NCBI RefSeq assembly: GCF_030528505.1
Contig: NZ_JAUMYS010000005.1
Coordinates: 1-64,000 of the forward strand
From: Tannerella sp.
Lineage (GTDB): Bacteria; Bacteroidota; Bacteroidia; Bacteroidales; Tannerellaceae
Direction: 5' to 3'
Length of the DNA stretch: 64,000 nucleotides
The stretch's first letter is position 1; each line of letters opens with the position of its first letter. Below, in pieces: positions 1 through 64,000 of the stretch. The position numbers were made by a program, and so were the translations under genes. Below the pieces are notes generated by a model, which did not search any database, was not told where the DNA came from, and saw only the letters and a list, made by a program, of their open reading frames with translations.

Positions 1-72
1 GAATTTCCAAGTTTTACAAGGCGAAGAAAATTGGGCTTTTTAAGGAGTGACTAAACAGCATGTTTTTACGCG

Positions 73-129
73 TTGTTGTACAACAATGACCCTTAAACAG
101 CAGTTTTGACCCTGTTGTTGTACAACAAC
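73..129. repeat. Pair of palindromes 42 bp apart
   Basis: Two near-identical palindromes, TTGTTGTACAACAA (73-86) and GTTGTTGTACAACAAC (114-129), have centres exactly 42 bp apart. The rest of 1-256 shows no gene and no other recognisable signal. The palindromes could be operator sites for a gene that starts left of the window on the minus strand. A similarly spaced palindromic array lies upstream of the DUF6261 gene near 44.4 kb. Function unknown. Confidence 0.7.
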
Positions 130-256
130 GGCATGAAACGGAGCTTTCTGCCGCGTTACCGTATCCCTGTAACGTTTAAAACAGGTTTATCCATGGTTTG
201 TAAATTTTGTGTCTAAGAGATTGAAAAATAATCGGAAAGTAAAGAAATAAGCATAA

Positions 257-295
257 AAAATGAGACTGTCCGCGTTTTTGAGACAGCCTCATTTT
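257..295 (-). terminator. Intrinsic terminator of the thioredoxin-fold gene
   Basis: A 14-bp stem (257-270 with 282-295, one mismatch) is followed on the minus strand by a run of T residues. It lies about 25 bp beyond the stop codon of the gene ending at 320. Confidence 0.75.
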
Positions 296-319
296 AATGC
301 GATTAAAATATAAATGTAG

Positions 320-823
320 TTACACACCTTTGTGTACGATTCGGGATACTGCTTCGGGAGTCAGGTCTACGCCCACAATGACTCCTTTATCGTCTATCAG
401 AAAGTTCCTCAGTCCTTTCTTCAAACCGTACGCTTTGTACAGCGACGACGATTTTCCCTTTCCATCGTACCACTGATTCGCCGCTTCCAGTCCATCTGTT
501 TTCAAAGTCTCCGTAAATACGGAGAATCTTTCGTCCATCGAAACGGAATACACTGTAATGCGTGTCGAATCCCAATCTTTCACTTTGTTCCAAAGCGCTA
601 TGTTGCGAACACGGGAGTCAGCATCGTAAGCTGCCCAGAAATTTACTAACGTGTAGCCTTCGGAACGATTTCGGAAATCAATATCTCTACTGTTTTCCAA
701 AGACTCTATCCTCGGAGCAAGGTCTCCCAAACGATATCCTTCGGTCATCCCTGCTTTATCCGTCCCGGCCGATAAGAATAACCCAATCACCGCGACGGAG
801 AGTACACAAGTTCCAATCTTCAT
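320..823 (-). CDS. TlpA/redoxin-like protein lacking the CxxC motif
   Basis: 167 residues. An N-terminal hydrophobic stretch (residues 1-20, ending near SAG) looks like a signal peptide, so the protein is probably periplasmic or membrane-anchored. The fold signature of TlpA/ResA-type thioredoxins is present: the LVNFWA strand near residue 60 and a later NFLIDDKGVIV strand. Where family members carry WCxxC, this protein reads YDADS, so both redox cysteines are gone and no cysteine replaces them nearby. It therefore cannot be a normal thiol oxidoreductase; a structural, chaperone-like or binding role is possible. It is monocistronic, with a terminator downstream and a roughly 170-nt leader that contains a second hairpin. 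Family assignment is fairly sure, function is unknown. Confidence 0.75.
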   Translation of the reverse strand: MKIGTCVLSVAVIGLFLSAGTDKAGMTEGYRLGDLAPRIESLENSRDIDFRNRSEGYTLVNFWAAYDADSRVRNIALWNKVKDWDSTRITVYSVSMDERFSVFTETLKTDGLEAANQWYDGKGKSSSLYKAYGLKKGLRNFLIDDKGVIVGVDLTPEAVSRIVHKGV

Positions 824-953
824 ACTTTATATTTATAGTGAAAAAAACATCGAAAAACATATCGAGAATACTCGCTCCGCTTGTCTGTTCAGACCCCAAG
901 AAACGCTTATTTCTTCCATATTTTTCGACCCCCTGATTTTCAGGAGTGAGAAA

Positions 954-984
954 AAAAGACCGCCTTCGCTAAGGCCGGTCTTTT
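954..984 (-). terminator. Strong hairpin with T-run in the leader region
   Basis: AAAAGACC pairs with GGTCTTTT and GCCTT with AAGGC around a CGCT loop, with one bulged base. On the minus strand seven T residues follow. It lies about 235 bp beyond the mgtC-like stop, but also just downstream of a promoter-like box on the same strand (1000-1007), so it is either a delayed terminator or a leader attenuator. The rest of 824-1219 holds no gene I can support. Confidence 0.7.
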
Positions 985-999
985 ACCTCAATTCGGGTG

Positions 1000-1007
1000 C
1001 AAAGATA
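1000..1007 (-). promoter_or_regulatory. Bacteroidota -7 box (TATCTTTG)
   Basis: The plus strand reads CAAAGATA, i.e. TATCTTTG on the minus strand, followed by GC as is usual. A weak upstream box (TTTC) lies 18 bp away. Transcription would start near 995 and meet the 954-984 hairpin almost at once. Confidence 0.45.
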
Positions 1008-1219
1008 ATGCAAAATTTCTGAGCGGAAATCGATTTAACATTACTTGACGCCTGAAAGTCAGGCTTGAAATTCTTTGCAAGCAGTGACTTTTCTTATTCT
1101 ATCGGCATCCTGAGCCATTCTTGCTCCTCAAACGACCGATTTATATGGGAATCATTGTGAATATATTTATTAATATATTGTTTTCAAATGATATGCGGAT
1201 AAAAAGAAAGCTCCGTTTG

Positions 1220-1924
1220 TCAGGCTAAAATCTTAATTTGTGTTATGTAATCGCTCTTACGAATAGCCGTGAACAGGCTGGTATAAGACGAACGCGGTTT
1301 GACATTGACTTTATACGTAAGTACAGACGTGTCAGTCTCATAATTCAATTCATAAGAATTACTCATGACGTAGACGTTTTGCTCTTCTAATATCTTGCGC
1401 ATCAACTTTAAGTTGGGCTCTGCCGTCGAACAGGTAATGACCAGAATCTTATTCACTCCGTCAAGCAAAATCCGTTTTTCGAAGCGTTCCAGCGATATCA
1501 GGACGGTTACGGTAAGCAACGTCACGATAATAGCTGCCGTGAACATACCTGCTCCGACGGCCAGCCCGATGACGGCGACCACCCAGATACAGGCTGCCGT
1601 GGTCAGTCCGTACACGCTACCGCGGCTCTGAATAATCGCTCCAGCACCCAGAAAACCGATGCCGGTCAATACCTGTGCGGCAATACGTCCCGGATCGCCG
1701 TTCAGAAAATTCGGATAAATCTGCGGAATCCAGATCGAGATCAGCATCGCCATGGTAGAACCGAGGCAGATGAGGGTGAACGTGCGCAAACCGGCTTCGC
1801 GACGACGCATCTGACGCTCCGTGCCCACAATCGCACCTAACATAAAACTGATTATCAATCGCAGTATGGTAGTCCATATATCGATCTTCGTACTGCTCAT
1901 TACTTCATTTAACCATTCCATCAT
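1220..1924 (-). CDS. MgtC/SapB family membrane protein
   Basis: 234 residues. The first ~140 residues form four to five membrane helices with the MgtC/SapB hallmarks: GAIVGTERQ and RRREAGLRTFTLICLGS near residues 31-55, then the GRIAAQVLTGIGFLGAGAII segment. A C-terminal soluble part of about 80 residues has ACT-like alternation of strands and helices. Family members act in Mg2+ homeostasis, acid stress or virulence and are not proven Mg2+ transporters. The start lies 1 nt from the stop of the lipase-like gene, so the two are probably co-transcribed. The first of two adjacent ATGs was kept; either is possible. Confidence 0.88.
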   Translation of the reverse strand: MMEWLNEVMSSTKIDIWTTILRLIISFMLGAIVGTERQMRRREAGLRTFTLICLGSTMAMLISIWIPQIYPNFLNGDPGRIAAQVLTGIGFLGAGAIIQSRGSVYGLTTAACIWVVAVIGLAVGAGMFTAAIIVTLLTVTVLISLERFEKRILLDGVNKILVITCSTAEPNLKLMRKILEEQNVYVMSNSYELNYETDTSVLTYKVNVKPRSSYTSLFTAIRKSDYITQIKILA

Positions 1925-1925
1925 T

Positions 1926-3197
1926 TTATTTGTATTTGGGAAGATACGACATCAAATAAATAAAATAAGAGATTCCCGCACGGGGATGATCGCCGGGCAC
2001 ATCGATGAACGTCACTTTACCTCCGGAAGCACGATGCTTCGCCGCATATGCCTGCGCGTTTTCGAAATGAACCGTCCGGTCGTCTTTTCCGTGAATCAGC
2101 ACGAACTCGCACCGGTTAGTCCAAGGTTTCAGGCTGTTCGCTTCGAGTATCGCATCAATCTGCTCATTCGCCTGATTCGTGTTGTGTATAAACGCATCCG
2201 TAAACAAGTCGTGCGTTTTGTCGGGGAACTCCTTATATGTATGACTCTGTCCGTCGAAGTAAACGGCCAGCCTCGACGCGTATGGTTCTCTTAGCAGGCG
2301 TCTCACATCCAAATTGTGATAACCGTTCTTTTTATACCCGTAAATAGCAAGAGGTAACAGATACGGTTCCGGCATCGTTTCCGAAGTCCTTACCTCGTCG
2401 GAGATATCTTTCAGCAGACAAGGCGTACCCCCGGCCAGCAGCAGATCGACCGTAAGGCCGTCTATCAGATTCGTTTCCAGTTCCCGTGCTACTTGTGTTG
2501 CGACGAAACCGCCCAGCGAATAGCCGGTGACAAGCATATTTTTCTTTTTGGCGTAATGATTCTCCTGCAACACTTTCTGTGAGGCTCGTACGAAATCGAT
2601 CGTCGTACGCACCATCGATTTTTTTTCTATGTAGGGAATAAAACATTTCCCGTACGAATCGCCAAATCCCGGATAGTCGGGAATCATCACCACATAGCCT
2701 TTCGAGGCTTGCCACATCCAGAAAATCAGGTAAGCTTCCAGAGTGGAAGCATCGTAGTCTGTCAATTGTCGGGTAGGGGCCTGTTTGTCCAGTACATACG
2801 TGTAAGGAGGCGCAAGGATCTGTCGATGGAGTGTAGCCGAGTCGATGGCCGGCGGTACCAACAACACGCCGGACAGGGTGATTTTTTCGTCGGAACCGTT
2901 CGGATTTGCTGAGGAATACATGACCTTGAATGCACGCAACTGAATGTCTCCATCAAAAACGGGCGTATTACCGATCAGGCTAAACGCCGAAAGTCCCAGC
3001 CCTTTTTCCGCAGTTTTCAGTTCGGCAAACGTGAATTCCTTTAAGAGCTTCCATTTTACCCCTGAAACCTCCTCCGGTTTGAGAGGGTTATCCGGCCGGT
3101 CGACGAGTGAAGGATGATTTTCGTCGCAGGCTGTAAACAGATACAGCGATGCGATAAACCATCCCAGCAGATATTTTATTAGCCTCTCTTTTTTCAT
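1926..3197 (-). CDS. Secreted alpha/beta-hydrolase (LIP-family lipase-like) lipoprotein
   Basis: 423 residues from the ATG at 3197. I chose this over the longer reading frame (to 3248) because GGAGG sits a few bases upstream of it, a -7 box (TAAATTTG, minus strand, 3254-3261) lies above it, and it gives a clean lipoprotein signal ending LFTAC with the lipid-accepting Cys at 24. The nucleophile elbow GYSLGG and a later HGKDDRTVHFENA stretch (Asp) and GDHPRAG (His) supply a Ser-Asp-His triad. The layout resembles the secretory lipase (LIP) family. The substrate is likely an ester or lipid, or possibly a peptide, outside the cytoplasm. It lies between an LRR surface protein and an MgtC-like gene. 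Confidence 0.82.
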   Translation of the reverse strand: MKKERLIKYLLGWFIASLYLFTACDENHPSLVDRPDNPLKPEEVSGVKWKLLKEFTFAELKTAEKGLGLSAFSLIGNTPVFDGDIQLRAFKVMYSSANPNGSDEKITLSGVLLVPPAIDSATLHRQILAPPYTYVLDKQAPTRQLTDYDASTLEAYLIFWMWQASKGYVVMIPDYPGFGDSYGKCFIPYIEKKSMVRTTIDFVRASQKVLQENHYAKKKNMLVTGYSLGGFVATQVARELETNLIDGLTVDLLLAGGTPCLLKDISDEVRTSETMPEPYLLPLAIYGYKKNGYHNLDVRRLLREPYASRLAVYFDGQSHTYKEFPDKTHDLFTDAFIHNTNQANEQIDAILEANSLKPWTNRCEFVLIHGKDDRTVHFENAQAYAAKHRASGGKVTFIDVPGDHPRAGISYFIYLMSYLPKYK

Positions 3198-3253
3198 GTC
3201 CTCCGTTTTTTTCGTGTTACGGAGGGTAAAATTAGGCATTTCCGCCATATTGG

Positions 3254-3261
3254 CAAATTTA
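3254..3261 (-). promoter_or_regulatory. Promoter -7 box for the lipase-mgtC-like pair
   Basis: TAAATTTG followed by GC on the minus strand, overlapping the stop codon of the LRR gene. No good -33 TTTG is seen at the proper distance, so strength is uncertain. Confidence 0.4.
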
Positions 3262-5520
3262 CCGGTAATTTACCTGCGCCTTAATCGGGTAAGCCAGTTT
3301 TGAATAGACCACCTCGCGAGGACAGTAAAGCGTTTCTAACGCAGGCATCGGGGCCGATTCCAGAAACTTGAGCTTTAGGTTTTGACGGACATCGATTACT
3401 TTTAACCCATTGCCCATGCATTTCAGTCGCTTGAGCATCGGATTCTTGCTGACATCCAAATCGGTCAATCGGTTATGTGAACAATTGAGCGACTCTAATG
3501 CGGGATTTTTCGCAAGGTTCAACTCGCTGATCGCATTTCCGTTGCAGGCCAATTCGATCAGTGCGCCGTTATGCGAAACATCGATACGATCCAGCGAGTT
3601 GCGTCCGCAATCGAGAATCCGGAGTGCGGAATTACGACTTACATCGACCGAGGTGAGCTGGTTCTCACTGCATACCAAACCGGTTAGTGCCTGATTGCGT
3701 ACCACATCAATCACCGTCAGTTGGTTCGCACTGCAATCCAGATAGTTTAAGCCGCTATTCTGCGATACGACGAGCATCTTCAATTTGTTTTTTCCACAGT
3801 TCAGGGTATCGAGCTGTTGATTTTTCGTAATATCAAGTGCCGTCAGATGGTTGTTATGGCAGCTCAACACACGGAGAGCCGGATTCTTAGCAATATCCAG
3901 CTTGATAAGCCGGATACTGTTGCAGTGCAAACTCTTCAACGCCGGATTATGGCTTATGTCGAGTGTGATGAGGTTGTTGTCGGAACATTCCAGATCGTTC
4001 AGCATCGGGTTGTTACGTACATCCAGCCGGTGAAGTTTATTGCGGGAGCAATCCAACGATTTCAAGGCCGGGAAATAGCTCATGTCTAACACTGTGATAC
4101 GGTTATCGCTACATTTCAGTTCTTCGAGCGATGAGAAATATTCAAGTCCTTCGACGGATGTCAGTCCCAATCGCGAGCAATCCATCGTTTTGACGGCGCG
4201 CGCTTCTGCTCCCGACAATTCACCGTCGCCGTTTGTATCGTACCGTCCGAACAGGAAAGCTGCCAATACGGCATCGGGCACGGTAATGTTTCCACTGTAT
4301 GTCCGTATGGCGGTGCGGCGTTGCTCTTCCGCGATGCGCTTTTCTTCTTCCAATTTTCGGAGCTCGGCCTGTCGGCGAGCCTCATCGTAATACCTTTCAC
4401 GCGCGGTAAGCGGGCTCTCCTTGGATGCTTCTTCTTCGCTTTTTACAGCCGTTTCGGCTACTTTCGTCGTCTCTTCTTCCTTCGTCTTTTCCGTTGTGGC
4501 GATATATGTTTCGATCTCCGTAATCGTTGTCTGCGTATCTACGCGATACGTCGTGACTGAAGCCGTCAGATAACTCAGGTTTTGATATTCCGTGCCTTTG
4601 ATCAGATAGACCGATGTGAGCGATGGCATTGCGTTGCAATACAAATTCTTCAATGCCGGATTGTGCGACACGTCTATCGCTGTCAGCCGGTTGATGCTGC
4701 ATTCCAGATCGGTCAGGGCTGTATTCTGTGAAACGTCAAGTTTCGTCAGACGGTTGCTGCCGCAATCGAGATCGGTCAGCGCCGTATTATGAGAGACAAT
4801 GAGCGAATCCAGTTTGTTGTGGCCGCAATAGAGTTGCGATAAATGGATATTGTTTTCCAGCACCAAAGTCTTCAGCCGGTTGTTGTTACAGAAAAGATGC
4901 TCCAGATTAGTGTTCTGTGTCACATCGAGCGACGTCAGCCGGTTCTCCGCACAGTTCAGCCATCGCAGCGACGGGCACGAACTTATGTCCAGTGATTCTA
5001 AACGGTTCATGCCGCAGTGCAGTAGAGCGAGGGCAGGACAATCCTCAAGTCGCAACTGTGTCAAGCGGTTATTGTCGCAGAGCAGCTCCTCCAATACTTT
5101 ATGATGGCTGACATCGAGCGATCGTAACATATTATTCCGGCAATGCAGTTCGGTCAGTTCCACGTTCTGACTGACGTCGAGCGAATCGAGCCGGTTATTG
5201 TTGCAATGCAGCTTTTTCAGCGCCTGATTGCGGCTGACATCGAGCGAAGTAAGGCCGCCACGTTGGAAGTAGTTCGCATACGAACAGTCGAGTTCTTCCA
5301 AGGCTGTGAAATATTCGATTCCCTGCAACGAAGTGAGCGGTTTATCCGTACATTTAATTTTCCGTACGGTGCGTGCCTCTTCGACCGATATTTCACCGTC
5401 GTTGTTCGTATCGAAGTGCTCCAGCAAATATGCTTTGAAGGCTGTATCGGGAATGGTAATCTGTTGCGCACCGGCGTATAACGACGTGGTCGCAAAAAAT
5501 AGAATGATATTTTTTCTCAT
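3259..5520 (-). CDS. Secreted protein with two EF-hand/LRR modules
   Basis: 753 residues with an N-terminal signal peptide (about 1-18). The protein is two copies of one module. Each begins with a calcium-loop-like DTNxDGExSxxEA motif (residues 37-49 and 428-440), then an LTSxxGxEYFxxLEELxCS cap, then LRRs of exactly 21 residues with the pattern LxxLDVSxNxxLxxLxCxxNx: ten repeats in the first module (about 90-299) and twelve in the second (about 468-720). A charged, probably coiled-coil linker (about 340-405, rich in Glu, Lys and Arg) joins them. Both arrays end in related caps. There is no type IX sorting domain or anchor at the C-terminus. Related Bacteroidales LRR proteins act in adhesion; that role here is inferred. 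The start is 12 nt from the pyrD stop. Confidence 0.85.
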   Translation of the reverse strand: MRKNIILFFATTSLYAGAQQITIPDTAFKAYLLEHFDTNNDGEISVEEARTVRKIKCTDKPLTSLQGIEYFTALEELDCSYANYFQRGGLTSLDVSRNQALKKLHCNNNRLDSLDVSQNVELTELHCRNNMLRSLDVSHHKVLEELLCDNNRLTQLRLEDCPALALLHCGMNRLESLDISSCPSLRWLNCAENRLTSLDVTQNTNLEHLFCNNNRLKTLVLENNIHLSQLYCGHNKLDSLIVSHNTALTDLDCGSNRLTKLDVSQNTALTDLECSINRLTAIDVSHNPALKNLYCNAMPSLTSVYLIKGTEYQNLSYLTASVTTYRVDTQTTITEIETYIATTEKTKEEETTKVAETAVKSEEEASKESPLTARERYYDEARRQAELRKLEEEKRIAEEQRRTAIRTYSGNITVPDAVLAAFLFGRYDTNGDGELSGAEARAVKTMDCSRLGLTSVEGLEYFSSLEELKCSDNRITVLDMSYFPALKSLDCSRNKLHRLDVRNNPMLNDLECSDNNLITLDISHNPALKSLHCNSIRLIKLDIAKNPALRVLSCHNNHLTALDITKNQQLDTLNCGKNKLKMLVVSQNSGLNYLDCSANQLTVIDVVRNQALTGLVCSENQLTSVDVSRNSALRILDCGRNSLDRIDVSHNGALIELACNGNAISELNLAKNPALESLNCSHNRLTDLDVSKNPMLKRLKCMGNGLKVIDVRQNLKLKFLESAPMPALETLYCPREVVYSKLAYPIKAQVNYR

Positions 5521-5532
5521 TTCAATAATGTC

Positions 5533-6447
5533 TTAATCTACGGTCAGTGCACCGACGAGCTCGGCAGCTGACGCGAACCCGTGACGGTCGCAATAAGCTT
5601 CGATTCCTTCGATAACACTCTCCGAAATGGTCGGGTCAATGAAATTATAGGTTCCGATCTGAATGGCTGTTGCACCGGCAAGCATAAACTCGACCGCGTC
5701 CTGCCATGAAGCGATTCCCCCCATACCGATCACCGGAATCCGGACTGCCGAAGCCGTCTGCCATACCATCCGAAGAGCGACAGGTTTGACGCACGGACCG
5801 GACAATCCTCCCGTGACGGTCGAGAGCAAGGGACGACGACGCTCCACATCAATCGCCATGCCGAGCAACGTGTTGATCAGCGACACGGCATCTGCTCCTT
5901 CGGCCTCCGCCGCGCGGGCGATCTCGGTAATATCGGTCACGTTGGGCGAGAGTTTCACAATCAGTGTCTTAGGGTAAACCTTGCGCACGGAACGCACCAC
6001 TTCGACAGCCGACGACGCACAAACCCCGAACGACATGCCTCCTTGCTTCACATTGGGGCACGAGATATTCAGTTCGATGGCAGGAATTCGCTCCAGTGCA
6101 GCCATTTTTTCGGCACACTCGACATACGTTTCGATAGACGAGCCGCTGACGTTGACAATCATATTCGTATCAACCTCGCTGAGTCGCGGATAAATCTCAC
6201 GTGCAAAATAATCGGCGCCTTTGTTTTGCAATCCAACGGCATTGAGCATCCCCGACGGTGTCTCAGCCATACGCGGATAGGGATTTCCTTCGCGCAGCTC
6301 CATCGTCGTACCTTTCACAACGATCCCGCCGAGCCGGGCGATATCGAACAAATCGGCGTATTCGATCCCGTAACCGAACGTTCCCGATGCTGTCATTACC
6401 GGGTTTTTCAATGTCAAACCTCCTATGGTTATTGTCAAATCTGCCAT
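5533..6447 (-). CDS. pyrD: Dihydroorotate dehydrogenase B, catalytic subunit
   Basis: 304 residues, full length for the class 1B enzyme. It oxidises dihydroorotate to orotate in pyrimidine synthesis, passing electrons to the PyrK subunit and NAD+. Seen: the N-terminal [15 protein letters not shown] segment, the active-site [11 protein letters not shown] with the class 1 catalytic cysteine, and the FMN phosphate-binding VIGMGGI and IQIGTYNF segments near the C-terminus. It overlaps pyrK by 13 nt, the usual arrangement for the two-subunit enzyme. Confidence 0.96.
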
Positions 6448-7223
6448 GTCAATTGATTGATATTAAATACCGGACCTTCGGTGCAGGCGCATACATTGCC
6501 TTCGGTGGTGCGCTCGACACAACAGAGACATACGCCGAAACCGCATGCCATCATATTTTCGAGCGATACTTCGCAAGGTGTTCCGACTGTCTTCGCATAT
6601 TTCGCCACAGCCATCATCATCGGCTTGGGGCCACAAGTATAAATTTGTCCGAATGTTTTCTCTTTCAATATGGAATGTTGGGTTACCAATCCTTTTTCTC
6701 CCATCGATCCGTCTTCGGTCGTAACGTATACCGATCCGTGCTTCTCGAAAGCTTCACGTTGCAGGATGTCACTTCCCGAACAGGCACCCAAGAGGAATAC
6801 CGGAGTAAATCCAACCTTCTTCAACGACTCACCCAAATAGAGCATCGGTGCTGTCCCAACTCCGCCGCCGACGAGCAACAGCTCAGGCGACGACGGTTTC
6901 TGTGGAATTGAAAAGCCGTTGCCCAAAGGCAACAACACATTCACCGTTTCGCCTGCTTTATACCGTGCCATGCGTCGCGTACCTTCACCGATCAGGCGTA
7001 TCAGTAGCCACAGCTCGTTTTGTATTCGATCGACATAGTTGACCGAAATCGGACGGCGCAGAAAAGTTGACGGCGAGTCGTCGACACGCACCTCTACGAA
7101 TTGTCCGGGAACCATTTCGGGTAATGGCTGCTCGGTCGTCAATTTCAATAAACAATAATCATGGTGTAACGGCTCGTTCGATGTCACCGTCATATCCAAC
7201 AAATATTTCTTCATCCTCTCCAT
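6435..7223 (-). CDS. pyrK: Dihydroorotate dehydrogenase B, electron-transfer subunit
   Basis: 262 residues from the ATG at 7223, chosen because GGAG lies 4 nt upstream; the open frame extends to a TTG at 7235. FAD-binding (FLRRPISV) and NAD-binding ([15 protein letters not shown]) segments are followed by a C-terminal cysteine cluster (CGFGVCLCC and a later CACTEGPVF) that binds the [2Fe-2S] centre. It carries electrons from PyrD to NAD+. It overlaps pyrD and starts 27 nt after the SHOCT/DUF4870 gene, suggesting one transcript. Confidence 0.95.
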
Positions 7224-7250
7224 TTTACTCCACAAGTGCCGGTGTACGGT

Positions 7251-7697
7251 TTATTTGAGGAAGCGGATAGTCAACGGATATTTCCATGATTCACCATTCA
7301 ACGCCTTGATGATGGCGATAATGATCATCACAAAAATCGCAATGCCCACGACCGGAACGATGACAAGGCCTACAATCGTTATACATAACACAATAATATA
7401 TAATGTATAGCTGATTTCGAAATTGAGAATTTCCTTGCCGGCTTCGTCTACTTTAGCACTTTTATCTTTATACAGTAACCAAACAATCAGCGGCACAATG
7501 AAGCTCGACAGAAACTGCGAGGCATGCATCAGTCCTACGAATGTCCGTTCGTCTATTCCCAAATCCCATGCTGGCTGTCCCGGCGAAGAAACAGGTGGGG
7601 TTAGGAGTTTTGCCTTTTCACGTTCATATTCTTCGTGCGTAATGGCACCTTGATCCAGCAATTTTTTTAACTGTTCCAGTTTTCCGTATGTGTCCAT
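7251..7697 (-). CDS. SHOCT + DUF4870-like membrane protein
   Basis: 148 residues. Residues 1-32 form a SHOCT motif (LEQLKKLLDQGAITHEEYEREKAKLL), a short oligomerisation-type helix pair. After a Pro-rich linker come three hydrophobic segments typical of DUF4870/Tic20-like proteins, with the conserved KDKSAKVDEAGKEILNFEIS stretch between the first two. The role is unknown. It is first in a tight run with pyrK and pyrD and has a -7 promoter box (TATCTTTG, minus, 7770-7777) about 75 bp upstream. The co-transcription with pyrimidine genes may be incidental. Confidence 0.82.
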   Translation of the reverse strand: MDTYGKLEQLKKLLDQGAITHEEYEREKAKLLTPPVSSPGQPAWDLGIDERTFVGLMHASQFLSSFIVPLIVWLLYKDKSAKVDEAGKEILNFEISYTLYIIVLCITIVGLVIVPVVGIAIFVMIIIAIIKALNGESWKYPLTIRFLK

Positions 7698-7769
7698 CCG
7701 TATTGTTTTTTTGAGTGTCTTATATTCGTTTTACTTCGTGATAATCTTTTGTTTGTTTTTTTGAAGGGA

Positions 7770-7777
7770 CAAAGATA
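7770..7777 (-). promoter_or_regulatory. Promoter -7 box for the SHOCT-pyrK-pyrD run
   Basis: TATCTTTG on the minus strand, about 75 bp upstream of the start codon. No clear -33 box at the expected spacing. Confidence 0.5.
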
Positions 7778-7873
7778 AGCATTTCCGCAAAATACGACAG
7801 ACTCAGCCGTCAAAAGTGAACGGCCGGACAACAAGCGGAAGCGCACCGGTACAAACCATCCCATATATGAATA

Positions 7874-8752
7874 TCAGGAGGTTGACTCTTCTGTTTTCAC
7901 ATTGACCGGTTGCCCGCAATACTTGCAGTACGAAGCGTCGAGGTCGTTATTTTTTTCGCAATGCGGACATTTTTTACTTCGGGTGCCGGATTTTTGCATC
8001 ATCGTTGCCGATACGATGCCCGTCGGTACGGCAATAATCGTGTAGCCCAACAGCATGACCAATGCGGAGAGGAAACGTCCGGCCCCCGTCATCGGGGTAA
8101 TATCACCATAGCCGACGGTGGTGAGCGTCACGATCGTCCAATAAATACTATTCAAGATGTTATCGAACCCCGGCGTGTGATTCGCTCCTTCGATCATATA
8201 CATCAGCGTACCGAGCGAGATGGTCAGAATCAAGACAAAGAGGAAGAAAACGAAGATTTTGCGACGACTCTCCTTGAGTGAATGAAGCAGAACATTCCCT
8301 TCGGAGATAAATCCGAAAAGCCGGAAGATTCGGAACACGCGTATCAGACGGAACGAGCGTGCAATGACCAGATAAGCGGCCGTATGAAAAAAGAAGGTCA
8401 TATAAAGCGGCAGCGTCGATATTAGATCGACAATGCCGTAGAAACTGAATATATACTTCTTGGGCTTCGGCGAACAATAAATTCGAAGCACGTACTCTAC
8501 CGTGAAAAACAATGTGATGATCCACTCCAGCACATGCAATATCTGGTTAAACGTGTCCGTAAACAAGTGTAAACTGTCGACGATGATCAACAGAATACTG
8601 ACCAGAATAAAGATGAGTAACGTTACATCGAAAAGTTTGCCTTCGCGCGTATCTGCCTCGAATATAATTTCATAGATGCGCTCTTTCCGAGTCATTGCCG
8701 ATAAGGGCTTCTTGGGTAACGAACTTTTTTTGTTTTGCTTTTTCTGTTTCAT
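7874..8752 (-). CDS. Voltage-gated-type potassium channel with C-terminal zinc ribbon
   Basis: 292 residues, six transmembrane segments. The selectivity filter TTVGYGD (211-217) marks a K+ channel. The S4 segment carries arginines at every third position (R132, R135, R138, R141, R144), the voltage-sensor pattern. After S6 the protein ends in CPHC...CKYC (C262, C265, C276, C279), a small zinc-ribbon. The N-terminus is Lys-rich and cytosolic. It is probably an inner-membrane tetramer of the KvAP/ion_trans type. Whether it gates by voltage is inferred from S4 only. A -7 box (TATCTTTG, minus, 9018-9025) lies 266 bp upstream, giving a leader of about 260 nt. Confidence 0.9.
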   Translation of the reverse strand: MKQKKQNKKSSLPKKPLSAMTRKERIYEIIFEADTREGKLFDVTLLIFILVSILLIIVDSLHLFTDTFNQILHVLEWIITLFFTVEYVLRIYCSPKPKKYIFSFYGIVDLISTLPLYMTFFFHTAAYLVIARSFRLIRVFRIFRLFGFISEGNVLLHSLKESRRKIFVFFLFVLILTISLGTLMYMIEGANHTPGFDNILNSIYWTIVTLTTVGYGDITPMTGAGRFLSALVMLLGYTIIAVPTGIVSATMMQKSGTRSKKCPHCEKNNDLDASYCKYCGQPVNVKTEESTS

Positions 8753-9337
8753 TATCTGTATCGTTTATGTCATACTTTTTTCCGGTACCGATTGCCGCAA
8801 AGCAACTTTTATATCTCGATCAATCATATTAGCCGTGAGTCTTTCCTCAAGTCGAGGCCTCTCGTCTGTGTTCAATATTCGACTTTTTAATTTCTTTATG
8901 ATCGTAATAGCCCAGAGGAAATAGAAAGCATTTACCTCTATGTCATTCCGGTCTGTCTCGTTATTATTCACTGTTTGCTCTTCAATAAAGCCTGTTACAG
9001 GATTCTTCCTGCGAACGCAAAGATATGAAAATTTCATTTGGCGTTATTGCCGTCGGGTAAAACTTTTTCACATCACAGATTAGCCTTGAATGAAGACTTT
9101 TTCTTCTTCTCGGACAACTGACAACCCAGTGATTCTCGTGATAGGTGTGTTTCATCAGATAAAATCAGCATGAAGAGGTGGCGTTTTTTTAATAGTCTTA
9201 ATAATCAATTACTTTTAAGGGATATGGATATTCTTTTTTATCGGGAGTTTTTCGTTTTAGGTGTTAGTTAGATAAAATTAACAGACCGAAGATGTATTTG
9301 TTTTCCGGATTTTTCTATCTTAGGAGCATCATTCAAT
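8753..9337. other. Intergenic region between divergent genes
   Basis: 585 bp without a supported gene. It holds a minus-strand -7 box (TATCTTTG, 9018-9025) for the channel gene and a long leader. The open frame at 8765-9037 begins upstream of that promoter and reads through the promoter box, so I do not call it. On the plus side only the ribosome site AGGAG (9322-9326) of the next gene is clear; no convincing -7 box was found. Confidence 0.5.
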
Positions 9338-10603
9338 ATGGGAATTATGAAAACAAACGCGTTGATTCGAATTATTTTATGGAGCGCATTCTTCGTAGCT
9401 ACCGGATTTTCCTTGTTCGCACAGGAGGCAGGGAGTGATTTTATTACGGTGAATGGAGTCGTTAAGGATAAGCAAACGAATAAAAAACTGGTGTCCGTCA
9501 ACGTGTCGATTCCACAAACGACTGTCGGCACAGTCACCAATGCCGATGGCTATTTTTCGATTAAAGTGAAAGATTCGTTGCAGGCGAAAAATCTGGAATT
9601 TTCGCATATCGGATATGCCAATTTGCTTTATCCTGTTGGTAACAAGGATATAGAAAATGCCGAAGTGTTTTTACTTCCGAATGCCAATGTCTTGGCTGAA
9701 ATAACCGTGATGGGGGGTGATGCGCGTGGAATTGTGGAGGAAGCGATAGAGAAAATCGCAACAAACTATCCGGCAAAAGAAAATCTGTTGACCGGCTTTT
9801 ATCGCGAAGTGATACAGAAACGGAAGCGATATATTAACATTTCGGAAGCTGTCGTTCATATCTTCAAAACGCCTTATACACGTGGCTTCGAACATGATCG
9901 GGTACAGGTCTTTAAAGGACGGAAGCTGCTTAGCCAGAAAGCGGGCGATACGTTGGTTGTCAAGCTGGAGGGAGGACCTAATCTGTCGCTTTATATCGAT
10001 TTGATCAAGAATAAAGAGTTGCTACTCGACAAGACGGAAATGGAAAATTACTCGTTCCGTTTCGGAGAGCAGGCCATGATAGACAACAGGCCTCACCATC
10101 AAGTGAACTTCCAGCCGCGTTTGTTGTTGCCTTATGCCCTTTACTATGGCTCTTTATATATCGATAAGGAAACGATGACGATCACTCGTGCCGAGTTTAA
10201 CCTCAGCATGGACGACCGTTCGAAAGCGACTCAGGCCATGTTGCGCAAAAAGCCTTTCGGCTTGCGTTTTAAGCCGGAACGAATGACTTTTCTTGTGGCC
10301 TACAAACGTCATGAGGGACGTAGCTATCTGAATTATGTGCGTAACGAAGTGCGCTTCAAATGCGACTGGAAACGGCGCTTGTTTTCGACTTCTTATACCG
10401 TTTTTTCCGAAATGGTCGTTACCGAACGGAAAGAAGATGATTTTTCCCGAATTTCATACAAAGAATCCTTTAAGTCCGGCCATTCTTTGTCGGATAAAGT
10501 CGGAAACTTTTATGATGAAGATTTTTGGGAAGGTTACAATATTATCGAGCCTACCGAATCGCTGGAGAATGCCGTTAACAAGCTAAAGAAGCAGTATAAA
10601 TGA
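9338..10603 (+). CDS. Carboxypeptidase-regulatory-like domain protein
   Basis: 421 residues. The ATG at 9338 is preceded by AGGAG 11 nt upstream; a second ATG at 9347 is also possible. The signal peptide (about 1-29, ending LFAQ) is followed by a CarboxypepD_reg-like/CNA-B-like beta sandwich (about 35-115: VNGVVKDKQTNKKLVSVNVSIP, GTVTNADGYFSIKV) of the kind also found at the N-terminus of SusC-type receptors. The rest (about 120-421) is a beta-rich region common in Bacteroidota proteins of this layout. Probably periplasmic or outer-membrane associated; no enzyme motif is seen. Monocistronic, with a terminator at 10637-10684. Confidence 0.8.
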   Translation: MGIMKTNALIRIILWSAFFVATGFSLFAQEAGSDFITVNGVVKDKQTNKKLVSVNVSIPQTTVGTVTNADGYFSIKVKDSLQAKNLEFSHIGYANLLYPVGNKDIENAEVFLLPNANVLAEITVMGGDARGIVEEAIEKIATNYPAKENLLTGFYREVIQKRKRYINISEAVVHIFKTPYTRGFEHDRVQVFKGRKLLSQKAGDTLVVKLEGGPNLSLYIDLIKNKELLLDKTEMENYSFRFGEQAMIDNRPHHQVNFQPRLLLPYALYYGSLYIDKETMTITRAEFNLSMDDRSKATQAMLRKKPFGLRFKPERMTFLVAYKRHEGRSYLNYVRNEVRFKCDWKRRLFSTSYTVFSEMVVTERKEDDFSRISYKESFKSGHSLSDKVGNFYDEDFWEGYNIIEPTESLENAVNKLKKQYK

Positions 10604-10636
10604 TGTCTGCGTTGTTGTATCGTTTGTGTTTCTGAC

Positions 10637-10684
10637 ATAGCAGGTGAGCATAATCTTTTCCGATTGAAATCACCTGCTTTTTTT
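10637..10684 (+). terminator. Intrinsic terminator (probably bidirectional)
   Basis: AGCAGGTGA (639-647 past 10000) pairs with TCACCTGCT (10670-10678), followed by a T-run on the plus strand. It lies between the convergent ends of the regulatory-domain gene and btuD. Confidence 0.8.
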
Positions 10685-10702
10685 ACGTTGGCCGTTTATC
10701 GC

Positions 10703-11716
10703 TTATTGAAAAATCAAGTTGGTAGCTTCCAGCAGTGCTTCAATCGTTTGAGCCTCTGTCATCTCTCCGTTCGGATGATGGAGTACAAATCCTCCGGGTG
10801 ATTCTCCGTCTGTTTGGATATAGATGTCGCTATCGATATGCCGGTGTGCGAGGATGCCGTTGCGCTGTAATGCTTTGCGTACCATCGCGTAACGGTTACC
10901 ATGCCCCTCGATGCGAATTTGTGCGCGGAATACATTGTCGATACGAAAGAAGCCGGTCTCTGTGTCATACGTAATGCCTTTGCGCGAAAAGAAGTTGCTT
11001 AGTTTTCCTTCGAGCGAAAGATCTTCGGGGGTTCCGGTAACAATGCCGTTCACTTTGTCCATCAGCCATATTTTATCGGCAATCTGTAAAGCGAGCTCCA
11101 GATCGTGGGTCGACATGAAAACGGTTTTGTCAAGCGTCTGCGTCAAGTTGTGAAGCAATTGCATAATCTCGACTTTGCTCGGAAAATCGAGGAAAGCCGT
11201 CGGCTCGTCGAGGAAGATGACGGGTGTTTCCTGTGCCAGCGCTTTTGCGATCATCACCTTTTGGCGTTCTCCGTCACTTAGCGTATGCACCATACGTTGG
11301 GCAAGCGCCCTGATATTCACCAGTTCGATGGCTTCCTGCACGGCCTCCTTATCTTTTTGCCTCAGCGTTCCCCAGAAACCGGTGTACGGGCTGCGTCCGA
11401 GGCCAATCAATTCTTCTGCCGTCATGTTTCGGATATCACATTTTTCCGTCAGGACGACGCCGATGATCGTAGCTAATCTTTTGTCGTCGTACTGCGAAAG
11501 CGGTCGGCCGAGGATTTCAATTTCGCCGCTGAGCGGAGCCTGAAAAGCGGAGAGGGTACGCAACAAGGTTGATTTTCCGACACCGTTTGTTCCTAATAGA
11601 CATGTCAATTCGCCGCTGTTGATTTGCGCGTGAATATGGGATGCCACACGCTTCGTGCCGTGCTTGTCGGGATATCCGATGCTCAGATCCCGAATATTTA
11701 TCGTCGTTTGTTTCAT
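10703..11716 (-). CDS. btuD: ABC transporter ATPase, cobalamin import (BtuD-like)
   Basis: 337 residues. Walker A GTNGVGKST (42-50), ABC signature LSDGE (146-150), Walker B VIFLDE (166-171), switch histidine in MSTHDLELA. The sequence is of the FecE/BtuD class that drives vitamin B12, haem or siderophore import; B12 is chosen because of the cobalamin riboswitch upstream of this operon. It is longer than usual (about 250-260 residues) by a C-terminal extension of about 80 residues of unknown role. It overlaps btuC by 4 nt. Confidence 0.88.
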   Translation of the reverse strand: MKQTTINIRDLSIGYPDKHGTKRVASHIHAQINSGELTCLLGTNGVGKSTLLRTLSAFQAPLSGEIEILGRPLSQYDDKRLATIIGVVLTEKCDIRNMTAEELIGLGRSPYTGFWGTLRQKDKEAVQEAIELVNIRALAQRMVHTLSDGERQKVMIAKALAQETPVIFLDEPTAFLDFPSKVEIMQLLHNLTQTLDKTVFMSTHDLELALQIADKIWLMDKVNGIVTGTPEDLSLEGKLSNFFSRKGITYDTETGFFRIDNVFRAQIRIEGHGNRYAMVRKALQRNGILAHRHIDSDIYIQTDGESPGGFVLHHPNGEMTEAQTIEALLEATNLIFQ

Positions 11717-12750
11717 TCGCTCATTTCGTTTTTACGTTTGCTGAAAAGGACATACACGACGATCGGGGCACCGATAAGCGCCGTGATGGAGTTGACCGGC
11801 AACGCACCTTCGAAGCCGGGCATACGTGCGATCAAGTTGCACAGCAGAGCTAGTGAAGAGCCGGTAAGTACGGCTGCGGGCATCAATACGCGATGATCGG
11901 AGGTGCGCAGCAAGCCTCGGCACAGATGGGGTACAGCGAGCCCGAGAAAAATCACGGGGCCACAATAAGCCGTCACAATGGCTGTAAGGATTCCCGAACA
12001 GGAGATGACATACAACCTTGCCCGCTTGATATTCAAACCCAGATTCTTCGCATAGCCGTCGCCGAGAAGCAGCAGATTAAGGGTTTTAATCAGCAAGAAC
12101 GACAGTGGCAGCAATACGGCCATGATGCAGATGAGGAGCGTCATCTGGTTGCCCGATACACGCGCGAAACTACCCAATCCCCAAATAACATATGCGCGAA
12201 TGTCTTCCTCGACACTGAAGTATTTGAATACGCCGATAATCGCATTCGCGACGTAACCGATCATCACTCCGATAATCAGCAAAGTTACGCTTCCTCGGAC
12301 CTTCTGCGAGACAAATACGATCAGCGTCATTACCGACAGCGCACCTGCCGTAGCCGCGATTGTGAGGGCAATCTCTCCGATGTATCCCAGTTTGCTCAAG
12401 GCTACGCCGCCGAGGCTGCCCGAAAGCAGGATTACCGAAGCTACGCCGAGGCTGGCTCCTGAACTGATGCCCAGCACGGAAGGGCCGGCCAAAGGGTTGC
12501 GGAACACGGTTTGCATCTGCAGGCCGCTTACGGATAATCCTGCACCGGCCACCAACGCCGTAAGTGACTGAGGAATCCGCGACTTCCAGACAATATTTTG
12601 CCATACGACGGGTTCTTCTGCCGATCCGCAGACAATGTTCCAAACCGCTCGTAAGGGGATGTGTACAGATCCCAGTACGAGGTTGAGGAAGAAAAAGAAG
12701 ACGATCGATACCGTGATGAAGATCAGTACAAGAACCGTGTATCGCTTCAT
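11713..12750 (-). CDS. btuC: ABC transporter permease, cobalamin import (BtuC-like)
   Basis: 345 residues with about ten membrane segments, FecCD/BtuC family: conserved VWQNIVWKSRIPQSLTALVAGAGLSVSGLQMQ near the N-terminus, then NPLAGPSVLGISSGASLG, and the coupling-helix region GLAVPHLCRGLLRTSDHRVLMP. It forms the inner-membrane channel with BtuD and receives cobalamin from BtuF. It overlaps both neighbours by 4 nt, so translation is coupled. The substrate is inferred from the riboswitch. Confidence 0.9.
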   Translation of the reverse strand: MKRYTVLVLIFITVSIVFFFFLNLVLGSVHIPLRAVWNIVCGSAEEPVVWQNIVWKSRIPQSLTALVAGAGLSVSGLQMQTVFRNPLAGPSVLGISSGASLGVASVILLSGSLGGVALSKLGYIGEIALTIAATAGALSVMTLIVFVSQKVRGSVTLLIIGVMIGYVANAIIGVFKYFSVEEDIRAYVIWGLGSFARVSGNQMTLLICIMAVLLPLSFLLIKTLNLLLLGDGYAKNLGLNIKRARLYVISCSGILTAIVTAYCGPVIFLGLAVPHLCRGLLRTSDHRVLMPAAVLTGSSLALLCNLIARMPGFEGALPVNSITALIGAPIVVYVLFSKRKNEMSE

Positions 12751-13892
12751 TTCAATAATTTGTAATATACCGGTTCGTAATCGGGCAGCAAATCGGGGTG
12801 GAACACCCGGATCAAGTCGGCCAGTATGACTTCCGGTTGCGAAGGAGCGCTTTCGTAAAACGGTTGTTTACGCAGGTTGCAGTAAATAATCCCTTTGTCG
12901 CGGAAGGCTTTGAAATCGGTGTAGCGATTGTCTTCTTTACGCAAGGCGTCGTATGAAAACTCCCCGTCGAAACTGTTCACGATACGCCAGTATTGAGCAC
13001 TCTCGGCTTGACTGTAGACGGCTTCGAAGTCGAGCGTAAGTCCTCCGGAATGCGTATCGTCTTTCAGAAAGTAATTGGCTCCGGCATCGCGGAACTGCTG
13101 TGCGAGAAAACTTTTTCCACCGACGGCATACCAATTGCCTCCCCGCATTTCGCCGCTGAACACGACAGGACGCTCTTCGACATCGGCGGTCAGCGCCTTC
13201 AATTCATTGTATTTTCGTTCAATCTCGTCGAAACGTTCATTCGCTTCTTCTTCACAACCGGTCAGCAATCCGATCAATCTGATCCATTCGGCTTGTCCGA
13301 GCGGGGTCAGTTCTTTGTAGCCCAGATGAGGAATCAGGGGAACTCCTGTTTCTTTCAAGGCTTCATATCCTCCGCGTTTAAACGGAGAGATCAGGATAAT
13401 TTCCGGATCCATCCCGATAATGATTTCGGTATCGAAATTCCCTTCGATGCCAATTTTCCGTGTTTGGCCTGTTTTCAGCTGTTCGTTCATCTTCGGGTCG
13501 AAGAGATGGCGTGTACTGGTAATGCCCGCCACAAGGTGCTGCCTGTCGAGCTTGATGAAATTCGATAGTTGCAACGAAGTCATACAAACGACCTTTGTTA
13601 TGGGGATGGGAATTCTTTCGTAACCGTCCGGAGCAGAGATATCCTGCTCATCTTTGGGGACGAGGGCATAATGATAGGAGGCTCCTTCTTCCTTTTGCGG
13701 GTCTTGAATATCTACGAGCCATATTTTGCCGGAAGAGGTGATGCGAAACCCCTCTGCATAATGGGTGCGCATTTGCTCTGTTCGCTCCTTATCGGCGGTA
13801 TCTCCCGTACTTTTATCGGCTTGTCGCTTGCCTGTCTGCTGACACGATGCCCAAAGCATCAGCATGATGCAGACGATCATTTTTTTCTTCAT
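12747..13892 (-). CDS. btuF: Cobalamin-type periplasmic binding lipoprotein (BtuF-like)
   Basis: 381 residues with a lipoprotein signal (LMLWASC, Cys17). Two lobes of the helical-backbone binding-protein class are visible: VVCMTSLQLSNFIKLD and the IIIGMDPEIILISPF strand, then a C-terminal half with FDEIERKYNEL and VVFSGEMRGGNWYAVGGKSFLAQQF. It should capture B12 in the periplasm for BtuCD. It is the first gene after the cobalamin riboswitch. Related proteins bind haem or Fe-siderophores; the riboswitch argues for a corrinoid. Confidence 0.87.
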   Translation of the reverse strand: MKKKMIVCIMLMLWASCQQTGKRQADKSTGDTADKERTEQMRTHYAEGFRITSSGKIWLVDIQDPQKEEGASYHYALVPKDEQDISAPDGYERIPIPITKVVCMTSLQLSNFIKLDRQHLVAGITSTRHLFDPKMNEQLKTGQTRKIGIEGNFDTEIIIGMDPEIILISPFKRGGYEALKETGVPLIPHLGYKELTPLGQAEWIRLIGLLTGCEEEANERFDEIERKYNELKALTADVEERPVVFSGEMRGGNWYAVGGKSFLAQQFRDAGANYFLKDDTHSGGLTLDFEAVYSQAESAQYWRIVNSFDGEFSYDALRKEDNRYTDFKAFRDKGIIYCNLRKQPFYESAPSQPEVILADLIRVFHPDLLPDYEPVYYKLLK

Positions 13893-13944
13893 TTCTATGT
13901 ATGTATCATTTCTTGCTCCTTCACCCGAAAGCGGTCTGTCCTGT

Positions 13945-14112
13945 ATGCAATAGGCAGGTCTTCTGACTTGTTCCGGTAAGCACGCCTTCCCGGTTTTTCG
14001 ACCAGTGGCGGAGGTTGTGCTCCCATCAATAGAACTTACAGCTACGGGGATAGTTCCCGATTTTCACGGGATTCCCTTTTCATTTCGCTTCGTGTATGAC
14101 GAACCGAAAAAC
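13945..14112 (-). ncRNA. Cobalamin riboswitch
   Basis: On the minus strand, in order: a small hairpin, ATGAAAAGGGAA, GTGAAAATCGGG, CCCCGTAGCTGTAA, GCCACTG, GGGAAGGC and the B12 box AGTCAGAAGACCTGCC (13953-13967). These are the conserved blocks of the cobalamin riboswitch core. It occupies the 5' leader of btuFCD. No terminator hairpin is obvious between the box and the start codon, so control by ribosome-site masking seems more likely than termination, but this is inference. It lies directly downstream of a good promoter. Confidence 0.95.
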
Positions 14113-14123
14113 CTTTGCGGAAG

Positions 14124-14154
14124 CAAAGATAGTGCAAGCAAAAGCAACGGCAAA
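14124..14154 (-). promoter_or_regulatory. Promoter of the riboswitch-btuFCD operon
   Basis: On the minus strand TTTG (14154-14151), 19 bp, then TATCTTTG (14131-14124): an exact match to the Bacteroidota housekeeping promoter. The predicted start near 14118 is the 5' edge of the riboswitch. Confidence 0.8.
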
Positions 14155-14182
14155 AAAAATTGTCTTCTTTTGCGAAAATGCC

Positions 14183-14190
14183 TACCTTTG
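14183..14190 (+). promoter_or_regulatory. Promoter -7 box for the DUF3256 gene
   Basis: TACCTTTG with a degenerate upstream box (ATTG) 20 bp before it. It diverges from the btu promoter about 50 bp away and gives a leader of about 16 nt. Confidence 0.65.
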
Positions 14191-14211
14191 AGACCCGATT
14201 AATAAAGACGA

Positions 14212-14853
14212 ATGAAGATGAAGCGAATGATAATGAGTGTGCTGTTCTTCGCATGCGCAATAATCAGCGCCGGAGCGCAGGATATGGCCGAGCTGTTTGT
14301 GAAGATGCCGGACGAATATATGGTCGAGCTGGAAGATGCGTGGCGGAAAGATCTGGTGGATCTCTACAAAGCAGGGAAAGAAGCCAAGCTGCAGAACATG
14401 ATGCAAGGCACATCGCAATTGATGAAACTTACCCCCGATTATCTGAAAATACAGACGAGCGGGCGAAGCACAGTCGAACTGAGACGCCTCCCGCTGGTTA
14501 ATCATACATATATCCTTTGTAGGGTTACGACCGTTTCGGCTCCGGTATCCGACAGCCGTATCGATTTTTTTACGACGGATTGGAAACCACTTCCTGCCGG
14601 CGACTTGTACACACCCGTTTCGGCCGGTGATTTTCTACGATCGGATATCGATACAACCGAAGTCGCTTTTCTCGATGTGACGGCTGCACTCGATATGGAT
14701 TTATTCGTTTACCGACTGAGTGAAGAAACACAGACATTGACTGCTGAATACACGACTTTGCAGTATCTCGACAAGGCGATGCGTGAAAAAGCGAAACAAT
14801 TTTTTCAAACAGAACCGAAGGTTTTGATGTGGACAAAGGGGCGCTTCGAATAG
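14212..14853 (+). CDS. DUF3256 family secreted protein
   Basis: 213 residues with a signal peptide (about 1-22, ending SAGA). The sequence matches the Bacteroidales DUF3256 layout: AELFVKMPDEYMVELEDAWRKDLVDLYKAGKEAK at the mature N-terminus and LDKAMREKAKQFF near the C-terminus. No enzyme motif is visible. Probably periplasmic, function unknown. It ends 3 nt before the flavodoxin/ferredoxin gene, so the two are an operon. Confidence 0.87.
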   Translation: MKMKRMIMSVLFFACAIISAGAQDMAELFVKMPDEYMVELEDAWRKDLVDLYKAGKEAKLQNMMQGTSQLMKLTPDYLKIQTSGRSTVELRRLPLVNHTYILCRVTTVSAPVSDSRIDFFTTDWKPLPAGDLYTPVSAGDFLRSDIDTTEVAFLDVTAALDMDLFVYRLSEETQTLTAEYTTLQYLDKAMREKAKQFFQTEPKVLMWTKGRFE

Positions 14854-14856
14854 GCG

Positions 14857-15624
14857 ATGGTTTTTTATTTTTCAGGTACGGGAAATTCTTTGTGGGTAGC
14901 GCGTTCGGTAGCCGATGCTTTTTCCGAGCAGCTTATCCCGATGTCGGAATATCTTCTGAAAGATACGGTGAAGCAGTCGTTTTTCTCTTTATCTGAAGGA
15001 GAGCGAGTAGGCTTTGTCTTTCCGGTGCATTCGTGGGGTGTGCCTCCGCTGGTGAAAGATTTTATTCGCTGGGTTCGTTTTGATGTTCATGCTGCACCAT
15101 TCATTTACGCTATTTTTACGTGTGGCGACGAATGCGGATATACAGGACGGATGTTTCAGCGCTTGCTTGCAGAGCGGGGATGGAAAAGCCGTCACATCTA
15201 TTCGTTGCAGATGCCGAACAGTTACATTGTTTTTCCCGGATTCGACGTAGATGATAAGGCATTGGAAGAAAAGAAAAAGAAGAGGGCGAAAGAAAAACTT
15301 CCCGGCCTGATTCGGGCGATAGCCGACGATGAGCCGGCAGATTGTTACCTTACCGGTTCGATGCCTTTCCTGAAATCGAAGGTGATCTATCCGTTGTTTT
15401 GCAGATATGCACTGAACAGCCGACCGTTCCATGTGTCCGACGATTGCATCGCATGTTCCCTTTGTGTCTCGCAGTGCCCCACCGCCAACATTACACTGGT
15501 CGATAAAAAGCCGCGCTGGGGGAGGAATTGCACGCAATGTCTGGCATGTATTCATCATTGTCCTGTTCGCGCCATCGAATACGGCAAAACCACTCAAAAA
15601 AAAGGACGATATACGTACTGTTGA
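14857..15624 (+). CDS. EFR1-family ferredoxin (flavodoxin fold + two 4Fe-4S)
   Basis: 255 residues. The N-terminal half is a flavodoxin-like FMN domain (FYFSGTGNSLWVA at 3-15; FVFPVHSWGVPPLVKDFI). The C-terminal part holds two ferredoxin motifs: CIACSLCVSQCP and CTQCLACIHHCP. Such fusions are single-protein electron carriers common in anaerobes. The redox partner is not shown by the context. Cytoplasmic; no signal peptide. Confidence 0.9.
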   Translation: MVFYFSGTGNSLWVARSVADAFSEQLIPMSEYLLKDTVKQSFFSLSEGERVGFVFPVHSWGVPPLVKDFIRWVRFDVHAAPFIYAIFTCGDECGYTGRMFQRLLAERGWKSRHIYSLQMPNSYIVFPGFDVDDKALEEKKKKRAKEKLPGLIRAIADDEPADCYLTGSMPFLKSKVIYPLFCRYALNSRPFHVSDDCIACSLCVSQCPTANITLVDKKPRWGRNCTQCLACIHHCPVRAIEYGKTTQKKGRYTYC

Positions 15625-15638
15625 CTATAAATAATGTA

Positions 15639-15646
15639 TAACTTTG
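15639..15646 (+). promoter_or_regulatory. Promoter -7 box for the M13 peptidase operon
   Basis: TAACTTTG followed by CC, 18 bp before the ATG at 15665. It lies inside the longer open frame and therefore fixes the start at 15665. Confidence 0.6.
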
Positions 15647-15664
15647 CCCGAAAAAACATTGAAT

Positions 15665-17698
15665 ATGAAAAAAAAGTATTTATCAGTAGCATTAATCCCA
15701 TTGATGATGGCTTGTAATTCAAATCCGAAGACGGCGACTTTGACAGACGATGCCGGTATCCGTCTCGAAAACCTGGACACGACTGCCAGTCCGGGTGCTA
15801 ATTTTTATCAGTATGCTTGTGGCGGGTGGATGAAAAATCATCCCCTCACGGGTGAATATTCGCGTTTTGGCTCGTTCGACAAACTGGGTGAAGACAATCG
15901 CGAACAACTGAAAAGTCTGATCGAAGAAATTGCCGGAAAAGAACATGAAAACGGTACGGTAGCACAAAAAATCGGTGACTTGTACCATATCGCTATGGAC
16001 AGTGCCAAACTCAATACCGACGGAACAGCACCGTTGAAGCCGTGGCTCGATAAGATCGCAGCCATCAGCGATAAAGCCGAACTGTCCACTTTCCTGGCCG
16101 AGATGAAACTGTCGGGTATGTCGCCGTTTTTCAGTGTGTATGTCGGTGCGGATGTAATGGATAGCAAGAAGAATATCTTTTCGACGTATCAAGGCGGGCT
16201 CTCGCTGGGAGAACGTGATTATTACCTCGAAGAGGATGAAAGCACGATGAAAATCCGTAACGAATTCAGAAATCATGTCGTCAAGATGTTCGAATTGTTC
16301 GGGATTTCGGGCGAACAGGCACAGCGCCAAATGGAAGATGTGATGCGTATCGAAACACGTTTGGCCAAGTCACATTTCGACAAGGTGAAAACGCGCAATC
16401 CGTATGCGAATTATCATAAAATGACGGTCGACGACCTCCAGAAGCTGGTTCCGAACATTGACTGGACCAAATTCCTCGCTACGCTGAATGTGCAGATTAA
16501 GGAACTCTCCGTATCGCAGGAGGAGCCGATGGTTGAAGTGAACAAGCTGATTGCCGAAGAACCATTGAGTGCGATCCAATCGTATCTTTCATGGAAAGCG
16601 ATCGATCATGCCGCGTCTTACTTGAGTGACGAGATTTATGCGCAGAACTTTGAATTTTACGGAAAGGTGCTTTCGGGCAAGACCGAGATGCAACCGCGTT
16701 GGAAACGTGCGCAAGCCAGTGTGAACGACTGTCTGGGCGAAGCGGTGGGACAGATGTATGTGGCGAAATATTTTCCGCCCGAAGCCAAAGAGCGTATGGT
16801 CAATCTTGTGCATAACTTGCAGAATGCTTACGCCGAACGTATTCGTAATCTCGACTGGATGGGCGATTCGACGAAAGCCAAAGCGATCGAAAAACTCAAT
16901 GCTTTTTATGTAAAGATCGGTTATCCCGACAAATGGAAAGATTATACGTCGCTCGAGGTGAAAAAAGATTCTTACCTTGCCAATATCGAACGTGCCGCGC
17001 AGTTCGCCGTGCGCGAGATGCTCGATAAAGCAACGAAACCTGTCGATCGCGACGAATGGTACATGACACCGCAGACCGTGAATGCCTACTATAATCCCAC
17101 CACGAACGAGATTTGTTTCCCGGCGGGGATTCTTCAGTATCCGTTCTTCGATATGAATGCCGATGACGCCTTCAACTACGGGGCGATCGGGGTCGTGATC
17201 GGCCATGAAATGACTCACGGCTTCGATGATCAGGGACGTCAGTTCGATAAGGACGGTAATCTCAAAGATTGGTGGACGGCATCGGACGCGGAGAAGTTCC
17301 AAGAACGTGCCAAAGTGATGTCCGATTTCTTCGATAACATCGAGGTGGCGCCCGGTGTGCATGCCAATGGGAAGTTCACATTAGGCGAAACACTGGCCGA
17401 TTACGGCGGTTTGCAGATTTCGTACCAAGCCTTTAAAAATGCGACAGCCGGTAAAACATTGGAAAACAAACTCGGTTTTACGCCTGACCAGCGTTTCTTC
17501 CTTGCGTATGCAGGCGTTTGGGCGGGGAATATCCGGGACGAAGAGATTCTTCGTCGCACGAAGACTGATCCTCATGCCTTGGGTAAGTGGCGTGTAGACG
17601 GTGAATTGCCGCATATCGATGCATGGTATCAGGCCTTCGGTATCACGGAGGACAGTCCGATGTATATCGCCAAAGAAAAACGAGTAACGATTTGGTAG
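15665..17698 (+). CDS. pepO: M13 family zinc metallopeptidase (PepO/neprilysin-like) lipoprotein
   Basis: 677 residues from the ATG at 15665. Lipoprotein signal with MMAC (Cys17). Full-length M13 fold: N-terminal helical lid domain (NFYQYACGGWMKNHP is a family hallmark) and C-terminal catalytic domain with HEMTH (514-518), the third zinc ligand in GETLAD (Glu575) and the conserved NAYYNPTTNEICFPAGI substrate-binding stretch. It cleaves oligopeptides outside the cytoplasm. First gene of a probable three-gene operon; the next start is 5 nt downstream. Confidence 0.95.
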   Translation: MKKKYLSVALIPLMMACNSNPKTATLTDDAGIRLENLDTTASPGANFYQYACGGWMKNHPLTGEYSRFGSFDKLGEDNREQLKSLIEEIAGKEHENGTVAQKIGDLYHIAMDSAKLNTDGTAPLKPWLDKIAAISDKAELSTFLAEMKLSGMSPFFSVYVGADVMDSKKNIFSTYQGGLSLGERDYYLEEDESTMKIRNEFRNHVVKMFELFGISGEQAQRQMEDVMRIETRLAKSHFDKVKTRNPYANYHKMTVDDLQKLVPNIDWTKFLATLNVQIKELSVSQEEPMVEVNKLIAEEPLSAIQSYLSWKAIDHAASYLSDEIYAQNFEFYGKVLSGKTEMQPRWKRAQASVNDCLGEAVGQMYVAKYFPPEAKERMVNLVHNLQNAYAERIRNLDWMGDSTKAKAIEKLNAFYVKIGYPDKWKDYTSLEVKKDSYLANIERAAQFAVREMLDKATKPVDRDEWYMTPQTVNAYYNPTTNEICFPAGILQYPFFDMNADDAFNYGAIGVVIGHEMTHGFDDQGRQFDKDGNLKDWWTASDAEKFQERAKVMSDFFDNIEVAPGVHANGKFTLGETLADYGGLQISYQAFKNATAGKTLENKLGFTPDQRFFLAYAGVWAGNIRDEEILRRTKTDPHALGKWRVDGELPHIDAWYQAFGITEDSPMYIAKEKRVTIW

Positions 17699-17703
17699 TG
17701 TAA

Positions 17704-19173
17704 ATGAAACAAATCGTAGTCTTATTTTTAAGTATCGTTTGTCTGTCAGGTGCCTTGCGCCTGACAGCGCAGACGTATAACGCGCAGGAAGTAGCCAAGC
17801 TGAAAGCGTTCTTCAGCCAGAACTCGGCGGAAAAAGGGAAAAAGAATTACGAACAATTGGGCGTTGCTTCACTCGATGCAGTAGACTGGAAGAACGTTTC
17901 CGGACTGAAATGGAATGCGAACGGGCGTGTGGAGAGTATAAACTGGAAAGAGAAGAAACTGGGAGGCGATTTAGATGTCAGTGGCTTTACCGATTTGCTG
18001 GTAATGCACTGCGAAAGGAATCAGTTGCAGTCTTTGAATGTCACCGGCAATACGAAGATGACTTATCTCGACTGTTACAATAACGAATTTAAATCGATCG
18101 ATATCTCTACGAATGTCAATCTGACAAGTTTCTGTTGTCGTTATAATCAGTTGACGAAGCTGGACGTGACGCATAACCCAAAACTTACGTTTCTCTGCTC
18201 GAGCGGAAACCGGTTCGAACAAATCGATCTCTCGAACAATGCGGAACTCGTAGAATTTTATGCGGCCAACGGTAAACTGAAGAGTATCGATCTTTCCCAT
18301 AATCCGAAGCTGAGAGATGTGGCTTTGCGTACGAATCAACTCACATCGCTCGACGTATCGAATCTGACAAAATTAGAAAACCTGACTTGTTACGAGAATA
18401 ACTTGACAATATTCAATGCGTCCGGCTGTAAATCGTTAAAATTGATTCGCGCTTACGAAAACAAAATCACGTCTCTCAATGTGTCGGGGTGCACGGCATT
18501 GAAAACGTTGGCTTTCTATTCCAACAACCTCGCGGAGTTGGATGTGTCGGAATGCCCGAACATTGAGTTTATTTCGTTGATGAATAATGGGACACATACG
18601 TTAAAGCTGCCGCCTAATCCGTCGAATAAGCTGGAAATCATGTGCGAAAGAAACCGTTTTACTTTTTCCACGTTACCCCGGCCGTCGTTTTTGCGTTCTT
18701 ATGCACCGCAAGCCAAAGTGACGTTGTCGGCGCCATCCGACAAAATCGATCTGAGAAGCGAGTATAAACTGAACGGAACGGCATCCGTGTTTGTTTGGAT
18801 GGACAGGGGCGCTCCCGTGATTCCTGAGGCTAATCGAGACGGACTCTTTTCGTTTGCCGAATCGTATGTGGGCAAAACGTTGACGTGTACCGTCACGAAT
18901 CCCGCATACCCCAAGCTGACGATGACGTATGAGGTGTCGTTGACGGAGCCGGTAGCCAATATCATCGTCGAATCGGAAGTGGCGTTCCGGACACAGAGAG
19001 AACAGCTTTGCCTGACGGCAAGTCGTCCTGTGACAGTGTATATTTATACGATCATCGGCACGCTGTTGCGGAAGCAAAGCCTGAGCGAAGGCGAGACTTG
19101 CTTCGCGTTGCCGCAGGGAATATATATCGTGTCGTTGAGTAACGGTACGGTACGAAAAATAGTAATACCATAA
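17704..19173 (+). CDS. LRR surface protein with type IX secretion sorting domain
   Basis: 489 residues. Signal peptide about 1-23 (ending RLTAQ). Residues about 85-300 hold around ten 21-residue leucine-rich repeats (LxxLDVSxNxxLxxLxCxxNx), the same type as in the protein ending at 3259. A beta-sandwich-like stretch follows (about 330-410). The last ~70 residues have the type A sorting-domain pattern: VTVYIYTIIGTLLRK, then LPQGIYIVSLSNG and a short basic VRKIVIP end. This predicts export by the type IX system and attachment to the cell surface. Adhesion is the likely role, by analogy. Confidence 0.88.
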   Translation: MKQIVVLFLSIVCLSGALRLTAQTYNAQEVAKLKAFFSQNSAEKGKKNYEQLGVASLDAVDWKNVSGLKWNANGRVESINWKEKKLGGDLDVSGFTDLLVMHCERNQLQSLNVTGNTKMTYLDCYNNEFKSIDISTNVNLTSFCCRYNQLTKLDVTHNPKLTFLCSSGNRFEQIDLSNNAELVEFYAANGKLKSIDLSHNPKLRDVALRTNQLTSLDVSNLTKLENLTCYENNLTIFNASGCKSLKLIRAYENKITSLNVSGCTALKTLAFYSNNLAELDVSECPNIEFISLMNNGTHTLKLPPNPSNKLEIMCERNRFTFSTLPRPSFLRSYAPQAKVTLSAPSDKIDLRSEYKLNGTASVFVWMDRGAPVIPEANRDGLFSFAESYVGKTLTCTVTNPAYPKLTMTYEVSLTEPVANIIVESEVAFRTQREQLCLTASRPVTVYIYTIIGTLLRKQSLSEGETCFALPQGIYIVSLSNGTVRKIVIP

Positions 19174-19196
19174 AAGAAACGATTTTTTAAGCAAGT

Positions 19197-20912
19197 ATGA
19201 ATAAAATATATACGATATTAGGTCTGTGCCTGATTTCTATGAGTCTACAGGCGCAGACCATGAAGTGGTTTAATCCGCAACAGAGTGAAATACCCTGCAT
19301 TCAGCAACGCGGCTGGGCCGATGAGATGAAGAACAGCTATGCGCGCCTTCCCGACCGTGCCCGCGCCGAGGTACGCGAGCCGGTTTGGAAATTATCGCGC
19401 AACGCTGCCGGGTTGGCAATCTATTTTTATACGAATGCTTCCGAAATACGCGTTCGATACACGGTGAGTAGCGGGCTGAGCATGCCTCACATGCCGTCGA
19501 CCGGTGTTTCGGGCGTGGATTTGTATTCCATCGACAAGCAAGGACGCTGGATGGATAACGGAGTTAAATACATCTTCGGAGATACGATTCTCTATACGTA
19601 TACCGATTTGAATACGAAGATGGAACGCGAATACCGGCTCTATCTGCCGCTTTATAATTCGGTGACGTGGATGGAAATCGGAGTCCCCGAAGGGGCAGTC
19701 TTCAAGGTCGAACCCGTACGCCGGGAGAAACCGATTGTCGTTTACGGTACGTCGATCGCACAGGGCGCATGCGCCTCGCGACCGGGCAATGCGTGGACGA
19801 ATATCCTGGCGCGCAAGCTGGACTGGCCGGTCGTGAATTTCGGTTTTTCGGGAAACGGACAACTGGAGCCTGAGGTGCTTAAGTATATCAACGAAGTAGA
19901 CGGAGCGGCCTATTTGCTGGATTGCTATCCGAATCTCGGTAAGTTTACGGTCGAAGAGAAGACGCGTCGTACCATCGAAGCGGTGCGTACCATTCGTGCG
20001 CGGCATGCCGCTCCGATTGTGATCGTGCAGCATACCGGATTTAATCAGGACGAAGTGCAGGCGTCGACTCGCACTCAGGTGGCGGAAGCGAATGAAGCGG
20101 CACGGAAGGCGTACGACCAGCTCAAGAACGAGATCAAAGACCTTCATCTGATGACGTTCGACGAAAGTGTCCGCACAACGGAGACAACGGCCGAAGGCAT
20201 TCACCCGAACGATTACGGCATGGTTGTTTTGGCCGGGCATCATGAAGCGTTCTTGCGTCGGCTGCTGCGTATGTCGAAAGGGACGAAGAGCACCATGATT
20301 CCGGTGACGCAACGCCGTGAACCGGGTACGTACGACTGGCAGGCAAGGCATCAGGATATCCTGCGTCAGAATGCCGAACAGGCTCCGCGACGTGTCATCA
20401 TGGGCAATTCCATCACCCACTATTGGGGAGGAGCGCACAGGATTCAAGACGGCAAAGAAAGTTGGAACAGAGAGTTTGTACCGGCCGGATACCGTAACAT
20501 GGGTTACGGCTGGGATTATGTGCAGAATGTACTCTGGCGGGTGTACCATGGCGAGCTGGACGGGTTTGAAGCCGAGAAGGTGGTGCTGAATATCGGCACC
20601 AACAATTTGACTTTCGATAGCGACGAAGATATCGTCGAAGGATTGCTTTTCCTGCTGGCCGCGATTCGTGAGCGTCAGCCCAAGGCGGCTATTAAAGTCG
20701 TCGCCCTGTATCCGCGCCGGGCTATGGAGGAACGCGTGGCCGGACTGAATCGAAAGATTGAACGGGCTGTGCTTCCCTTGGGCTATGAATATTGCGATGT
20801 GGGCAGTTACTTTCTCAAGCCCGACGGAAAAATCGATGAAACACTTTTCAGAGACGGTTTGCATCCCAATGCGAAAGGGTACGAACGGATCGCCGCGAAA
20901 GTAGCCGAATAA
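19197..20912 (+). CDS. Tandem SGNH/GDSL hydrolase
   Basis: 571 residues, signal peptide about 1-20. An N-terminal beta-sandwich (about 25-175) precedes two SGNH hydrolase domains. The first has YGTSIAQGA (Ser186), GFSGNG and EGIHPND (His336); the second has MGNSITHYW (Ser405), NIGTNN (about 465-470) and DGLHPNAKGY near the C-terminus. Both catalytic Ser and Asp/Glu-x-x-His sets look intact, so this is probably a two-site carbohydrate or glycan esterase. Known relatives of this two-domain form remove acetyl groups; the substrate here is not shown. The third gene of the M13-LRR-SGNH operon; a terminator follows at 20924. Confidence 0.87.
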   Translation: MNKIYTILGLCLISMSLQAQTMKWFNPQQSEIPCIQQRGWADEMKNSYARLPDRARAEVREPVWKLSRNAAGLAIYFYTNASEIRVRYTVSSGLSMPHMPSTGVSGVDLYSIDKQGRWMDNGVKYIFGDTILYTYTDLNTKMEREYRLYLPLYNSVTWMEIGVPEGAVFKVEPVRREKPIVVYGTSIAQGACASRPGNAWTNILARKLDWPVVNFGFSGNGQLEPEVLKYINEVDGAAYLLDCYPNLGKFTVEEKTRRTIEAVRTIRARHAAPIVIVQHTGFNQDEVQASTRTQVAEANEAARKAYDQLKNEIKDLHLMTFDESVRTTETTAEGIHPNDYGMVVLAGHHEAFLRRLLRMSKGTKSTMIPVTQRREPGTYDWQARHQDILRQNAEQAPRRVIMGNSITHYWGGAHRIQDGKESWNREFVPAGYRNMGYGWDYVQNVLWRVYHGELDGFEAEKVVLNIGTNNLTFDSDEDIVEGLLFLLAAIRERQPKAAIKVVALYPRRAMEERVAGLNRKIERAVLPLGYEYCDVGSYFLKPDGKIDETLFRDGLHPNAKGYERIAAKVAE

Positions 20913-20923
20913 GATAGAGTGAA

Positions 20924-20965
20924 GAGAGGGTGTGTCAAAACGCAATGTTTGGGCACACCCTCTTT
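20924..20965 (+). terminator. Terminator hairpin (repeat family, inverted copy)
   Basis: AGAGGGTGTG (20925-20934) pairs with CACACCCTCT (20954-20963), then a T-run. The 37-nt core is the exact reverse complement of the hairpin at 24663-24703 and nearly that of 43446-43490, so it belongs to an interspersed repeat family. Confidence 0.85.
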
Positions 20966-21074
20966 AAGAATGGGCGAAAAGCCAATCTCTCGGTATGATT
21001 AAGTCTTCCGACGGCCATGATGAAGCCTTCGCGTGGTTATGGATAAGCTTGCCGATGCTTATGAGTTATTAGAA

Positions 21075-21157
21075 CCATAGTTGTGTTCCAATTGGATCAC
21101 AGCTGTGAAACAATTGTCTCACAACTGTGATCCAATTGTCCCACAATTGTGGGACAA
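21075..21157. repeat. Palindromic array with exact 11-bp period
   Basis: Successive 11-mers read CCATAGTTGTG, TTCCAATTGGA, TCACAGCTGTG, AAACAATTGTC, TCACAACTGTG, ATCCAATTGTC, CCACAATTGTG, then GGACAA. From the second unit on, the centres of the palindromic cores (AATT, GC, AC) fall at 21091.5, 21102.5, 21113.5, 21124.5, 21135.5 and 21146.5. The two halves also form a 19-bp inverted repeat (21090-21108 with 21119-21137, one mismatch). A period that is not a multiple of three argues against coding. Confidence 0.8.
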
Positions 21158-21267
21158 GTAACTGAATGTGATCGGCCGGCTTAACTGTACGCATCGGAGG
21201 GCTAAACAGTGCCGATCGCTTGGGTTAACCCCGGATTCCGCAATAGAACAAATCATAATGAATTTCA

Positions 21268-21373
21268 TTCAGGCTTTCAGCCCTCTAAATAGGGTGCGGA
21301 CATCGATACCCCACCCTTACGGGATGGGGCTGAAATAATTCGGGCTTTCAGCCCTTGGATGCCCTTCGGGGGG
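21268..21373. repeat. REP-like palindrome cluster
   Basis: Two copies of a GGCTTTCAGCCCT word (about 21272 and 21343) flank a hairpin CCCCACCC-TTAC-GGGATGGGG (21309-21329), and a further GGGGCTGAAA is present. The arrangement resembles repetitive extragenic palindromes. Confidence 0.55.
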
Positions 21374-21489
21374 GAGTTGTTGAAATGTTTATTTGTTGAG
21401 TTGAATGTTAAACAACAAACACCTAAACAACTAAACATCCGAAGGACTGAACGCTGAAGGCAAATAACGCAAATGACGCGAATGATCGT

Positions 21490-21561
21490 AAAGTGAAAAA
21501 CGAAAAGTGAAAAGTGAATACCCGGAGGACTTCTCGTTTTTCGTTCTTCGTTTTTCACTTT
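21490..21561. repeat. Long AT-rich inverted repeat
   Basis: AAAGTGAAAAACGAA (21490-21504) is exactly complementary to TTCGTTTTTCACTTT (21547-21561); the loop contains further copies of the GTGAAAA and CGTTTTTCG words. No gene is associated with it. Confidence 0.6.
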
Positions 21562-21730
21562 CCCATAACAATTAAATAATGATAAACGCCGAACTGTGTA
21601 TCGCGTAATTTGGGTTAAAAGTAAGGTGGAAATACCGATAGGTTTTGCCAAAAGGAGTTTAATGGCTGTTATGCTTCGTAAAGAGATGCTTTTTTACGGG
21701 CTCGTGTATCGGAATCTCAGCTTTTTTATC

Positions 21731-21738
21731 TATGTTTG
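21731..21738 (+). promoter_or_regulatory. Promoter -7 box for the ketoacyl synthase gene
   Basis: TATGTTTG followed by CC, 41 bp before the GTG start at 21779. Confidence 0.5.
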
Positions 21739-21778
21739 CCGAGTTTTGCACAGACGATAACATTAGAAAAAGAACAAC

Positions 21779-23005
21779 GTGAATAGGAGAGTAGTTATTA
21801 CCGGTATGGGCATTTATTCGTGCCTCGGAAAGAATCTGGACGAAGTGCGGGAGTCGCTTTATCACGGAAAATCAGGAATTATCTTTGATCCTGTCCGCAA
21901 GGAGATGGGATTTCGTTCGGCGTTAACGGGGCATCTTGAAATCCCCGAATTGAAAGGGATACTCAGCCGCAGCCAACGCGGATATATGCCCGAGCAGGCG
22001 AAATATGCCTACGTCGCCACATGTGAAGCGATGGCGCAGGCACGGCTCGATGCCGATTATATCGAACGGCACGAAGTAGGTATCCTTTATGGGAACGACA
22101 GCACCTCCGAAGCTATGGTCAGAAGCGTGGACATCTTGCGTGAAAAGAAAGATACGACCTTGATCGGTGCGGGGGCTATTTTCCAGTCGATGAACTCGAC
22201 CGTCACGATGAATCTCTCCTGCATCTTCAAGTTGAGAGGGATGAATCTGACGGTTTCGGGCGCCTGCGCGAGCGGATCGCATGCGATAGGTCTGGGCATG
22301 TTGCTGATCCGTGACGGACTGCAAAACTGTGTGATTTGCGGGGGGGCTCAGGAGATCAACCCGTTTGCCGTTAGCAGCTTCGACGGAATCAGTGCGTTCT
22401 CGGTCAGAGAAGGTGAGCCGACGAAAGCTTCCCGCCCGTTCGATCGCGATCGTGACGGATTGGTGCCCGGCGGTGGCGCCGCAACGGTTATCCTCGAAGA
22501 CTATGAATCGGCCGTACGCCGGGGAGCACCGATTCTCGCCGAAGTGTGCGGATACGGCTTTTCGTCGAACGGCGACCATATTTCGGTGCCGAACGTAGAA
22601 GGACCGGTACGTTCTTTGCATATGGCGATCAGGCAAGCGGGCATAGACATCCGCGAAATCGGCTATGTGAATGCACATGCGACTTCAACCATTGTGGGCG
22701 ACAAGAATGAAGCGAAATCGATCGACACGGTGTTCGGCGACCGGAAGCCCGAAGTGACTTCGACCAAGTCCATGACCGGACATGAGATGTGGATGGCGGG
22801 AGCGAGCGAGGTCATCTATTCGATGCTGATGATGAAGAATGATTTTATCGCGCCGAATCTCAATTTTGAAAATCCTGACGAAGATTCGGCCAAACTTAAT
22901 ATTCCCGCGACACGCATCGATAAACATTTTGATATGTTTCTGTCGAACTCGTTCGGCTTTGGCGGAACGAATTCGACCCTTGTCATCCGAAACATGAACG
23001 GCTGA
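21779..23005 (+). CDS. Beta-ketoacyl synthase (FabF-like)
   Basis: 408 residues from a GTG start. It has the complete condensing-enzyme triad: Cys163 in GACASGSH, His300 in NAHATSTIVGD and His335 in KSMTGHEMW, so it should carry out Claisen condensation of an acyl group with malonyl-ACP. It is of the KAS II (FabF) type but diverged, and it stands next to a carotenoid/retinol-type oxidoreductase rather than among fatty-acid genes. No acyl-carrier-protein gene is nearby. It may serve a special fatty acid, polyene or pigment; that is inference. The next gene begins 35 nt downstream. Confidence 0.88.
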   Translation: MNRRVVITGMGIYSCLGKNLDEVRESLYHGKSGIIFDPVRKEMGFRSALTGHLEIPELKGILSRSQRGYMPEQAKYAYVATCEAMAQARLDADYIERHEVGILYGNDSTSEAMVRSVDILREKKDTTLIGAGAIFQSMNSTVTMNLSCIFKLRGMNLTVSGACASGSHAIGLGMLLIRDGLQNCVICGGAQEINPFAVSSFDGISAFSVREGEPTKASRPFDRDRDGLVPGGGAATVILEDYESAVRRGAPILAEVCGYGFSSNGDHISVPNVEGPVRSLHMAIRQAGIDIREIGYVNAHATSTIVGDKNEAKSIDTVFGDRKPEVTSTKSMTGHEMWMAGASEVIYSMLMMKNDFIAPNLNFENPDEDSAKLNIPATRIDKHFDMFLSNSFGFGGTNSTLVIRNMNG

Positions 23006-23040
23006 CCGTTCGTATCACCTACCTGTCAACATATACAACA

Positions 23041-24504
23041 GTGAATTACGACGTAATTATTATCGGAGGAGGGCTGGGCGGTCTGGAGTGCGGTTTTATA
23101 TTAGCCCGTCACGGACTGAATGTATGTGTACTGGAGCAACATACACAGGTTGGCGGCTGCTTACAGACTTTTCGGCGAAAAGGCGTAACGTTCGACACGG
23201 GTTTTCATTATATCGGAGGATTGGGCGAAGGCGAATCGCTCTATCCTTTCTTCCGTTATTTCGGGCTGCTCGATTTGCCGTGGCAGCGAATGGACGATCT
23301 GTTCGACGAAGTGGTTATCGGAGAACAGTCTTACTTTTTTGCCAACGGACACGAACGCTTCGTCGATACACTGGCAGAATCCTTTCCGCATCAGCGCAAA
23401 CAGTTGGAGACTTATACCGCTTTTCTGAAAACGGTGGGCGAGCATCTGCTCGATGTGTTTGATCCCGACGTGATGAATGGAGAGTATGTGCTTCCCCTGT
23501 TCGGACGGTCGGCGTATGAATTTCTGCATGAAACGATCGACGATCCGCTGTTGCGAAAGGTCCTTTCGGGTACTTCGCTCAAGATGGAGCTGGATGCCGA
23601 CAAGCTGCCGCTTTATACGTTTGCGCAGATTCATAACTCCTATATTCAGAGTGCGTGGCGACTGCGTGGCGGAGGATCGCAGATTGCCGATCGTCTGGTA
23701 CAACAGATCGAGGTGATGGGAGGAACCGTGCGTACCCGGGCCGGTGCAACACGATTGATTGAAACGAACGGCCGAATCACGGCAGTCGAGGTGAACGGTG
23801 ACGAGCAGCTTACCGCTCGCTTTTTCATCTCCAACGCCCATCCGTCCTATACGTATTCGATGCTCGAAGAGAGCCGGTGTATCCGTAAAGCTTTCCGCAA
23901 ACGTATCACGCATCTGCCTAATACGGCCGGGGTATTTACGGCCAACATCCGGCTGCGTCCCGGCAGTGTGCCCTACTGCAACCGCAACATTTACCTTCAC
24001 GACGAGGCGTCCGACCTTTGGCGATACCGCTTTGACAAAGAACCGTCCGGCATGTTTATCAGTTATAAGATACCGGAAAACAGTGACGGCTATACGCCGA
24101 ATATCGATTTGCTTGCCCCCATGGCGTGGGCTGAGGTGGAGCGCTGGAAAGATGGGCCACGTGATGCGGGCTATGCCGCGATAAAGCGCGAGAAGGCCGA
24201 GGCGTGCCTTACTTTTGCTGCGCGTCGGCTGCCCTGGCTGCGTGATGCCGTCGAAGAGATATATACCAGTACGCCTTTGTCCTACCGCCGCTATACGAAT
24301 ACGGTCGACGGTTCGGCGTACGGTATCCGAAAAGACTGTACTTCTCCGATCAGTACCGTACTGATGCCACGGACGCCGGTCCCAAATCTGTTTTTAACAG
24401 GACAGAACCTGAGCCTGCACGGTATCCTCGGCGTATCCGTAACATCTTTCTTTACTTGTGCCGAAATCGTCGGTATGAAAACGGTAACGAAAGACTTTCG
24501 ATAG
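23041..24504 (+). CDS. FAD-dependent oxidoreductase (CrtI/retinol-saturase-like)
   Basis: 487 residues from a GTG start. The N-terminal dinucleotide-binding motif IIGGGLGGLECG (7-18) is followed by the CLQTFRRKGVTFDTGFHYIGG stretch typical of phytoene desaturase, carotene isomerase and all-trans-retinol 13,14-reductase relatives. The C-terminal FAD segment LTGQNLSLHGILGVSVTSF completes the flavoprotein. It probably desaturates, isomerises or saturates a polyene or lipid. It is co-directional with the ketoacyl synthase (35-nt gap) and likely acts on its product. Product unknown. Confidence 0.88.
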   Translation: MNYDVIIIGGGLGGLECGFILARHGLNVCVLEQHTQVGGCLQTFRRKGVTFDTGFHYIGGLGEGESLYPFFRYFGLLDLPWQRMDDLFDEVVIGEQSYFFANGHERFVDTLAESFPHQRKQLETYTAFLKTVGEHLLDVFDPDVMNGEYVLPLFGRSAYEFLHETIDDPLLRKVLSGTSLKMELDADKLPLYTFAQIHNSYIQSAWRLRGGGSQIADRLVQQIEVMGGTVRTRAGATRLIETNGRITAVEVNGDEQLTARFFISNAHPSYTYSMLEESRCIRKAFRKRITHLPNTAGVFTANIRLRPGSVPYCNRNIYLHDEASDLWRYRFDKEPSGMFISYKIPENSDGYTPNIDLLAPMAWAEVERWKDGPRDAGYAAIKREKAEACLTFAARRLPWLRDAVEEIYTSTPLSYRRYTNTVDGSAYGIRKDCTSPISTVLMPRTPVPNLFLTGQNLSLHGILGVSVTSFFTCAEIVGMKTVTKDFR

Positions 24505-24540
24505 AGTAGGGGAGAAGAGAAGTTCTCCGATAAAGAATGC

Positions 24541-24703
24541 GGTGTGTCATAACGGGCGAACTGCTTCGTTGCTTGCGGAATGTGAGCTCGGTCACATACC
24601 TTAGTATGCTCCCTCGCTCTCATCCTTAGCGCCCCCCAATTTCACCCATTCTTACACACCTAAAGAGGGTGTGCCCAAACATTGCGTTTTGACACACCCT
24701 CTT
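24541..24703. repeat. Composite interspersed repeat, copy A
   Basis: About 120 bp beginning GGTGTGTCATAACGGGC and ending CCCATTCTTACACACC (imperfect inverted ends, 12 of 16 matching) is followed directly by a GAGGGTGTG hairpin (24663-24703). A second full copy at 43327-43490 keeps the same order and most bases, including CATACCTTAGTATG. The hairpin part also serves as a terminator between the oxidoreductase gene and mutB, which converge here. Confidence 0.85.
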
Positions 24704-24739
24704 CAAACAGAAAATTATATGCAAATAAAAAAATGAATC

Positions 24740-26890
24740 TTAATCGGAGAGTAAGATTTCCAATATCTGACAAGCGGCTTTGGCCACAGACGTTCCCGGA
24801 CCGTAAATCGCCGCTACACCGGCCTTGTAGAGGAAATCGTAATCCTGCGCGGGGATAACGCCTCCGGCAATGACCAGAATATCCGGACGGCCGAGTTTCT
24901 TCAACTCTTCGATCACTTGCGGTACAAGCGTCTTATGTCCGGCAGCGAGCGATGATACGCCAAGCACATGCACGTCGTTCTCGACCGCGTCGCGGGCCGC
25001 TTCTTCGGGTGTCTGGAACAATGGTCCCATATCGACGTCGAATCCGCAATCGGCATAACCCGTTGCAACTACTTTGGCGCCCCGGTCGTGTCCGTCCTGA
25101 CCCATCTTGGCGATCATAATACGCGGCTGACGCCCCTGTTTCTTGGCAAACGCCTCGGCCAACTCGCACGCCTTGCGGAAGTCGCCGTCTTCTTTTGTCT
25201 CTGATGAATACACGCCTGATATCGTTCTGATAATTGCTTTATAACGTCCTACCACCGCTTCGCAAGCGTCGGAAATCTCGCCCAGCGAAGCACGCAGCCC
25301 GGCCGCTTTGACGGCCAGATCGAGCAGGTTGCCCTGCTTCGTCTTCACACACTCCGTGATATCGGCCAGCGCTTTCTGTACGGCTGCCTCGTCGCGCTTT
25401 CCGCGCAAATCCTGCAAACGAGCCACCTGCTCTTCGCGAACGGCCGTATTGTCGATCTCCAGAATATCGATCGGGGCCTCTTTGGCCAAGCGATATTTGT
25501 TCACTCCTACAATCGTCTGAACGCCGGAGTCGATACGAGCCTGCGTGCGCGCGGCAGCTTCCTCGATACGCATCTTCGGCAGACCGGTCTCGATAGCCTT
25601 GGCCATACCGCCCATGCTCTCGATTTCCTGAATCAACGCCCATCCCTTGTGGATCAATTCATGGGTCAATGCTTCGACGTAATACGAACCGGCCCACGGG
25701 TCGATTTCCTTACATACCTGCGTTTCTTCCTGAATGTATATCTGCGTGTTACGCGCGATACGAGCCGAGAAGTCGGTCGGCAACGCGATAGCCTCGTCGA
25801 GCGCGTTCGTGTGCAGCGATTGCGTATGTCCGAGCGAAGCGGCCATCGCTTCGATACATGTACGACCAACGTTATTGAACGGATCTTGCTCGGTCAACGA
25901 CCATCCCGACGTCTGACTGTGCGTACGCAACGCCAGCGATTTGGGATTTTTCGCGCCGAAGCTCTTGACGATCTTCGCCCACAGCATACGTGCGGCACGC
26001 ATCTTGGCGATCTCCATAAAATGGTTCATGCCGATAGCCCAGAAGAATGACAGACGCGGTGCGAACGCATCGACATCGATTCCGGCATTGATCCCCGCAC
26101 GCAGGTACTCCATACCGTCCGAAAGCGTATAAGCCATTTCAATGTCGGCCGTTGCGCCGGCTTCCTGCATGTGGTAGCCTGAAATCGAAATCGAATTGAA
26201 CTTCGGCATATTCTGTGACGTGTACTCGAAAATGTCGGCGATGATACGCATCGAGAATTCGGGCGGATAAATATACGTATTACGCACCATGAATTCCTTC
26301 AGGATGTCGTTCTGAATCGTTCCCTGCATCTCTTCGAGCTTGGCGCCCTGCTCCAGACCGGCATTGATATAAAAGGCGAGCACCGGCAGCACGGCTCCGT
26401 TCATGGTCATCGAAACGGACATCTTACTCAACGGAATCCCGTCGAACAAGACTTTCATGTCTTCGAGCGAGCAAATAGACACGCCAGCTTTTCCTACGTC
26501 ACCCACCACGCGGTTGTTGTCCGCATTGTATCCGCGGTGCGTCGGCAAGTCGAACGCTACCGACAACCCCTTCTGACCCGCAGCAAGGTTACGGCGATAA
26601 AACGCATTCGACTCTTCGGCCGTCGAGAACCCCGCGTACTGCCGAATCGTCCACGGGCGCATGGCGTACATACCGCTGTAAGGCCCGCGCAGATAAGGCG
26701 GCAGCCCCGACGCATAATGCAAATGCTCCATCCCGTCGAGGTCTTCTTTCGTATAGACTGACTTTACCTGAATCTGTTCAGGTGTTTTCCAATTGGCCTC
26801 AATGCCATTGGACTTGGCCCATTCCGCTGCGTTCGTGGCAGCAAAACCGGCTTTCTGAATATCGATATTTTTAAAATTCGGTCTCATCAT
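24740..26890 (-). CDS. mutB: Methylmalonyl-CoA mutase, large (catalytic) subunit
   Basis: 716 residues, the full family length. The N-terminal TIM-barrel part carries [24 protein letters not shown] and the [19 protein letters not shown] substrate region; the C-terminal domain carries the base-off cobalamin motif DGHDRG (Asp599, His601, Gly604) followed by [12 protein letters not shown]. It interconverts succinyl-CoA and methylmalonyl-CoA with adenosylcobalamin, a step in propionate formation in Bacteroidales. The start is 14 nt from the mutA stop, so the two are an operon; the partner subunit is needed for activity. Confidence 0.97.
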
Positions 26891-26904
26891 CTTTGTTTTT
26901 TCTT

Positions 26905-28812
26905 TTAAAGAAGGCTTCGGTTAAACATCTGCAACGTCTCCAGCACATTCGATTTCACGTGAATGAAATGTTCGATGCCGGCCGCTTTCAATTCGTCCAT
27001 ACATGCGGGAGCACCGGCAACCACAAACAGCTCCTTGCCTTCGGTCAGCTTGAACGCTTCGGGAGCAAAGGTGGCATATTCGTCATCGCTCGAGCAAAGC
27101 ACGATGATATCGGCATGCTTCTCACGAGCGGCTTTCACTCCGGCCTCCACGGTTTCGAAGCCGAGGTTGTCGAAAATCTCGTATCCCGCACAAGCGAAGA
27201 AGTTCGAGGAAAACTGCGAGCGTGCCAGACGCATGGCCAGATTACCGATGGTAAGCATGAACACCTTCGGGCGTTTACCGCTCTTCTCCGTTTCCAGACG
27301 TAAGGCTTCAAACTCTGAAGCTCCGCGCGAGAAATCGAGTTTCGCGATTTCCGAATCTTTATGGCAATGACAGCCACATTCGCAATCGGCTTCGATCTTG
27401 TCGCCTGCAACCTCGGTGAAGTTCGGGAAGATATTCGTTCCGAGCAGACTGATGCGGCGTGTGGCAATCTGTTTCTTACGTGCCGTATTCGACTCGTTGA
27501 CGGCCTGCTGTACCTCGCCGGCATTCGCCACGACAGCAAAACCGCCTTTGTCTTCAACTTCAAGGAACAACTTCCAGGCAGCCTCGGCTACGGATTGCGT
27601 CAATACTTCCACATAGTAGGAGCCGCCTCCCGGATCGACAACGCGGTCTAAATGACATTCCTCTTTCAAGAGCAACTGCTGATTCCGCGCGATGCGTTCC
27701 GAGAATTCGTCCGGTGTTTTGAACACGTCATCGTAAGGCGAAACGGTAATCGAGTCAGCCCCCGCGATAGCCGCAGACATCGCTTCGGTCTGCGTACGGA
27801 GCATATTCACATACGCATCGAAAACGGTCATGTTCCAAGCCGACGTGCGGGCGTGCATTTTCATCTTGCAGGCGCAGCGACAAAATGCGCTATCGTCTGC
27901 CGTTTTCGTATCGCAGCAGTCGGGCGGACACGCACATGCCGGATCGTAAGCTTTCACAATCTCTGCCCACAACCAACGCGCGGCACGGAACTTCGCGATT
28001 TCCATAAAATAGTTGGATGAGATACCGAAGTTGAACTTAATCTTGTTGGCTACCTTGTCCACCGGCATACCTGCTTCCGCAAGTTTGGCAAGCAGCTCGT
28101 TACCCCAAGCCAAGGCATAGCCCAGCTCCTGAGTGATATACGAACCGGCATCACTCAAGTTGCAAGCTTGTATGGCCAGCACGCGGTAATGAGGCAAGGC
28201 TTCACCGGCCTTAAGCACGGCAACCACATCTTCCACCCAATCGCTTTCAAGCGCAACTCCTTTGACAAGCGGCACCTTGAAGGCATCGTAGGAAACAGAG
28301 CCTTGCGCCTTCTCCAAGTCAACTCCTTTTTCTTTGTAGTACTCGGTAAGAATACCGAGTAATTCTACCGCCCTGCGGTTGCAGGTCATAAAATTCAATT
28401 CCGTTCCTACCGGACAAATGCCTTCAAGCAATGTCCGGATATTATCCGCATTAACGCGCTCGCCTTTAATCCGGAAACCGAGAGCGGTCACTCCGCACTC
28501 GGCCACGAGGCGTCTGGCTTTTTCGTTGGCCGACGCGCAGTCGGTCACCTCGATGTCCTGACGGACAAGCCATGCGTTAGAAACATTTGTTCCGCGAACG
28601 TACGGAAACTCACCGGGCAGCGACGTGGCAGTCGCCATCCCCTCAATGTCTTCGGCGCGATAAAAAGGATTAACATTGAACCCTTCGCCGGTTTTCCAAA
28701 CCAATTTCTTCTCGAACGGCGCTCCCTTGAGATCGGCTGTGATCTTGTCCATCCATTCCTGTGTGGATACGGGAGGAAATTCGGAAAAAAGCTTCTCTTT
28801 TGCTTCTGCCAT
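26905..28812 (-). CDS. mutA: Methylmalonyl-CoA mutase, small subunit, with cysteine-rich inserts
   Basis: 635 residues, homologous to MutB but without the DxHxxG cobalamin motif in its C-terminal domain, as expected for the non-catalytic subunit. The barrel region is recognisable ([56 protein letters not shown]). Unusual are two cysteine clusters: seven Cys between 293 and 315 (C293, C295, C299, C300, C311, C313, C315), and a CxCxCxCxH stretch at 477-484. Both lie in likely surface or linker positions and could bind metal; this is inference. It lies directly upstream of mutB. Confidence 0.95.
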
Positions 28813-28879
28813 AAAACTTTTCTTTATTTATTTGTTAAACAGACTGTGTGTTCCTCAAATGTTATAATTATAACTGAAT

Positions 28880-29959
28880 TTATCGATTATCGCGATGGCC
28901 GATATAAAGCCACGATGTTTTGAATTTCTCTTTTTTCCGCAATCGGTTTACGTACGCTTCGGCTTCTGCCCGATTATCGTACTTTGCGGCATAAATACGT
29001 ATCTGCTGACCGCTCCGCACCATCCCGATCTGACGACATTCCGCCGGGTCGATTTCGGAAACGAACTTCCGCGCACGACTGCGGGAATCAAAGCTTCCGA
29101 TAATGACATAATACGATCGGCGAGCCACGTTTTCTATGGCTATCTCGGTCGATGAATGGGTTGTCTTCTGCACGGCTCCGGTAGCAGGCTCAACAGACGG
29201 CTCCGGAAGAGACGGCCCCAAATCGACCGGTTCGTCCGTTTCTTTCGCAGATTGTACCGGAGATGCTTTTTCTGCTTCACCGGCTGAAAACGTAGAAGTC
29301 AGTATTTCCGAAGGTGCAAATCCGGCCGTGTAGGAATTCCGATTCACATCCTTGACGGGAGTCGTGATCAGAAAGAACAGCACGACAGCCGCAGCGGCTA
29401 TAGCGGCAACGCGCCCCATCATACGTAACAGCAGAGGTACTTCGCGCCCCGTCTTTTCCGTACGAGGAGGCTCTTCGATCGGAGAATCCGGGGAAACAGG
29501 TAAACGGGTTACAAGTGAATCGTGGCTACGCTCCGTACCGACAGGTACCATATAAAACGAGGTTAGGCCATAGGTATCGAAAGTGTAACGAGAAGCATCC
29601 GCTTCCGGTTCGAAGATAAGGGCTCCGTCTTCGTTTCGTCGCAACGATCCGAGCCTACCTGCCGAAACTGTTCGGTACTCATCAAGTGCTCTCTTCCATT
29701 CGTCCAAGTCTTGTCTGAGGGTTTGCTGCGCTTCGTTGAAATCCATCCCATATATTTGCATATACGATTCGGTCAAAAGACCGTCGTTATGGTTAAGCGT
29801 AGGATTAAACACAATCTCTTTATGCGCAGGAGAAAAAGCATTTTCTTCGGCCACAAAGAAAGCCGGGCGTCGCTGGAGCACAAAACCTCCGAAGCCCGGA
29901 ACAATCACGCAGTCGTTGACTAACAGTACACGCTCAATATGTGTAATAATCCGTAGCAC
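28880..29959 (-). CDS. HU-CCDC81 and SPOR domain membrane protein
   Basis: 359 residues from a GTG at 29959. The N-terminal HU-CCDC81 domain begins LRIITHIERVLLVNDCVIVPGFGGFV, the family pattern. A membrane segment lies near residue 190 (VAAIAAAAVVLFFLI) and a C-terminal SPOR domain (about 285-355: YYVIIGSFDSRSRARKFVSEI) probably binds denuded peptidoglycan. Bacteroidota proteins of this layout sit in the inner membrane and are thought to link the cell wall to the cytoplasm. The open frame extends to an ATG at 29977, but a -7 box (TACCTTTG, 29964-29971) lies inside that extension, so the start must be at or after 29962: the mRNA looks leaderless. Confidence 0.85.
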   Translation of the reverse strand: MLRIITHIERVLLVNDCVIVPGFGGFVLQRRPAFFVAEENAFSPAHKEIVFNPTLNHNDGLLTESYMQIYGMDFNEAQQTLRQDLDEWKRALDEYRTVSAGRLGSLRRNEDGALIFEPEADASRYTFDTYGLTSFYMVPVGTERSHDSLVTRLPVSPDSPIEEPPRTEKTGREVPLLLRMMGRVAAIAAAAVVLFFLITTPVKDVNRNSYTAGFAPSEILTSTFSAGEAEKASPVQSAKETDEPVDLGPSLPEPSVEPATGAVQKTTHSSTEIAIENVARRSYYVIIGSFDSRSRARKFVSEIDPAECRQIGMVRSGQQIRIYAAKYDNRAEAEAYVNRLRKKEKFKTSWLYIGHRDNR

Positions 29960-29963
29960 CACG

Positions 29964-29971
29964 CAAAGGTA
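29964..29971 (-). promoter_or_regulatory. Promoter -7 box overlapping the 5' end of the HU-CCDC81 gene
   Basis: The plus strand reads CAAAGGTA, i.e. TACCTTTG on the minus strand, ending 1-4 nt before two tandem GTG codons (29962 and 29959). Confidence 0.6.
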
Positions 29972-30004
29972 TATCATTTTCCGGAATACAACACAGAAAA
30001 AGCT

Positions 30005-30044
30005 AAAAAAGTTACGCCCCCGGCGTTGAACGTGGGGGCGTAAC
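30005..30044 (-). terminator. Intrinsic terminator after susD
   Basis: GTTACGCCCC (30011-30020) pairs with GGGGCGTAAC (30035-30044); on the minus strand a T-run follows. It closes the susC-susD operon. Confidence 0.85.
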
Positions 30045-30058
30045 CTATAAAATATCTA

Positions 30059-31618
30059 TTAATAACCCGGATTCTGTTTCAGATTACGATTGGCATCAAG
30101 CGCCGTCTGCGGAATCGGAAAGATTTTCAGATGCTCCTTGGCTTTTGTGTCAGGTTTGAGGTAACGGGCATGCTGGAAAGTGCCGAAGCGGATACAGTCC
30201 TGACGGGAGAAACACTCCCAGGCTAATTCCAGTTTGCGCTCCAACGCGACTTGTGCGAGGGTGACGGACGTATAGTTATGCGATGTATCGCCGAACCCAC
30301 GCTCACGAATGGCATTGACCAGCTGCGTGGCCAATCCGTTATCGCCGCCCATCCGAACGAGCGCTTCAGCCTTCATCAGATAGACATCGGCCAGACGGAA
30401 GATAATGAAGTCGTTCTCCATCGCTCCCAGAGTAGACTTGTCGAAGGGCCACTTGTAACAACGATAGCCGTCTTCCTGATTCACCTGTCCCCATACGGAG
30501 CCTTCGTACTGCGAACCCTCGATCTGAATCACGTCGATGTAATGTATCAACGGACGATCGTGTGCGGTCATGAGTACTTTGCCCGTAGCCGGGTCTTTCA
30601 TTTCGCCCATCAAGAAAGAGCCTTTCAAGCGCTGATCACCTTCTTCGAAGAGTTTGGCATAATCCGTCGTGGCGCAGATCCCGTTCCACGAGCTCCAAGT
30701 GCCGCCGAGTGCAATGTTGTCTTTATAATGTAACGTACGGAAATGTAACGTATTTTGATCTTCCGTATCATTCGCACTATAACATACTGCCAGGATAGCT
30801 TCGCGCGAGGCTTCGTTTTTGATCTGAAAATTTGTCTTCCAGCTTGGTTCGAGTACATAACTCATCCCCATAACTACATCGCAAGCACTCACTACTTCCG
30901 CCCAGTTATTTGTCTTTTTCGTACGTACACCCCACGCTTCGGTGTTCAGATACATTTTGGCCAGCAAGGTATATGCGGCGCCTTTCGTGAATTTGCCGTA
31001 GCTTGCGCTCGACACGTCGGAGCGAAGAAGGTCTTTGATCTCGTCCAGTTCTTGCACGATATAATCGAATACTTCCTGACGCGTCTTCGTTGCCGGCAGA
31101 CCGGCATCCTTAAAGTTTACAGCCAGCGGCACGTTACCGAAAGCATCCATCAGACAATAGAGCCAGAAAGCACGTACCCCGCGTATTTCGGCTAATGCGG
31201 CTTTTTTATCTTCGTCCGAAATACTCTGCGAATCTTCGATCGTCGCATAGATGAGGTTACAGGACGAAATAGACTGCGTAGCTGCCTCCCAGCATCCGCG
31301 CAATGTACCCGTTTGAGAAGTCCAGGTATGCATGTGCAGATCACGATACACGCCACCGTCGAACCAGTCTCCGCCCTTACGGGTAGGGTTAATGGCCATA
31401 TCTCCCGTACATTCACTTAAATAAAGCCAATTAGACGGGAAATATCTTTTCAGTGTATTATAGACCGGACCGATAATGGCCTCGACTTCGGCCTTGTTCT
31501 TCCCGAACGTATCGGACGGGATTTTGTCATAAACCGTCTCATCCAGATCGAAACACGAAGGAAGAGAGAACAGCATGGCAGCGCCGGTCAGCATGGATAT
31601 GATTGATTTGATCTTCAT
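30059..31618 (-). CDS. SusD/RagB family outer-membrane nutrient-binding lipoprotein
   Basis: 519 residues with a lipoprotein signal (LFSLPSC, Cys about 22). It has the family N-terminus FDLDETVYDKIPSDTF, helical TPR-like repeats and the C-terminal AIRERGFGDTSHNY/LERKLELAWECFSRQDCIRFG segment. It lies on the cell surface as the lid over the neighbouring SusC channel. The ligand cannot be read from the sequence. The pair is isolated: no glycoside hydrolase, sigma or anti-sigma gene is adjacent. Confidence 0.95.
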   Translation of the reverse strand: MKIKSIISMLTGAAMLFSLPSCFDLDETVYDKIPSDTFGKNKAEVEAIIGPVYNTLKRYFPSNWLYLSECTGDMAINPTRKGGDWFDGGVYRDLHMHTWTSQTGTLRGCWEAATQSISSCNLIYATIEDSQSISDEDKKAALAEIRGVRAFWLYCLMDAFGNVPLAVNFKDAGLPATKTRQEVFDYIVQELDEIKDLLRSDVSSASYGKFTKGAAYTLLAKMYLNTEAWGVRTKKTNNWAEVVSACDVVMGMSYVLEPSWKTNFQIKNEASREAILAVCYSANDTEDQNTLHFRTLHYKDNIALGGTWSSWNGICATTDYAKLFEEGDQRLKGSFLMGEMKDPATGKVLMTAHDRPLIHYIDVIQIEGSQYEGSVWGQVNQEDGYRCYKWPFDKSTLGAMENDFIIFRLADVYLMKAEALVRMGGDNGLATQLVNAIRERGFGDTSHNYTSVTLAQVALERKLELAWECFSRQDCIRFGTFQHARYLKPDTKAKEHLKIFPIPQTALDANRNLKQNPGY

Positions 31619-31642
31619 ATTATCATTCTTTTATACGGATTA

Positions 31643-34600
31643 TTAAAATGTTACATTAAGTCCCACTGTGAAGGTTTTCGACTTGGGATAGAAATCGCGA
31701 TACTCGATACCGGGATACAGTCCGCTGCCGGCCATGATACCGGTACTTGTTCTCGAACTGTTGGCACGATCGGTCTCGTTGCGTCCTCCTAACTGTACTT
31801 CCGGGTCAAGTCCCTTGTATCCGGTAAGGACAAAGAGATTCTGCGCAGCTACGTAAATGCGTGCTTTACTGAGCCAATCGATCTTTTTTGTGTTGAACGT
31901 GTAGCCGAGTGCGAGGTTATCGAGACGAATAAATGATGCGTCTTCCACATAATACGAACATATCTGTGAGTTCTGTCCTTTCAGTTTATAGATCAGTTCA
32001 TCGTTCAGCGCGTTGGTGCCGATTAGATAGGTGTTGTTACCGTAAGCGGCGCGAGGCCCGTTGAAGACTTCGTTGCCGATCATGCCCCGGAAGAAGACCG
32101 AAAAATCCCAGTTTTTATAGTTTACCGTATTCTGCCATCCGAAAATCACGTCCGGCAAAGCCGTACCGCAATACGTACGATCTGCCTCGTCGATATTGCC
32201 GTCCTGATTGATATCTTCAAAGATATATTTCCCTTCATCACTGATCCCCTTACATTTCCACATATAGAACTGTCCGACCGGACGGCCTGTTTCGACAATA
32301 TGAGATGTCACTCCCGATCCTCCGCGAATCCACGGACTGCCTACATAGACTTTGTCTGTCTCGTAATGCTCGTTCGAGAGGCGCGTGATTTTATTTTTGT
32401 TATACGACCCGTTGAGTGTCATCGTCCAATCCAAGTCTTTGTTGCGAATCACCCCGATGTTGAACATCATCTCAATACCCGTATTCTCCATGTCGCCGAC
32501 GTTGGCCATCATACGGTCATAAACAAACGGAGGGGTGGGCACGGCATACGTATAGAGCATGTCGGACGTTTTCTTTTTGTACAACTCGACACTACCTCCG
32601 AACCGTCCGTTAAACAAAGAAAAATCGAGGCCGAAGTTCATTGTGGCCGTCGATTCCCACTTCAGGTCGGGGTTTGCATTCTGGCTGATCGCGTAAGCCG
32701 TTTTCCACGAACCGTCGTTATAATAGATACCTTTCATGCCATACAACTCGAGAGTCCGGTACGGATCAAGTCCGGTCTGATTACCGGTGACACCGTAACC
32801 AACACGTAGTTTCAGATCATTCACCCATTTGACCTCTTTCATAAACGCTTCTTCCGAGATACCCCAAGCTGCGGAAACAGAAGGGAAAATACCCCATTTA
32901 TTGTTCTTTCCGAACTTGGACGAACCGTCACGACGGAGCATGGCCGTAATCATGTAGCGATTGTGATAGCCATAAAACGCTCGGGCATACAGAGAAATAA
33001 GCTTATAGGCGCTCTTGCCCGATTCCACATCGCCTGTTTTGAGACCGATGCCTGATTGCAGTGAATTGTAAGACAGGTTATTTGAGAGGAAATTCCGATT
33101 CTGGGCAAAAAAGTAGGCATACGCATTTTCTTCCCACGAATAACCGGCCAGCGCCTGCACCTTATGCTCTTCATCGGCTCCGAATGCCCGCTCGTAGTCA
33201 ATCGTCCACTCGAGCAGGTTACGGTTCCATACGCGGTTCCGCTTGTAGGCATTACCTTGATCGCTCTGTCCGTCTTCGGTCGTTGAATTATTGAACTCAC
33301 TCCGCGTATCGGAAAAGCGGCTCTTGTAAAGATTCAGTTTCGTATTCAGTCCATTGGCCAGTTCAAATTGAATATCGCCCGAACCGTAGAAATAAAGCAT
33401 CTCATTGTCTTTGCGGTTCAAGTCCTGATTTTGCACAGGGTTGCCCTGATCGAATTCCGCATTGACCTTGGTAAAGTATGTTCCGTCAGCATTGTAAATC
33501 GGATAGACAGGGAGCATACTGTATGCCAAAATATAGTTTCCGGCTTCCGGGAGTTCCTGATTCGTAATGGTCCCCGATCCGGTCAGCCCTATGCGCAGAC
33601 GGTCGTTGATAGCGCGTTGCTGCACCTGAAAACGAAAGCTGTGACGTTCCTGCTTGTTATCACGCATCACCCCGTTACGATCCTGATACGTATACGAAAT
33701 ACGGTAATTGCCCTTCGACGTGCCACCAGCTAACGACAAACTATGATTTTGTGACAATCCTGTACGTGTCAGTTCGCCAAACCAGTCCGTATCGGCTCCG
33801 TACTGATCGTAAACCGAAGGGTCTTGCTTAGAGTGAGCGGCGTAAGCACGCCACTGATCGGCATTAAGCAGATCCGGCTTATTCGCCAGCACATCGACCG
33901 ACATATACCCATCGTAGTTGACTATGGTACGATTGCCAGCCCCTTTTTTTGTTGTGATAAGAATCACACCTCCCGCTGCACGCGACCCGTAGATCGCAGC
34001 CGATGTCGCATCTTTCAGTACGGAGATGGACTCGATATCGGTGGGTGCCACCGTACTCAAATCGCCACCGGGAATCCCGTCGATTACGACGAGAGGCCCC
34101 ATGTCTTCCTGCAACGTTGTGACACCACGCAGCCGCATCCGCGACGTGCTCGTCACATCGCCCGAACCCGAATTAATCATCAGTCCGGCCACTTTACCCT
34201 GCAACAAGTCGGTTGCATCGCGTGTCAGCCCTTTGTTAAAGTTTTCTTCCGTTACATTTGCAACCGAACCGGTAATCTGACGTCGTGTCTGCGTACCGTA
34301 TCCGATAGCCACCACTTCACCCAAGTTCACAACAGACGGCTGCATCGTTACATCGATCGTACTACGCCCTTTCACTGCTTCTTCCTTCGTATTATAACCG
34401 ATGTAAGAAAACTGCAAAACAGCATGTTCCGCATTCGAAACCGACAAGATATAACGTCCCTCCAAGTCCGTAACAATACCGTTTGTCGTTCCTTTTTCTA
34501 CCACGTTGGCGCCGATAATCGGTTCCCCATTCTCGTCCAACACTGTTCCATTTACTTGTTGAGCGTACGTCATCGTTACGCCCAAACACATCAGCGCCGC

Positions 34601-34651
34601 AAGCAATCCAGCTTTCCAGCGACCAATCTTTCCATTCTTTTCTTGTTTCAT
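31643..34651 (-). CDS. SusC/RagA family TonB-dependent transporter
   Basis: 1002 residues from the ATG at 34651; AAGGAG lies 8 nt upstream, whereas the GTG at 34660 would overlap that ribosome site. Signal peptide to about residue 31 (MTYAQ), then a carboxypeptidase-regulatory-like domain (VNGTVLDENGEPIIGANVVEKGT), plug domain with VVAIGYGTQTRRQITGSV and VLKDATSAAIYGSRAAGGVILITTKKG, and a C-terminal 22-strand barrel ending in FTVGLNVTF. It imports a nutrient with SusD, powered by TonB. It carries no N-terminal signalling (STN) domain. A weak -7-like box (TATCTTG, minus, near 34833-34839) with TTTG 19 bp further upstream may be its promoter. Confidence 0.95.
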   Translation of the reverse strand: MKQEKNGKIGRWKAGLLAALMCLGVTMTYAQQVNGTVLDENGEPIIGANVVEKGTTNGIVTDLEGRYILSVSNAEHAVLQFSYIGYNTKEEAVKGRSTIDVTMQPSVVNLGEVVAIGYGTQTRRQITGSVANVTEENFNKGLTRDATDLLQGKVAGLMINSGSGDVTSTSRMRLRGVTTLQEDMGPLVVIDGIPGGDLSTVAPTDIESISVLKDATSAAIYGSRAAGGVILITTKKGAGNRTIVNYDGYMSVDVLANKPDLLNADQWRAYAAHSKQDPSVYDQYGADTDWFGELTRTGLSQNHSLSLAGGTSKGNYRISYTYQDRNGVMRDNKQERHSFRFQVQQRAINDRLRIGLTGSGTITNQELPEAGNYILAYSMLPVYPIYNADGTYFTKVNAEFDQGNPVQNQDLNRKDNEMLYFYGSGDIQFELANGLNTKLNLYKSRFSDTRSEFNNSTTEDGQSDQGNAYKRNRVWNRNLLEWTIDYERAFGADEEHKVQALAGYSWEENAYAYFFAQNRNFLSNNLSYNSLQSGIGLKTGDVESGKSAYKLISLYARAFYGYHNRYMITAMLRRDGSSKFGKNNKWGIFPSVSAAWGISEEAFMKEVKWVNDLKLRVGYGVTGNQTGLDPYRTLELYGMKGIYYNDGSWKTAYAISQNANPDLKWESTATMNFGLDFSLFNGRFGGSVELYKKKTSDMLYTYAVPTPPFVYDRMMANVGDMENTGIEMMFNIGVIRNKDLDWTMTLNGSYNKNKITRLSNEHYETDKVYVGSPWIRGGSGVTSHIVETGRPVGQFYMWKCKGISDEGKYIFEDINQDGNIDEADRTYCGTALPDVIFGWQNTVNYKNWDFSVFFRGMIGNEVFNGPRAAYGNNTYLIGTNALNDELIYKLKGQNSQICSYYVEDASFIRLDNLALGYTFNTKKIDWLSKARIYVAAQNLFVLTGYKGLDPEVQLGGRNETDRANSSRTSTGIMAGSGLYPGIEYRDFYPKSKTFTVGLNVTF

Positions 34652-34660
34652 ACAAGGCAC

Positions 34661-35202
34661 TCCTTAAAAATTAAACATATCATTCATTCACACGATAAAA
34701 TTTCAGAGCGTATTTCCGGAAACAGGAATTGTAAGCAGCAGTCGTGATTTTCATGATATTTTTCTGCACGAAAGCTTATTGCAATACATGACATTGTTTC
34801 CCGGTATAGATTTTTGTAATCTGATACGGACGCAAGATATACATTCTTTTTACATCTGCAAAAAAATTAACATCTTCAGAGGGTTCTCTCGTTATTCACA
34901 AAAAGCGGAAGATGTTTGTGAATGAGCGGAATTATGCAAAAAAAGTAGAAAATCAAAAAAATCGTCCTATCATTAATTTTATAGCCCTCAAAACGTTATT
35001 AAGAGAAGTTTAGGGTTAAAGCTAAAATAAAGGTGTTCAGGATTACATAAGAGAAGGATTTTATTCAGGTTCACCAATTGTTATACGTAGTCCGCAAAAA
35101 AAAATGGGATGATCAAACGGTCTTCATAATGAGTATACTAAAAAGAAGGATGTGTTACACCCTTTTTTATCTGCGATCGACTTATATTATCTTTATATCC
35201 AG
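34661..35202. other. Intergenic region upstream of the SusC gene
   Basis: About 540 bp, AT-rich, no gene. A weak promoter (TTTG at 34862-34859, 19 bp, TATCTTG at 34839-34833, minus strand) would give a leader of about 175 nt. Nothing else is recognised. Confidence 0.4.
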
Positions 35203-35289
35203 CGGAAGGAGGGGGATTCGAACCCCCGGTACGGTTACCCGTACGACAGTTTAGCAAACTGTTGGTTTCAGCCACTCACCCATCCTTCC
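35203..35289 (-). tRNA. tRNA-Ser (GCU anticodon)
   Basis: 87 nt on the minus strand. Acceptor stem GGAAGGA pairs with TCCTTCC, discriminator G. The anticodon arm is ACAGT-TTGCTAA-ACTGT, anticodon GCT. A long variable arm (TCGTACGGGTAACCGTACC) and the T arm GGGGGTTCGAATCCCCC confirm a class II serine tRNA that reads AGC/AGU. CCA is not encoded. Confidence 0.97.
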
Positions 35290-35330
35290 TTCAGATATGC
35301 TTTTGAACGGCACATTTTGAAAAAGCGTTG

Positions 35331-35361
35331 CAAAGATAGACCATTTTTTTGAATCCGCAAA
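35331..35361 (-). promoter_or_regulatory. Promoter of the tRNA-Ser gene
   Basis: On the minus strand TTTG (35361-35358), 19 bp, then TATCTTTG (35338-35331), an exact consensus match about 36 bp before the mature tRNA. The rest of 35362-35588 shows no gene. Confidence 0.8.
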
Positions 35362-35588
35362 TTTTTGTGTTGGCTTAAAAAATGTCTCAAGCTAAAATTT
35401 GAATCAATGCTTGATTCGGAGTTATCTCTAAATTGTTTGGCAAAATCCAAAAAACGTTGTATTTATTATCATATAGTTATTTGAGATAAAGTTGTTTCTT
35501 TTTTATTCGGCATGGAAAAGTCACATGGTTTCATATCCTTTACAATATCAAAGAGTAGGATACGTATTTTACACAACTTTCCATGCAC

Positions 35589-36173
35589 CTATATTGTTAT
35601 GCCAATCTCTTCAAACATTTTCTTATATACGACTGCTTTCTCTTCCAAAGGTTTTGGATAGGCTCTTGATGAAGAAGGCATTCGGTATATGCGCAGGTGA
35701 CGGGAGCAAAAGACGGTTTCGGTCGATGAACCGACTTTCGGTTCTTCAGCTCCTGTCAGCATTAATAAGGTATCCAATGCTTTCTGACCCGTTGCCACGA
35801 TTGTTCGGCAGTCCGGCAATTCCGACAAAATTTGTTTCAAATCAATCGGGCGAAGTACCTCAAGGTACTTATCCGAAGCATTCCCTTTTTGTCGATTTAC
35901 TTCCATAGCCGTATCCCAAAGCGCAATCCCCTTTTCAGTCAGAAATGTACGAATTTTTGCTTCGTGAAAAGACTTTTGATCATCCGTCAGGAAATAATGT
36001 TTGTCTTTAAAAAAGACGACCCCGAATATCCGCCACATATCATTCTGAAAATTAGGGTAAAAGAAATCCATTTTCCAGCGTGCTCTGGGAGGAGGGAAAC
36101 TGCCCAACATCAACATTTTTGCACCTTCCGGAGCAAAAGGAGGCAAAGGGTGAACTTCTATCAATGATTCCAT
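35589..36173 (-). CDS. Uracil-DNA-glycosylase-superfamily protein (Mug/HDG-like)
   Basis: 194 residues. It has the superfamily's substrate-pocket motif GSFPPPRARWKMDFFYPNFQNDMWRIFG (about 24-51), a later ALWDTAMEVNR, and the C-terminal MPSSSRAYPKPLEEKAVVYKKMF loop. The active-site set differs from classical Ung; closest by appearance are the small single-domain glycosylases that excise deaminated bases (Mug or hypoxanthine-DNA glycosylase type). The exact base is not certain. The start is 1 nt after the proline dehydrogenase stop, so they are co-transcribed. Confidence 0.8.
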   Translation of the reverse strand: MESLIEVHPLPPFAPEGAKMLMLGSFPPPRARWKMDFFYPNFQNDMWRIFGVVFFKDKHYFLTDDQKSFHEAKIRTFLTEKGIALWDTAMEVNRQKGNASDKYLEVLRPIDLKQILSELPDCRTIVATGQKALDTLLMLTGAEEPKVGSSTETVFCSRHLRIYRMPSSSRAYPKPLEEKAVVYKKMFEEIGITI

Positions 36174-36174
36174 C

Positions 36175-37344
36175 TTACTTCTTCTTGCGGCGTTTCATCT
36201 CGAGACGAAGCATATTCAATTCGCGTGTCGTTTGGCCGACAACGGACGTGTTCTCTTCGGCGCGACGAATAAGGTAAGGGATTACGTCTCTGACGCTTGC
36301 ATAAGGCACATATTTCGTTACATTATATCCTTCGTGAGCCAGATTAAACGAGATATTGTCACTCATGCCTAATAATTGTGCGAAAAAGATGCGCCGGTCG
36401 TCGTGTTTCAATCCCTTCTCTTCGATCAGTTCGGCCAGCCGGTGGTTACTTTTTTCGTTATGTGTTCCCATAAAAAGTTCAAAATGGTCGAGATTATCCA
36501 TGACATATTTGACACCGGCGTCAAAATTATCGTCTGTCTCCTGTTTCGTTTTGAAAATCGGATCAGGATATCCCATGGCCTCAGCACGAGCACGTTCGCC
36601 ATCCATATATGCTCCACGTACAAATTTTATGCCGGCAATGTATTCTTTTTCTTTGGCATCGGCAAGGATTCGATGTAGATAGGGCAGACGGTCGTGACGA
36701 TACATCTGAAGCGTAGCAAAAACGGTTGCACGCTCTTTATTGAAGAGCCGCATGGCTTCGTCCGTCATACTGTCTATCGCATCCTGAAAACAATAATCTT
36801 CTGCATCTACCAAAATACGTACTCCGTTCTCGTAAGCCCTTCGGCACAACGTCATAAAGCGTTGTTGAAAAACCTCATAATCGCTCTTTTCCGCATCTGT
36901 CAACTGATCCGGATGTTCGGAGGCTTTCGACAGCAGTGCGTCGGTCGTGATGGTTGAAGGTTTGAATACGGCATAAGCGATGTTCGGATGATCCTTGGCA
37001 TTGTCGATCGAGCGCAAAGTTTCTTCCATGGTCTCCTTGATGCCTTCGGAGCTCTGCTCGCCTTCCGCCGAAAAATCAAGCGTCGACTTAACTCCGAAAC
37101 GCTTCAACAGATGGATTGTTTTTTCGCAGTCTCGCAACGTTTCTCCTCCTACAAATTGTTTATATAATGTAGGCTTGACGATCCATCCTAAGGGAAAATG
37201 TATTTTTAGTGCGAGATTGCTTCCCCATTTCGCAAGTTTTACGAGAAAAGGATGCTTAATGGTATTAAATAATATGTACGCATTTCTCAATTCTGCGTCT
37301 GTTTTTGCTTCAAAAGCAATTTGGGTGTTATTAAAGTCTAACAT
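36175..37344 (-). CDS. Proline dehydrogenase (monofunctional)
   Basis: 389 residues. It has the PRODH barrel motifs: LDFSAEGEQ, LVDAEDYCFQDAID, ATLQMYRHDRLPYL, GIKFVRGAYMDGERARA and, near the C-terminus, YVPYASVRDVIPYLIRRAEENTSVVG, where the RRxxEN arginines bind proline. It oxidises proline to pyrroline-5-carboxylate using FAD. No P5C dehydrogenase domain is fused, and no putA partner lies in the window. First gene of a pair with the glycosylase-like protein. Confidence 0.93.
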   Translation of the reverse strand: MLDFNNTQIAFEAKTDAELRNAYILFNTIKHPFLVKLAKWGSNLALKIHFPLGWIVKPTLYKQFVGGETLRDCEKTIHLLKRFGVKSTLDFSAEGEQSSEGIKETMEETLRSIDNAKDHPNIAYAVFKPSTITTDALLSKASEHPDQLTDAEKSDYEVFQQRFMTLCRRAYENGVRILVDAEDYCFQDAIDSMTDEAMRLFNKERATVFATLQMYRHDRLPYLHRILADAKEKEYIAGIKFVRGAYMDGERARAEAMGYPDPIFKTKQETDDNFDAGVKYVMDNLDHFELFMGTHNEKSNHRLAELIEEKGLKHDDRRIFFAQLLGMSDNISFNLAHEGYNVTKYVPYASVRDVIPYLIRRAEENTSVVGQTTRELNMLRLEMKRRKKK

Positions 37345-37569
37345 ATTTGATGTATATTTTCAGGTAAAAACGCGCCGAATATATTACATTTCATTCGGAT
37401 GAGCAATTTTTTGTGTTGTTTTTTATATGAAGAAAAATATAGAAGGCTATCTGCACTTGACTTTTAGTCACGGTATGTTCTCTACCTTAGAACGTACGGC
37501 TATTGATTGCAAGTCTCCAGTCCTTTGTTTACCTTAATGCGTGTCCGGTTAATTTAGATCGTTATGTTG

Positions 37570-37608
37570 ATCTTTATGAAACACCCTCAAAGGGTGTTTC
37601 ATAAAGAT
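37570..37608 (-). terminator. Perfect 18-bp hairpin terminator after the fucosidase
   Basis: ATCTTTATGAAACACCCT (37570-37587) and its exact complement (37591-37608) enclose a 3-nt CAA loop. It lies 8 bp from the fucosidase stop. The rest of 37345-37615 holds no gene. Confidence 0.8.
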
Positions 37609-37615
37609 ATTTCTG

Positions 37616-38956
37616 TTAGTTTAGAGGCAATTCACTGGTGAATGTCAGTTCCAGCACATAATCGGGCGACTGGGGCTTATCCTTAAATTTCAGCAGAATG
37701 CCATCCTTATCCTGTGTAAACCGAACTGCCTTGCGACTTTCAAACTCTACTGCGCTTTTCAGTTTATTGCCTGCATAAGGAAGGAACAGGGCTTTGTCGT
37801 CGAGATTCAGCACATGCACATACAGCGTTTTTCCTTTCTGAGTCGTTACGCCCCAGTCGCGCGGAGTAACGACTCCGCCCCGTGTACCCTGTATGGTGGG
37901 AGCATAGATTTTCATCCATTCACCCATTTCGCGAAGGCGATCGACCGCTACCGCAGGCAGCTCTCCATCCGGTTGAGGTCCAACATTCATCAGCAAGTTC
38001 GCGTTCTTTCCCGCGGCTTTGACAAGATACTGAATCAATGTTTTCGTCGATTTATAATCTTGGTCGGTAATCTTGTAGCCCCACATTCCGTTCATCGTTT
38101 CGCATGTTTCGAGCGGCAGCCGACTGATATCCTGTCCCGACAGTCCGGCCTTGTTCTCGCCGGGCAGGTCGCGTTCGAAAATCTGGATATCTTCGCCTGT
38201 GAACGGGGTGATATGATGATTATTTCCGATCAAACAAGCCGGTTGCAGACGATGTATTAACGTATATTGTTCATCGAGATTCCATGTTTTGGCTGTCATG
38301 CCATCGGGATAGATGTCCTTGTCCCACATGCCGTCGAACCATATCGCACCGATAGGGCCGTAGTTCGTAAGCAGCTCCGTCAGCTGATTATTCATAAACG
38401 TACAGTAATCTTCCCATTTGCCCTGTGTCTTTCGACCGGTTCCTTTGCCTGTGCGTCCCAGCGGATAATAATCGTCGCGTCGCCAGTCGAGATGCGAATA
38501 ATAAAGATGCAGACGGATACCCTGCTTACGGCATTCGTCGGCCAACTCGCGAATCACGTCACGCTTAAACGGCGTTGCATTCACAATGTTATAATCAGAC
38601 TGTTTGGTCTCATACATGGAGAAACCGTCGTGATGGCGCGAAGTAATCGTGATGTACTTCGCTCCCGAAGCCTTGATCGCAGCCACCCATTCTGCCGCAT
38701 TAAATTTTGCGGGATAAAAGCCCGATGCCAGTTTGGCGTACTCTTCCCAATTCAGGTTTTTGTTGTGCATGACCCATTCGCCATCGGCGAGCATACTATA
38801 AATGCCCCAGTGGATAAAGATACCGAACTTATCGTCCTGAAATGTTTCCCGAGCTTTCAGATTGTCGGCCGAAGGAGTGTAGCCGGGCTGTGCCGAAGCG
38901 TGCGTCAGGCATGTGAGAGCCATGGTTGCACAAAGAAGTAATGTTTTCGTTTTCAT
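37616..38956 (-). CDS. Alpha-L-fucosidase, GH29
   Basis: 446 residues with a signal peptide (about 1-22, HASAQ), so it acts in the periplasm or outside. GH29 hallmarks: DDKFGIFIHWGIYS (42-54), TSRHHDGFSMY (His108, His109), HLDWRRDDYYPLGR and GAIWFDGMWD with the expected catalytic nucleophile Asp208. It releases L-fucose from host-type glycans. Length fits single-domain bacterial GH29 enzymes followed by a short beta domain (about 350-446). Its own promoter (TACCTTTG, 39018-39025) diverges from lysS; it is not linked to the SusCD pair. Confidence 0.94.
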   Translation of the reverse strand: MKTKTLLLCATMALTCLTHASAQPGYTPSADNLKARETFQDDKFGIFIHWGIYSMLADGEWVMHNKNLNWEEYAKLASGFYPAKFNAAEWVAAIKASGAKYITITSRHHDGFSMYETKQSDYNIVNATPFKRDVIRELADECRKQGIRLHLYYSHLDWRRDDYYPLGRTGKGTGRKTQGKWEDYCTFMNNQLTELLTNYGPIGAIWFDGMWDKDIYPDGMTAKTWNLDEQYTLIHRLQPACLIGNNHHITPFTGEDIQIFERDLPGENKAGLSGQDISRLPLETCETMNGMWGYKITDQDYKSTKTLIQYLVKAAGKNANLLMNVGPQPDGELPAVAVDRLREMGEWMKIYAPTIQGTRGGVVTPRDWGVTTQKGKTLYVHVLNLDDKALFLPYAGNKLKSAVEFESRKAVRFTQDKDGILLKFKDKPQSPDYVLELTFTSELPLN

Positions 38957-39017
38957 TGATTAGTTTTTTTGTTGATTACTGAAAAAAATAACGGGTACAT
39001 ACTGTTACCCGACCTCA

Positions 39018-39048
39018 CAAAGGTAAGCGTTTTTTCGGTGAAAACAAG
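39018..39048 (-). promoter_or_regulatory. Promoter of the fucosidase gene
   Basis: CTTG (39048-39045), 19 bp, TACCTTTG (39025-39018) on the minus strand; one mismatch in the upstream box. Confidence 0.65.
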
Positions 39049-39096
39049 AATATCCTTAGTATACTTACGGAGAAATCATATCCAAGCGTATAGCTC

Positions 39097-39126
39097 TTTG
39101 CTATCCGAATATTTTTTGTACTTTTG
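39097..39126 (+). promoter_or_regulatory. Promoter of the lysS-gpsA-pgi operon
   Basis: TTTG (39097-39100), 18 bp, TACTTTTG (39119-39126), about 29 bp before the lysS start codon. Confidence 0.7.
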
Positions 39127-39154
39127 CACGATTATTACCATTTTTGACCAAGTA

Positions 39155-40891
39155 ATGAACGTATTAGATTTAAGCGAACAGGAAATCATCCGGCGCGGCA
39201 GTCTCGAACAGTTGCGCAAGATGAATATCGACCCGTATCCGGCTGCCGCGTATCCGGTCAACGGATATGCCGATGAAATAAAAGCAAACTTCAACGACGA
39301 TGCCCAGCCGCGGCAAGTAACGATTGCCGGACGCATCATGAGTCGTCGTATCATGGGCAAAGCCTCCTTTATGGAATTGCAGGATTCGACCGGACGTATT
39401 CAAGTATATATCACTCGTGATGACATCTGCCCGGACGAAAACAACACGGAACTGTACAACACCGTGTTCAAAAAACTGCTCGACATCGGCGATTTTGTCG
39501 GTGTCAAAGGATTCGTTTTCCGCACGCAGATGGGCGAAATATCCGTTCATGCACAAGAGCTGACGGTACTCTCGAAGTCGTTACGTCCGTTACCCGTAGT
39601 CAAAGAAAAAGACGGTGTGGTGTACGACGGCTTCAATGATCCGGAGTTGCGCTATCGGCAGCGCTATGTCGATCTGGTTGTCAATAACGACGTGAAAAAT
39701 ATTTTCATCAAGCGCAACAAAATCTACGCTTCGATGCGTGAATATTTCAACGCCCGGGGCTATCTGGAAGTAGAGACGCCGATTCTGCAATCTATTCCGG
39801 GAGGAGCTGCGGCGCGCCCGTTTATCACGCATCACAATGCGCTCGACATCGATTTGTATCTTCGTATTGCCAACGAGTTATATTTGAAGCGTCTGATCGT
39901 CGGCGGATTCGAGGGAGTTTACGAGTTCTCGAAGAACTTCCGTAACGAAGGGATGGACCGTACGCACAATCCCGAATTTACCTGCATGGAAATTTATGTA
40001 GCGTACAAGGATTACCATTGGATGATGGAGTTTACCGAACAGATGATTGAAAAGATTTGTCTCGACGTGAACGGCTCGACGGAAACGACGGTCGGCGATA
40101 AGACCATCAGCTTCAAGGCGCCGTTCAGACGAGTGACGATGACTGAGGCCATTCACGAGTTTACGGGGATTGATATTACGGGAATGGATGAAGCCCAATT
40201 GCGTGAGACGTGTAAACAGCTCGACATCGAAGTAGACGAAACGATGGGTAAAGGCAAACTGATCGACGAAATATTCGGCGAAAAGTGCGAGGGCAACTAC
40301 ATCCAGCCAACGTTTATCACCGATTATCCGATCGAGATGTCGCCGCTTTGCAAGCGTCACCGCGACAATCCCGACTTGACCGAACGTTTCGAGCTTATCG
40401 TCAACGGCAAGGAGCTTTGCAATGCTTATTCCGAGTTGAACGACCCGATCGACCAGCTGGAGCGTTTTCAGGAACAGTTGCGTCTGAGTGAGAAAGGAGA
40501 CGATGAAGCGATGTTTATCGATATGGACTTTGTGCGTGCGCTCGAATACGGTATGCCTCCGACGAGCGGTATGGGGATCGGTATCGACCGGCTGGTGATG
40601 TTGATGACCGGACAAACCACGATTCAGGAGGTATTGTTCTTCCCCCAAATGCGTCCGGAGAAGACGGTGAAGAAAGATGCGCCCGAAAAATATGCTCCGT
40701 TAGGAATACCTGCCGAATGGGTGCCGGCCATACAGAAAGCAGGCTTCGTAACGGTCGAGATGTTGGAGGGAGCTAATCCGCAATTATTGAGACAATCGCT
40801 GTTCGATCTGAACAAGAAATACAATCTCGGGCTGGAATTGCCTCCGTTACAAACGGTCGAAGCATGGATCAAGGTTGTTACGGGGCATTAA
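39155..40891 (+). CDS. lysS: Lysyl-tRNA synthetase, class II
   Basis: 578 residues from the ATG at 39155; the open frame begins at 38969, but the promoter at 39097-39126 lies inside that extension. OB-fold anticodon domain ([23 protein letters not shown]) then the class II catalytic core with motif 2 ([20 protein letters not shown]) and motif 3 ([15 protein letters not shown]). An extra C-terminal tail of about 65 residues after LFFPQMRPE is typical of Bacteroidota LysRS. It charges tRNA-Lys. First of three genes (lysS-gpsA-pgi) with gaps of about 30-35 nt. Confidence 0.97.
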
Positions 40892-40922
40892 AAACGAATC
40901 ATCAACTACCAAATTCTACGAC

Positions 40923-41921
40923 ATGAAAGATATTTTCGGAAAGGTGGCGATTATGGGAGGCGGAAGCTGGGCTACGGCGTTGGCTAAAATCGTACTGTCG
41001 ACTCAGCCGAACATTCACTGGTATATGCGTCGTCCGCAAGCCATCGAAGATTTCAAGCGGATGAAGCATAATCCCGGTTACCTGTCGGCCGTATCGTTCG
41101 ATACCGAGCGCATCGGCTTTTATTCGGACATCAATGAGGCCGTCGAACAGTCCGACATCCTGATTTTTGCCACTCCTTCTCCCTTCCTCAAGCAGCATCT
41201 GCAAAAACTCGAAACACCGTTACGCGACAAGGTCATCGTTTCGGCTATCAAAGGCATTGTGCCGGACGAAAACATGTTGATTACCGACTATTTCGCACAG
41301 TGTTATCAGGTACCGCTGGAGAATCTCGCGATCATCGCGGGACCGTGTCATGCGGAAGAAATCGCGCTCGAACGGCTTTCGTATATCACGTTGGCATGTA
41401 AAGACCTGCAAAAGGCCGAAGATATGGCTCGGATATTCCGCAACAACTATCTGAAAACATCGTGCTGTCAGGATGTAAAAGGAATCGAATACGCCTCTGT
41501 GCTGAAAAATGTGTATGCGATTGTGGCGGGCATCTGCCATGGCATGAAGTACGGCGACAATTTTCAAGCCGTCCTTTTGTCGAACGCGATCAAAGAGATG
41601 CAGCGTTTTCTCGATTCGGCGCATATCTTGCCGCGCGACATTACCGCATCAGCCTATCTGGGCGATTTGCTGGTGACCGCTTACTCACGCTACAGCCGCA
41701 ATCGGACGTTCGGAACGATGATTGGAAAAGGGTATTCGGTCAAAACGGCACAATTGGAGATGGAAATGATTGCCGAAGGGTATTACGGTGCCAAGTGTAT
41801 TCACGAAGTCAACGAGAAATATCGGGTCGATATGCCTATCCTGAACGCGCTGTACGATATTCTGTACGAACGAAAATCGCCGATGACCATCATCCGCCAA
41901 CTGGCCGAAACTTTCACCTAA
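40923..41921 (+). CDS. gpsA: Glycerol-3-phosphate dehydrogenase [NAD(P)+]
   Basis: 332 residues from the ATG at 40923; the upstream in-frame codons overlap the end of lysS. Rossmann motif MGGGSWATALAKIV near the N-terminus, substrate-binding GPCHAEEIALER, and catalytic-lysine region VKGIEYASVLKNVYAIVAGICHGMKYGDN. It reduces dihydroxyacetone phosphate to sn-glycerol-3-phosphate for phospholipid synthesis. Part of the lysS-gpsA-pgi group. Confidence 0.96.
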   Translation: MKDIFGKVAIMGGGSWATALAKIVLSTQPNIHWYMRRPQAIEDFKRMKHNPGYLSAVSFDTERIGFYSDINEAVEQSDILIFATPSPFLKQHLQKLETPLRDKVIVSAIKGIVPDENMLITDYFAQCYQVPLENLAIIAGPCHAEEIALERLSYITLACKDLQKAEDMARIFRNNYLKTSCCQDVKGIEYASVLKNVYAIVAGICHGMKYGDNFQAVLLSNAIKEMQRFLDSAHILPRDITASAYLGDLLVTAYSRYSRNRTFGTMIGKGYSVKTAQLEMEMIAEGYYGAKCIHEVNEKYRVDMPILNALYDILYERKSPMTIIRQLAETFT

Positions 41922-41956
41922 AAACGGAACGTTAAACCCCTATATAAAACAGAAAG

Positions 41957-43303
41957 ATGAAAACAATAACGTTAGACATTGATAAAGCGCTCGGTGCGGT
42001 GACTCGCAAACAAATCGACGCATTGGCGCCGAAAGCGACCCAAAGCATCGAGATGCTGCACAAGGGGACAGGGCCGGGAAACGATTTTCTCGGCTGGTTG
42101 AACCTCCCCTCGTCCATCACCGAAGAGGAACTGAAAGACATTGAGAAAACGGCGGCTCAACTGCGCAAATGCAAGGCTGTCGTTGTGATCGGCATCGGCG
42201 GTAGCTACCTCGGCACGAAAGCCGTTGTCGAGGCGCTGAACAACAGCTTCGATTGGTTACAGACATCGAAACGCAAGAACCCGGTGCTGCTTTACGCCGG
42301 AAACAATATCGGAGAAGATTATCTTTTTGAATTGTGCGCTACGTTGGAAGGCAAAAAGTTCGGTATCATCAACATCTCCAAGTCGGGGACGACGACCGAG
42401 CCGGCCATCGCATTCCGCATTCTGAAAAAACAGCTGGAAAAGGCGATCGGTGTCGAAGAAGCCCGGAAATACATCGTGGCCGTCACCGACCGTTCGCGAG
42501 GCGCGCTTCGCACGCTGGCCGACAAGGAAGGGTACAAGACGTTCGTGATTCCCGACGATGTGGGCGGACGTTATTCGGTGCTCACGCCGGTGGGCTTGCT
42601 CCCGATCGCCGTGGCGGGTATCGATATCCGCGCCCTCGTGCAAGGAGCCGTCGATATGGAAAAAGCGACCGATGTAAAAAAACCGTTCGACCGGAACATC
42701 GCGGCGATGTATGCCGCGACGCGCAACGCCCTTTACGACAAAGGAAAAAAGATCGAGATTTTGGCCAACTTTCATCCGAAACTGCATTATATCGGCGAAT
42801 GGTGGAAACAGCTTTACGGCGAAAGCGAAGGAAAAGACCACAAAGGGATTTTCCCCGCGTCGGTCGATCTGACGACCGATCTCCACTCGATGGGACAGTG
42901 GATACAGGAAGGCGAACGTACGATCTTCGAAACCGTGATTTCGGTTGCCAAGCCCGATCATAAAATGACCGTTCCGAGCGATAAAGCCGATCTGGACGGA
43001 CTGAATTTTCTGGCCGGAAAACGGGTCGATGAGGTCAATAAAATGGCTGAGTTGGGCACTCAACTGGCACACGTAGACGGCGGCGTGCCCAACATCAAAA
43101 TCACTTTGCCCGAACTCAACGCCTATTATATCGGACAATTGTTCTATTTCTTCGAGAAAGCATGTGGCATCAGCGGCTATATGTTGGGAGTTAATCCGTT
43201 CGATCAGCCCGGCGTAGAGGCGTACAAAAAGAATATGTTCGCTCTGCTCGACAAGCCCGGCTACGAAAAAGAAAGCCAGGCCATCCGCAAAAAACTTAAA
43301 TAA
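41957..43303 (+). CDS. pgi: Glucose-6-phosphate isomerase
   Basis: 448 residues, the short form usual in Bacteroidota and Firmicutes. Sugar-phosphate-binding motifs [12 protein letters not shown] and [15 protein letters not shown], catalytic Glu in the [14 protein letters not shown] stretch, and His/Lys region near [14 protein letters not shown]. It interconverts glucose-6-phosphate and fructose-6-phosphate in glycolysis. Last gene of its operon; a repeat element with a terminator hairpin follows. Confidence 0.97.
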
Positions 43304-43326
43304 AGGAGAGGGTAAAAAAGTTAGGC

Positions 43327-43490
43327 GGTGTGTCATAACGGGCAAACTGCTTCGTTGCTTGCGGAATGAGAGCTCGGTCACATACCTTAGTATGCTCCCT
43401 CACCCTCATCCTTAGCGCCTTGCTTTTTACCCATTCTTACACACCTAAAGAGGGTGTGCCCAAACATTGCATTTTGACACACCCTCTTTT
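43327..43490. repeat. Composite interspersed repeat, copy B
   Basis: Same organisation as 24541-24703: GGTGTGTCATAACGGGC at the left, CTTGCGGAATGAGAGCTCGG, CATACCTTAGTATGCTCCCT, CCCATTCTTACACACC, then the GAGGGTGTG hairpin (43446-43490). It sits between the convergent pgi and DUF6261 genes and probably terminates both. The remaining parts of 43304-43603 hold nothing recognised. Confidence 0.85.
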
Positions 43491-43603
43491 GAAAAGGTAG
43501 GCCGGAGACTGTGGTTTATTCTCCCGAACGGCTCTTCCGAACTTCCCCGCCTATGAAGTGCGCGCCGCGCAGAAAATTCCCACAGGGGCTCTCTCCGGCC
43601 TGT

Positions 43604-44350
43604 TTATCCTTCGTTCGTTCCGCCTTCCTGCTTCTTACGGGCCCGCGTAGTGCGCGCAGCCATCGCAGCATTCAGACGGTCGATATGCACATTGATGCGG
43701 GCAATCAGCGCGCTCAATTCGGCATGAGGCTGGAGCACGGCCAACGCGTTGATATGCCGGACGATTTCACGATACTTTCGCTCCACTTCGCCACGGATGA
43801 GCCGCAACGGACGATGCTCCTGAGCCGTCTGCGCCTGCTCGTCGCGACGCACACGGTAGAGCGTCATAAACGCATCGTCGGCCTTCTCGAGACGTTCTAC
43901 CCATCGGCTGACGCCAAGCAGATCGGCCGCCGGCTTATATTTGGGCAGCCGCAGGTCCTGAATCAAATTCCGCGTTTTGCTGTGCTGTATCTCATAACTC
44001 TCGACCGTGAAATTGCCGTATGTCTGCAACGGGATTTCCAACAGTTCGGCCGCATCGCGTTCGTCGATTTCGGGACTGTGACGCGCCGCGTGAACCGTCT
44101 TTATCAAGCCCCGGTAACAATTATCGCATGCTGTATCGAGTTCGGCCAGCTGCCGGGTGTGTTCACTGCGCCTGATCAACTCCAGCGCCCGATCTTCTTC
44201 TGCCACAAGCGGCGTTAGTTGGGCAACAAACGGCTGTAGCGCGCCGATATTCGACCGTTGCAACTCCATCTTAAATTCGGTGATGAAACCAAATTGTTCA
44301 TGATTTTGAAGCCTTGCAATGTTGAGACCTCTTACTTTTTCTTCATTCAT
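43604..44350 (-). CDS. DUF6261 family protein
   Basis: 248 residues, all-helical by appearance, no signal peptide and no membrane segment. It shows the DUF6261 pattern: an N-terminal NIARLQNHEQFGFITEFK, a middle RGLIKTVHAARHSPEIDERDAAELL and a second half with LGVSRWVERLEKADDAFMTLYRVRRDEQAQ. The C-terminus is basic (RTTRARKKQEGG). Function unknown; it occurs mainly in Bacteroidales. A 42-bp-period array of palindromes lies 50-150 bp upstream, in the position of a control region. Confidence 0.8.
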   Translation of the reverse strand: MNEEKVRGLNIARLQNHEQFGFITEFKMELQRSNIGALQPFVAQLTPLVAEEDRALELIRRSEHTRQLAELDTACDNCYRGLIKTVHAARHSPEIDERDAAELLEIPLQTYGNFTVESYEIQHSKTRNLIQDLRLPKYKPAADLLGVSRWVERLEKADDAFMTLYRVRRDEQAQTAQEHRPLRLIRGEVERKYREIVRHINALAVLQPHAELSALIARINVHIDRLNAAMAARTTRARKKQEGGTNEG

Positions 44351-44400
44351 TGTTTTATCTCCTCTCGTTTATGATTTATCTCTGTTCCTTTTTTTCTCGC

Positions 44401-44500
44401 GTTGATATAAGTCAACGGTTGCTTTCTTTTCGTTTTCGATGCTTTGACTAATAGTCAATGGCTGCTTTTTTCCGTTTTCGGCACTTTGACTATAAGTCAA
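44401..44500. repeat. Tandem 42-bp units with TTGACT/AGTCAA palindromes
   Basis: Three palindromes, GTTGATATAAGTCAAC (44401-44416), TTGACTAATAGTCAA (44444-44458) and TTGACTATAAGTCAA (44486-44500), each head a unit of 42-43 bp whose remainder is a related GGCTGCTTTTTTCCGTTTTCGG sequence. They fill the gap between the nucleotidase stop and the DUF6261 start. They may be operators for DUF6261. Confidence 0.8.
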
Positions 44501-44509
44501 TGGGCCGTT

Positions 44510-46003
44510 TTACTTCTTCAGCTCTACGCGTTGTTCGTTCCGATAGCTGGGAACGGTTTTCAACGCTTTCAAATACCGGATCATAGTCTCGGCCGTAGGC
44601 TGGAAAAGCCCTGTGCCCGGGTCTTGATGCTCGTACTTGTAGACCGAAGCCATATAGTTGTTCATCGCTACGGTATACGTGCGATCCATGTCGGCCGGTG
44701 TGCCGTCGGGCATAAACAGTTCCACGTTCCGGATCGTACCGTCGGGCGCGAAAAGGTAGCGTGTTTTCAGTCCCGAAGGATAGATGGGCAGTCTTTCGTC
44801 GAGCGGAAAGGCTGCGATGAAGAGCGCTTTCAGTTCGTGTCCGGTAAGTTTGAAGAGCACCGTTTCGTTGCCGAAAGGATCCATGGTGTACACATCACGC
44901 ACGGTAATCGCTCCTTTCGACAGTTGATCAATGCGTACGCCTCCGGGGTTAATCAGGGCGATCTCGGCTTTCGTGCCTTCGCGCAGCGCGTCGACCATCA
45001 GGTAGCCCACCTGTTCGTAGCTTGTAAATTCGTCCGTCGCTTCGGCCAGACGCTCCTTCATGGCCGGATTGTCGTTGTACTTGTCTACCATCGCCCGAAC
45101 GGTCGCTTGTTCGTTGCCTTTTTTCCCGACGGGAAGCAGGGCCATGTGACGTTCTTTCGTGCCGTTCGGATTCACTTTGACCGTGATGAGCGTCGCATAT
45201 TTGAGTTTGTTCTCGGCCTGCGTAATCAGGATGTTGTGATGAAACTGTTCGTTGTCGATCTTCGTATGCGAATGTCCGCCGATTATCAGGTCGGCCGCGT
45301 CTTTCGGCAGCTGACCGGCCAGCACGACATCATCTTCGAATCCCAAATGGTTGAGATAAATGAAGACATCGCAACGGTCGCGCATCGCTAACTGTTTGGA
45401 TGCCGTTTCAAAAGGATCGTAAAAAGTGAATCCCACCGCATTGTCGGGATGCGTATCGGGAATTCCTCCCGCATTGATGGCCAATACCGACGTCACGCCG
45501 ACTGTCAGTCCGTTAGGCATCTTGATCGTTTTGTTCGGAAGAATACGGTACGTTTTTCCTGCCGGAGGAGCAAGATTGGCGCAGAGAAAATCGAACGACG
45601 CTTTTTCGAGCAAGAGCCGGAAGCCTTCGGGCCCGGAGTCGAACTCGTGATTACCGACGGCCGAGACGTCGAACCGTAGGGTGTTCATCAATTCGATCAT
45701 GGGCAATCCTTTCGGCGAATACTGGTCGTTGATCGGATTGCCGGTCTGATTGTCGCCACCCGAAAAAAGCAGCATGTCGGGATACAACGCGCGCAGACTG
45801 TCGACGATAAAAGCGAAGCGCGGAAAATTGTCGATCGCCGCATGCATGTCGTTTACCGCCAAGATATGTAACATTCTCGGCTCTTGCGGCGCAACGGCCT
45901 GTTTACGACTCGTACCGCAACTTGTCCACGAGAGCAGTACGATAACGGACAGCGTAATGACTGCCCACGTTTTTCTTTGAATCGTTTTCATTCTATTGTT
46001 CAT
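44510..46003 (-). CDS. 5'-nucleotidase/metallophosphatase family lipoprotein
   Basis: 497 residues from the ATG at 46003; the longer frame to 46036 would overlap the preceding gene, and an ATG at 45991 is also possible. Lipoprotein signal ending SWTSC (Cys29). The N-terminal metallophosphoesterase domain has all metal-binding blocks: AVNDMHAAID, GGDNQTGNPIND, GNHEFDSG and GGHSHT. The C-terminal 5'-nucleotidase domain begins near residue 320 (EVGYLMVDAL-like region, INPGGVRID, DPFGNETVLFKLTG). It likely hydrolyses nucleotides in the periplasm. It follows the EF-Tu-like lipoprotein gene by 16 nt. Confidence 0.9.
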   Translation of the reverse strand: MNNRMKTIQRKTWAVITLSVIVLLSWTSCGTSRKQAVAPQEPRMLHILAVNDMHAAIDNFPRFAFIVDSLRALYPDMLLFSGGDNQTGNPINDQYSPKGLPMIELMNTLRFDVSAVGNHEFDSGPEGFRLLLEKASFDFLCANLAPPAGKTYRILPNKTIKMPNGLTVGVTSVLAINAGGIPDTHPDNAVGFTFYDPFETASKQLAMRDRCDVFIYLNHLGFEDDVVLAGQLPKDAADLIIGGHSHTKIDNEQFHHNILITQAENKLKYATLITVKVNPNGTKERHMALLPVGKKGNEQATVRAMVDKYNDNPAMKERLAEATDEFTSYEQVGYLMVDALREGTKAEIALINPGGVRIDQLSKGAITVRDVYTMDPFGNETVLFKLTGHELKALFIAAFPLDERLPIYPSGLKTRYLFAPDGTIRNVELFMPDGTPADMDRTYTVAMNNYMASVYKYEHQDPGTGLFQPTAETMIRYLKALKTVPSYRNEQRVELKK

Positions 46004-46019
46004 TTTAGAGGTTGTTTTT

Positions 46020-46451
46020 TTATTCTTCTTGGGCAAGCCACTTGTGTAAATCGCCTTTGACGAGATATCCTTTTATCTCGAAATCGGTTTTTCCTTTATT
46101 TTCAATCATAAACGCATAATGCGTGCGTTCTCCTTCGGCCGAAGCCTCTTTCAGCCCTGTTTGCGGCGGTTGCTCGATGGCCGAAATGGTACAAACGAAG
46201 ATTTTATCGCCGACGGAATCGTAGTAATTCACCTTGTCGCCCACCTTTAACTTCCCATCCAATACTTCTCCTACCACCACGACTCCGTTGTCTTTGAGCT
46301 CAAAGATGTCTTCAATCTCGTACACAAACGTGGCCGCATCTTCTTCACCGTCTGCTTGCTCTTTTTTGATACCGCTACAGCCGAATAGCCATACGAGCGC
46401 AAACAGCATACAAAGCAGACTTCCTGCTACATTTTTCATCGTCTTTTTCAT
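46020..46451 (-). CDS. Small lipoprotein with EF-Tu domain II-like barrel
   Basis: 143 residues. Lipoprotein signal ending LFGC (Cys25). After an acidic spacer, residues about 45-130 follow the pattern of translation-factor domain II: IEDIFELKDNGVVVVGEVLDGKLKVGDKVNYY, then FVCTISAIE and YAFMIENKG, with the conserved VVVxGxVxxGxxKVGD core. There is no GTPase domain. A beta-barrel of this type on a membrane-anchored lipoprotein is unusual; its role is unknown. It shares a transcript with the nucleotidase-like gene and has paired palindromes at its promoter. Confidence 0.75.
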   Translation of the reverse strand: MKKTMKNVAGSLLCMLFALVWLFGCSGIKKEQADGEEDAATFVYEIEDIFELKDNGVVVVGEVLDGKLKVGDKVNYYDSVGDKIFVCTISAIEQPPQTGLKEASAEGERTHYAFMIENKGKTDFEIKGYLVKGDLHKWLAQEE

Positions 46452-46506
46452 TGTCTTGTTTTTTTACAGGTTCAACGTTTAAAAAGTCCTATTAAGAATC
46501 ACGGTA

Positions 46507-46514
46507 CAAAGATA
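46507..46514 (-). promoter_or_regulatory. Promoter -7 box for the lipoprotein-nucleotidase operon
   Basis: TATCTTTG on the minus strand, 55 bp upstream of the start codon; TTGA lies 19 bp further upstream, overlapping the first ATGAGTAA palindrome. Confidence 0.65.
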
Positions 46515-46536
46515 AAGAGGTATGATGGGTACGTCA

Positions 46537-46577
46537 ATGAGTAAAATTACTCATTTTCGTATGAGTAATTTACTCAT
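46537..46577. promoter_or_regulatory. Twin ATGAGTAA/TTACTCAT palindromes (operator candidate)
   Basis: ATGAGTAAAATTACTCAT (46537-46554) and ATGAGTAATTTACTCAT (46561-46577) start 24 bp apart. They cover the -33 region and the DNA just above it for the minus-strand promoter at 46507-46514. A dimeric regulator is the simplest explanation. Confidence 0.65.
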
Positions 46578-46677
46578 TTTTTTTTGAGGAGGCAATTCCC
46601 TGCTTTCGTTACGATCGATGGATAGGTGTCTGAAAAGCGTTCCGAAAACGCCTTTGCTCAGGGGATGTACAGAACGT

Positions 46678-48216
46678 TTATCTTCGTTGGAACGTGCGGC
46701 TGATCACTCCGCTTTTTGTTACAGAGAAGCTTATTCCCCAATGATTTCCAAGCAACGAACCGCAGTCCATTCCGGCAGCTACTCCGAACTCCCAGCCGGG
46801 TGTTTCGTGTTCTTTCTTCGCGCAACGTGAACGATAAGTATAACGCCAGTCGGTCGCGATCGAAAAAAGAGTCAGCTTACGCAAGGTCGGTGCATACGGT
46901 GTTCCAAAACTCTCGACCGAAGAGGCTTTTACCCGGTAAGCCACGTTCCCGGACACTTCTCCCTCGATGCCGAGATGCCATGCACGTACCCGGTTATGAC
47001 GGAAACCAAGTACTCCGTTTGTATTATATTCCGGCGAAATCAGAAGCGGAGAACCGAGCGAACGGTTAAAATACGAAGCCCCCGTCGTATATTCGCCGTT
47101 ATTGTAATAATTGTCCGCTCCTCCTCCGTAGCCCGGATACTTGTCATGGTCGAACTCGATAAAATGAAACGGCCCGCTCTGATCCATCGTAGAGAGACGC
47201 TCCACAACCACCTTATTCATCCATCGCAGACGAGGTAGCTGAAGCTGAATCCCTTTCAGGCCATCCCATGCGTTATACCATTCCATACCCGACCGGTCGT
47301 CGAAAAAATGCTGATAGTACCCGAAAATCGACCAGTCTCCGGGCTCGTAGGCCAGACGAAAATCGTAGGAGCCGTAATGATTCCCCAACACATTGATCCG
47401 GTCGGAAATACTCGCGTCACTTCCTCCCGACGTACCCGCCACAATACGCAGAAAATCTTTCACCGATCGAGGTTGCTTTCCCAATTTGGGATGTGTTGAT
47501 GTGCCTCCCCATTGCGCGAAATGACGCGCGCCGAGTATCAGCGAGACGGGAAAATCTCCGTGCGTATCTTGTATTTGCAGATACATCGACTTATGATGCC
47601 ACAACACATTCCGAACGTATGTCTGCTGTGCCCCCCGGAACGACTTCAAATAGTCCGTATCGAACGAACGCCCGACGGCAAAATTTCCTTTCGCCTGCAA
47701 CCAGCCTGCGGTGCGCGGAATCGTCAGAAAACGCGGGATATAGAAATTGATCTCCGGAATAGGACGAGCATTGGACGAAAATACTAAATCTCCACTGCTC
47801 AGTTGCCGATCACAAAGCGACGGATTGTATCCATCGTCTCTCCCCTCACGACTTCCGGCACTCAGATAAAATCGGTTCTTATACGATACCTCTGCATAAA
47901 GTTCTTGCAGATATATATTCCGATAACGCGATGTTGAAGCGATCAACTGCACCCCGGCATGCCAGCCCAACCCTTTCCCCAGCTGTTGCCGATGATATAC
48001 GGAACCATACAGATAGCCATTGTTCGCTTTCAAAGGAACTTTGCCGTACCGGCCGTTCACGATACCGAAAGGCGTCAGATCATTCGAAGCTACGGAGCCG
48101 AACGCTCCTGTATAATATAATGTATATAGACGTAGCGTATCCGCTTGTTCGGCATATCCTCCGATATAGCAAAGAATACCGGCAACACATAAAAAAAAGC
48201 GAAAATATCGTTTCAT
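46678..48216 (-). CDS. Wzi-like capsule assembly outer-membrane protein
   Basis: 512 residues with a signal peptide (about 1-22, GGYAEQ). It fits the Capsule_assemb_Wzi family seen in Bacteroidales: long antiparallel beta-strands, [38 protein letters not shown] near residue 120 and [17 protein letters not shown]. The product is probably an outer-membrane barrel of 16-18 strands. No capsule genes are nearby, so a capsule role is inferred from the family only. Its promoter (TAGCTTTG, minus, 48244-48251) diverges from that of rpsF. Confidence 0.85.
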
Positions 48217-48243
48217 TATCGAGCATTACATGATAAACGACCG

Positions 48244-48251
48244 CAAAGCTA
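48244..48251 (-). promoter_or_regulatory. Promoter -7 box for the Wzi-like gene
   Basis: TAGCTTTG on the minus strand, 28 bp before the start codon. Confidence 0.6.
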
Positions 48252-48275
48252 CGAAAAAAAACTTCATCGCGAAAA

Positions 48276-48306
48276 GTTGGATATGTCAAGAAAATGACTA
48301 CCTTTG
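48276..48306 (+). promoter_or_regulatory. Promoter of the rpsF-rpsR-rplI operon
   Basis: GTTG (48276-48279), 19 bp, TACCTTTG (48299-48306), 28 bp before the rpsF start; one mismatch in the upstream box. Confidence 0.75.
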
Positions 48307-48334
48307 CACCGCAAATTTTAAAACAGTAACATTT

Positions 48335-48691
48335 ATGAACAATTACGAAACCGTTTTCATTTTAACTCCCGTTTTATCTGACGCACAGATGAAGGAAGCG
48401 GTAGACAAAATCAAAGCAGTGCTCTCTGCCGAAAAGGCGGAGATTGTGAATGAAGAAGATTGGGGCTTGCGTAAACTGGCTTATCCGATCGAGAAAAAGA
48501 CAACCGGCTTTTATTGGCTGATTGAGTTTAAGGCAAATCCGGAAACGATTACGACATTGGAAACACAATTCCGCCGCGACGAGCGCGTTATCCGCTTCCT
48601 GACTTTCCGTCAAGACAAGTATGCGGCTGAATATGCTGCGAAGAGAAGAGGTTTGAAGAAAGCATCGAAAGAAACAGAAAAAGAGAATTAA
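48335..48691 (+). CDS. rpsF: Ribosomal protein S6
   Basis: 118 residues from the ATG at 48335; the promoter at 48276-48306 excludes the longer frame from 48230. Typical S6 sequence: [22 protein letters not shown] at the N-terminus, [23 protein letters not shown] in the middle, and a basic tail. It binds 16S rRNA as a pair with S18, encoded next. Confidence 0.97.
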
Positions 48692-48693
48692 TC

Positions 48694-48972
48694 ATGGCAA
48701 CAGCAAATAGCAATCAGACGGAAATCAGATATCTGACCCCGATGTCGTCGGATGTAAAGAAGAAAAAATATTGCCGTTTCAAAAAGAGCGGAATCAAGTA
48801 TATCGATTATAAGGATCCTGAGTTTCTGAAGAAATTCCTGAACGAACAGGGAAAAATCCTTCCGCGCCGTATCACCGGTACGTCACTGAAGTTTCAGCGC
48901 CGTGTGGCACAGGCTGTGAAGAGAGCACGCCATCTGGCATTGCTGCCCTATGTAACCGATTTGATGAAATAA
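48694..48972 (+). CDS. rpsR: Ribosomal protein S18
   Basis: 92 residues. It contains the S18 core [63 protein letters not shown], here quoted in outline: the YKD, LPRRxTG and QRRxxxAxKRAR elements are all intact. It starts 2 nt after rpsF. Confidence 0.97.
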
Positions 48973-48998
48973 TTTTAAACGTAAAGAGGAGACAGAAT

Positions 48999-49445
48999 AT
49001 GCAAGTTATTTTGAAAGAAGATGTAGCGAACTTAGGCTACAAGGACGATATCGTAAACGTGAAAGACGGTTACGGACGTAACTTTCTAATCCCGCAAGGT
49101 AAAGCAGTGATTGCTTCGGAGTCGGCACGGAAAGTGTTGGCTGAAAACCTGAAACAACGTGCCCATAAGTTGGCCAAGATCAAGGAAGATGCACAGGCAT
49201 TGGCGGCCAAGCTTGAAGGCGTTTCGCTGACGATTGGTGCAAAAACAAGTTCGACCGGTACGATTTTCGGCTCGGTAACGAATATTCAGATTGCTGAAGA
49301 ATTGGCCAAGAAAGGATTCGAAATAGACCGCAAGACAATCCTGATCAAGGATTCGGTAAAAGAAGTCGGCTCATATCGTGCCGTACTGAAACTTCACAAA
49401 GAAGTTTCGGTCGAAATTCCGTTCGAAGTCATCTCGGAAGCCTGA
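48999..49445 (+). CDS. rplI: Ribosomal protein L9
   Basis: 148 residues. N-terminal rRNA-binding domain with [19 protein letters not shown] and [14 protein letters not shown], a long central helix (residues about 45-75) and the C-terminal domain [16 protein letters not shown]. Third gene of the S6-S18-L9 operon, closed by a terminator at 49468. Confidence 0.97.
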
Positions 49446-49467
49446 TATTCCGATTTGCCATACATGT

Positions 49468-49495
49468 TAAAAAGGCCTCTGTTGAGGCCTTTTTT
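49468..49495 (+). terminator. Terminator of the rpsF-rpsR-rplI operon
   Basis: AAAAAGGCCTC pairs with GAGGCCTTTTT around a TGTT loop, followed by T residues. Confidence 0.9.
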
Positions 49496-49515
49496 CATAT
49501 CTGTGCGGAAATTAC

Positions 49516-49523
49516 TATATTTG
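49516..49523 (+). promoter_or_regulatory. Promoter -7 box for the amidase operon
   Basis: TATATTTG with TTTC 19 bp upstream (49493-49496); 28 bp before the start codon. Confidence 0.6.
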
Positions 49524-49550
49524 CTGCATGATTCGTAAAAGATATATACG

Positions 49551-50693
49551 ATGAACAGATTACGGTTTCTTTTCGTCATACCGGTAATCTGTGTGTTGTG
49601 CGGGATTGCTCAGCCTCTTTTGGCTAAAGGAGATACATTTATCGTAGTAATCGACGCCGGTCACGGCGGGAAAGACCCCGGAGCCAAAGGGGTAAAGACG
49701 AACGAAAAGACAATCAATCTTGCCGTCGCCCTCAAGTTAGGAAATCTGATCTCGGCCGGACACAACGACGTGCAGGTAATTTATACCCGTAAAACAGATA
49801 AGTTCGTGGAGTTGAGCGAACGTGCCAATATAGCGAACCGGCATAAGGCCGATCTGTTTATTTCTATCCATACCAATTCGTTAAAGAAAAAAAACACCTC
49901 CGTCAAAGGGGCTGAAACATACACTCTCGGTTTGGCAAAGACGCAAGAAAACCTGGAAGTCGCCATGTTGGAGAACTCTGTTATTCTGTTGGAGGATAAC
50001 TATATGCAACGTTATGAAGGATTCGACCCCAATTCTTCGGAATCGTATATTATTTTCGAGTTTATGCAAAATAAGCACATGGAACAGAGCGTTTCGTTTG
50101 CCTCGGAAATTCAGAAAGAATTTGTGTCAGCCCGGCGTGTAAATCGTGGAGTCCGACAAGCCGGGTTTCTCGTGCTGAAAGCCACAAGTATGCCGAGCGT
50201 ACTTGTCGAATTGGGATTTATCTCGAATCGTGAAGAAGAACGTTACATGCATTCGACCGAAGGACAGAACAGACTGGCCAAAGCGATTTATAACGCGTTT
50301 TCGCGTTATAAGCGGAATTATGTTCGTAAACAAGGAGGTATTACGCATAATCAAATGACCCGCAAGGGCGAAGATACATTAAAGCCCCGCGAAAAAGAGC
50401 AGCAACACGCGAAAGAAACGGTGACCGAGACGCCCCGTCCCGACGCAAACGAAAAAAGAAGCGGAACAATCGTTTACAAAGTACAGATTCTGACTTCCGA
50501 CAGACGGCTGCCGGCTCACTCTCCCAAGCTGAAAGGTTACAAAGCAAGTTTCTATCAGGAAGGTAAAGCCTATAAATATACGTACGGAGAATCATCGGAC
50601 TTCAAAGAAATTCAGAAGATTCAGAAAAAAATATCCAAAGACTTCCGGGATGCTTTCATCATTCGGATGAAAGACGGAAAACGTTTAAAATAA
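49551..50693 (+). CDS. N-acetylmuramoyl-L-alanine amidase
   Basis: 380 residues with a signal peptide (about 1-25, PLLAK). The Amidase_3 (AmiC-type) zinc domain spans about 30-245: VVIDAGHGGKDPGAKG (zinc His), the SIHTNS block (second zinc His) and VLVELGFISNREEE (catalytic Glu). After a charged linker, residues about 300-380 form a SPOR-like C-terminal domain (YKVQILTSDRRLP). It cuts the bond between the glycan strand and stem peptide of peptidoglycan, probably at division. The next gene begins 22 nt downstream. Confidence 0.94.
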   Translation: MNRLRFLFVIPVICVLCGIAQPLLAKGDTFIVVIDAGHGGKDPGAKGVKTNEKTINLAVALKLGNLISAGHNDVQVIYTRKTDKFVELSERANIANRHKADLFISIHTNSLKKKNTSVKGAETYTLGLAKTQENLEVAMLENSVILLEDNYMQRYEGFDPNSSESYIIFEFMQNKHMEQSVSFASEIQKEFVSARRVNRGVRQAGFLVLKATSMPSVLVELGFISNREEERYMHSTEGQNRLAKAIYNAFSRYKRNYVRKQGGITHNQMTRKGEDTLKPREKEQQHAKETVTETPRPDANEKRSGTIVYKVQILTSDRRLPAHSPKLKGYKASFYQEGKAYKYTYGESSDFKEIQKIQKKISKDFRDAFIIRMKDGKRLK

Positions 50694-50715
50694 ACTTATA
50701 AAACAGCGAAAGAAA

Positions 50716-51600
50716 ATGAAGATGAAGTTTAGTAAAGAGGTAACAATCGGTATCGTAACCATCATCAGCCTCGTATTGTTATATATCGGTGTGAATTATC
50801 TGAAAGGGATTAACCTCTTTCGCCCGGCCAATCATTATTACGTCGCCTGTTCGAATGTCAAAGACGTAACCATATCGAGTCCTGTTTTTGTCGAAGGCTT
50901 TAAGGTCGGACTCGTACGAAGTATTTCTTATGACTATTCAACAACCGGAAAGATTCTGGTTGAGATCAGTTTGGAAGAAAGTATGCGCATCAACAAAGGA
51001 AGCTATATTTCTCTGGAAAAAACACTGCTGAGCGGAGGCGAGCTGCATATCCATTTGAATAAATATGTAGACGAATACCTGAAATCCGGTGATACGCTCG
51101 AAGGGCGGTCTCCTGAAGATATGATGACATCGGTACAGGAGAAAATGCTTCCTCAAATTATCGACCTGCTCCCCAAATTGGATTCGATTCTGTATAGCTT
51201 GCAATTATTAGTCAGTCATCCGGCGCTCTCGCGGTCATTAGACCATATCGAAAAAACAACGGCCAGCCTTGAAGTCTCGTCACGGCAATTAAATCAATTA
51301 CTCGGTAATGATGTGCCGGTGATTGCCTCAAATTTAAAAACGACAACCGATAATTTTGCAGTCTTGAGTGAGGAAATGAAAAATCTGAATTTAAAAGGCA
51401 GTATTCAGTTGTTGAATTTAACGATCGACAACTTGGGACAAACGACCACGAAATTAAATGCAAAAGACAACTCATTGGGGCTTTTACTTAACGATACATT
51501 GCTATATAACAATTTGAATAAGACGGTTATAAACGCTTCCGATCTGCTTATTGACTTGAAGCAGAACCCGAAACGGTATGTTCGTTTTTCATTGTTTTAG
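50716..51600 (+). CDS. MlaD/MCE family lipid-transport protein
   Basis: 294 residues. One N-terminal membrane helix (VTIGIVTIISLVLLYIGVNYL) followed by an MCE domain (about 38-115: YYVACSNVKDVTISSPVFVEGFKVGLVRSISYD) and a long helical C-terminal part. Family members form hexameric rings that carry phospholipids between the membranes. No MlaE or MlaF genes are adjacent here; it is linked only to the amidase gene, an arrangement I believe common in Bacteroidota. Confidence 0.9.
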   Translation: MKMKFSKEVTIGIVTIISLVLLYIGVNYLKGINLFRPANHYYVACSNVKDVTISSPVFVEGFKVGLVRSISYDYSTTGKILVEISLEESMRINKGSYISLEKTLLSGGELHIHLNKYVDEYLKSGDTLEGRSPEDMMTSVQEKMLPQIIDLLPKLDSILYSLQLLVSHPALSRSLDHIEKTTASLEVSSRQLNQLLGNDVPVIASNLKTTTDNFAVLSEEMKNLNLKGSIQLLNLTIDNLGQTTTKLNAKDNSLGLLLNDTLLYNNLNKTVINASDLLIDLKQNPKRYVRFSLF

Positions 51601-51615
51601 CTCCTTAAAAGCAAA

Positions 51616-51660
51616 ACAAACTTAGAGCCATTCTATATTTAAAAAGGCTCTTGTTTTTTT
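51616..51660 (+). terminator. Terminator after the MCE gene
   Basis: AGAGCC (51624-51629) pairs with GGCTCT (51646-51651), then TGTTTTTTT. Confidence 0.7.
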
Positions 51661-51964
51661 GAAAATAGCACCGCCGACGGTTTATTGGCGAGTTTTTCGG
51701 AAAACAAAGAAAAACTTACGCAATGTGTAAAAAAGAACACGCCGGTATAAAATAGCCGTATTATCAAGAAGTCATGTTTTCGATGCAGTCATAAAACATA
51801 AGAAGTCAGCAGAATATACACAAATAACTATGATACAATCCCCTATTGACTATCAAGCTCCTTATACCGGGACACACCTCATTTTTTATTTTGAAAATAA
51901 TGCCGACCTTTACAACTCGAAAATCGAATTGAATATTGTGAGATTATTTATATATTGTTAAAAT
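51661..51964. other. AT-rich region upstream of dnaA
   Basis: About 300 bp with no gene. One sequence (ATATACACA, 51814-51822) is close to a DnaA box (TTATNCACA) but stands alone. No clear promoter or box cluster is seen, so I do not call an origin. Confidence 0.4.
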
Positions 51965-53368
51965 ATGGAATCAGACTGTCAATTATTATGGAGTAGATGC
52001 TTGTCCATTATCAAGGATATCGTACCGGAAGCGGCTTATAAGACATGGTTTTTGCCTATTGTCCCTTTGTCTTACGAAGATCGTAAGGTGACGATTCAGG
52101 TACCCAGCCCTTTCTTTTACGAGTATCTGGAAGCAAACTACGTCAGTGTACTCAAGATGACGATACCCCGTGTTTTTGGCGAGGGAACGATTTTGAATTA
52201 CCGCGTAATGGTTGACCAAGGCTCTTCGGAGGGAACAGTAGATTACCCCACCGAAAACGGCGTTGCCGCTCCTCGACGGAATACGCCGCTCGATGTGAAC
52301 AAAGTCCCGTTCACACCCTTTTCGCAGGTAGCTCCGCAAGATCTGGACTCACAATTGAACCGGAAATATACTTTTGAGACGTTTTTCGAAGGAGTCAGCA
52401 ACAAATTGGCACGGACAGCCGGCGAAGCGATTGCGAATGATCCGGGAAAAACGACTTTCAATCCGTTATTTGTCTATGGACCGTCAGGGGTCGGGAAGAC
52501 TCACCTCTGTCATGCCATCGGTGTCCGTATTCGGGAGCTACATCCCGAGAAACGTGTATTATACGTATCGGCTAACCGCTTTCGGATACAATATACGGAT
52601 GCCGTACGAAAAAACACGTCGAACGACTTCCTGAATTTTTACCAAAGTCTGGATGTGTTGATTCTGGATGATATCCACGAACTCGTGGGACTCGTCAAAA
52701 CACAGCAAGCCTTCTTTCACATATTCAACAACCTACACCAACTGGGTAAACAATTGGTATTGACGTCGGACAAGGCTCCGGTTGATATGCAGGGGATGGA
52801 AGAGCGACTGATTACCCGTCTGAAATGGGGGCTCACGGCCGAGTTAGGACGTCCCGACCCGGAATTACGCAGAAAAATTCTACGTAATAAGATTGCTCAC
52901 GAAGGATTAGTTATTAACGAGGATGTGTTTAACTATATCGCCGACAACGTAACGGATAATGTTCGCGATCTGGAAGGTGTTTTAGTCTCTTTGATGGCTC
53001 ATTCGTTGATAAATAATAAAAGTATTGACATGGCAATGGCTCAGCGGGTGATTGCCCAGACGGTGAGGATCGAAGAGAAGCAGCTTTCCATCGAGAAAAT
53101 CCAAGAAACCGTATGTCATTATTTTAACCTCGAAGAGGCACTGATTCAGACGCCTTCGCGGAAAAGAGAAATTGTACAGGCACGTCAAATCACGATGTAT
53201 TTGGCCAAGAAATATACCGAATCGTCGTTTTCGCATATCGGTAAAATTGTCGGAGGGAAAGACCATGCCACTGTTTTGCACGCTTGTAAGACGGTCAAAG
53301 ATCAGATGGAAATAAATAAAACTTTCCGCTCGACGGTTGAAACCATTGAAGGCTGTTTAAGAAACTAA
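51965..53368 (+). CDS. dnaA: Chromosomal replication initiator DnaA
   Basis: 467 residues. N-terminal oligomerisation domain (WSRCLSIIKDIVPEAAYKTWFLPIVPL), AAA+ core with Walker A GPSGVGKTHL and Walker B VLILDDIHEL, and a C-terminal helix-turn-helix domain with the DnaA signature GGKDHATVLHACKTV. It opens the replication origin. A good terminator follows at 53411. Confidence 0.98.
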   Translation: MESDCQLLWSRCLSIIKDIVPEAAYKTWFLPIVPLSYEDRKVTIQVPSPFFYEYLEANYVSVLKMTIPRVFGEGTILNYRVMVDQGSSEGTVDYPTENGVAAPRRNTPLDVNKVPFTPFSQVAPQDLDSQLNRKYTFETFFEGVSNKLARTAGEAIANDPGKTTFNPLFVYGPSGVGKTHLCHAIGVRIRELHPEKRVLYVSANRFRIQYTDAVRKNTSNDFLNFYQSLDVLILDDIHELVGLVKTQQAFFHIFNNLHQLGKQLVLTSDKAPVDMQGMEERLITRLKWGLTAELGRPDPELRRKILRNKIAHEGLVINEDVFNYIADNVTDNVRDLEGVLVSLMAHSLINNKSIDMAMAQRVIAQTVRIEEKQLSIEKIQETVCHYFNLEEALIQTPSRKREIVQARQITMYLAKKYTESSFSHIGKIVGGKDHATVLHACKTVKDQMEINKTFRSTVETIEGCLRN

Positions 53369-53410
53369 CATCCAAGTGGTAATTAGCTTAAAATAAAAGA
53401 ATATATCGTT

Positions 53411-53466
53411 TGACTGTCGGGTGAAAACGCATATATACTGCATGTTCCACCCGACAGTCAGTTTTT
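53411..53466. terminator. Bidirectional terminator between dnaA and the permease gene
   Basis: TGACTGTCGGGTG (53411-53423) pairs exactly with CACCCGACAGTCA (53448-53460), followed by GTTTTT on the plus strand. Confidence 0.85.
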
Positions 53467-53498
53467 CGGGACGTTTTTATATTCTTTTGAATAAGTCC

Positions 53499-55892
53499 CT
53501 ATTCGCTTTTCAGCGTTTTAACCGGATTGATCGTAGCGGCACGCCAACTTTGCCACGAGACCGCTGCAACCGAAAGCAGCAGTACAGATAATCCCGCCAA
53601 CAGGAAAATCCACCAGTCAAGAGCGGTTTTGAACGCGAATATCTCAAGCCATTTTATCATCACCATATAGGCCCCCGGGACAGCCAATAGAAAGGCTAAT
53701 CCTATCCAAAGTACAAAACGATAATTCAGCATACGAACAATGTCCGAAGGCTGTGCTCCATTTATTTTACGGATACCGATTTCTTTTGTCTTCCGTTTCA
53801 CGATGAAAGCCATTACAATAATCAAGCCTAATGTAGCCACCAGCAAGCATAGTGCAGAAAAGATATGGGTCAGTTGTTCGGCATGCAATTCGTTGTAGTA
53901 GATGCCGTCGTATACATCATGCAGAAAAGTGTAGTGTGCCGGATAATCCGGATTGATTTGCTGCCAGACACGATTAAATGTGCGGAGAGCTTCCTCGGTA
54001 TGATCGGGCGAGAGGTAGACCATCAGGCAATGTTGAAAGAGGGCACGTTGCAGTAGCAGTTGAGGAATTGCATCGTCGTAAGTCGTCGTATAGTTGAAAT
54101 TTTCCGTTACCCCGACGATCGTTCCTTTATTAATATAATCGATCCCTCCTTTCCCGTGACGAATATGGAGCCGTTGTCCGATTGCTTCGTCGGGAGTATT
54201 GAATCCGAGTATTTCGGCTGCTTTTCGGTTGATAACGTACTCTTCTGTCAGGTCAAGTGCAGGTTTACCTTCTATCGAGTCAAAAAGCATTTGCTCTTCT
54301 TCTTCGAGGGTATGCAATCCTTTGCTAAAACCTGTCCCTGATAAAAGACGAATGCCGAAGAATGGAACAAAATCTTCACCGACAACGAGTACAGGGAGTC
54401 GTCGACCTTCTTCTTCGCTCTCTTGGTCGGTACGTACATACACGCCATCCCGAATGGCTGAACCGGGTAGTTGCATAGCCGAGGTAACCCGATGAATCTC
54501 GGGATGCTTAGCCAGTTCGGCTTTCAACAATCCGTAGCGTCGTATCACGCTCGACGGCTGTTCTCTCATCACCAAAACAGTGCGCTCTTTACCTCCGACC
54601 TGGCTGGTACGAATCAGCCCGATTTGTCGTGAAATGCATACACTCACAATGACTACAAACATAACAATTGCATATTGCCCGATCAACATATACCTGATAT
54701 TCGGCAGTGCAAATTCTGTACCGTAGGGATGGAACTGCATACTTAAAAAGCGCGTAGAAGACATCTGACGGATAACCGGTATGACCGACGTTACCATCAC
54801 CAAGATCGGAAATAAAGTACAAAGCAAGATGAATGCCTTTGTATTTGAAACAGCTTCGGAAAATAAACCGGGCATCACCGATTGTGCCGAAAGCAGCCCG
54901 GCAAGCACCGCTGTACTTCCCAGAATGAGCGCCAGCAAGCATTCGTCCCAAAAGACGCGCCACGACGATGCTCCGTTAAGCCGTAACAACTGATAATATC
55001 GGCGGTTGAACGAAAAAATCAGTCCGGCATTCAGCCAAAGGTTGAAGAGAACAATCAATAACAGAAGTAGGTTGGCGCCGGCAATCAGATAAATATAATA
55101 GATGTTACTGTTGGGTTCGTGTTCACGCTGAAAATGGCTATGCAAATGAATATCGGTCAGCGGAAACAGCAAAGGGGATACCTTACGCGGAGCATTACTG
55201 TTCAGTTTTTCCAGATTGGCGGCAATGCCTTGTTCCAAGTCAGCTATATTAGTCTGAGGATGGAGCAACAGATAAACATATGAAAACATGCTCGTGGCAT
55301 CGTCCGGTAAATGGACAAGTAAATCCGTATGGAAGTGAGACGTTTCCGGAAAATCTTCAAAAACGCCGCTGATAAACACTTTACGGTCGGGAAATTTACG
55401 TCCGTTAACAAGCTCCAACTCTTTCCCTATGGGGGAAGTGTCGCCAAACAGTCGATTTGCATAACTGCGGCTGATTACGGCTTTCTCCGGAGCGTTCAGG
55501 ACGGTATGCGGATCACCGTCCAAAAGGCTAAAATCAAACACCTCAAAGAAATTTTTACTTACAAAATAGAAATGATCCGTCAGATAATTTTTTCCTTCGT
55601 GTCTTAACTCTCCGCTCTCGGCTTTATGCATCCTGACGACGGCTTCTATTCCTGTGATGCCTGCTAATGCCGCATCGGATGGTCCGAATCCGTAGATACG
55701 CACATCGGTCGGTTCGTTTTCTGTTTGAAAAGATAACCGGACGATCTGCTCGGCATGTCGGTGAAACTGGTCATAGCTTGTTTCTTTGCGGATATAGGCA
55801 TACGAAAGCAACAGACATGCAAAAATAACTGATAACCCCAACAAGTTGACTAATCGCAATGATTTACTTTTTTTCAATCGTCTTAATAACAT
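53499..55892 (-). CDS. FtsX-type ABC transporter permease (MacB-like)
   Basis: 797 residues. A first membrane helix (LVNLLGLSVIFACLLLSYAYI) is followed by a MacB-like periplasmic domain (about 45-245), three helices, a second periplasmic domain (about 420-650) and a final FtsX block with KRKTKEIGIRKINGAQPSDIVRML, i.e. a duplicated eight-helix architecture. Such proteins in Bacteroidota often stand without their ATPase gene, as here. They are thought to export lipids, peptides or drugs or to act as mechanotransmitters. The upstream DNA carries a sigma-54-like promoter and an activator-site-like inverted repeat. Confidence 0.88.
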   Translation of the reverse strand: MLLRRLKKSKSLRLVNLLGLSVIFACLLLSYAYIRKETSYDQFHRHAEQIVRLSFQTENEPTDVRIYGFGPSDAALAGITGIEAVVRMHKAESGELRHEGKNYLTDHFYFVSKNFFEVFDFSLLDGDPHTVLNAPEKAVISRSYANRLFGDTSPIGKELELVNGRKFPDRKVFISGVFEDFPETSHFHTDLLVHLPDDATSMFSYVYLLLHPQTNIADLEQGIAANLEKLNSNAPRKVSPLLFPLTDIHLHSHFQREHEPNSNIYYIYLIAGANLLLLLIVLFNLWLNAGLIFSFNRRYYQLLRLNGASSWRVFWDECLLALILGSTAVLAGLLSAQSVMPGLFSEAVSNTKAFILLCTLFPILVMVTSVIPVIRQMSSTRFLSMQFHPYGTEFALPNIRYMLIGQYAIVMFVVIVSVCISRQIGLIRTSQVGGKERTVLVMREQPSSVIRRYGLLKAELAKHPEIHRVTSAMQLPGSAIRDGVYVRTDQESEEEGRRLPVLVVGEDFVPFFGIRLLSGTGFSKGLHTLEEEEQMLFDSIEGKPALDLTEEYVINRKAAEILGFNTPDEAIGQRLHIRHGKGGIDYINKGTIVGVTENFNYTTTYDDAIPQLLLQRALFQHCLMVYLSPDHTEEALRTFNRVWQQINPDYPAHYTFLHDVYDGIYYNELHAEQLTHIFSALCLLVATLGLIIVMAFIVKRKTKEIGIRKINGAQPSDIVRMLNYRFVLWIGLAFLLAVPGAYMVMIKWLEIFAFKTALDWWIFLLAGLSVLLLSVAAVSWQSWRAATINPVKTLKSE

Positions 55893-55927
55893 CTTCTTTC
55901 GTTTTTTAGATTCTTCCGATTATATTC

Positions 55928-55946
55928 TTTCAAAAATGATGCCAAT
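55928..55946 (-). promoter_or_regulatory. Sigma-54-like promoter (candidate)
   Basis: On the minus strand TTGGCATCATTTTTGAAA: the -24 element TGGCA and the -12 element TTG stand at the proper spacing; the -12 GC is changed to GA. It lies about 40 bp before the permease start. No TAnnTTTG box of comparable quality is seen in this leader. Confidence 0.45.
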
Positions 55947-55995
55947 ATGCTAAATTCTCAATAAATCAAATCGTTGTGAAGATTTTACTTGCTTT

Positions 55996-56041
55996 AAAGT
56001 GTCCAAAAATTAGACACAGCCGTCTAATTTTTGGACACTTT
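55996..56041. promoter_or_regulatory. 20-bp perfect inverted repeat, activator-site candidate
   Basis: Left arm 55996-56015 and right arm 56022-56041 are fully complementary with a 6-nt loop (ACAGCC). Each arm is itself a near-palindrome of the form GTC-N9-GAC (GTGTCCAAAAATTAGACAC in the left arm). It lies 50-95 bp upstream of the sigma-54-like box, the usual distance of enhancer sites. It could instead be a hairpin in RNA, though no gene ends next to it on the plus strand. Confidence 0.55.
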
Positions 56042-56176
56042 TTAGTCTTTTGTACCAATGTCTCGAAAAACTTTTTAGCTTCAATTAGGTGCTTTGACTG
56101 AAACCGACTTAAGGAATATATAAAAAACAACATGCTGCTTGGGGGTATAGAAAAATGACTTTCAGGTTAATATAAC

Positions 56177-56214
56177 GAAAAGGCCGCCTCGTTATAGATT
56201 CGAGACGGCCTTCT
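56177..56214 (-). terminator. Terminator of rplS
   Basis: AAGGCCGCCTCG pairs with CGAGACGGCCTT (one mismatch), with T residues following on the minus strand; about 20 bp from the rplS stop. Confidence 0.8.
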
Positions 56215-56236
56215 TTTAATTTTGTTACGAAGTCGA

Positions 56237-56593
56237 TTAAACCGTAGTAACTCTTTTTTCTTTGATACGTGCTTTCTTTCCGGTAAGCTTGCGCAAATAA
56301 TACAATTTGGAACGACGAACTTTACCGACTTTGTTAAGCACAATGCTTTCAATAAAAGGAGATTCGATCGGGAAGATTCTTTCTACTCCGACATTTTCCG
56401 ACATTTTCCGAACCGTGAAACGCTTTTTGTCACCCTGCCCCGAAATGCGAATTACTACGCCCCGGTACTGCTGAATACGCTCTTTGTTTCCTTCTTTGAT
56501 TCGATACGAAACTGTAATCGTATCGCCGCTTTTAAATGCGGGATGTTCTTTTTTCGTAGCAAATGCTTCCTCTGCAACTTTAATTAAATCCAT
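56237..56593 (-). CDS. rplS: Ribosomal protein L19
   Basis: 118 residues with the L19 core: FKSGDTITVSYRIKEGNKERIQQYRGVVIR, FTVRKMSENVGVERIFPIESPFIESI and the C-terminal KVRRSKLYYLRKLTGKKARI. It lies at the 30S-50S interface. Monocistronic, with a promoter box (TATCTTTG, minus, 56684-56691) about 90 bp upstream. Confidence 0.98.
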   Translation of the reverse strand: MDLIKVAEEAFATKKEHPAFKSGDTITVSYRIKEGNKERIQQYRGVVIRISGQGDKKRFTVRKMSENVGVERIFPIESPFIESIVLNKVGKVRRSKLYYLRKLTGKKARIKEKRVTTV

Positions 56594-56683
56594 TGTTTAT
56601 AGCTCTTTATATGTTTATAATTCGAACAAAACGCAACATAACGGGTCTCACTCTTTCCCGACAGCGATTACGTAAAGCGGCTG

Positions 56684-56691
56684 CAAAGATA
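56684..56691 (-). promoter_or_regulatory. Promoter -7 box of rplS
   Basis: TATCTTTG followed by GC on the minus strand, giving a leader of about 85 nt. Confidence 0.6.
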
Positions 56692-56797
56692 TAAAAAAAA
56701 CAGATATACACGCATTTTCAAGGTGTGTTTTTATGTCTGTTCGAGCAAGAAAAGGCGCTTGTATCATCGCTTGTTGATAAAAAGCAAACGAATTATT

Positions 56798-56828
56798 CTT
56801 GTTTTTTGTCCCCCGGCGTGTATTTTTG
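56798..56828 (+). promoter_or_regulatory. Promoter of the GH3/beta-lactamase-fold gene
   Basis: CTTG (56798-56801), 19 bp, TATTTTTG (56821-56828), 21 bp before the start codon. Confidence 0.65.
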
Positions 56829-56849
56829 CGGGATATAAAAACGTAACGC

Positions 56850-59834
56850 ATGAATAAGATCAATTGTATTTTGCTGTTTTGCCTGCTTGGGTTGAATATG
56901 ACGTCGCAAGTAGAGCCTGCCTTATTTCGGAAAGCGGATAAAGCGAAGATGAATCACTGGGTCGATTCGGTATACCGCACAATGACGGAAGATGAACGAA
57001 TAGGACAATTATTTATGGTCATAGCCGAGCCTAAGTCGGATGCGGCCAACATGCGAAAGATCGAAGGTTACATCACGAATCAAAAAGTGGGCGGCGTACT
57101 TTTTCACAAAGGAAATCCGTTGACACAGGCCGAAGTGACGAATCGACTGCAAAAAGTTGCGCGCGTACCGCTGTTTATCGCTCTCGACGGGGAGTGGGGC
57201 TTATCGATGCGCCTGAGCGAAACGACGCGGTTTCCCAAAAACATGATGTTAGGGGCCATTGAAGACATCCGTCTGATTGAAGCTTACGGCGCCGAAGTCG
57301 GACGACAATGCCGAGAGATGGGCATCCATATCAACTTCGCACCGACCATCGACGTGAACAGCAATACGGACAATCCCGTCATCGGTCTCCGCTCGTTCGG
57401 CGAAGATCCCGATGCTGTGGCGGAAAAAGGCGTAGCGTATGCGCGCGGACTTGAAAGCACAGGCATCTTCTCCGTTGCGAAACATTTTCCGGGACACGGT
57501 GATACCTCGGACGATTCGCATCATACTTTACCCGTTTTACGCCGTTCGATGAAAGAGATGGACAGCATTGAGCTGTCTCCTTTCCGTCATTATATCAAGG
57601 CCGGATTTGCAGGTATGATGACGGCTCATCTGTATGTGCCGGCACTCGACAAAAAGCAGAAACGGGCGGCTTCGATGTCGGATGCAGTCGTTACGGAGTT
57701 GCTGCAGAAGAAAGACGGCTTTCAGGGACTTTGCTTTACGGATGCTTTGGCCATGAAAGGCGCCGAGCGCAACAAGCAGGACAGCCCTTCGGTTCTGGCA
57801 TTAAAGGCCGGTAACGATATTGCTCTCGCCCCGAACAAACTGGCCAAAGAAATAGAAGCCGTAAAAGCAGCGATTACCGACGGAACACTTAGCAAAAATG
57901 ATATCGCTTCGAAGTGTAAAAAGATTTTGTCGTACAAATACATTGCCGGATTGAACAATTATCGTCCGATTAAAATCGCAGGTCTGTCCGAACGGCTAAA
58001 CTCTGCCTATGCCACTTGGCTCGCTGCCAAGTTGAACGAAGAATCGATTACGTTATTAAAAAACGAATCGGACTATCTGCCTCTGAAACAACTTGAAAAG
58101 AAAAAGATTGCTTTGCTTTCCATCGGCGATTTATATGACGAAGAGTTTCAATCGACACTGGGTAAATACGATGCCATTGACCATTACAGAATCACGCTTT
58201 CGACGAAGGAAGCCGAAATCGAGACCATTGTTCGTGATTTAGAAAAATATGATGTGATTATTTGTGGTGTCTATACGGTACGAATCAACGAGCATCCGGC
58301 ATTAGCCAAACTCGCCGCACGAAAAGACTGGGTATATGTCTTCTTTACCCTGCCTTATTTTTGCAAAGAGTATAAAGTCTCTATCAAGCATGCTAAGGCT
58401 GTAGTCATGGCGTATGAAGGGACTCCGTTCGCACAGAACTATGCAGCGCAAGCGGTGTTCGGAGGTATTCCGACGAAGGGCAAACTGGCTGTCACCATCC
58501 CCGGTATGTTTTATGCGGGAACGGGTATCTTTACGGAAAAGACACGTTTGGGGTATCATCTTCCCGAAGAGGTGGGGATGGATGCCGCCCGTCTGGCAGA
58601 AATCGATGCCATTGTAAAGGAAGGATTGAGTAAAGAGGCCTATCCGGGATGCCAAGTACTGGTAGCCAAGAACGGAACAATTGTATACGACAAATCGTTC
58701 GGATATTATGACTACCAACGGAAGCAGAAAGTAACGAGCCGCTCGGTGTATGATCTCGCATCGGTTTCAAAAGCAACCGGCACCCTGTTGGCCGTGATGA
58801 AAACTTACGACGACCGGTTGATCACGTTGAACAACCCTGTTTCTTCCTATATCCCGTCCTTGCGAGAAAGCAACAAAGTGCATCTGACGGTTGAAGAGCT
58901 GTTGTATCATCAGTCCGGCATCGTACCGTCCATTCCTTTTTACATGGATGCCATCGATGAAAAAAGTTATACCGGCAAGCTGTACAGCCGTACCCAAAGC
59001 GCTACACATCCCGTACGTCTGGATGCGCAGACTTATGCTCGCAACGACTTCAAGTTCTTCCCTCATCTCATATCGGAGACGAAAAAGCCGGGCTTCACCG
59101 CCGAAGCTGCGAAGCATATCTATGTACATGATTCGTTCAAGGACGTCATCATGCAAAAGATTAAAGACTCGAAGCTCGGTGAGCGCGGGAAATACAAATA
59201 CAGTTGCATAAACTTTATTCTGCTGAAGATGATGGTTGAGCAACAAACCGGGCAACCGATGGACAAGCTCTTGCAGGCTCATTTTTTCGATCGGCTGGGA
59301 GCACGCACAACGACTTACAACCCCCTGCATAAAATGGATACGATGGTGATTGTCCCGACCGAGAACGATGAGTTTATACGTCGGCAGTTGCTGCGTGGTT
59401 ACGTACATGACGAGGCGGCAGCCTTTCAGGGTGGCGTTTCGGGAAATGCCGGCCTGTTCTCCAATGCGGGCGATCTGGCCAAGCTGTTGCAATTGTATTT
59501 AAATAAAGGTACGTATGGCGGCGAATCGTATCTTTCTGCCGAGACGTGCAAACTCTTTACGCAAAGCAAAAGTCCCACTTGCCGTCGCGGGTTGGGATTC
59601 GACAAGCCCGATACCGGCAATCCGGACGCATCGCCTTGTGGGCTATTGGCGCCTGCTTCGGTTTACGGACACACCGGATATACCGGAACGGCCTTCTGGG
59701 TAGACCCCGAGAACGAATTGATTTATATCTTTTTGAGCAACCGGGTGCATCCCACACGCGCTAACGGGAAACTGTCATCGCTCGAAATCCGCACACGCAT
59801 TCAGGACGCGATTTATCGCGCGATAAAGAAATAA
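56850..59834 (+). CDS. GH3 glycosidase fused to a serine beta-lactamase-like domain
   Basis: 994 residues with an N-terminal signal peptide. The first ~370 residues are a GH3 beta-N-acetylglucosaminidase domain of the NagZ type: KHFPGHGD (K211, H212) with a DDSHH catalytic loop and the nucleophile region CFTDALAMKG (Asp298). A middle domain (about 390-560) follows, then a class C beta-lactamase/esterase-like domain (about 585-994) with SVSK (Ser638, Lys641), a YSCIN motif and HTGYTGT as the KTG counterpart. Such two-enzyme proteins are known in Bacteroidota and fit cutting of peptidoglycan or N-acetylated glycans plus cleavage of a peptide or ester, outside the cytoplasm. The order of action is not known. 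Confidence 0.92.
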   Translation: MNKINCILLFCLLGLNMTSQVEPALFRKADKAKMNHWVDSVYRTMTEDERIGQLFMVIAEPKSDAANMRKIEGYITNQKVGGVLFHKGNPLTQAEVTNRLQKVARVPLFIALDGEWGLSMRLSETTRFPKNMMLGAIEDIRLIEAYGAEVGRQCREMGIHINFAPTIDVNSNTDNPVIGLRSFGEDPDAVAEKGVAYARGLESTGIFSVAKHFPGHGDTSDDSHHTLPVLRRSMKEMDSIELSPFRHYIKAGFAGMMTAHLYVPALDKKQKRAASMSDAVVTELLQKKDGFQGLCFTDALAMKGAERNKQDSPSVLALKAGNDIALAPNKLAKEIEAVKAAITDGTLSKNDIASKCKKILSYKYIAGLNNYRPIKIAGLSERLNSAYATWLAAKLNEESITLLKNESDYLPLKQLEKKKIALLSIGDLYDEEFQSTLGKYDAIDHYRITLSTKEAEIETIVRDLEKYDVIICGVYTVRINEHPALAKLAARKDWVYVFFTLPYFCKEYKVSIKHAKAVVMAYEGTPFAQNYAAQAVFGGIPTKGKLAVTIPGMFYAGTGIFTEKTRLGYHLPEEVGMDAARLAEIDAIVKEGLSKEAYPGCQVLVAKNGTIVYDKSFGYYDYQRKQKVTSRSVYDLASVSKATGTLLAVMKTYDDRLITLNNPVSSYIPSLRESNKVHLTVEELLYHQSGIVPSIPFYMDAIDEKSYTGKLYSRTQSATHPVRLDAQTYARNDFKFFPHLISETKKPGFTAEAAKHIYVHDSFKDVIMQKIKDSKLGERGKYKYSCINFILLKMMVEQQTGQPMDKLLQAHFFDRLGARTTTYNPLHKMDTMVIVPTENDEFIRRQLLRGYVHDEAAAFQGGVSGNAGLFSNAGDLAKLLQLYLNKGTYGGESYLSAETCKLFTQSKSPTCRRGLGFDKPDTGNPDASPCGLLAPASVYGHTGYTGTAFWVDPENELIYIFLSNRVHPTRANGKLSSLEIRTRIQDAIYRAIKK

Positions 59835-59886
59835 AAAAGGGGCTGTCCGCAAAGTCTTCGACTCGATCGGACAGCCCCTTTTCTTT
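59835..59886 (+). terminator. Terminator after the GH3 fusion gene
   Basis: AAAAGGGGCTGTCCG (59835-59849) pairs exactly with CGGACAGCCCCTTTT (59868-59882), followed by T residues. It also lies downstream of the convergent 59-aa membrane-protein gene. Confidence 0.88.
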
Positions 59887-59905
59887 TCCTGTTGACGTGT
59901 AGCTC

Positions 59906-60085
59906 TTATTCAATTCTTTTGCTGTTCTTATTCAGGAAAATATGACCAACATATCCTAAAAGAACGAGCACAAGACCTAAAACAAGCATGACATTACTAC
60001 CTGCGCTTCCGCTTATTGCAGGGATTGCCAATATGACCACTCCAATCAGGAGAACAAGAACTCCTAAATACTTTAATGCACTCAT
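59906..60085 (-). CDS. Small two-helix membrane protein (59 aa)
   Basis: 59 residues from the ATG at 60085 to TAA at 59906. Two hydrophobic helices (about 7-24 and 32-50) are separated by a short Gly/Ser turn (ISGSAGSN); the C-terminus is basic and polar (NKNSKRIE). Small proteins of this pattern (KYLGVLVLLIGVVILAIP, then GHIFLNK) are common in Bacteroidales but have no known function. It lies alone between convergent and divergent neighbours. The good hydrophobic periodicity, complete frame and family-like look support it as real. Confidence 0.75.
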   Translation of the reverse strand: MSALKYLGVLVLLIGVVILAIPAISGSAGSNVMLVLGLVLVLLGYVGHIFLNKNSKRIE

Positions 60086-60199
60086 GGTTTGATATTTTAA
60101 TTATTATTACATGCTAATTTTAAGCACAAATAAAGGAATAATTCTTCGATTCGAAAAATATTTCGGCAAAAAAATGATGAAATGAATCAAATAACCTTT

Positions 60200-60207
60200 T
60201 ATATTTG
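60200..60207 (+). promoter_or_regulatory. Promoter -7 box of plsC
   Basis: TATATTTG followed by CC, 21 bp before the ATG at 60229; it excludes the longer frame from 60205. Confidence 0.6.
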
Positions 60208-60228
60208 CCCTTGAAAAAAGACAAACAG

Positions 60229-60966
60229 ATGTTGAGAATACTTTATACCGTTTATTTCTGGTTGATCGCAGCCCCTGTTTTTGTGGTGCATACCATTCTG
60301 ACCGCCCTGATCGTTACGGTAGGCTGCCTGCTGGGAGGAGAAAAATTTTTTTCGTTCTATCCGGGGATGTTTTGGTCGAAGGTGACGTGCTGGCTGGCCA
60401 TGTGTCCGGTCAAAGTACGCGGACGCGAACACCTGCGTAAGGGGCAGTCGTATGTATTTGTGGCCAATCATCAGGGGGCATTCGACATTTTTCTGATATA
60501 CGGTTTTCTCGGTGTCCCCATGAAATGGATGATGAAGCAGGGGCTGGCTAAAATTCCTTTCGTGGGATATGCCTGTCGTGCGGCAGGATTTATTTTTGTC
60601 GACAATTCTTCGCCGAAAGCAGCGCGACGCAGTATCGCCGAAGCCGAAGAGAAGCTTAAAAACGGAGCGTCATTGACTGTCTTTCCGGAAGGATCGCGAT
60701 CGGAAACGGGAAAAGTCGGACGTTTTAAGAAAGGCGCTTTTCAGATAGCGTTAGACCTCCATCTGCCGATTGTTCCCATTACACTGAACGGCCCTTATCA
60801 TGTGTTACCGATCGGATCGTGGCGTGTGCGGCCTCATCGCATGGAGATGGTGATTCATCCGCCGATTTACGACACTGAACAACCGGCCGATACCTCTCAC
60901 TTACAGCAATTGGCCGATACTACCAAACAAATCATCATATCTGCTCTTTGGGAGGAGTTCAGGTAG
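60229..60966 (+). CDS. plsC: 1-acyl-sn-glycerol-3-phosphate acyltransferase
   Basis: 245 residues from the ATG at 60229. An N-terminal membrane segment is followed by the acyltransferase blocks: NHQGAFD (HX4D catalytic motif), GFIFVDNSSPKAARRS, FPEGSRSETGKVGRFKKGAF (glycerol-3-phosphate binding) and VPITLNG. It makes phosphatidic acid from lysophosphatidic acid at the inner membrane. Monocistronic by appearance, since the following gene has its own promoter. Confidence 0.93.
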   Translation: MLRILYTVYFWLIAAPVFVVHTILTALIVTVGCLLGGEKFFSFYPGMFWSKVTCWLAMCPVKVRGREHLRKGQSYVFVANHQGAFDIFLIYGFLGVPMKWMMKQGLAKIPFVGYACRAAGFIFVDNSSPKAARRSIAEAEEKLKNGASLTVFPEGSRSETGKVGRFKKGAFQIALDLHLPIVPITLNGPYHVLPIGSWRVRPHRMEMVIHPPIYDTEQPADTSHLQQLADTTKQIIISALWEEFR

Positions 60967-61053
60967 TTTAGCGGCCGGTTGTGCCTGATAAAATGGAGTG
61001 CCTGCCACTTCGCGCTCCGAGGTTCGGATAAACGGAAAAAGGCAAAAAAGCGC

Positions 61054-61061
61054 TACCTTTG
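61054..61061 (+). promoter_or_regulatory. Promoter -7 box of the ABC-F gene
   Basis: TACCTTTG followed by CC, 23 bp before the ATG at 61085. Confidence 0.65.
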
Positions 61062-61084
61062 CCGGTCGGAAAAAAAGAAGAAAG

Positions 61085-63061
61085 ATGATATCAATCGAAG
61101 GACTGACCGTCGAGTTCGGCGGTTTCACGCTGTTGGACGGCTTGTCGTTTGTCGTCAACCGCAAAGACCGCATTGCGCTGGTGGGAAAGAACGGGGCGGG
61201 GAAGTCGACGTTGCTGAAGATTCTCGCCGGCATGCAGCAACCTACACGCGGTACGGTGAGTATCCCGCGCGAGACGACGGTCGGCTATCTGCCGCAGCAA
61301 ATGCAGCTGTCAGACACGCGTTCGGTGCGTGAAGAGACGGAACAGGCTTTCGCGCATATCCACGCAACGGATGCGGAGATTAAACGCATAAACCTTGAAC
61401 TGTCGCAGCGTATGGACTATGAGTCGGAAGCGTTTCAGAAACTGATCGACCGGATGACGTGGCTCACCGAACAGTTTCAGATGATGGGGGGCGCGAATTA
61501 TCATGCCGAGCTGGAGCGTACGTTGTTCGGGCTGGGCTTTACGCGCGAGGACCTCGAGCGTCCGACGGCGGAGTTCAGCGGCGGGTGGCGCATGCGTATC
61601 GAACTCGCCAAGCTACTCTTGCGACGCCCCGACGTACTGCTGCTCGACGAGCCAACGAACCATCTCGACATCGAATCGATTCAATGGCTGGAGTCATTCA
61701 TGGCTACGTCGGCCAACGCCGTGATTCTCGTGTCGCACGACCGCGCGTTCATCAACAACACGACGCACCGCACACTCGAAATCGAATTGGGGCATATCTA
61801 TGATTATAAGGTGAAGTACGACGAGTATGTCGTGCTGCGTCGCGAGCGCCGCGAGCAGCAGCAGCGCGCTTACGAGAACCAGCAGAAGATGCTGGCCGAT
61901 ACGGAAGCCTTTATCGAGCGGTTCCGTTATAAGGCGACGAAGGCCGTACAGGTGCAGTCGCGCATCAAGCAGCTTGCCAAGGTAGAGCGCATCGAGGTGG
62001 ACGAGGAAGACCATGCGATGCTGCATCTTAAATTCCCTCCCGCGCCACGCTCCGGCTCGTATCCGGTGACGGTAGAGAACCTGAGCAAGCGCTACGGCGA
62101 TCATCTGGTGTTTGCCGACGCCACGTTTACGATTCATCGCGGCGACAAGGTGGCGTTTGTAGGCAAGAACGGCGAGGGAAAATCGACGCTCGTGAAGTGC
62201 ATCATGGGCGAGATCACCGACTATGGAGGTACGCTACAGCTCGGGCACAACGTCCGTACGGGATATTTCGCGCAGAATCAGGCGCAGTTGCTCGACGAGA
62301 GCAAAACCGTTTTCGAGACGATCGATTACGTGGCGCAGGGCGATATCCGCACGAAGATACGCGACATATTGGGCGCGTTCATGTTCGGCGGCGAAGCGTC
62401 GGACAAGAAAGTGGGCGTACTCTCGGGCGGCGAGCGCAGCCGGCTGGCCATGATCCGCCTGCTGCTCGAACCGGTCAATTTACTGATTCTCGACGAGCCG
62501 ACGAACCACCTCGACATGCGCTCGAAGGATGTTCTGAAGGAAGCGTTGCGTGAATTTGACGGCACGCTGATCGTCGTGTCGCACGACCGGGAGTTTCTGG
62601 ACGGGCTCGTAGATAAGGTCTATGAGTTCGGGAACAAGCGCGTGCGAGAACATCTGGGCGGTATCTACGAATTTTTGGAGCGTCGCAAGCTGGAGACGTT
62701 GCAGGAGTTGGAGCGCAAAACGCAGTCGTCGGTGTCCGTGGGGGAGGTCTCGCCTTCGCAGCCGGCCGGCGCGGCCGGAAAAGCGCCCGACGCAAAGCCG
62801 CAGGCCGCGCGCTCGTACGAAGAGCAGAAGGAGCGGGCGCGGCGTTTGCGTAAATTGGAAAAGGCGGTAGCCGATGCCGAACAGGAGATTATGACGTTAG
62901 AAGAGGAGATCGCCACGCTCGAAGCACGCATGGCCACCCCCGAAGGAGCGGCGGAAACTGCGCTCTACACCGAGCACGGAAGGCTGAAAACGGCGCTTTC
63001 GGAAGCGATGGACCGCTGGACGGAGGCTTCCGAGGCGCTGGCGGAAGTCTCCGAGTCGTAA
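61085..63061 (+). CDS. ABC-F family ATPase
   Basis: 658 residues from the ATG at 61085; the frame from 60998 runs through the promoter box. Two ABC domains with Walker A at 34-42 (GKNGAGKST) and about 360-368 (GKNGEGKST), signatures FSGGWRMRIELAKLL and LSGGERSRLAMIRLL, and DEPTNHLD in both. The linker between them (about 245-310) is the charged helical P-site tRNA-interaction motif typical of ABC-F. No membrane part. A C-terminal Ala/Pro-rich spacer leads to a coiled coil (about 580-658). Probably a ribosome-associated translation factor of the Uup/YheS kind; an antibiotic-resistance role is possible but not indicated. Confidence 0.93.
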   Translation: MISIEGLTVEFGGFTLLDGLSFVVNRKDRIALVGKNGAGKSTLLKILAGMQQPTRGTVSIPRETTVGYLPQQMQLSDTRSVREETEQAFAHIHATDAEIKRINLELSQRMDYESEAFQKLIDRMTWLTEQFQMMGGANYHAELERTLFGLGFTREDLERPTAEFSGGWRMRIELAKLLLRRPDVLLLDEPTNHLDIESIQWLESFMATSANAVILVSHDRAFINNTTHRTLEIELGHIYDYKVKYDEYVVLRRERREQQQRAYENQQKMLADTEAFIERFRYKATKAVQVQSRIKQLAKVERIEVDEEDHAMLHLKFPPAPRSGSYPVTVENLSKRYGDHLVFADATFTIHRGDKVAFVGKNGEGKSTLVKCIMGEITDYGGTLQLGHNVRTGYFAQNQAQLLDESKTVFETIDYVAQGDIRTKIRDILGAFMFGGEASDKKVGVLSGGERSRLAMIRLLLEPVNLLILDEPTNHLDMRSKDVLKEALREFDGTLIVVSHDREFLDGLVDKVYEFGNKRVREHLGGIYEFLERRKLETLQELERKTQSSVSVGEVSPSQPAGAAGKAPDAKPQAARSYEEQKERARRLRKLEKAVADAEQEIMTLEEEIATLEARMATPEGAAETALYTEHGRLKTALSEAMDRWTEASEALAEVSES

Positions 63062-63085
63062 CGCGTACGGGCGTTGATCGCCGCG

Positions 63086-63931
63086 TTACTTCACGACGTA
63101 GATCATCTTCGCGTACTGCGTTACGCGAAAGGCGCCGAACGGGTTCTGTTTCGGGTCCGGTTCGTAGACCACGTTGCCGTAAACGCGCGAAGGATACGTA
63201 AACATGGGGCGTCCTCGTTGGGCATTGTCGAGCGAGTTGGCGGTAAGCAGATCCATGAATAGCCGGTATGGCTTCGAGACGCGGTAGAGGGTGAACTCCA
63301 CTTCATCGCCCCTGACGAACTTTCCGCCGATGTTGGAACCGGTGAAGGACAGCGATATTTTGCCGTCGCTGTAAAACTTGTCGTCTACGGCGTAGACACG
63401 CGATTTCCTGTCATTCTCTTTCATGTATGCCACTTTGATCATAAAGTGGTTGTCGCCGTCGGTTTGGGTCGGGAACGTGAGGCGGAGCGCGATTTGATCT
63501 TTGGTGAAGCCTCCGTCGCTGCGTTGGGTGATGTTGCTTTCGGTAAGCTCCGGTACTTCGCGCATGTGGTCTTCCGCAGTATAGCGTTTGCCGTTATAAT
63601 CGATCGTGAGCCGGTAATTCTTGTCGAGCTCGGGCTTGAAATCGTTGCATACGTACTCGCCTTCGGTCTGCTCGGTGAAGGTATACGTTTCGTTTTCGGC
63701 GGCGGTAACGAATACTGTGGCGCCGGTCGCTTTTTTCGGTTCCCGGTTCGTGTAGTAGTCGGCCGTGTAAGAGAGGCGTATTGTTTGCGCATTGCCCGGT
63801 TGCCCTTTTTCCCAGTCGAGCGCGGCGTCTACGACGAGCTGTTGCTGTTGGGAGTCGAGTTTCAGGTCTATCACTTCTTCGCAGCCGGTGCAAAGAGCGA
63901 GGAGTAAGACAAAAGAAAGAAATGCTTTCAT
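63086..63931 (-). CDS. DUF4249 family lipoprotein
   Basis: 281 residues. Lipoprotein signal ending LCTGC (Cys17) followed by EEVIDLKLDSQQQQLVVDA, the DUF4249 N-terminus. The rest is beta-rich with paired immunoglobulin-like strands (GATVFVTAAENETYTF, YRLTIDYNGKRYTAED). In Bacteroidota this family is encoded directly after a TonB-dependent receptor and is presumed to be its surface partner. Here the start lies 6 nt after the stop of such a receptor fragment. Confidence 0.88.
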   Translation of the reverse strand: MKAFLSFVLLLALCTGCEEVIDLKLDSQQQQLVVDAALDWEKGQPGNAQTIRLSYTADYYTNREPKKATGATVFVTAAENETYTFTEQTEGEYVCNDFKPELDKNYRLTIDYNGKRYTAEDHMREVPELTESNITQRSDGGFTKDQIALRLTFPTQTDGDNHFMIKVAYMKENDRKSRVYAVDDKFYSDGKISLSFTGSNIGGKFVRGDEVEFTLYRVSKPYRLFMDLLTANSLDNAQRGRPMFTYPSRVYGNVVYEPDPKQNPFGAFRVTQYAKMIYVVK

Positions 63932-63937
63932 TTTCGT

Positions 63938-64000
63938 TCAGAATGTAAAATTATACGTAATGCTTGGAATGATGCCGAAGATGGAGAGTTTCACGGCCTC
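63938..64000 (-). CDS. TonB-dependent receptor, C-terminal end (partial)
   Basis: The last 20 codons and TGA stop of a gene that runs in from beyond the right edge. The decoded end, ...GIIPSITYNFTF, has the alternating pattern and terminal Phe of an outer-membrane beta-barrel's last strand. With the DUF4249 gene directly after it, a TonB-dependent receptor with a carboxypeptidase-regulatory domain is the likely identity. The rest of the gene is outside the window. Confidence 0.7.
   Translation of the reverse strand, partial: EAVKLSIFGIIPSITYNFTF

Follow-up and report, generated by a model that had tools for sequence, protein, structure and literature searches.

The leader of an orphan FtsX-type permease gene in Tannerella sp. 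is very probably an enhancer-dependent sigma-54 promoter that belongs to an NtrC-type regulon, through which the orphan permease and an efflux pump operon would be co-expressed. The gene lies in a window of 64 kb, which is the whole stretch of DNA analyzed here. A first-pass annotation of this DNA had described the leader as the arrangement expected for activation by an NtrC-type response regulator. At the level of sequence, this view was supported by paired dyads, the spacing of a -24/-12 element, the presence of rpoN and of a suitable regulator in the genome, and the occurrence of similar sites throughout the family Tannerellaceae.

The permease gene (53499–55892, minus strand) is located between dnaA and rplS and encodes a protein of 797 aa. 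Both domains of the MacB/FtsX-type ABC permeases exceeded their curated cut-offs (MacB_PCD, 76.9 vs 27 bits; FtsX, 52.1 vs 25.5 bits), and the PDB gave weak sequence matches to MacB chains of known structure; the class assignment is based on these Pfam and PDB sequence matches. Unlike the duplicated orphan permease ADOP (TIGR03434) and DarB, the protein remained below the respective cut-offs (158 vs 622.3 bits and 46.7 vs 700 bits). Its reading frame is intact, and a dN/dS of about 0.09–0.10 indicates purifying selection. No MacB-type ATPase gene adjoins it, and the closest ABC protein that the window encodes (60998–63061) has two ABC domains, a layout by which it looks like a member of the ABC-F/Uup kind. 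The window also encodes, at 56850–59834 on the plus strand, a 994-aa protein with glycoside hydrolase family 3 and beta-lactamase-type domains.

A predicted sigma-54 -24/-12 element, TTGGCATCATTTTTGAA, was identified in the leader at 55945–55929 on the minus strand and is kept in relatives. The TGGCA-N6-TTG at sigma-54 spacing reported in the first-pass annotation was thereby confirmed. The element resembles TTGGCAT-N7-TTGAA and scores 14 of 16.5 against the consensus YTGGCAY-N5-TTGCW, with exact spacing and with the last C replaced by A. Its spacing is that of the GG-N10-GC pattern of sigma-54-dependent promoters, although the -12 part is GA here (GG-N10-GA) rather than GC. On the basis of this element, transcription is predicted to start near 55918. 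The same annotation had assigned most other genes in the window to TAnnTTTG promoters. This motif was indeed enriched, being found within 150 bp upstream of 11 of the 46 ORFs that are 200 aa or longer (2.5 expected), but such a proportion does not extend to most genes.

Further upstream lies the perfect inverted repeat that had been placed at 50–95 bp. It spans 55996–56041, 54–91 bp upstream of the -24 element, and has two arms of 20 nt (55996–56015 and 56022–56041) that are 6 nt apart and 100% complementary. The repeat, whose arms were previously described as near-palindromic, resolves into two 17-bp dyads of the form TGTC-N9-GACA on the minus strand, both of which are predicted activator sites. 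The distal dyad TGTCCAAAAATTAGACG (56021–56037) is conserved in orthologous leaders, and the proximal dyad TGTCTAATTTTTGGACA (56000–56016), contained in a full GTGTC-N9-GACAC palindrome (55999–56017), recurs unchanged in the gap that separates tolC from the regulator gene (see below). With 4 bp between them, the dyads are 21 bp apart from centre to centre, that is, two helical turns. The reading as two dyads is preferred because the arms are not perfect inverses in genomes G034 and G063, where both dyads are retained. When the tandem dyads and the -24/-12 element were scored together, the permease leader reached 29, compared with 23.5 for the next-best place in the window and 24.5 for the highest score in eight shuffled windows. 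Pattern searches of the 2.9-Mb genome, from which the genome-wide dyad statistics were derived, found three exact copies of GTGTC-N9-GACAC: one in the permease leader, a letter-identical one in the regulator/tolC intergenic region on contig C33, and one elsewhere whose spacer is unrelated. As expected of an NtrC-type enhancer, the dyads are repeated, share one helical face and are common to the targets.

The source genome is close to T. forsythia. The protein scan of genome contigs gave two close relatives and one distant relative, and dyads together with a -24/-12 element were found before permease orthologs in five other genomes (G012, G034, G063, G016 and G022). The orthologs of G063 and G016 share 57–65% protein identity and have different upstream DNA. 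For eight other permease orthologs, no tandem dyads were found in the upstream sequence that could be inspected, which covers only a short stretch in some cases. A short-repeat array (GGGGYGTCTTTTTGCTCAGACRCCCC...AATGGACTCTCCAAC) was observed near the permease gene of G022 (L047, about 1000–1530 and the opposite end of the locus).

The architecture could be recognized family-wide. The composite pattern was unspecific at two mismatches, with forward counts close to the control, and therefore only matches with zero or one mismatch were used. At up to one mismatch, the tandem dyad pattern gave 254 matches in 125 Tannerellaceae genomes, whereas the reversed control gave 17. Among 30 loci sampled for gene context (one per genome), 28 adjoin genes for an FtsX permease, a MacB-type ATPase, TolC or the response regulator of the system, and a -24/-12 element was located 52–55 bp downstream of the dyad in all 28 classified loci (54 bp in the window). 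The scan of other FtsX-permease leaders thus revealed the dyads at a fixed distance from the promoter. When only TGTC and GACA were fixed in the search, positions A6, T12, A27 and T33 were invariant as well in 31 family sites, giving the dyad consensus TGTC-N-AAWWWTT-N-GACA. Two loci differ in context. At L133 (206–243), a perfect tandem dyad adjoins the 3' end of rho, and on its other side no more than about 200 bp remain before the contig end, which means that the target gene may be off the contig. At L115 (1501–1538), a queF-like gene lies close to the tandem dyad, efflux genes are missing from the neighbourhood and a -24/-12 element is not evident; dyads almost identical to these are present in G074, G057 and G054. 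Outside the family, most dyad matches in 295 sampled genomes of the order look like chance, while the A+T-rich matches are again found beside genes for TolC, permeases or ATPases, in several families other than Tannerellaceae. The earlier proposal of a regulon of orphan FtsX-type permeases is supported by leaders across the family, but in the Tannerella forsythia group the regulon that can be recognized comprises one orphan permease and one complete pump operon.

The genome contains one copy of rpoN (C85:36118–36594, PF04552) with an intact RpoN box, RRTVAKYREQMGI, and rpoN is near universal among the 125 family genomes examined. Two strong sigma-54 activators were found in the genome. One is a response regulator of 451 aa on contig C33 (10802–12157) with a receiver domain, an AAA+ domain with GAFTGA and a Fis-type helix-turn-helix (HTH), followed by a histidine kinase gene; this is the kind of NtrC-type protein that the first-pass annotation had suggested looking for, and its gene shares a dyad with the divergent tolC. 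The other, on contig C102, has AAA+ and Fis HTH domains and no receiver domain. A full-length ortholog of the C33 regulator (E ≤ 1e-167) was present in 71 of the 83 genomes with sites and in 3 of the 42 without sites at one mismatch, leaving 12 genomes with sites only and 39 with neither (p = 3e-18, a value that overstates independence because the genomes are related). In some of the 12 genomes that lack a full-length match, the regulator match is a fragment in a draft assembly. Sites and this type of regulator therefore co-occur.

The dyad in the gap between the C33 regulator gene and tolC was found in the source genome, in G012 and in L125, L126 and L160. In G012 the cluster is continuous, with regulator and kinase genes on one side and tolC, HlyD, permease, permease, ATPase and permease genes on the other; a complete regulator/pump cluster is present in both G012 and G034. 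In the source genome, this cluster appears to be split between contigs C33 and C51. The tolC promoter has a -24/-12 element, TTGGCATGGTTTTGGCA, at the same spacing from the dyad as in the permease leader, and in G012 and G034 it is 54 bp from tandem dyads. Comparison of the tolC promoter of the source genome (L039:12158–12394, C33) with that of G012 (L193:11474–11731) revealed that exactly one 21-bp dyad unit is missing, leaving one full dyad instead of two, which could be a slipped deletion affecting expression or an assembly collapse. Between the clustered permease genes of C51, G012 and G034, no dyads above background were found, so that in these genomes the tolC promoter probably serves the whole operon. 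This differs from, for example, G020, where the ATPase and permease genes have dyad sites of their own. The ATPase of the pump cluster (L040:5090–5764, plus strand; 224 aa) has its best match in DarD, the ATPase of the darobactin exporter, below the cut-off (285 vs 375 bits), a likeness that hints at peptide export. Just upstream of the regulator gene, a Schlafen AlbA_2 protein of 1173–1184 aa is encoded in G034 (L191:3804–7325, minus strand) and G022 (L194:9543–13097, minus strand); this gene is absent from that position in the source genome and G012.

Three other explanations of the leader were considered. An ordinary sigma-70-type or TAnnTTTG promoter, with the repeat serving as a repressor operator, has very little probability in our assessment. 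A TATAAT-like stretch does follow the -12 element in the source genome, and dyads could in principle bind a repressor. However, in a three-leader alignment TTGGCAT, TTTTTG and the dyads are kept whereas this stretch is not, since the two nearest relatives have CATGAC or CATGAT in its place. No sigma-70 match was found in the permease leader, and TAnnTTTG is absent within 260 bp upstream of the gene. In addition, a simple operator would have to lie closer to the promoter than the dyads do, and the dyads recur at the same narrow distance from -24/-12 elements. This explanation was rejected, as was the similarly improbable one in which the repeat acts as RNA, in the form of a hairpin or an intrinsic terminator, and the match to a -24/-12 element has arisen by chance. 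An RNA copy of the repeat would indeed fold well, at -29.3 kcal/mol (z -8.7), and on the plus strand a terminator-like site is predicted there. Nevertheless, no plus-strand gene ends at this place, and the upstream gene rplS has its own G+C-rich hairpin followed by T (56169–56223, minus strand), separate from the dyads and probably its terminator. The spacers of the two dyads pair at 66.7%, compared with 63.8% for spacers of different loci, and pairing at this cross-locus expectation indicates selection for DNA half-sites rather than for an RNA hairpin. Moreover, the sites precede genes and keep a constant distance to -24/-12 elements, so that the repeat is not a gene-end terminator, a possibility that the first-pass annotation had named.

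It is somewhat less improbable, but still unlikely, that the promoter is sigma-54 dependent and that the dyads are bound by the C102 activator or by another regulator. The domains of the C102 protein would be suited to such a role, and some genomes have sites without a full-length match to the C33-type regulator. Yet the C102-type activator is near universal (117 of the 125 genomes, including most of those without sites) and showed no association with the sites (p = 0.72), whereas the sites track the C33-type regulator and a dyad is located between that regulator gene and tolC. The C102 activator is thus disfavoured, and the C33-type regulator remains our preferred candidate.

The system is like the NtrC, ZraR and AtoC sigma-54 regulons in having a REC-AAA-Fis regulator with GAFTGA, a paired kinase, upstream dyads, a -24/-12 promoter and a dyad at the regulator gene. 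It differs from them in several respects: the NCBIfam score of the regulator falls short of the cut-off for each of the named regulators shown (for example AtoC, 357 vs 714 bits; NtrC, 326 vs 559 bits), the dyads have a sequence of their own, are paired at 21 bp and keep to a narrow spacing of 52–55 bp, and the targets are multi-permease ABC exporters. A 2025 promoter-matrix survey (PMC12316311) describes sigma-54 promoters before FtsX-like (COG0577) permeases in Bacteroidia, termed there first evidence, and thus shares with our results the tie between sigma-54 promoters and this permease family. In the passages searched, no enhancer, activator, Tannerella, Parabacteroides or orphan permease tied to a pump operon was found. 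A search of literature on sigma-54 in Tannerella and Porphyromonas and on sigma-54 and MacB efflux in Bacteroides, with most subscription papers outside its range, gave nothing on the regulon and no account of the enhancer, the regulator or the family-wide architecture. As in MacB-type tripartite exporters (MacAB-TolC, DarBCDE for darobactin export, and ADOP), the permeases have MacB_PCD and FtsX domains and the cluster includes an HlyD adaptor, an OEP/TolC channel and the 224-aa ATPase close to DarD, MacB and LolD. Unlike in those exporters, the permeases of this system are about 790 aa long, with several in one operon and one elsewhere.

In the working model of NtrC-type activators, a signal acts through a kinase, the phosphorylated regulator occupies dyads, and the sigma-54 holoenzyme is opened by an ATP-driven step. 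Applied to the present case, the histidine kinase would phosphorylate the response regulator encoded on contig C33, dimers of which may bind the two tandem dyads on the same helix face (21 bp apart) and oligomerise. ATP hydrolysis by the regulator would then open the RNA polymerase–sigma-54 complex at TTGGCAT...TTGAA, and expression of the orphan FtsX-type permease would be raised together with that of the tolC-HlyD-permease-ATPase operon beside the regulator gene. The orphan permease would probably join the MacB-type ATPase, adaptor and outer-membrane channel of the operon; that it shares the operon ATPase is our guess from the lack of a neighbouring ATPase gene. The system may have a role in envelope stress or export. 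A broader proposal, which we regard as possible but somewhat doubtful, is that Tannerellaceae possess a dedicated sigma-54 regulon in which a core TolC-HlyD-ATPase exporter is expressed, under a single two-component system, along with a variable complement of scattered orphan FtsX permeases working on the same ATPase, which would constitute a modular, permease-swapping efflux or envelope-defence system under one tandem-dyad enhancer.

Targets of sigma-54 in Bacteroidales are little known, and the regulon described here provides an enhancer that can be recognized by its sequence, candidates for both the activator and the kinase, and a class of targets, the multi-permease ABC exporters, that occur throughout a family of gut and oral bacteria. 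Since the dyad motif alone predicts members of the regulon in family genomes, the regulator, the signal and the export substrate become directly testable. The value of these results thus lies in a family-wide enhancer code and in the link of a lone permease to a complete exporter, and the regulon offers an explanation for lone FtsX permeases that have no neighbouring ATPase.
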